From: a virus
Direction: 5' to 3' (one strand)
Virus record (IMG/VR): IMGVR_UViG_3300042308_001236
Location: 1 to 21,011 of that record
DNA: 21,011 nucleotides
Shown here: in pieces, positions 1-21,011 of the stretch
Layout of the letters: each line of letters opens with the position of its first letter
How positions within the stretch are numbered: the first letter of the stretch is position 1
Position numbers and translations under genes: made by a program
The notes under the pieces: model-generated
Seen by the model: the letters and a program-made list of their open reading frames with translations, nothing else
Database searches by the model: none
Told to the model about the DNA's origin: nothing

Positions 1-1
1 A

Positions 2-430
2 CTTTATGAGATGCTTTATCAAGAAATTGCAATTCCCGTTACATTTGACTATTGGCATCATACTTTCAATACTGGTGACTTATCCGAACGTGAAGCCTTC
101 TTTTTAGCACGAGAGACTTGGGATCGGCATCATGTAACCCAATGTACCCATTATTCAGAATCACGCCGTAGAGAGTCTCAAACCCTTATAGAACGCATGT
201 TTGCACATCATGGCATCTCATTAGAAGATTTGCCAAAGTGGCCAACCTTTCAAAAACAATACAAAGAATTCACAAAAATACGTGAGGCAGCACATGCAGA
301 TTATATTTTAACTACACCAAACACATATGGTGTTGATTCATTGGATATTATGGTTGAGGCCAAAGCAAAAGAGCAGGCACTATTAAATATCAATGTTGAG
401 TGTTGCAAGAACATGAAAATTTGCATGTAA
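2..430 (+). CDS. UV-damage DNA endonuclease (UVDE/UvsE type), C-terminal part
   Basis: The 5' end lies outside the window, since the frame is open from base 2 and the first ATG at 11 is probably internal. The family (TIM-barrel, metal dependent) nicks DNA 5' to UV photoproducts and so starts excision repair without UvrABC. What I see is the family's C-terminal half: IPVTFDYWHH, an ExAFFLARETW helix, THYSESRR (the family usually has a conserved H-Y-S segment here), then AHADYI and DIMVEAKAKEQALL, which match the usual AHSDYI and DVMxEAKxKExAL ending. The spacing of these blocks fits the family. The gene closes the preceding block, and a TATTTAT element follows in the gap. A related xylose-isomerase-fold enzyme is the main alternative, but the MVEAKAKEQALL end argues for UVDE. 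Confidence 0.82.
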   Translation, partial: LYEMLYQEIAIPVTFDYWHHTFNTGDLSEREAFFLARETWDRHHVTQCTHYSESRRRESQTLIERMFAHHGISLEDLPKWPTFQKQYKEFTKIREAAHADYILTTPNTYGVDSLDIMVEAKAKEQALLNINVECCKNMKICM

Positions 431-432
431 TA

Positions 433-444
433 TATTTATTAATA
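433..444 (+). promoter_or_regulatory. Recurrent TATTTAT element, candidate late promoter
   Basis: TATTTATTAATA lies in the 37-base gap before the 468 gene, 35 bases upstream of its ATG and before an AAGGA ribosome site. It is the first of six similar elements in gaps of this window. TTTAT-TAAT-ATAAA here is an interrupted palindrome. On the minus strand it reads ATAAATA, the core of the T4-type late box, but no minus-strand gene is present. Confidence 0.35.
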
Positions 445-467
445 TAAAAATAAAATTAAGGAATATT

Positions 468-707
468 ATGGCTATGAATAACAGGCCCGGCGGAAATGAT
501 GTTTTTGCACAAGACGGCGCATATTTAACAATCACAGATTTATTGCGTGGAGACACGTTTACCGTATCAATGGTAGATTTCGATATCGATGCAGATATGG
601 TTGGTCGAGTATATTTTGATGAACAAGAAATATTAGCACAAACAAATATTGAATCATATGAAGTTCTGGAAAATTTATTTTACAGTCAATATGAAATTTT
701 AAGTTAA
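468..707 (+). CDS. Hypothetical protein, 79 aa, acidic
   Basis: I do not recognise this protein. It is small and acidic, with no membrane segment or signal peptide. The middle (DLLRGDTFTVSMVDFDIDAD) alternates hydrophobic and polar residues like a small beta-barrel, and the C-terminal part (YEVLENLFYSQYEIL) is helical and aromatic. The start at 468 is set by AAGGA at 458-462, five bases before the ATG. A second ATG two codons later (MAM) is possible but further from the ribosome site. It heads a run of three tiny genes between the UV endonuclease and the HD-domain gene. Confidence 0.7.
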   Translation: MAMNNRPGGNDVFAQDGAYLTITDLLRGDTFTVSMVDFDIDADMVGRVYFDEQEILAQTNIESYEVLENLFYSQYEILS

Positions 708-727
708 CAAAAAAAAAGGAAAAGGTT

Positions 728-907
728 ATGGCACATTACAAATACAAAGCAAAACTTACTGATGATGTAGAAGATGCACGCGAAATTGTACGCGCGGCAG
801 GTAAAGCCCTCGAAGAAGGCAAAATTGATAAAGCATCATTACTTGACAATCTAGTACGAGCAATAAAGAAATTAGATTCAGCTCGTTATTATATTGACCG
901 CGAATGA
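728..907 (+). CDS. Hypothetical helical protein, 59 aa
   Basis: The reading frame runs from ATG 728 to TGA 905-907 and follows a strong purine-rich ribosome site (AAGGAAAAGG, just upstream). The product starts MAHYKYKAKLTDD and is otherwise predicted as two charged helices (DVEDAREIVRAAGKALEEGK and SLLDNLVRAIKKLDSARYY). No cysteines, membrane segment or known motif are visible. The stop overlaps the next start as ATGA, so the two small genes are probably translationally coupled. The ribosome site and coupling make it a credible gene despite its length; its function is unknown. Confidence 0.68.
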   Translation: MAHYKYKAKLTDDVEDAREIVRAAGKALEEGKIDKASLLDNLVRAIKKLDSARYYIDRE

Positions 908-1065
908 AAAAATTAATTAAAAATTTAGGTCGAGGATTTAAAAAGTTACAATGCAAATATTGTGAAACCGTTTGTCAACGGGTCGACGAAAAATCAACAG
1001 GCGTTACATGTTCAATATGTACATCTAAACTAGTAAATGGCAAAATATTGGAATTACGCAAATAA
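904..1065 (+). CDS. Small zinc-ribbon-like protein, 53 aa
   Basis: It starts at ATG 904 inside the stop of the previous gene and ends at TAA 1063-1065. It has a basic N-terminus (MKKLIKNLGRGFKKL) followed by two CxxC pairs: C17-K-Y-C20 and C36-S-I-C39, 15 residues apart, with an extra Cys at 24. This is the ligand pattern of a zinc ribbon. Such mini-proteins in phages can bind nucleic acid or RNA polymerase, but nothing here fixes the target. The gene lies three genes upstream of the late sigma factor. The zinc-binding fold is a moderate inference from the cysteine pairs; the role is unknown. Confidence 0.66.
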   Translation: MKKLIKNLGRGFKKLQCKYCETVCQRVDEKSTGVTCSICTSKLVNGKILELRK

Positions 1066-1091
1066 TTCTTTATAATTGTTATAAAACAAAT

Positions 1092-1862
1092 ATGTTAGAT
1101 GCACAAAAAATAAAAACTAATTGGGAAGAATATCGAGATAGAGTTAATTCTTTGTTTCCTACTCGTTCTTCTCAACTAAACAAACTGTATGATGAATTAG
1201 AAGAAAGAATGGTATTTATGCCAGCTTCTTCCATGGAACATTTTCATAATGCATTTTCAGGAGGATATGTAGACCATGTACTTCGAGTAATGGATTGTGC
1301 ATTAACTTTGCATGATACTTGGAGTAAATCTGGAGCAGATATGTCTGGCTATACTACGGAAGAATTGTTGTTTGCAGCAATGCATCATGATTTAGGTAAA
1401 TCAGGTTTCCCGGGTGATGGTAATGAAGTATATCAAATAGAAACATCAGATTGGCATCGTAAAAATCAAGGAAAACTTTACAAAACAAATTCAACAATTC
1501 CATTTGCAATGGTACCAGATTTATCTTTATGGTTGTTGCAAGAATATAAAGTTCATGTATCTTGGAATGAATATCAAGCTATTAAAATCCATGATGGCAT
1601 GTATGACGATGCAAATAAACCTTATTTTGTTTCTAGATCACCCCAATCAAAATTAAAAACAAATTTACCGGTTATTTTGCATCATGCAGATCACATGGCA
1701 TCTATTATAGAATATGAACGATGGAGAAACAACAAAAACGGGTCTCCTAATCATGTTTCCGAAAAAAGTAAAACACAAAAAAGTAATGGATTAAAAAACT
1801 TGGCAGAAAATAATCCACAAGTTGAACAATCAATTAGCGATATATTCAAAACATTTAATTAA
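1092..1862 (+). CDS. HD-domain (metal-dependent phosphohydrolase-like) protein
   Basis: The 256-residue product has an HD-superfamily metal-site signature: His62 (GGYVDHVLRV), His99-Asp100 (HHDLGKSG), His167 (IKIHDGMYDD) and Asp200 (LHHADHMASIIEYER). HD proteins hydrolyse phosphate esters of nucleotides or cyclic nucleotides. The substrate here cannot be told. The N-terminal 45 residues are helical, and the C-terminal 50 are a basic, low-complexity tail (NNKNGSPNHVSEKSKTQKSN) that looks disordered. No RelA/SpoT synthetase or GYP signature is visible. The gene starts after an A-rich leader without a clear Shine-Dalgarno site and sits ten bases before a membrane-protein gene. Possible roles are nucleotide-pool salvage or removal of host signalling nucleotides; both are inference. 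Confidence 0.8.
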   Translation: MLDAQKIKTNWEEYRDRVNSLFPTRSSQLNKLYDELEERMVFMPASSMEHFHNAFSGGYVDHVLRVMDCALTLHDTWSKSGADMSGYTTEELLFAAMHHDLGKSGFPGDGNEVYQIETSDWHRKNQGKLYKTNSTIPFAMVPDLSLWLLQEYKVHVSWNEYQAIKIHDGMYDDANKPYFVSRSPQSKLKTNLPVILHHADHMASIIEYERWRNNKNGSPNHVSEKSKTQKSNGLKNLAENNPQVEQSISDIFKTFN

Positions 1863-1871
1863 ACAATCATT

Positions 1872-2183
1872 ATGACATTAATAATAATATTAGTATTAGC
1901 AGCAGCTACTACGTATTTATCATATCGAGTTTGGTATTTAGCTGGAGTATTGGCTGACAATCAAGATCTAGACGAATCAAATTTAACGTATATAACTAGT
2001 CTAGAACAAAATAATCAATACATGTACACAACAATTGTTGATTGTTACAATAAAATGAAAGAGATAGATCGACTAGGAGCATTTGAGTCAGACGACGAAT
2101 CTGGAACTACCTTCCAATTATTGAATGATGTTATAACAAAATTAAAACAAGAATACGACAATGGCACGGAAGAAGAAAAGTAA
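1872..2183 (+). CDS. Single-pass membrane protein, 103 aa, unknown
   Basis: Residues 2-24 (TLIIILVLAAATTYLSYRVW) form one hydrophobic membrane-spanning segment at the extreme N-terminus. An acidic, helical, probably coiled cytoplasmic or periplasmic part follows and ends in NGTEEEK. There is no signal-peptidase cleavage motif, so an N-anchored protein is likely. Its last 23 bases overlap the start of the late sigma factor gene in another frame, which suggests translational coupling. I do not recognise the family. A spanin or holin role is not supported, because there is only one segment and no lipobox or lysis neighbours. Confidence 0.68.
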   Translation: MTLIIILVLAAATTYLSYRVWYLAGVLADNQDLDESNLTYITSLEQNNQYMYTTIVDCYNKMKEIDRLGAFESDDESGTTFQLLNDVITKLKQEYDNGTEEEK

Positions 2184-2859
2184 TAATTATTTTACAAAAA
2201 TAACAGATATAGCTATATCAGCATATAATCAATCAGCTGAGTTTCCTAGAAAGCGCGAACGCATCTATAAACGATTTATATATCCTGCATTTCTTAAAAT
2301 GGCAGAAAATTTAATAAATACTGTTAAACCCACATACATTGATTCTTCCTTTGTAGACTTGCAAACTGACTTGGTTACATATTTAACTGAACGATTAAAT
2401 AAATTTAATCCAGAAGCTGGCAAGGCATATTCATATTATACTAGAACATCATTTAATTATTTGATTGCAGAAAATCAAAAAGCGTATGCTAAACTTAAAT
2501 CAAATACATTGGAATTAAACATTGATGAACAACGCAACATTGTAACTGAAATCCATAATACCGATATGGCTGAAACGTTACGTGAATTTATGGATGCCTA
2601 TATAGAATATTGTTACAACAACTTAAATTATTTGTTCCATAACTCTACAGATATACATGTTGCAGACTCAGTTCTTCATATATTTGAAACCCGAGAAAAC
2701 ATTGACGATTTTAATAAAAAAGCATTGTATATTTTTATACGTGAACGTACCGGTTACGAGACAACTAATATAACTCGTGTTATTAAAGTTTTAAAACAAT
2801 TATATAATAACAAGTTTCAAGAATATGAACATACAAACTTTGTAAATTTGCCTTTTTGA
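2161..2859 (+). CDS. 55: Late-transcription sigma factor, T4 gp55-like
   Basis: The product (232 aa; T4 gp55 is 185 aa) would replace the host sigma factor on RNA polymerase core and direct it to late promoters. Residues about 81-111 contain KFNPEAGKAYSYYTRTSF followed by NYLIAENQKAYAK. This matches the sigma region-2 helix pattern (KFDP..GKAFSYFT...NYLI) typical of phage gp55 proteins. The N-terminus is basic (MARKKK) and the C-terminus ends in a hydrophobic tail (FVNLPF); T4 gp55 also ends in a hydrophobic sliding-clamp-binding motif, but whether this tail does the same is a guess. The ATG at 2161 overlaps the upstream gene, and the next Met lies too far inside. Candidate late elements occur throughout the window, which fits the role. 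The sigma-like core is clear; equivalence to gp55 is likely rather than proven. Confidence 0.75.
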   Translation: MARKKKSNNYFTKITDIAISAYNQSAEFPRKRERIYKRFIYPAFLKMAENLINTVKPTYIDSSFVDLQTDLVTYLTERLNKFNPEAGKAYSYYTRTSFNYLIAENQKAYAKLKSNTLELNIDEQRNIVTEIHNTDMAETLREFMDAYIEYCYNNLNYLFHNSTDIHVADSVLHIFETRENIDDFNKKALYIFIRERTGYETTNITRVIKVLKQLYNNKFQEYEHTNFVNLPF

Positions 2860-2872
2860 TATTTATATTAAA
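2860..2872 (+). promoter_or_regulatory. Recurrent TATTTATATTAAA element, candidate late promoter
   Basis: TATTTATATTAAA begins directly after the sigma factor stop codon and 25 bases before the ATG at 2885. The identical 13-mer recurs at 14650 and 16740, also before genes. On the minus strand it contains an exact TATAAATA box. TTTA-TAT-TAAA is an interrupted palindrome. Confidence 0.4.
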
Positions 2873-2884
2873 GAAGTTTACATA

Positions 2885-3313
2885 ATGGATAAAAATGATG
2901 AATTATTCAAAGGTACTAGTTTTGCAGATTTAATGTCTGATGTTTATCATAATTCTAAAAAAAAAGATAGACAAATCAATCAATTAATATCTCAACTACA
3001 ACCATTAATAAAAAATGCGTCAGATGCTACAATTATTGTTCCGCTAATTAAAGAATATTTAGATGTTGCAGTAAAAAATGACGACCACCTAGTTAAATTA
3101 ACAGCAATTGTTCAACGTTATATTTCAACCAAACAAACTATATCTGGAGCAGATGGATTACTTAGTGACGATGAAAAGCAGCAGCTTCTCAAAGTAGCTG
3201 AGCAAACATTATCATCAGAATTGCAAGATGAGTTAGATAATATTGATCATGAAGAAAAATTATTAGATCAACAAATTGCTGCAGCAAAATCTAAAATAAA
3301 CATCAAGGATTAA
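2885..3313 (+). CDS. Conserved-looking helical phage protein, 142 aa, unknown
   Basis: This all-helical acidic protein has an N-terminal DELFKGTSFADLM segment, a basic patch (NSKKKDRQ), a central helix bundle (IVPLIKEYLDVAVKNDDHLV) and a coiled-coil-like C-terminus (LDNIDHEEKLLDQQIAAAKS). I recall similar proteins beside late sigma factors in marine myoviruses but know no function for them. Its place between the sigma factor and the first baseplate gene, with its own candidate late element, fits either a transcription accessory protein (a gp33-like co-activator would be small and acidic) or a structural assembly factor. Neither is shown by a motif. It ends two bases before the next gene, so the two are probably co-transcribed. 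Confidence 0.7.
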   Translation: MDKNDELFKGTSFADLMSDVYHNSKKKDRQINQLISQLQPLIKNASDATIIVPLIKEYLDVAVKNDDHLVKLTAIVQRYISTKQTISGADGLLSDDEKQQLLKVAEQTLSSELQDELDNIDHEEKLLDQQIAAAKSKINIKD

Positions 3314-3314
3314 G

Positions 3315-4418
3315 ATGCCAATTAATACAGATATAGAATTTTATATTGGACAAGTAGTTCCATTAGAGTCAGGCCATCTAACATATAAGCCCGGTGATCA
3401 ACTAGGTAGACAAAATAAATTATTTTGTATTTCTGTACTAGTTTATGAAAGTTCTCAAGAAACTCTTATCAAAAATGTGCAGCCAATTTCAGCTAACATT
3501 AAACAAATTCCAATAATTGGAGAATCGGTATTAATAGTAAAAGGATATAATAATAACACAACTAGGACAACTAGATCGCACCAATGGTATTATTTTCCAA
3601 GTATTGGTACAATATCTAATGCAAATCACAATTACCAATCTATTCCAGTTAATTCATCAACGTTTATAGAAGATGCTAATTTTTTAAAAACTGAAATTGT
3701 TCCTAAACAACCATTTAGAGGAGACTTTTTAATTGAAGGTCGTTGGGGTAATTCTATTAGATTAGGAAGTTCGGTCAAAACAAATGAAGACGAATATACT
3801 GTTGCATCTACATGGAATAGTAATAAAGATGGTGATCCTATTATTATATTGTCTAATACACGATCTAAACCGCAAGTAAGGCCAATTGGACCACGTACCC
3901 AAGCCCAATCATCATCGGATGCTGTTAACTTACTAATGAACATAAACCCAATTGAAACATATTCAATTGAAAACGTTGAATCTGACGATGCATCTTTATA
4001 TTTAACTAGTACTCAAAACGTTAAACGATTATCATTTGGTACCAAAAAAAATCCAAATTCATTAAAAACAATGTTACCAAATGAGTCAGAATTTAAACAA
4101 TCTCAATTTATAGGTGTTGCTGATCGCATTGTTTTAAGTGCAAAAACAGATTTAGCTGTTATAAACTCGCCGCGCGGAATCATTTTAAATACCACCGGTG
4201 TAGTTAAAATTGGAAATGATTCAGCTACATCAAATCTAGTTCATGGAGACATATTATATAAAATGCTGCAACAAATTCTTAATCAACTACGTACTCCTAT
4301 TCAATGTGGTACCATGTTAGGCGGATTCACAAGTTATACAGGCGCCGCGGCAGCACAAAAACAATTAAAAACTTTGTTAAGTTCAAAATATTTTATAACA
4401 AAAAACCCGTATAAATAA
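3315..4418 (+). CDS. Baseplate hub/tail spike protein, gp5-like (no lysozyme domain)
   Basis: The 367-residue protein has an N-terminal OB-fold-like part with the gp5/VgrG pattern IPIIGESVLIVKGY (about residues 64-77) and QWYYFPSIG. A middle block (FRGDFLIEGRWGNSIRLGSS, then DPIIILSN) is one I associate with marine phage baseplate proteins. A C-terminal repetitive beta segment near residues 270-303 (DRIVLSAKTDLAVINS, GIILNTTGVVKIG) resembles the beta-helix of gp5-type spikes. The role would be the membrane-puncturing tip and centre of the baseplate. No lysozyme catalytic motif lies between the OB and beta parts, unlike T4 gp5. It precedes the gp25/gp6 wedge genes, as expected for a baseplate cluster. 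Fold assignment is moderate; the baseplate location is firmer. Confidence 0.62.
   Translation: MPINTDIEFYIGQVVPLESGHLTYKPGDQLGRQNKLFCISVLVYESSQETLIKNVQPISANIKQIPIIGESVLIVKGYNNNTTRTTRSHQWYYFPSIGTISNANHNYQSIPVNSSTFIEDANFLKTEIVPKQPFRGDFLIEGRWGNSIRLGSSVKTNEDEYTVASTWNSNKDGDPIIILSNTRSKPQVRPIGPRTQAQSSSDAVNLLMNINPIETYSIENVESDDASLYLTSTQNVKRLSFGTKKNPNSLKTMLPNESEFKQSQFIGVADRIVLSAKTDLAVINSPRGIILNTTGVVKIGNDSATSNLVHGDILYKMLQQILNQLRTPIQCGTMLGGFTSYTGAAAAQKQLKTLLSSKYFITKNPYK
4410..4417 (+). promoter_or_regulatory. Exact T4-type late box TATAAATA
   Basis: TATAAATA on the + strand lies at the very end of the upstream gene, overlapping its Tyr-Lys-stop codons, 18 bases before the ATG at 4428. This is the canonical sequence and orientation for gp55-type late promoters. 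The match could be chance in AT-rich DNA, but its place just before a start is suggestive. Confidence 0.4.
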
Positions 4419-4427
4419 AGACAAAAT

Positions 4428-5351
4428 ATGAGTGCAATAGTTCCACCATTGGATTTGATTCCAAAACTACCCGCAAAAGGCGTTAATAAATTTGTTGGTG
4501 TATTTGATAAACAAATTGATCGGTTAGTAGATCAAGTTATGAAAGTAGTACATGATTCTACAAAATTGCCGCCTAATTTAAAATGCAATGATCCTAGTAT
4601 CAAGCAAATTAAAGATCAAATTGCACAAATACAAAAACAAATTGTAACAATTCAACAACTAGTACCTAAGATACAAACAACGGTATCTACAGTTAAATCT
4701 TTAATAGCTGTTGCGCAAGGCATTAAACTAACGTTAACGGTTGCTCAATTATCAAATCCAATTACAGCACCGGTATTTATAGCTAGTCAACTCATGTTAA
4801 TACAAGATGCCGTTCTAGTTAATGCAATTACATCATTAAATTCATTATCAGCAATACCTGCAACACTACCTGGTAAACTTGCTCCATTAATTCCGCAACT
4901 AGTTGCAGCTGCCGATATTGTTGGCAATGCCTGCGGCAATGAAGAGCCTCCTTTAGATATTCCTACAGTATCTGATAATGGCGATTCTGACGGTGGTGAT
5001 GGTGATTCTAGCAATAATAACAATAATAGTTATGATGGTTTAGGTGATCGAATAGATGGCATTGACGACGTTGCTGGCTACGGTGACGCGTTAAAAACAG
5101 AATTTTATACAAAAGTCAATGTTTCAGAAGAAGACTTAGATTTTCGATCAGACACAATTGAACAACTATTAAGTCAACAACGAGATCTATTATCTTCAAT
5201 TTTAGAAGCGCCTAGTAAAGTGCATCAAACAACGGCAGCGCCAACTGGATCACTTGGTAAACTAGGAGATTATGTTATTGATAATGCCAATAAAAACATG
5301 TATGGTCCTAAATTAGAAAATGATTCTTGGGGACAACCCGTAAAATTTTAA
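4428..5351 (+). CDS. Virion structural protein with coiled coil and fibre-tip-like end
   Basis: I do not recognise the full protein (307 aa). A long heptad-like helix covers about residues 58-93 (IKQIKDQIAQIQKQIVTIQQ). Hydrophobic helices follow (ITAPVFIASQLMLIQDAVLV). A low-complexity Asp/Gly/Asn linker lies near residues 182-204 (GDSDGGDGDSSNNNNNS). The C-terminus, with GSLGKLGDYVIDNANK and NMYGPK...WG, resembles the GxxGDxYID...LYGPK segment found after collagen-like stretches in phage tail fibres. The gene lies between the hub/spike gene and the wedge genes, so it is probably a baseplate or central fibre component. It has no signal peptide. A forward TATAAATA box precedes it. Confidence 0.6.
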   Translation: MSAIVPPLDLIPKLPAKGVNKFVGVFDKQIDRLVDQVMKVVHDSTKLPPNLKCNDPSIKQIKDQIAQIQKQIVTIQQLVPKIQTTVSTVKSLIAVAQGIKLTLTVAQLSNPITAPVFIASQLMLIQDAVLVNAITSLNSLSAIPATLPGKLAPLIPQLVAAADIVGNACGNEEPPLDIPTVSDNGDSDGGDGDSSNNNNNSYDGLGDRIDGIDDVAGYGDALKTEFYTKVNVSEEDLDFRSDTIEQLLSQQRDLLSSILEAPSKVHQTTAAPTGSLGKLGDYVIDNANKNMYGPKLENDSWGQPVKF

Positions 5352-5357
5352 TACTTA

Positions 5358-5370
5358 TATTTATTATAAA
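5358..5370 (+). promoter_or_regulatory. Recurrent TATTTATTATAAA element, candidate late promoter
   Basis: The element lies in the 27-base gap between the 4428 and 5379 genes and begins 21 bases before the ATG. It is an almost perfect palindrome (TTTAT-T-ATAAA). It reads ATAAATA on the minus strand and TATAAAATA, one base longer than the T4 box, on the plus strand. Confidence 0.38.
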
Positions 5371-5378
5371 ATACTCAT

Positions 5379-5855
5379 ATGAACTCAAAAACACTTATAT
5401 TAGCACTTAAATCTGCAGTACGACAAGTTATTAAAGAAGAATTAACAGAGATTCTTCGCGAAGGTCTTCAATCTACAATCATTGAACAAAAACAACAAGT
5501 TGCTCCGCCAGTTACACAATCAAATCGGTCTCGTACACAGTTTAAAGAAAATAAATGGGCAGATATTTTAAATGAAACAAATGCAATAAATGATGATTCA
5601 GACCCAGTAACTAGTTTTGCGTCCTTAATGAATGAAGGAATTGATGAAATTAACATGACATCTAAAGATGCTCAAGGTTTTGGTATGATGCGAAACAATA
5701 TGAAACAAATGATGGGTAATGATATAGCAGCGCCGAAAATAATGGAAGATCCTGAAACAGGCAAGTTGCATGAAGTAGCTCCAGAAGTTGCACGTGCACT
5801 TACAAGAGATTATTCTGATTTGATGAAAGTTATAAATAAAAAGAAAGTAACTTAA
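5379..5855 (+). CDS. Unknown virion-associated protein with amphipathic N-terminus
   Basis: The 158-residue product begins with an amphipathic helix, LKSAVRQVIKEELTEILREG (residues 10-29). It contains several hydrophobic-x-Glu sites (IKE, LTE, LRE) of the type cut by T4-like prohead protease. The rest is polar and probably flexible, with a Met-rich patch (GFGMMRNNMKQMMGN) and a charged end (INKKKVT). I know no function. The N-terminal helix resembles those at the start of the 18354 and 18942 proteins, which may mean head targeting, though its place beside baseplate genes could equally mean a tail assembly factor. Its TAA overlaps the next ATG by one base, indicating coupling to gp25. Confidence 0.62.
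   Translation: MNSKTLILALKSAVRQVIKEELTEILREGLQSTIIEQKQQVAPPVTQSNRSRTQFKENKWADILNETNAINDDSDPVTSFASLMNEGIDEINMTSKDAQGFGMMRNNMKQMMGNDIAAPKIMEDPETGKLHEVAPEVARALTRDYSDLMKVINKKKVT
5831..5838 (+). promoter_or_regulatory. Exact T4-type late box TATAAATA inside coding end
   Basis: A forward TATAAATA lies within the last codons of the 5379 gene, 24 bases before the gp25 ATG. That spacing is usual for T4 late promoters. No gap exists between the two genes, so a promoter here would have to lie in coding sequence. Confidence 0.35.
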
Positions 5856-6298
5856 TGGCATATATTGTACAACCTGTAAATAACAAGTTTTTTAATACTA
5901 GTATTGCTGCGGGCGTTGATGTTCGATTTACCGGTAACGGATCATTTAAAATTCTTAGGACATCATATGATTTGACAATTGCACAATTAAAAAATTTATT
6001 ATTTACTAGAAAAGGAGAACGATATGGCCATCCATTATATGGTACTAATTTATTAGATATATTGTTTCAACCATCAGATGACAATATTAAACAACTTATT
6101 ACAGAAACAATTGAAGAACCAATATCAATATACATACCTGAAATAACGCTAGATGGTATTGATATTGTAACAAACCATGACGATCCTAGTTTAATACATC
6201 AAATTTTAATAACAATAAATTTCTCAGTAAATGGGGAATCTGCAATGGTATCAGTCGGATTATCGGATACTGGGTTAATTATTATACAAGGAAGCTAA
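5855..6298 (+). CDS. 25: Baseplate wedge protein, gp25-like (GPW_gp25 family)
   Basis: The 147-residue protein (T4 gp25 is 132 aa) carries the family signature at residues 48-66, LLFTRKGERYGHPLYGTNL, matching the LLLTxxGERxxxPxFG core shared by gp25, phage P2 gpW and type VI TssE. The conserved E-R pair in this core is present (E55-R56). The rest is the usual sheet/helix body (SDDNIKQLITETIEEPIS) with a C-terminal strand (ILITINFSV). In the virion it sits at the sheath-proximal tip of the baseplate wedge, beside gp6, and starts sheath assembly. It overlaps the gp6 gene by one base (TAATG), so the two are co-translated, as expected for partners. Confidence 0.93.
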   Translation: MAYIVQPVNNKFFNTSIAAGVDVRFTGNGSFKILRTSYDLTIAQLKNLLFTRKGERYGHPLYGTNLLDILFQPSDDNIKQLITETIEEPISIYIPEITLDGIDIVTNHDDPSLIHQILITINFSVNGESAMVSVGLSDTGLIIIQGS

Positions 6299-8178
6299 TG
6301 GAAACTAAAAAAAATATATCATATCTTAACAAAGATTTTGGTCAATTTCGTAAAAATTTAATTGATTTTACAAAACAATATTTTCCAAATACATATAACG
6401 ATTTTCATGAATCATCTCCCGGTATGGTATTTGTAGAATTAGCAGCATATGTTGGAGACGTATTATCATATTATACAGATACAAATTTAAAAGAATCAAT
6501 GTTAGAACAGGCAACAGAACGTTCTAATATATATGATATTGCTAAGACTTTAGGATATAAGCCAAAAAACGTTGTCCCGGCACATGTTACGTTAGATATA
6601 TATCAATTATTACCAGCAAAAGGTTCTGGAGCTACTGTATCACCTGATTTTAGTTTTGCATTAAATATACTTAGCGGATTAATTGTTAATCAAACCAATG
6701 GCAACGCAAAATTTAGAACTACTGACTCGGTTGATTTTAATTATTCATCATCATTAAGTCCTACCGAAATTACCGTTTATGAAATTGATTCTGTAACAAA
6801 ACAACCTACGTATTTTTTATTAAAAAAACAAGTAGATGCTGTCTCCGGAGATATAAAACAAGCAGAATATACGTTTGGTAGTCCAGTAGCATATGATAAA
6901 ATTTTATTGCCTGATACAAATATTATAGAAATTATATCAGTTACTGAATCAGACGGAGATGCTTGGTACGAAGTTCCATACTTAGCTCAAGATACTATAT
7001 TTGAAGAAGCAGTAAACTTAGCAGAAAATGATCCTGAACTTTCAATATATCGGGCTAATGTTCCTAGTTTATTAAAATTGAAAAAGACTGCAAAACGATA
7101 CATTACTCGAATTAGAAGTGATAATAAAATTGAGCTTCAATTTGGATCTGGTGTTTCTGAAGACCATGATGCTGAATTAATTCCGAATCCAAAAAATGTT
7201 GGAAATGGATTATTATCAGTTAGAAATGAGATTGATATAGATATTGATCCATCTAATTTTTTATATACTAGAGCATATGGACAAGCACCAGCTAATACTA
7301 CATTAACCGTACAATATTCAGTAGGCACAGGTTTATCTGACAATGTTGAATCCAATGTATTAACTAAAATTAATGAAATAAAATTTAATGATGATGTTAA
7401 TTCTTCTACTAATGCATCTGCTTTAAATTTTATTAAAAATACAGTAACTGTTAATAATCCAGAGGCAGCTGCAGGAGCAAGAACTGCTGATTCATTGCAA
7501 GATATAAAAAATAATGCATTAGCAAATTTTGCAACACAAGCAAGATTAGTAACTCGCGAAGATTATATTATACGAACATATTCAATGCCGGCCAAATTTG
7601 GCAGTATTGCAAAAGCATATATCATACCCGACGATCAAATTTCTCAAAAAGATATGCAACAATCTAGAATTGCTAATCCATTAGCAATGAATTTATATGT
7701 TTTAGGCTTCAATCAAAATAAACAATTGACTCATTTAAATGATGCAGTTAAAGAAAATTTAAAAACATATCTTGATCATTATCGAATTTTAACTGATGCT
7801 GTAAATATAAAAAATGCATTTATTATCAATATTGGTATACAATTTGAAATTACTGTATTATCTAATTATAACAGCAATGAGGTTTTATTAAATTGTATTA
7901 ATGCAATAAAAACATATTTTTCTATAGATGCTTGGCAAATAAATCAACCAATTATAAAATCAGACCTAACAAATACTATAGGTAGCGTCCGCGGAGTACA
8001 AAACGTAGTCAATGTTGTGTTTGAAAATTTATATGATACTGAATTTAATTATTCAGGAAATGTATATGATTTAAATGCAAGTACCAAAAATGGAATAATA
8101 TACCCATCATTAGACCCTAGTATATTTGAGTTAAAATTTCTCGACCAAGATATTAAAGGTCGCGTTGTAAGTCATTAA
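6298..8178 (+). CDS. 6: Baseplate wedge protein, gp6-like (Baseplate_J type)
   Basis: The 626-residue product (T4 gp6 is 660 aa) has the hallmark N-terminus: SYLNKDFGQFRKNLIDFTK (residues 8-26), then PGMVFVELAAYVGDVLSYY (41-59) and the ER-NIYDIAKTLGYKPKN helix. The middle contains TADSLQDIKNNALANFATQA followed by RLVTREDYIIRTYSMPAKFG, the J-protein core. The C-terminus has the IGSVRGVQNVVNVVFENLY dimerisation-like segment. gp6 homologues form the continuous inner ring that links baseplate wedges. The gene follows gp25 directly and is followed, nine bases after its stop and a good AAAGGAAAA ribosome site, by another baseplate gene. No anomalies are seen. Confidence 0.93.
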   Translation: METKKNISYLNKDFGQFRKNLIDFTKQYFPNTYNDFHESSPGMVFVELAAYVGDVLSYYTDTNLKESMLEQATERSNIYDIAKTLGYKPKNVVPAHVTLDIYQLLPAKGSGATVSPDFSFALNILSGLIVNQTNGNAKFRTTDSVDFNYSSSLSPTEITVYEIDSVTKQPTYFLLKKQVDAVSGDIKQAEYTFGSPVAYDKILLPDTNIIEIISVTESDGDAWYEVPYLAQDTIFEEAVNLAENDPELSIYRANVPSLLKLKKTAKRYITRIRSDNKIELQFGSGVSEDHDAELIPNPKNVGNGLLSVRNEIDIDIDPSNFLYTRAYGQAPANTTLTVQYSVGTGLSDNVESNVLTKINEIKFNDDVNSSTNASALNFIKNTVTVNNPEAAAGARTADSLQDIKNNALANFATQARLVTREDYIIRTYSMPAKFGSIAKAYIIPDDQISQKDMQQSRIANPLAMNLYVLGFNQNKQLTHLNDAVKENLKTYLDHYRILTDAVNIKNAFIINIGIQFEITVLSNYNSNEVLLNCINAIKTYFSIDAWQINQPIIKSDLTNTIGSVRGVQNVVNVVFENLYDTEFNYSGNVYDLNASTKNGIIYPSLDPSIFELKFLDQDIKGRVVSH

Positions 8179-8186
8179 AGGAAAAC

Positions 8187-9296
8187 ATGTTTAAAATATT
8201 TTATGCAGAAAAAGATACAACATTATATGAATCCAATCTATACGCTAATAGTGGACTAAATTCTGTATTAGAAGTTGGAAAAAGTTTAAATACAGATGAT
8301 ACCATATCATCAATTAACAGTCTTTTAAAATTCAATGTAACTGAAATTTCGCAATCGTTGGCGTTATACAATAAATCAGTTACTGATTGCAAATTCATGT
8401 TGCAATTATATACTACCCATGCCCGTAATTTAGCAGCTGAATATGATATATCTGCAAAAATAGTTGGGCAGTCATGGGATAATGGTACTGGATTAGCAAC
8501 TGCATTAACTACAGATGGTGCTTCTTGGAATGGGCCAAGACCAAATAATTCATGGATAAGTGGCAGTCAACTTCAACAAATAACAGCTGGATCGAATCTT
8601 TATATATCAGGCTCAGGTAGCGGAGGCAGTTGGATTTATAGCTCCGGGTCAGCAACAACTAGTTCATTAATTGTATCTGAATCATTTTCTTATCGTACTA
8701 CTGATATCAATTTAGATGTTACAAATGCCATTAAATTGTGGCTCAGCGGATCCGGTGGATATACTATTCCAAATCATGGATTTTTATTAGAATTAATAAA
8801 TACAACCAGTACTGCATCATATGGATCTGTACAATATTTTAGTCGAGAAACACATACAATATATGTTCCTAAACTAGTAATGTACCTAGATAATAGCACG
8901 TTTACAACGGGATCATTGACCGCGGTTAATCTAGATTCATATGTAACATATACCAAGTTAAAACCAGCTTATAATGAAGCTGAGGTTGCAAAAATTAGAA
9001 TTTATAGTAGAAATAAATATCCGGTAAAATCTGCCACAAATTTATTTCCTATAGAAACTGTCAATTATTTACCAACATCATCATTTTATTCAATACTTGA
9101 TGCTGCAACAGATGAGGTAATTATTCCGTACGATAATATTTATACTAAATTAAGTTGTGATTCTACAAGCAATTTTATTCATATTGACATGAATGGATTT
9201 ATGCCGGAACGAAGTTATCGATTACAATTGAAAATAAATGACGGTATTACAATACAATATATTAACAATGACACGTATTTTAAAGTAATTAGATAA
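8187..9296 (+). CDS. Baseplate/virion protein with DNRLRE (CBM96-like) fold
   Basis: This 369-residue protein opens with AEKDTTLYESNLYANSGLNS, then LEVGKSLN and ISSINSLLKFNV. That order (D-T-T-ly... N-sG... LxVG... sLLkF) is typical of DNRLRE/CBM96-type beta-sandwiches, which often bind polysaccharide. Later INLDVTNAIKLWLSG and NHGFLLELIN are the matching closing strands of that fold. A Ser/Gly-rich insertion (SGSGSGGSWIYSSGSATTSS) splits the domain. The C-terminal 110 residues (YVTYTKLKPAYNEAEVAKIR onward) form a second beta domain of unknown type. Its place directly after gp6 corresponds to peripheral baseplate proteins such as gp7/gp8 in T4, but I see no sequence match to them. It overlaps the next gene by one base (TAATG). 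Confidence 0.68.
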   Translation: MFKIFYAEKDTTLYESNLYANSGLNSVLEVGKSLNTDDTISSINSLLKFNVTEISQSLALYNKSVTDCKFMLQLYTTHARNLAAEYDISAKIVGQSWDNGTGLATALTTDGASWNGPRPNNSWISGSQLQQITAGSNLYISGSGSGGSWIYSSGSATTSSLIVSESFSYRTTDINLDVTNAIKLWLSGSGGYTIPNHGFLLELINTTSTASYGSVQYFSRETHTIYVPKLVMYLDNSTFTTGSLTAVNLDSYVTYTKLKPAYNEAEVAKIRIYSRNKYPVKSATNLFPIETVNYLPTSSFYSILDAATDEVIIPYDNIYTKLSCDSTSNFIHIDMNGFMPERSYRLQLKINDGITIQYINNDTYFKVIR

Positions 9297-10759
9297 TGGC
9301 AATTAATCCTACAAATCATACAGTTTATCAACTAAAAGGTATCACAGCATTTTCAAATGAGGCTGCTGTTAATACACGCAGTGTTGATTCAGGACACCTT
9401 GTTATAGATGCATCTGCGTCTGCAAACATGTTAACTATAGAAGGAGTCACGTATGGATATAACAAACAGTCAGTAAACGATGTTTTAGATACACAGTTTA
9501 ATTATTTCAAGTTTCCAGTTCAAGTTGTTTATTCACCAATAGACATCGATGTTGATATTAATGTTCCGGAACAGCCACAAGCAGAACCAGAAAAACCAGA
9601 CCCAATATTTGCAAGATATAAACCTAACGAATCAATTGATTTACCTACAGAAAATTGGGCGCCAATTGAATTATCTGAAATTGAAGATGGCAACGCACAA
9701 AAAAAACCTAATCGATACTATATTAATAAAGCAATTAAAGATGAAAATAAACCGTTACGATTCCGATTTAATTGGAATATTACGGTTGAGGGCATAACTG
9801 GTAACGATACGGTAATAGCACAAATTGGTCTGTTGCAAGAATCTCCTAATAGGACAATTTCTTCAGGCGGCTATTTCCCAGGATGGGTTACGGAATATGA
9901 ATGGCCGGATCTTCCGCCCGACACCGTTACTGGTATTAAAAATAGAGGTGACGCTATAGACGCAACGTTAACACCTGGCTTAAACACCGGGATATTAGAT
10001 ATTACCGTGCCATGGTGGGATTATGATCAAGGAGATAAATTTAGCGTTGTAATTGTATATTATAAAGAGCAATGGGATACAAAATGGCATTGGTTTGGCC
10101 AACATGGTGGTAAATTTACCAATTATTGGGATCATTCATGGGAAAACTGGTATAGAAAGGGAAAAAATGGTAGGTGGATTACTCGAGATGAATCAGATCA
10201 GCCTGGGTCTGCAACACAAATTAGAGACATGAAAACTATAGTTGCTCCGGATTGGTGGGAGCCGGTGCTTAATACCTACGTAGAGCCAACAAAGCGAGGC
10301 CTTGTTGAAAGAATGCGATCTGGTGAAGGACGTCGAACAACTGGCGCCCGGAAAAACGCATATGACGATTGGTTGCCTGGCAGCGAACATAGAGATGTGT
10401 ATAATGAATATATACGGGATGGCTTTGAATGGGAAGAAGAACTTAACCGAACCTATGATATTTTTGGAAAGGCCCAGTATCGTTCTGGGCCAAAAGAAGC
10501 TTTTATCGCTGCAGAAGATAGCAAGACAAGTAATGGTTTCACGCGTTGGTCTAACAATGATGGTTTTACATCAAAAGTTGTTTATAAGCCTAATGAAGGC
10601 CATATTGGCACCAAGCAAGGAAAAGTTGCGTATGACTTAGCAAAAGCAGCATTCGACGCTCGAGACCCAAAAATAATAATCAATGCAGATAAAACATGGC
10701 TATCAGTAACAAATGCAGAAAAACAGGTTGATGTTTGGAATCGCAAATTAAAACCTTAA
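9296..10759 (+). CDS. Trp-rich structural protein of unknown family
   Basis: I do not recognise this 487-residue protein. Residues 1-110 end in a strand-rich part and a Pro/Glu linker (VPEQPQAEPEKPDPIF). A beta-sandwich-like region follows (LRFRFNWNITVEGITGND, VIAQIGLLQESPN). From about residue 197 to 321 it is unusually aromatic, with 13 tryptophans including two Trp-Trp pairs (VPWWDYD, APDWWEP) and clusters such as KWHWFGQHGG. The C-terminal third is charged and helical (ERMRSGEGRRTTGARKN, TKQGKVAYDLAKAAFDARD). Its codons look more GC-rich than those of gp6, which may mean recent exchange. Position within a coupled gp6-to-periphery run suggests a baseplate or fibre-attachment role. Confidence 0.62.
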   Translation: MAINPTNHTVYQLKGITAFSNEAAVNTRSVDSGHLVIDASASANMLTIEGVTYGYNKQSVNDVLDTQFNYFKFPVQVVYSPIDIDVDINVPEQPQAEPEKPDPIFARYKPNESIDLPTENWAPIELSEIEDGNAQKKPNRYYINKAIKDENKPLRFRFNWNITVEGITGNDTVIAQIGLLQESPNRTISSGGYFPGWVTEYEWPDLPPDTVTGIKNRGDAIDATLTPGLNTGILDITVPWWDYDQGDKFSVVIVYYKEQWDTKWHWFGQHGGKFTNYWDHSWENWYRKGKNGRWITRDESDQPGSATQIRDMKTIVAPDWWEPVLNTYVEPTKRGLVERMRSGEGRRTTGARKNAYDDWLPGSEHRDVYNEYIRDGFEWEEELNRTYDIFGKAQYRSGPKEAFIAAEDSKTSNGFTRWSNNDGFTSKVVYKPNEGHIGTKQGKVAYDLAKAAFDARDPKIIINADKTWLSVTNAEKQVDVWNRKLKP

Positions 10760-10795
10760 CGCCAAAAATATAATAAAAAAAATGAAAATTATATC

Positions 10796-13700
10796 ATGAT
10801 ATCACAGTATAAAAATAGTTCTAAATTATTATCTGCTAATAATGCTATAGCTGCTGAACGATTTTCATTTAATGAACAACAATTATTTTCATATGTAAAC
10901 GAACAATATACAGAGGTACCGGAGATAGCAAGTGCCGGCGAAGACGTACGTTTAGAATTACATGTTTATTCGGCTGATAAATGGATTACTGGTGAACATC
11001 GTATTCAACAAGTCTCAGCGACTCCAAAACGTATAGATTCGGTCACCAAAAAACAAATTGAATTATCTGTGCCAATTGGCATTAATCTTAAAGATGAGTT
11101 AGATAAATTAAAAATTGTAACAGGAAATTATAAATTTGCTATAAATTTCTTTCGCAATTTAATAGGAGATTATGTTATTCAACATTTGCGAGTTGAAGAA
11201 ATTTCTCCTGACAGAACTGAAATTAAACTTCGTGCAATTGACGAAAAAAATGCTGCATTTTTAAAGTCAATTACTAATTTTATTCAGACAGTAAAACAAA
11301 CATCTACAACATATAATCCAGACGACCGATATCGTACATATCTATTAAATTTTAGTCAAAATCAAACGGTACAATTTGTTAATAGTGTTGTAGTTGGCAA
11401 TCATTTATATGTTAAATTAAAAGATAGATTGCCTGATGAAATTGACATAAATTTTAAATGTTGGGTTGTTGAAGAATTAAAAAGTCCATATATAGACAAT
11501 GTTAGTATAATATCACATACTATTCCAAAAACATTTAAATCAATATCCGGAGCTAATTGGCAAGCAAATTATTCATATAATACATCAACTGAAAGTGGCT
11601 TGAAATCATGGACCGATTTATTAGGAGCGTCCACATCTACGTCACAGCAAATTATAGATACATATTTTTCAGGATCATTGTCGACATCGGATTTAAATTT
11701 AGATTATTCTAATTTTAATAATTTTATATTTTATAGCTCAGCAACAGAACGTGTTGAAAATTTTATATACAAACTAAATTTATTAGAATATTATACATCA
11801 AAAAGTTTAGACATTGCAAACATATCCGGAAGTGTGGCATCAACCAATTCTTCAGAATTTTCAAAATTAGCAGCCAATTTAATTGGAGGATTTGATGGAT
11901 TTGAACAATATTTATATTATAATTCATCATCATATACAACTACTACCCATTATATACCAAACGAATCATATCATGTATCACAATTAACAGGTAGCTTTGT
12001 TTTACCTGCTCCTAAATTAAATTCAACAAGACCGCATACCTTAGCAAGCACCACTAGCCCTACATTTAAAGTTTGGCATGATGATCTTCGAGAAAAGTCA
12101 ATATTATATGACCAATTAAATAGAAATGCATTAATATATGCAATACCAGAATATATTCGATTAGATGAAAACAATGTGCAATTAGAAACATTTGTTAACA
12201 TGTTAGGTCATCATTATGATATATTATATTCATATATTAATCATATATCAAAAATTAATTCTCGCGAAGAAAATCCTAAATTAGGAATGCCGAATGAATT
12301 GTTATATTCGGTAGCAAAACAATTTGGATGGTCTTTAACAGACGGGCAACAAGGTCAAGATTTATGGAAATATGTATTAGGTACAGATGAAACAGGAACA
12401 CCATTAACAGGGTCTAACTCGGTTGGTGACCCGGCTGTATCTGGTAAGCATATTACATATGCCATTTGGCGTCGCATTGTAAATAATTTACCTGTTCTTT
12501 TGAAATCAAAAGGAACAAAACGAAGTATACAAGCATTATTATCTTGTTATGGAATTCCAAAATCATTGATTAGTATTAATGAATACGGCGGACCGCAAAT
12601 TGATCGAACACCGATATATGAATCATTTACTTCAAATTATGCATTAGATTTAATAGCTAATACTGCTGGTACTGTTACAACAAATTACAGTCAATCAATT
12701 AATACGGTACAATTAAGATTCCGTACAGCTGATGTAACAAAAACTCCTACGTTACCTAGTACCATGAACTTGTTTACAATTGGTAGCAACACGGTAACGT
12801 TAAATTATGTTTCTGGAACTGTTGGTCAATTAAAAATAAACAATACTGGTTCTGCAAATATTGAATTATTTGATGGTGGTTGGACATCTGTTATACTAAA
12901 AACAAATGGCAACAAGTTAGACCTAGTTGCTAGTAGAGCAAAATATGGTAAAATTATAACAGTAGTATCTGCGTCAGCTACTGCTTCTTTTGCCGGACAA
13001 GGTACTTTAACTTTAGGTGGAACAACGGGTGGTTCTAGATTACAAGGTCAATTGCAAGAATTGCGATTATGGTCATCTTCGTTAGATAATTCATATTTTG
13101 CAAATCATGTAAAAGCGCCAGGAGCATATAATAGTGCAGATCCATACAATGATTTAATTTATAGATTACCATTAACATCACAAATAAATCATCAAACATA
13201 TACAACAAGCTCGGGTATACAACCTAAATTCTCTGCAATATCTTCATCATTTACAGGATGGACTGAATCTAAACCATATGATTCACTTGAAGAGTCATAT
13301 TATTTTGATGCCCCATCTATTGGATCAAGTACTTATGATGATAATAAAATACGATTAGAATCCAATAATTTAATTGGTACGTTAGATGTAAAAACAAGAG
13401 CTGAATTTAGTCAGTATGATACTGCTCCATTAGATAACAATAAATTAGGAGTATATTTTTCTCCGCAGACAATGGTTGATGAAGATATTATAGCACAATT
13501 AAGTAATAGCGATTTAAATCAATATATTGGTGATCCGGATACTACAATTAGTAAAAATTCATATCCAGACCTAATAAATTATTCATATACGTATTGGCAA
13601 AAATATAAAGATAAAACCAACATTAACATGTACATAAACATGTTTACATTGTTTGATATGTCGTTTTTTAAACAATTGGATCAATTACTACCGGCACGTG

Positions 13701-14635
13701 TCAATAAATTAACAGGTGTTTTAATTCAACCAACGTTATTAGAGCGAAGCAAATTAGATATATTACCAGATATACAACGATTTGATAATTCATATAGTGT
13801 AACAATTGATGATGAGTTAATTGATATATTAGCTAGCGATTTAACAGTTGAAGGTATATTACCATTATATATGACGCAATCATGGGTTGATGAAACGTTA
13901 TATGCAAATACAATATTGGAGCCAACTAAAATTACTAGCTCATTTCAAATATATGAAGCAAACCCAGTACTACAACCAACTAAAATTACTAGCTCATTCC
14001 AAATATATGAAGCAAGCCCTGTGGTTAAACCAACTAAAATTACTAGTTCATTCCAAATATATGAAGCACAACCAATATCGAAACCAACTAAAATTAATAG
14101 TTCGCTTCAAATATTAGATACTCAGTTATTTAAAATATCTAGGCAAATTATAGGATCAGATGATGATCAATTGCAAGGATATTTAACTTCATCACAAGCT
14201 AAACGATATCAAGGAACAACATATAATTATATTAGTATAATTCAAAACAAATTGTTTGTTCCGGGAGTACCTGGTTCGCAATTATATATAACGGCATCAA
14301 CTCCTCCATGGAGATCTGATGCTAGTCAAATAATAATTGATACACCGCATATATCGCCAAATTCAATTGTATCAGGATCATTAACTAAGATAATAACAAC
14401 TTTTATTTCTGGAAGCAAAACTTATAGATTATATCAATCAGCATCTAGTACTAGCAATTTATCACTTGGAATTAAAAATCATCGATATAATGGCTGCAAA
14501 CTAACGTCGACCGCATTTAATGTAAAATCTAAACAAACGGTAGATGGTGGGCCGGTAGTCGAATTTTTCATTGTCAATCCAAATAAACTTCAAGTACAAA
14601 CCCCTGGAAAAAATGGAAATTTTTTAAATAGATAA
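10796..14635 (+). CDS. Large virion structural protein with LamG-like domain and 18-aa repeats
   Basis: This is the largest gene (1279 aa). The N-terminal 600 residues form a body I associate with marine myovirus baseplates: LELHVYSADKWITGEHRI, KFAINFFRNLIGDYVIQHLR and, near 565-590, PVLLKSKGTKRSIQALLSCY before GIPKSL. The last segment resembles phage tail proteins that meet the wedge. About residues 615-765 form a concanavalin/LamG-like sandwich ending in GQLQELRLWSSSL. A helical section follows (DMSFFKQLDQLLPARVNK). At 1043-1114 four 18-residue repeats (PTKITSSFQIYEA core) precede a final beta part. The position after gp6 and the size make it the likely counterpart of T4 gp7/gp10-type peripheral wedge proteins. 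This is inference from order, not homology. Confidence 0.68.
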   Translation: MISQYKNSSKLLSANNAIAAERFSFNEQQLFSYVNEQYTEVPEIASAGEDVRLELHVYSADKWITGEHRIQQVSATPKRIDSVTKKQIELSVPIGINLKDELDKLKIVTGNYKFAINFFRNLIGDYVIQHLRVEEISPDRTEIKLRAIDEKNAAFLKSITNFIQTVKQTSTTYNPDDRYRTYLLNFSQNQTVQFVNSVVVGNHLYVKLKDRLPDEIDINFKCWVVEELKSPYIDNVSIISHTIPKTFKSISGANWQANYSYNTSTESGLKSWTDLLGASTSTSQQIIDTYFSGSLSTSDLNLDYSNFNNFIFYSSATERVENFIYKLNLLEYYTSKSLDIANISGSVASTNSSEFSKLAANLIGGFDGFEQYLYYNSSSYTTTTHYIPNESYHVSQLTGSFVLPAPKLNSTRPHTLASTTSPTFKVWHDDLREKSILYDQLNRNALIYAIPEYIRLDENNVQLETFVNMLGHHYDILYSYINHISKINSREENPKLGMPNELLYSVAKQFGWSLTDGQQGQDLWKYVLGTDETGTPLTGSNSVGDPAVSGKHITYAIWRRIVNNLPVLLKSKGTKRSIQALLSCYGIPKSLISINEYGGPQIDRTPIYESFTSNYALDLIANTAGTVTTNYSQSINTVQLRFRTADVTKTPTLPSTMNLFTIGSNTVTLNYVSGTVGQLKINNTGSANIELFDGGWTSVILKTNGNKLDLVASRAKYGKIITVVSASATASFAGQGTLTLGGTTGGSRLQGQLQELRLWSSSLDNSYFANHVKAPGAYNSADPYNDLIYRLPLTSQINHQTYTTSSGIQPKFSAISSSFTGWTESKPYDSLEESYYFDAPSIGSSTYDDNKIRLESNNLIGTLDVKTRAEFSQYDTAPLDNNKLGVYFSPQTMVDEDIIAQLSNSDLNQYIGDPDTTISKNSYPDLINYSYTYWQKYKDKTNINMYINMFTLFDMSFFKQLDQLLPARVNKLTGVLIQPTLLERSKLDILPDIQRFDNSYSVTIDDELIDILASDLTVEGILPLYMTQSWVDETLYANTILEPTKITSSFQIYEANPVLQPTKITSSFQIYEASPVVKPTKITSSFQIYEAQPISKPTKINSSLQILDTQLFKISRQIIGSDDDQLQGYLTSSQAKRYQGTTYNYISIIQNKLFVPGVPGSQLYITASTPPWRSDASQIIIDTPHISPNSIVSGSLTKIITTFISGSKTYRLYQSASSTSNLSLGIKNHRYNGCKLTSTAFNVKSKQTVDGGPVVEFFIVNPNKLQVQTPGKNGNFLNR
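13922..14137 (+). repeat. Four tandem 54-bp coding repeats
   Basis: Copies start at 13922, 13976, 14030 and 14084, each 54 bases and in frame, encoding PTKITSSFQIYEA plus five variable residues. The first three are nearly identical in the leading 39 bases, with a few silent changes. The fourth is diverged (PTKINSSLQILDT). Repeat-number change would lengthen or shorten the protein in 18-residue steps without a frameshift. Confidence 0.95.
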
Positions 14636-14649
14636 ATTTTACATGTATA

Positions 14650-14662
14650 TATTTATATTAAA
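14650..14662 (+). promoter_or_regulatory. Recurrent TATTTATATTAAA element, candidate late promoter
   Basis: This is the same 13-mer as at 2860 and 16740, in the 39-base gap before the 14675 gene, 25 bases before its ATG and joined to an AAAGGATAA ribosome site. The 25-base distance equals that at 2860. The gene behind it belongs to a probably abundant virion protein family. Confidence 0.42.
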
Positions 14663-14674
14663 GGATAAAAAATT

Positions 14675-15325
14675 ATGGGATATTTAAATAATTCAAGCGT
14701 TACAGTCGACGCAATTTTAACAATTAAAGGACGAGAACTTTTAGCCCGCGGAGCTGGAGAATTTAATATTACGCAATTTGCATTAGGAGATGATGAAGTT
14801 GATTATTCATTATGGAATTCAGATCACCCATTAGGTACAGCATATTATGGTGCAATCATTGAAGGAATGCCGATAATTGAAGCAATCCCGGATGAAACTC
14901 AAGCATTAAAATATAAATTAATTACATTGCCTAAAAAAACACAAAATATACCAGTTATCAATGTTGGTAATACTTCTATTACATTGAATGCACCTGGTAA
15001 TAGCACTATTATTTCTCCTGACACTAGTAATTTTAGAGGAGGAAATGCCACTTTAGGATATTCTGCAATATTATCTGATTCAAGTGTATGCGATATTATT
15101 GTTACTAAGGCGTTACAAAATAATATTATGCCTACAACTGCTAGATTTATTGGAGATAATGAAGATGCTCAAAGTGTAGCTGTTTCTGGATTTGAGTTTA
15201 AAGTTACAGCTAAAACACAAATGGTTGAAGATAAAACTGCAACAGTAACTATTATAGCTAACGAAACCGGTGGAACTGTCACTATGCGTATAACAGTTAA
15301 AAAAGCAACGACAGCAACAATTTAA
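14675..15325 (+). CDS. Virion structural protein with C-terminal Ig-like domain
   Basis: The N-terminal 85 residues (MGYLNNSSVTVDAILTIKGR, ELLARGAGEFNITQFALGDD, WNSDHPLGTAYYGAIIE, MPIIEAIPDETQALKYKL) match a module I recall as very common in marine myovirus structural genes. The C-terminal 110 residues are a beta-sandwich of Ig/BIG type (GFEFKVTAKTQMVEDKTATV, TIIANETGGTVTMRITV). The likely place is the virion surface, either baseplate or head decoration. The start is fixed by AAAGGA ten bases upstream. No cysteine pairs or repeats are seen apart from one Cys. The module is recognisable; its exact position in the particle is not known to me. Confidence 0.75.
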   Translation: MGYLNNSSVTVDAILTIKGRELLARGAGEFNITQFALGDDEVDYSLWNSDHPLGTAYYGAIIEGMPIIEAIPDETQALKYKLITLPKKTQNIPVINVGNTSITLNAPGNSTIISPDTSNFRGGNATLGYSAILSDSSVCDIIVTKALQNNIMPTTARFIGDNEDAQSVAVSGFEFKVTAKTQMVEDKTATVTIIANETGGTVTMRITVKKATTATI

Positions 15326-15346
15326 AAAAAAGAAATATAATATAAT

Positions 15347-16714
15347 ATGAAAACATTAGTTAATCAATTAAAACAACAGCATCGACATGGAATCTTACCG
15401 AGCGTGATGCGTGGCTTACAAAATCGGCAGGCTCAGCTCCGGGCTCAGGCTCAGCTCCGGGCTCAGCCAGCACCTCCTAGGATTACGCCGACGACATCTA
15501 AACCCATGACGACACCAATGCCGGCACAACAAGCTACCGGTATGTCGACGGCAGCATTAAATGAACAAATTAATGCAGCAGCACAAGTTTTGGCCAAACA
15601 AATGTTTGACCAACAAGAAGCGTCAAAAAATTTATCAAGGGCAGGCCGTACATATACAAATTTTGATACCGTAAATGATATCATTTCAAAACAAACAGAA
15701 ATTGTTTCTGCAACTGTATGGAGTACGGGAGTAGCAGGATTAAGTACCATGTTTACTAGCTCTGCGCAGACAACCGATCAACGAAGATATTATGTTGATA
15801 TTTTAAATGCAACACCTAGTGATAGTACTAGTGCAACACAATTTTCAATTGCATATGGACATGCATTGGGTAGTGGTTCGCAATCAGTGGGACAATTAAA
15901 TGATTCACCTAGTAGAGCCATATATGGTCAATACAGACAATTATTATTATCTCCAGAAGATACTAGATTTACAACAGAAGGATCAGGCAGTACTGATTCT
16001 ATATACGTAATTAATTTTAAACGGTCTTTATTAAAAGAAAGATTAGATCCAGGAAACTTTGAATTACCATTAGCTACTATGACTAATGCAACTGATATTA
16101 CAAATAAAACAGGGTCGTTAACTGCAAGTGGATCTGTTATAACATTGATTGATGATTCATCAGAAGCTAGCGCTAAATTAGGAGAGTCGGGACGTGTATA
16201 TAGTATAGTTTCTGGATCAATTAATGGTGGTATTTATAAAGTTGGTGGTAAATCTGTGTATTATGGATTAGCATATCCGGATTATGGTACCTTGATATTA
16301 GACGGAAAAATGTTGGATCAACAATTGAATTTTAGAACAAATACAGGATCTAGTTCTGAAGGAAATAATCACTTTTCGTTGTTTCATTCAATATCTGGAA
16401 GCGGCGTACAAACAAATCCGTTAACGGCTGATAAATATGTGTTCTTAGCACGTAATACTGAAAAAATTACTAGTACGCACTTTTTTGTAAGAATTAAAAA
16501 TGCAGAATATAATTTTTCAAATAATCCATCATATGTTACTGGTAGTGTTGGTCAAATAAAAGAAAAATCTTTTATTGATGATCCAAAAACATATGTTACA
16601 ACTATAGGCCTATATAATAATAGATTAGAATTATTGGCTGTAGCTAAATTATCTAAACCATTATTAAAATCGTTTCAACGTGAAGCATTAATAAGAGTTA
16701 AGTTAGATTTTTAA
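15347..16714 (+). CDS. Virion structural protein, marine myovirus type
   Basis: The 455-residue product has three parts. Residues 1-75 are a basic, Gln/Ala/Pro-rich tail containing a duplicated AQLRAQ block and a proline stretch (PAPPRITPTTSKP). A helical part follows (STAALNEQINAAAQVLAKQM). From about 120 a beta-rich body begins: ATVWSTGVAGLSTMFTSSAQ, then FSIAYGHALGSGS, YGQYRQLLL and LDPGNFELPL, a pattern I recall from marine phage structural proteins. The last 40 residues (YVTTIGLYNNRLELLAVAKL...) are shared with the next gene's product. The gene starts after an A-rich leader with no strong ribosome site. A fibre or collar attachment role is plausible. The GC-rich 5' part is unlike the rest of the window. 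Confidence 0.7.
   Translation: MKTLVNQLKQQHRHGILPSVMRGLQNRQAQLRAQAQLRAQPAPPRITPTTSKPMTTPMPAQQATGMSTAALNEQINAAAQVLAKQMFDQQEASKNLSRAGRTYTNFDTVNDIISKQTEIVSATVWSTGVAGLSTMFTSSAQTTDQRRYYVDILNATPSDSTSATQFSIAYGHALGSGSQSVGQLNDSPSRAIYGQYRQLLLSPEDTRFTTEGSGSTDSIYVINFKRSLLKERLDPGNFELPLATMTNATDITNKTGSLTASGSVITLIDDSSEASAKLGESGRVYSIVSGSINGGIYKVGGKSVYYGLAYPDYGTLILDGKMLDQQLNFRTNTGSSSEGNNHFSLFHSISGSGVQTNPLTADKYVFLARNTEKITSTHFFVRIKNAEYNFSNNPSYVTGSVGQIKEKSFIDDPKTYVTTIGLYNNRLELLAVAKLSKPLLKSFQREALIRVKLDF
15431..15466 (+). repeat. Perfect 18-bp tandem duplication, GC-rich
   Basis: GCTCAGCTCCGGGCTCAG occurs twice back to back (15431-15448 and 15449-15466), encoding AQLRAQ twice. It is much richer in G and C than the surrounding DNA and uses codons (CTC, CGG) otherwise rare here. 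The identity of the copies points to a recent event or slippage. Confidence 0.95.
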
Positions 16715-16725
16715 AATAACTATTA

Positions 16726-16768
16726 TTTGAGCCTAGGTATATTTATATTAAATGTACCTAGGCTTAAA
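16726..16768 (+). other. Long intergenic hairpin with the TATTTAT element at its tip
   Basis: Arms 16726-16739 (TTTGAGCCTAGGTA) and 16755-16768 (TACCTAGGCTTAAA) pair over 14 bases with one G-U. After one U-G pair (16740/16754) the pairing continues through 16741-16745 with 16749-16753. The loop is TAT (16746-16748), giving a 20-bp stem. It fills most of the gap between two structural genes. No T-run follows on either strand, so a classic intrinsic terminator is doubtful. RNA processing, mRNA protection or a protein-binding dyad are alternatives. Confidence 0.8.
16740..16752 (+). promoter_or_regulatory. Recurrent TATTTATATTAAA element within hairpin
   Basis: This is the third exact copy of the 13-mer, 34 bases before the ATG at 16774. 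Here it makes up the apical stem and loop of the hairpin at 16726-16768. The extra distance to the start, compared with 25 at 2860 and 14650, is taken up by the right hairpin arm. Confidence 0.4.
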
Positions 16769-16773
16769 CTATC

Positions 16774-18357
16774 ATGTCATATTCACAAATACAAAATAAC
16801 GAAGATACATATACTGGACCAATACCGACGGTGTTTAAATCAGTAGACGTATCGGATATCAATGTTTATCCATTCAATGTTTATAAACAATGGTACGCAT
16901 ATTCCGGAAGCCATGATTTAATAACACCATCTCAAGGAATTTATACAGACATCAATGTATTACCTATTATAGGAAGTGAATTAACATATAATGATGCTAC
17001 AAATATAGATGGCTCATTGCAATCAATAACATATTTTGGAATCGATCATTTATACTATAAACGCAAAGATACACCAGCACATACATTTGGCCCTACAAAT
17101 TTAAATGTATCATTTAAACATTTGTTTGAAACAGCATCAATTTTTTCAATATTGCAACGTAAAATTGGGGATGGCATAAAACCTGCTTCATTTAAAATAG
17201 ATAGCACAGTTTCTGGCTCATATATTAGTGATAAATTTGGAAACATTGTTGATGCATCATATGCAACCGGATCAATTATTAGCAATGTTATATTTTATGA
17301 AGGATTTAATGAATCATTCGATGCTTCTAGAAACATGTATGAATCCTCCGGAGTTACATATATACCAGGCATACCGACTACCACCGGGCAACAAAAATCT
17401 TTAGGATTAGCAGCAAAATTTGATGGTAGTGGATTTATTTCTACTGATATCAATGGCTCATATACACGAGAAACAGATTATGCTATTTCATTTTTTATTT
17501 GTAGTGCATCTGCTATAACGCCTGGTTTAATATTAACAAAAGCTAGTAGCTCTATTACTCCGTCATATCCGTTCCGCATTGAATTGGTCGGAGGTAAAAT
17601 ACATTATACTGTTGCTGGGGCAACGAATATTAAATGTTTAGTAACATCTTCAGTGTATGTTACTAGTTCATGGACACATATTGTTTGTCAAAAATCAGGC
17701 AGTGTTATTCAAATGTATGCAAACAATGCATTGCAAGGCACAGATACATCCACGTTTTTAAGTCAGCAAACCGATCCATTAATATTAACTGCAAGAATTG
17801 ACAACAAAGATACATTAAAAATTGGAGGGTATAGCACCAATAGCTCAAATCTAATAGGTTCAATTGATGAAGTTAGAATATATAATAAGCAGTTAACTTC
17901 AGGTCAACGAGCCGCATTAAATGACCGTGCAGAAGGCGGCACGGTTCTCCAAACGGCACATGTTGGGAATATTTTTACAAAGCAAGGACTTGCAGTATTA
18001 TCTTCTGCAGATTATCGAGTAAATAACATATTGCAATGTCCATATACAGCATCATATCGTAGCACAAAAACAATCTATGAATTAAATGTGCTAGTACAAT
18101 TAAATGCAGGAGATTTTAATATGTCTTCAAATATAAGTTTAACCGGCGATGATGATATAAAGTATTTGCCGTTTGTTACTGGTAGCTCATTTATGCCATA
18201 TATTACAACTATAGGATTATATGATAGTCATGGTCAATTATTAGCAGTAGGAAAATTAGCACAAGCAATTCGCAATAGGCCTGATGTCGACATGAATTTT
18301 TTGTTGCGAATAGATCTAGATTCAAAAGTAGTAAATAACATTGTAAGGGAAATATGA
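16774..18357 (+). CDS. LamG-domain virion adhesin / fibre protein
   Basis: The 527-residue product has an N-terminal phage attachment-like part (residues 1-175, including YPFNVYKQWYAYSGSHDL and LYYKRKDTPAHTFGP). A clear concanavalin A-like LamG domain (Laminin_G_3 type) covers about residues 178-385: LGLAAKFDGSGFIST, YAISFFICSAS, SSWTHIVCQKSGSVIQMYAN and GSIDEVRIYNKQLTSGQ. Such domains bind glycans, so a role in host-surface recognition is likely. Residues 476-515 (YITTIGLYDSHGQLLAVGKL...) repeat the C-terminal domain of the 15347 product and may be the part that docks to the particle. The stop overlaps the next start as ATGA. The LamG call is secure; the receptor is unknown. Confidence 0.8.
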   Translation: MSYSQIQNNEDTYTGPIPTVFKSVDVSDINVYPFNVYKQWYAYSGSHDLITPSQGIYTDINVLPIIGSELTYNDATNIDGSLQSITYFGIDHLYYKRKDTPAHTFGPTNLNVSFKHLFETASIFSILQRKIGDGIKPASFKIDSTVSGSYISDKFGNIVDASYATGSIISNVIFYEGFNESFDASRNMYESSGVTYIPGIPTTTGQQKSLGLAAKFDGSGFISTDINGSYTRETDYAISFFICSASAITPGLILTKASSSITPSYPFRIELVGGKIHYTVAGATNIKCLVTSSVYVTSSWTHIVCQKSGSVIQMYANNALQGTDTSTFLSQQTDPLILTARIDNKDTLKIGGYSTNSSNLIGSIDEVRIYNKQLTSGQRAALNDRAEGGTVLQTAHVGNIFTKQGLAVLSSADYRVNNILQCPYTASYRSTKTIYELNVLVQLNAGDFNMSSNISLTGDDDIKYLPFVTGSSFMPYITTIGLYDSHGQLLAVGKLAQAIRNRPDVDMNFLLRIDLDSKVVNNIVREI

Positions 18358-18920
18358 TAAAATTAAAACAAATTTTATCTGAAATGACTGACGCAGAAAT
18401 TCGACACCTAGGCAAAAGAATTGAAGCACAAGATTTTCGATATGTCGGCGCCGGGGACAATGCGCGCGTATACAAATTTAATAATCAAGACCTAGTTTTT
18501 AAACTAACAACTAGCACAGATGAAATTGAAGTTGCTCGGCAAATACAAAATAAAATATCTGATTATTCTACATTTATTCCGGTGTATTATGTAGGAGATT
18601 TATACGGAGGCCAAGCAAAATATACTGATGTTATTGTGATGGCAAATGCAGAAAAATTATCTGCTAATTTAAAACGAAGTATTGATCGCATAGTTGAAAA
18701 ATATAAAGTGTACGCATATGAACAAGGCGGCGAAGTTTCTATTTTTGATTTTGTAGATCAATCAGGATTAAAACGAATAGACCCGATGATTATAAATTTT
18801 ATAGAAGCATTACGATCAGATATTGAAAAATTAAATATTACGGATTTGGATCTAGATCTAGATTTTAAGTCAGATAATATAATGATATGGAATGGTAACA
18901 TGGTAATGGTTGATTGGTAA
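18354..18920 (+). CDS. Minimal protein kinase-like / phosphotransferase-fold protein
   Basis: The 188-residue protein has kinase-fold landmarks in order: glycine-loop-like GAGDNARVY (32-40), a VFK strand with candidate ATP-lysine K50, a catalytic loop LDFKSDNIMI with D170, K172 and N175 (cf. HRDLKPxNIML), and a metal-binding VMVDW with D187. It stops one residue after D187, so activation segment and C-lobe helices are absent, making it far smaller than typical kinases (about 260 aa). A repeated Leu-Asp run (DLDLDLD) precedes the catalytic Asp in place of HR. The N-terminus MIKLKQILSEM carries a hydrophobic-x-Glu site at residue 10, like T4 capsid-targeting peptides. The start overlaps the upstream gene (ATGA) and follows AAGGGA. 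Activity is plausible but unproven; a pseudokinase is the alternative. Confidence 0.7.
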   Translation: MIKLKQILSEMTDAEIRHLGKRIEAQDFRYVGAGDNARVYKFNNQDLVFKLTTSTDEIEVARQIQNKISDYSTFIPVYYVGDLYGGQAKYTDVIVMANAEKLSANLKRSIDRIVEKYKVYAYEQGGEVSIFDFVDQSGLKRIDPMIINFIEALRSDIEKLNITDLDLDLDFKSDNIMIWNGNMVMVDW

Positions 18921-18921
18921 A

Positions 18922-18933
18922 TATTTATTAAAA
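18922..18933 (+). promoter_or_regulatory. Recurrent TATTTATTAAAA element, candidate late promoter
   Basis: The element lies in the 21-base gap after the kinase-like gene, 20 bases before the ATG at 18942. It is TTTA-T-TAAA symmetric and reads AATAAATA on the minus strand. Confidence 0.36.
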
Positions 18934-18941
18934 AGTATGAT

Positions 18942-20702
18942 ATGGATAAAATATTAAATAAAATAATTAGACAGGTTGTAGTAGAAGCTACTACCGTTAA
19001 ACGTTTAACAAACCAAGTAGATAGTGATACTATTTTAAATAAACTAATTAAACAAGTTATAACAGAGGCAGCTCAGAAAGTAGTAATATCTAAACTTGAT
19101 AATAAAGTTATTGCATTAACCAGTAAATATGGTTTTGGATTTAAGATTTCAGCTAATTATCCGATTAGTCTTGATCAGGTGCGTGGAAAGATACAGACAA
19201 ACAGTCAATATGGAACAAGTTCTCCTTATAATTCATATTTAAATTATACATATTTTGTTGGCAGCAATATGCATAAAACCCCAGACAAAAAATATGTTGC
19301 TAATGTAATTATAGTAACTGCTAAAACTATGAAGTCATTTAATTCTGCAAAGTTTAATGCAGCAGTAAAGTATCTTTTAGAACCGGATAATAGCAACGCA
19401 GATGTTGTTGTTGATGGTTACGCAACAAATACAATAGGACGAAAATCCGGTGACTTAGAAGCTCAACATCACAAAGCGCGAGGTACAGCAGAGGCAGTAT
19501 ATGATTCAACAGACAAACGTACGAACATCAACCAGGGTTCAAACATAATTTTTATTGATAAAGACCCAGGCTATGCAACATTGCCCGCAGATTTAATAAC
19601 AGTATTAACAAAACAGGGAGCGCCATTAATGTCTACGAGTGGTAGTGAAGTTCCTGGATTTATGTCTGACGAAGACAATGTAGCACCAGCTGATGATACA
19701 AAAACAGATAATGGGTCTGTTACTGCTAATACTAACAAACAAGAAGTAGGCTCAGGCGAAGTTGAAAACGTAAACATCGATGGATCATCAATAAAAATGC
19801 AAACATTTACCTTTGGCATGAAAGACAACGTTGATTTAAAAATATTTCAAGATGAATTAAAAACTCAGCTAAAAGCTGGGTCAAATCTTACGCCTAACAT
19901 GAAAGCTTTTATAGCGACTGATAAAATGACAGGATATTATGGGCCATTAACTAGTAGATTAATTGTAGATCTTAAGATAATATTTAACTATACAAATAAA
20001 GACGGAAAAATTCTAGAACCTGACTTCCAGCAAACATTAATTGATAAAATGCAGTCTAAAATAAAACTAACAGAACAATTTAATTTTACTGATGATCAAT
20101 TAAAATTAATAACTAACGCACCGGTATTATTAGATCCTGTAAAAGTTGACATTAAAAAAGATGACATTAAAAAAGATGATATAATAAAAGGCGACACTGA
20201 AAAAGTTGCATTAACAAAAGCATATCAACTTTGTTTAGACGCTGCAAAAGATTTAAGAAAAATAACAACAACAAATCCACATGATTATTGGAAGAAATAC
20301 TTACGTTGGAATGGATTATCATTTAGATCAAATGCTAATGAAAATGGAATTGCATGGTTTAAATCAGCATGGAATAAAGCATGGGGCACAAAATTAGCTG
20401 CAGCAGCAAAGATACGTAATACAGCTACTCAAAAAAATATTAAAGAAATTAATCGAAGAAAAGATGATGTAATTGACATGATACGTAAAGGCGGGTCTAT
20501 GACTGTATATTTACGTATACAAAATCCATTCACAGGAGCACCTACGGATTTTAAAATTAAATGGGATTATCTGTCTGGAGTTCAAAACGCAGCATTTAAA
20601 GGAAACCCGAAAAAAACAGTTACAAACAAACAAGCTCAGGATTTTTATAATAAAAAAGGCAAATATCGTAAGCCAATTAAAAATCCAGGACTTGCTGATT
20701 AA
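18942..20702 (+). CDS. Large candidate internal/injected protein with duplicated N-terminal module
   Basis: I do not recognise this 586-residue protein as a whole. The N-terminus holds two copies of an amphipathic module, ILNKIIRQVVVEA (4-16) and ILNKLIKQVITEA (31-43), each ending in a prohead-protease-like hydrophobic-x-Glu-Ala. Residues 150-190 (VVVDGYATNTIGRKSGDLEA, HHKARGTAEAVYD) loosely resemble the OmpA-like peptidoglycan-binding core (GYA...N..L...RA.AV). Residues near 295-350 (VDLKIFQDELKTQLKAG, GYYGPLTSRLIVDLKIIF) loosely resemble a PG_binding_1 domain. A DDIKKDDIKK linker precedes a basic C-terminal part rich in Trp and Lys (DYWKKYLRWNGLSFRSNANE, WFKSAWNKAWGTKLAAAAK). Together this suggests a packaged protein acting at the cell envelope; the domain hints are weak. 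Confidence 0.55.
   Translation: MDKILNKIIRQVVVEATTVKRLTNQVDSDTILNKLIKQVITEAAQKVVISKLDNKVIALTSKYGFGFKISANYPISLDQVRGKIQTNSQYGTSSPYNSYLNYTYFVGSNMHKTPDKKYVANVIIVTAKTMKSFNSAKFNAAVKYLLEPDNSNADVVVDGYATNTIGRKSGDLEAQHHKARGTAEAVYDSTDKRTNINQGSNIIFIDKDPGYATLPADLITVLTKQGAPLMSTSGSEVPGFMSDEDNVAPADDTKTDNGSVTANTNKQEVGSGEVENVNIDGSSIKMQTFTFGMKDNVDLKIFQDELKTQLKAGSNLTPNMKAFIATDKMTGYYGPLTSRLIVDLKIIFNYTNKDGKILEPDFQQTLIDKMQSKIKLTEQFNFTDDQLKLITNAPVLLDPVKVDIKKDDIKKDDIIKGDTEKVALTKAYQLCLDAAKDLRKITTTNPHDYWKKYLRWNGLSFRSNANENGIAWFKSAWNKAWGTKLAAAAKIRNTATQKNIKEINRRKDDVIDMIRKGGSMTVYLRIQNPFTGAPTDFKIKWDYLSGVQNAAFKGNPKKTVTNKQAQDFYNKKGKYRKPIKNPGLAD
18951..19070 (+). repeat. Duplicated N-terminal coding module
   Basis: Codons 4-16 (18951-18989) and 31-43 (19032-19070) encode related 13-mers, 9 of 13 residues identical, 27 residues apart. 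The DNA has diverged more than the protein, so the duplication is old and the peptide is under selection. Confidence 0.8.
20148..20177 (+). repeat. Two 15-bp tandem repeats coding DIKKD
   Basis: GACATTAAAAAAGAT is repeated perfectly at 20148-20162 and 20163-20177, followed by a diverged third unit. It encodes a charged linker (DIKKDDIKKDDIIKGD) between the middle and C-terminal parts of the 18942 product. Confidence 0.92.
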
Positions 20703-20709
20703 TTAATCA
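20696..20709 (+). other. 14-bp perfect palindrome across a stop codon
   Basis: TGATTAATTAATCA spans the TAA of the 18942 gene. It is a short AT-rich dyad with no T-run, and it could be chance. It is noted only as the sole symmetric element in the gap before the endonuclease gene. Confidence 0.5.
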
Positions 20710-20731
20710 ACTCTTAATTATAATACAAGTT

Positions 20732-21011
20732 ATGAAAAAAAATCATTTCCACAGCTCAGGCAATTCAAAACGGGCTGCTGCATTAAAATACGGTTATAAA
20801 TCTGGATTAGAACATACAGTTGCAGAACAAATAAAAACTGCAGAGTATCCATTAAATTACGAAACAGAAACACTTAATTACGTGGTACCTGAACGTAAAG
20901 CAAAATATACTCCTGATTTCATATTTACAAAACGTAATGGTCAATTAATATACATTGAAACAAAAGGCCGTTGGACTAGCATTGATAGAGCTAAAATGAA
21001 ACATGTATTAG
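20732..21011 (+). CDS. Endonuclease I / Holliday junction resolvase, T7 gp3-like (partial)
   Basis: The right window edge cuts the gene after 93 codons (T7 endonuclease I is 149 aa). The family resolves DNA branches before packaging. All catalytic positions of the PD-(D/E)XK fold are present in order: Glu27 in SGLEHTVAEQI, Glu44 in NYETE, Asp62 in YTPDF, and Glu76/Lys78 in IETKGRW. The T7 counterpart has the same SGLE, YE, YTPDF and VETKG blocks. The start ATG follows an AT-rich leader (TTATAATACAAG) that could hold its own -10-like sequence; no good ribosome site is visible. T4 uses endonuclease VII for this job, so a T7-type enzyme here is a swap. The missing part is not a truncation of the gene. 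Confidence 0.9.
   Translation, partial: MKKNHFHSSGNSKRAAALKYGYKSGLEHTVAEQIKTAEYPLNYETETLNYVVPERKAKYTPDFIFTKRNGQLIYIETKGRWTSIDRAKMKHVL

Follow-up and report, generated by a model that had tools for sequence, protein, structure and literature searches.

A putative head-targeted mini-kinase ending at the DFG-equivalent aspartate in a T4-like phage

Canonical kinases usually continue for about 100 residues after the DFG motif. In phage T7, Ser/Thr kinase activity has been proven for the ~30-kDa N-terminal domain of T7PK (PMC4858673). For the T4 head, experimental mapping of IPIII showed that targeting depends on residues 4 and 7 of its leader and processing on residues 8 and 10; the motif of the gp21 protease is L/I-x-E, and the leader alone suffices to package foreign proteins (PMC9026906). 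It is also established that Alt and the internal proteins of T4 reach the host together with the DNA (PMC9026906).

The gene described here lies in a window of 21,011 nucleotides, the whole stretch of DNA analysed (IMG/VR record IMGVR_UViG_3300042308_001236), a 21-kb viral record that is a fragment; its tail and baseplate genes (PHROG baseplate wedge matches) are those of a T4-like phage. Its relatives are carried by uncultured T4-like phages from water. The gene product, which we call a mini-kinase, is a real variant and probably a C-lobe-less, head-targeted protein in which a kinase-like fold is joined to T4-type head targeting. With moderate confidence, we read this as a T4-like phage gene for a head-targeted mini-kinase that would be packaged, cleaved and capable of phosphotransfer. 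The features on which this reading draws are collected in Table 1.

Table 1. Features of the mini-kinase locus, in window coordinates
Feature	Position	Strand	Remarks
Upstream virion structural protein, Laminin_G_3 (concanavalin A-like) domain	16774..18357	+	PHROG 8510; PF13385
ATGA overlap with upstream structural gene	18354..18357	+	start ATG shares letters with upstream TGA
Mini-kinase gene, 188 aa, D187-W188-stop end	18354..18920	+	same ends in 97/97 relatives; AlphaFold2 pLDDT 88.1
Leader MIKLKQILSE, 10 residues, T4 capsid-targeting-sequence pattern (residues 4, 7, 8, 10)	18354..18383	+	T4 IPII/IPIII register
Glycine-rich loop GAGDNARVY, residues 32-40	18447..18473	+	G34, D35, N36, Y40 invariant
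K50, beta-3 lysine	18501..18503	+	97/97
E57, alpha-C glutamate, putative partner of K50	18522..18524	+	97/97; helix 55-64 in model
Catalytic loop D170-FKSD-N175	18861..18878	+	D170, N175 97/97; K172 variable
D187-W188-stop, D-F of DFG equivalent	18912..18920	+	VIA alignments, residues 15-188, stop at DFG
ATATTTATT element, directly after kinase stop	18921..18929	+	recurs in gaps between genes
Downstream 586-aa protein, longer leader MDKILNKIIRQVVVE	18942..20702	+

Conservation and predicted fold of the mini-kinase

The ORF at 18354-18920 (+) starts MIKLKQILSEM and holds GAGDNARVY at residues 32-40, together with K50, D170, K172 and N175, and through the ATGA overlap its translation would be coupled to that of the upstream structural gene. 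A first scan of uncultured viral contigs, with a query that used C-terminal patterns, gave 287 relatives, and the 80 best went forward; since that scan relied on those patterns, it was complemented by a core-only scan in which the query was cut back to the stretch between residue 19 and about residue 159. The two combined (best 80 of 287 plus core-only) yielded 97 distinct complete proteins, and 51 of these were recovered by the core-only scan, i.e., using neither end. No relative was found among 84,980 bacterial and archaeal genomes, so these provided no clue to the host. Searches of the protein sequence against Pfam, PHROG and the PDB returned no match of note, and the Pfam kinase and APH models went unmatched. 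Profile matches to S100/myosin light chain entries in the PDB were helical and of low significance, the fold search gave them no support, and they were discarded.

All 97 relatives terminate in Asp-Trp-stop, the outcome of a search for homologues with the same end that had been proposed in the preliminary description of this DNA. The stop codon itself differs (TAA in 55, TGA in 41 and TAG in 1), L8 is encoded by five codons, residue 9 may be any of ten different amino acids, and dN/dS for five pairs of relatives was ~0.11-0.32. Based on these mixed stops and codons, the free residue 9 and the low dN/dS, it is selection on the protein that holds both of its ends. The conserved set comprises G34, D35, N36, K50, E57, D170, N175, D187 and W188, with K50, E57, D170, N175 and D187 invariant in 97/97, and the loss of K50, D170 or D187 in close homologues, raised earlier as a sign against a kinase, was seen in none. 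Position 172 varies among K, R, S and N, which disqualified K172 as a catalytic or diagnostic kinase lysine; of the originally described motif D170-x-K172-x-x-N175, the Asp and the Asn have thus held and the Lys is not diagnostic.

AlphaFold2 with 66 sequences gave a model with a pLDDT of 88.1 and a pTM of 0.84 in which the leader was the only poorly predicted part, superseding an earlier model from 21 sequences that was poor (pLDDT 67). With Foldseek, its top match in the PDB was APH(2'')-IIa (E 2.4e-5), CK2 was also matched, and kinase-fold proteins made up 50 of the 50 matches listed by VIA-align; structure matches in BFVD included further short phage kinase-like proteins. The kinase fold first suggested by a few motifs was in this way upheld, and the prediction of the single protein shows, at high confidence, a kinase N-lobe and catalytic loop. 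Alignment with PKR had a Z of 8.8 and 3.6 A over 122 residues, and as a VIA Z of ~8 is middling taken singly, the argument rests on the agreement of all rows and on the catalytic residues. The glycine loop, beta-3 Lys, alpha-C Glu, catalytic Asp, Asn and DFG-type Asp are all present and in kinase order. The VIA alignments cover residues 15-188 and end at PKR 433, TTK 665, JAK2 995 and CDK2 146, in each case one past what we take to be the DFG Asp (432, 664, 994 and 145, respectively), which places D187-W188 on the D-F of DFG and agrees with the original proposal that the protein ends exactly at the metal-binding Asp. The activation segment and the alpha-F to alpha-I helices, i.e., the ~100 residues after DFG, are missing, with the stop at Asp+1 in 97/97. 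Residues ~15-188 are, therefore, predicted by modelling to comprise a kinase N-lobe, the pre-loop helices, the catalytic loop and two strands leading to the DFG-equivalent Asp.

The leader in the mini-kinase and in other genes of the clade

Like its end, the start of the protein is kept in the relatives. M1, I2, L4, K5, L8 and E10 are invariant and residue 9 is free; the pattern MI[RKQ]LKx[LI]LxE occupies residues 1-10 in 92 of the 97, the other five being without residue 9 and reading LLE, and LxE is found in the leaders of the full set (97/97). T4 IPII and IPIII start MKTYQEFIAE (T4 record), and their register, M..[hyd]..[hyd][LI]xE, is that of the mini-kinase, with its hydrophobic residues 4 and 7, Leu 8 and Glu 10. 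In T4 IPIII, an E10D change still lets the protein be targeted but prevents its cleavage. In the 97 relatives, E10 is invariably followed by M, L, I or T. In the capsid proteins of the clade, QLVKE, QIVSE or QLISE, each followed by Ala, stands where the T4 capsid protein is cut, and by analogy their major capsid protein would be cut between Glu and Ala. Because residue 11 of the mini-kinase is M/L/I/T, and not Ala, targeting is better supported than cleavage. Residues 1-11 had been put forward as a capsid-targeting peptide removed by the prohead protease: the T4-type register bears out the targeting part, and cleavage after E10 is less sure with a hydrophobic residue or Thr next. Of the 10 records searched, 7 encoded a gp21-type (S77) prohead protease (PF03420) and 4 encoded gp23; no gp21 gene was found within the 21-kb window, a fragment. 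The literature yielded no virion proteomics or biochemistry on the mini-kinase family, and no clear proteomics paper on Flavobacterium phage immuto.

The leader is not confined to the mini-kinase. In a 160-kb relative (G001), its register opens 14 of 185 ORFs where 0.19 would be expected from interior positions, and a second count, made independently, found 14 of 151 against 0.28 expected. These proteins are little alike beyond the leader, except within one small family and where an extended leader is shared; they include phage-lysozyme, DUF5872 and DUF6934 domains, and their genes are spread over the genome. A leader-only search of cultured phages gave nothing useful. The lysozyme-domain protein of G001 (147942-148826; leader MIHLKSILSE) would be odd head cargo. 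Genes of G001 at 96407, 110124 and 117479 encode otherwise unrelated proteins with a common, longer two-site leader, LAENMRRFxTKNLxE, that contains two LxE motifs, and a reverse-strand gene at 26128 has a variant of it, LAENMLRFAPKNLDE.

Leaders also mark the gene right after the kinase: 74 of 82 such genes encode [LI]xE within residues 7-26, compared to 5-9 of 82 for interior stretches of equal length. This downstream leader is mostly 15-16 residues long and of the type M(S/K)xxLExIIRxxLxEQ, and in the window the 586-aa protein has a second, tandem leader-like repeat, DTILNKLIKQVITE, at nt 19026-19067. The slot after the kinase is variable in the relatives (e.g., L029, L043, L009, L010, L017 and L092), with 87 distinct ORFs of 60-943 aa, most of them leader-bearing, whose bodies belong mostly to one modular family with a few unrelated ones. 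A recurrent element directly behind the kinase gene had already been described, and ATATTTATT at 18921 does recur in intergenic gaps. In the form ATATTTAT(A/T), it is present in six of these (window 432, 2859, 5357, 14649, 16739 and 18921), is rare inside genes, and lies ~21-36 nt ahead of the next ATG; it is possibly a late-promoter-like element of this phage group and, at 18921, would belong to the next gene. At the ends of the window are a phage endonuclease I gene (20732-21011; PF05367) that is cut by the record end and is conserved after the kinase region in relatives, and a 139-aa ORF (11-430) whose match to the UvdE UV-endonuclease model (PF03851) is limited to the C-terminal part of that model.

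A sister family and the rival explanations

Among cultured phages, terminase comparison places Microcystis phage Mel-JY01 (56%) and Flavobacterium phage immuto (54%) nearest. A tblastn search of cultured phages with the mini-kinase gave nothing useful, and a relative in immuto emerged only from a per-genome search (E 1.1e-5). This protein, QQO92333.1, has 146 aa, is annotated as hypothetical, begins MISIYNILKE, has Val as residue 11, contains LGEGDYGAVF and ends with KMDNIMQDKTGKIKIIDV-stop. It belongs to a sister family with 21 distinct relatives in viral contigs, all with the leader register, and 19 of 19 full-length members end in Asp-Val-stop. The catalytic Asp is replaced by Ser, Leu or Arg in all complete members, and the Lys, Asn and final Asp are kept. 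The match between the two families had an hhalign probability of 96% and hmmsearch E-values of ~1e-10 to 1e-13 for full-length members. The 146-aa Immutovirus protein thus resembles the mini-kinase in its leader, in stopping at Asp+1 and in having an N-lobe that is homologous (E 1e-5 to 1e-13), but is without ~35-40 helix residues and without the catalytic Asp. Since both families keep both traits, the Asp+1 end and the leader likely predate their split, and with the catalytic Asp lost in the sister family phosphotransfer cannot be assumed for every member.

That the gene might be a truncated or decaying kinase gene, or an assembly or frameshift artefact, is suggested by the ~100 further residues that are normal beyond the point where the protein ends. 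The same end in 97/97 relatives, the different stop codons and the low dN/dS speak for a clean gene end with no frameshift, as had been judged earlier, other genes directly follow the mini-kinase gene, and we find decay or artefact hardly credible. The main rival is an injected nucleotide-binding pseudokinase, likewise head-targeted, that would hold ATP/Mg via K50, N175 and D187, perform no phosphotransfer, and serve after injection as an inhibitor, decoy or switch; T4 IPI, which is non-enzymatic, is a model for such a mode of action. The immuto-type sisters fit this, having retained the leader, Lys, Asn and final Asp with S, L or R for D170 in all complete members, as does the absence of the entire activation segment and the alpha-F to alpha-I helices. 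However, D170 and every other catalytic residue are invariant (97/97) in the window's family, conservation for which a pseudokinase has no need, and we consider this explanation unlikely. The leader could instead be some other modular N-terminal signal of this phage clade, one that docks proteins to a complex or compartment of the phage or serves as a stability tag, and the kinase would then act in the infected cell once newly made there, like T7 gp0.7. Leader-bearers with lysozyme, DUF5872 and DUF6934 domains, encoded genome-wide and not obvious head proteins, favour this idea, and so does the hydrophobic residue after E10, but the exact T4 IPII/IPIII register with a free residue between L and E, the gp21-type protease in the same phages and the [IV]xE followed by Ala at the predicted capsid-protein cleavage site speak against it, and we consider it unlikely as well.

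Counted against the head-targeted mini-kinase are residue 11, unlike the E-A of the capsid protein, the sister family without the catalytic Asp, the absence of a Pfam, PHROG or PDB sequence match, a window without gp21 and a lysozyme-domain leader-bearer as odd cargo. If that reading holds, the mini-kinase would be made late, coupled to the structural gene, and leader residues 1-10 would act like the T4 capsid-targeting sequence, binding the prohead core through L4/I7. A gp21-type protease would probably process or release it at L8-x-E10, and it would travel inside the head and reach the host together with the DNA, following T4 Alt and the internal proteins. There it would bind ATP/Mg and most likely phosphorylate a host component, with a partner or target standing in for the missing C-lobe. 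Extended further, and only tentatively, a T4-like lineage may package an active minimal kinase that ends at the metal Asp, within a clade-wide injected cargo sharing a 10-15-residue T4-type leader, with the Trp188 carboxylate adjoining the metal site and the target or partner replacing the C-lobe. If true, this would define how little kinase suffices, there being a natural family of ~146-188 aa in which all complete members found stop at the DFG Asp, and would provide a sequence rule for spotting head-packaged, host-injected proteins in uncultured T4-like genomes, where nearly all head cargo is now "hypothetical". As a relative occurs in a cultured phage, Flavobacterium phage immuto, head targeting can be put to a direct test.

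Comparison with known systems

In the non-subscription literature covered, there was no account of the mini-kinase family, of a head-targeted or packaged phage kinase or of a C-lobe-less kinase, and none of so wide a capsid-targeting leader set in uncultured T4-like phages. The mini-kinase shares its fold with APH(2''), CK2, PKR, TTK and RIO-like kinases, from the N-lobe and glycine loop through Lys/Glu and the catalytic Asp/Asn to the DFG-type Asp, and has these elements in the order found there, but it is without the C-lobe after the Asp and has no significant sequence match to them.

A parallel for the end point is T7 gp0.7, whose short forms in Aquamicrobium phage P14 and Caulobacter phage Cd1 likewise stop soon after the DFG-equivalent Asp: in T7 gp0.7 the TDP motif has its Asp at residue 213, and the relatives in P14 and Cd1 end 9 and 12 residues after this Asp, respectively. 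By analogy, gp0.7 is a working precedent for kinases that stop just past this Asp. It differs in having TDP rather than DW and in being encoded by podophage genes without the mini-kinase leader; homology by profile went undetected (hhalign of the mini-kinase against the gp0.7 family, probability 1.7%), and the sole match in this comparison was of the immuto sister to PHROG 15752 (E 0.15).

For the start of the protein, the parallel is T4 itself. IPII, IPIII and Alt have the same 10-residue leader register with L/I-x-E at 8-10, and the T4 internal head proteins are likewise diverse proteins behind a common leader in a phage with an S77 protease. Unlike in T4, the cargo here is kinase-like and a hydrophobic residue follows the Glu, and the use of the leader is far wider than T4's, with an exact register match in 14 ORFs of a single genome.
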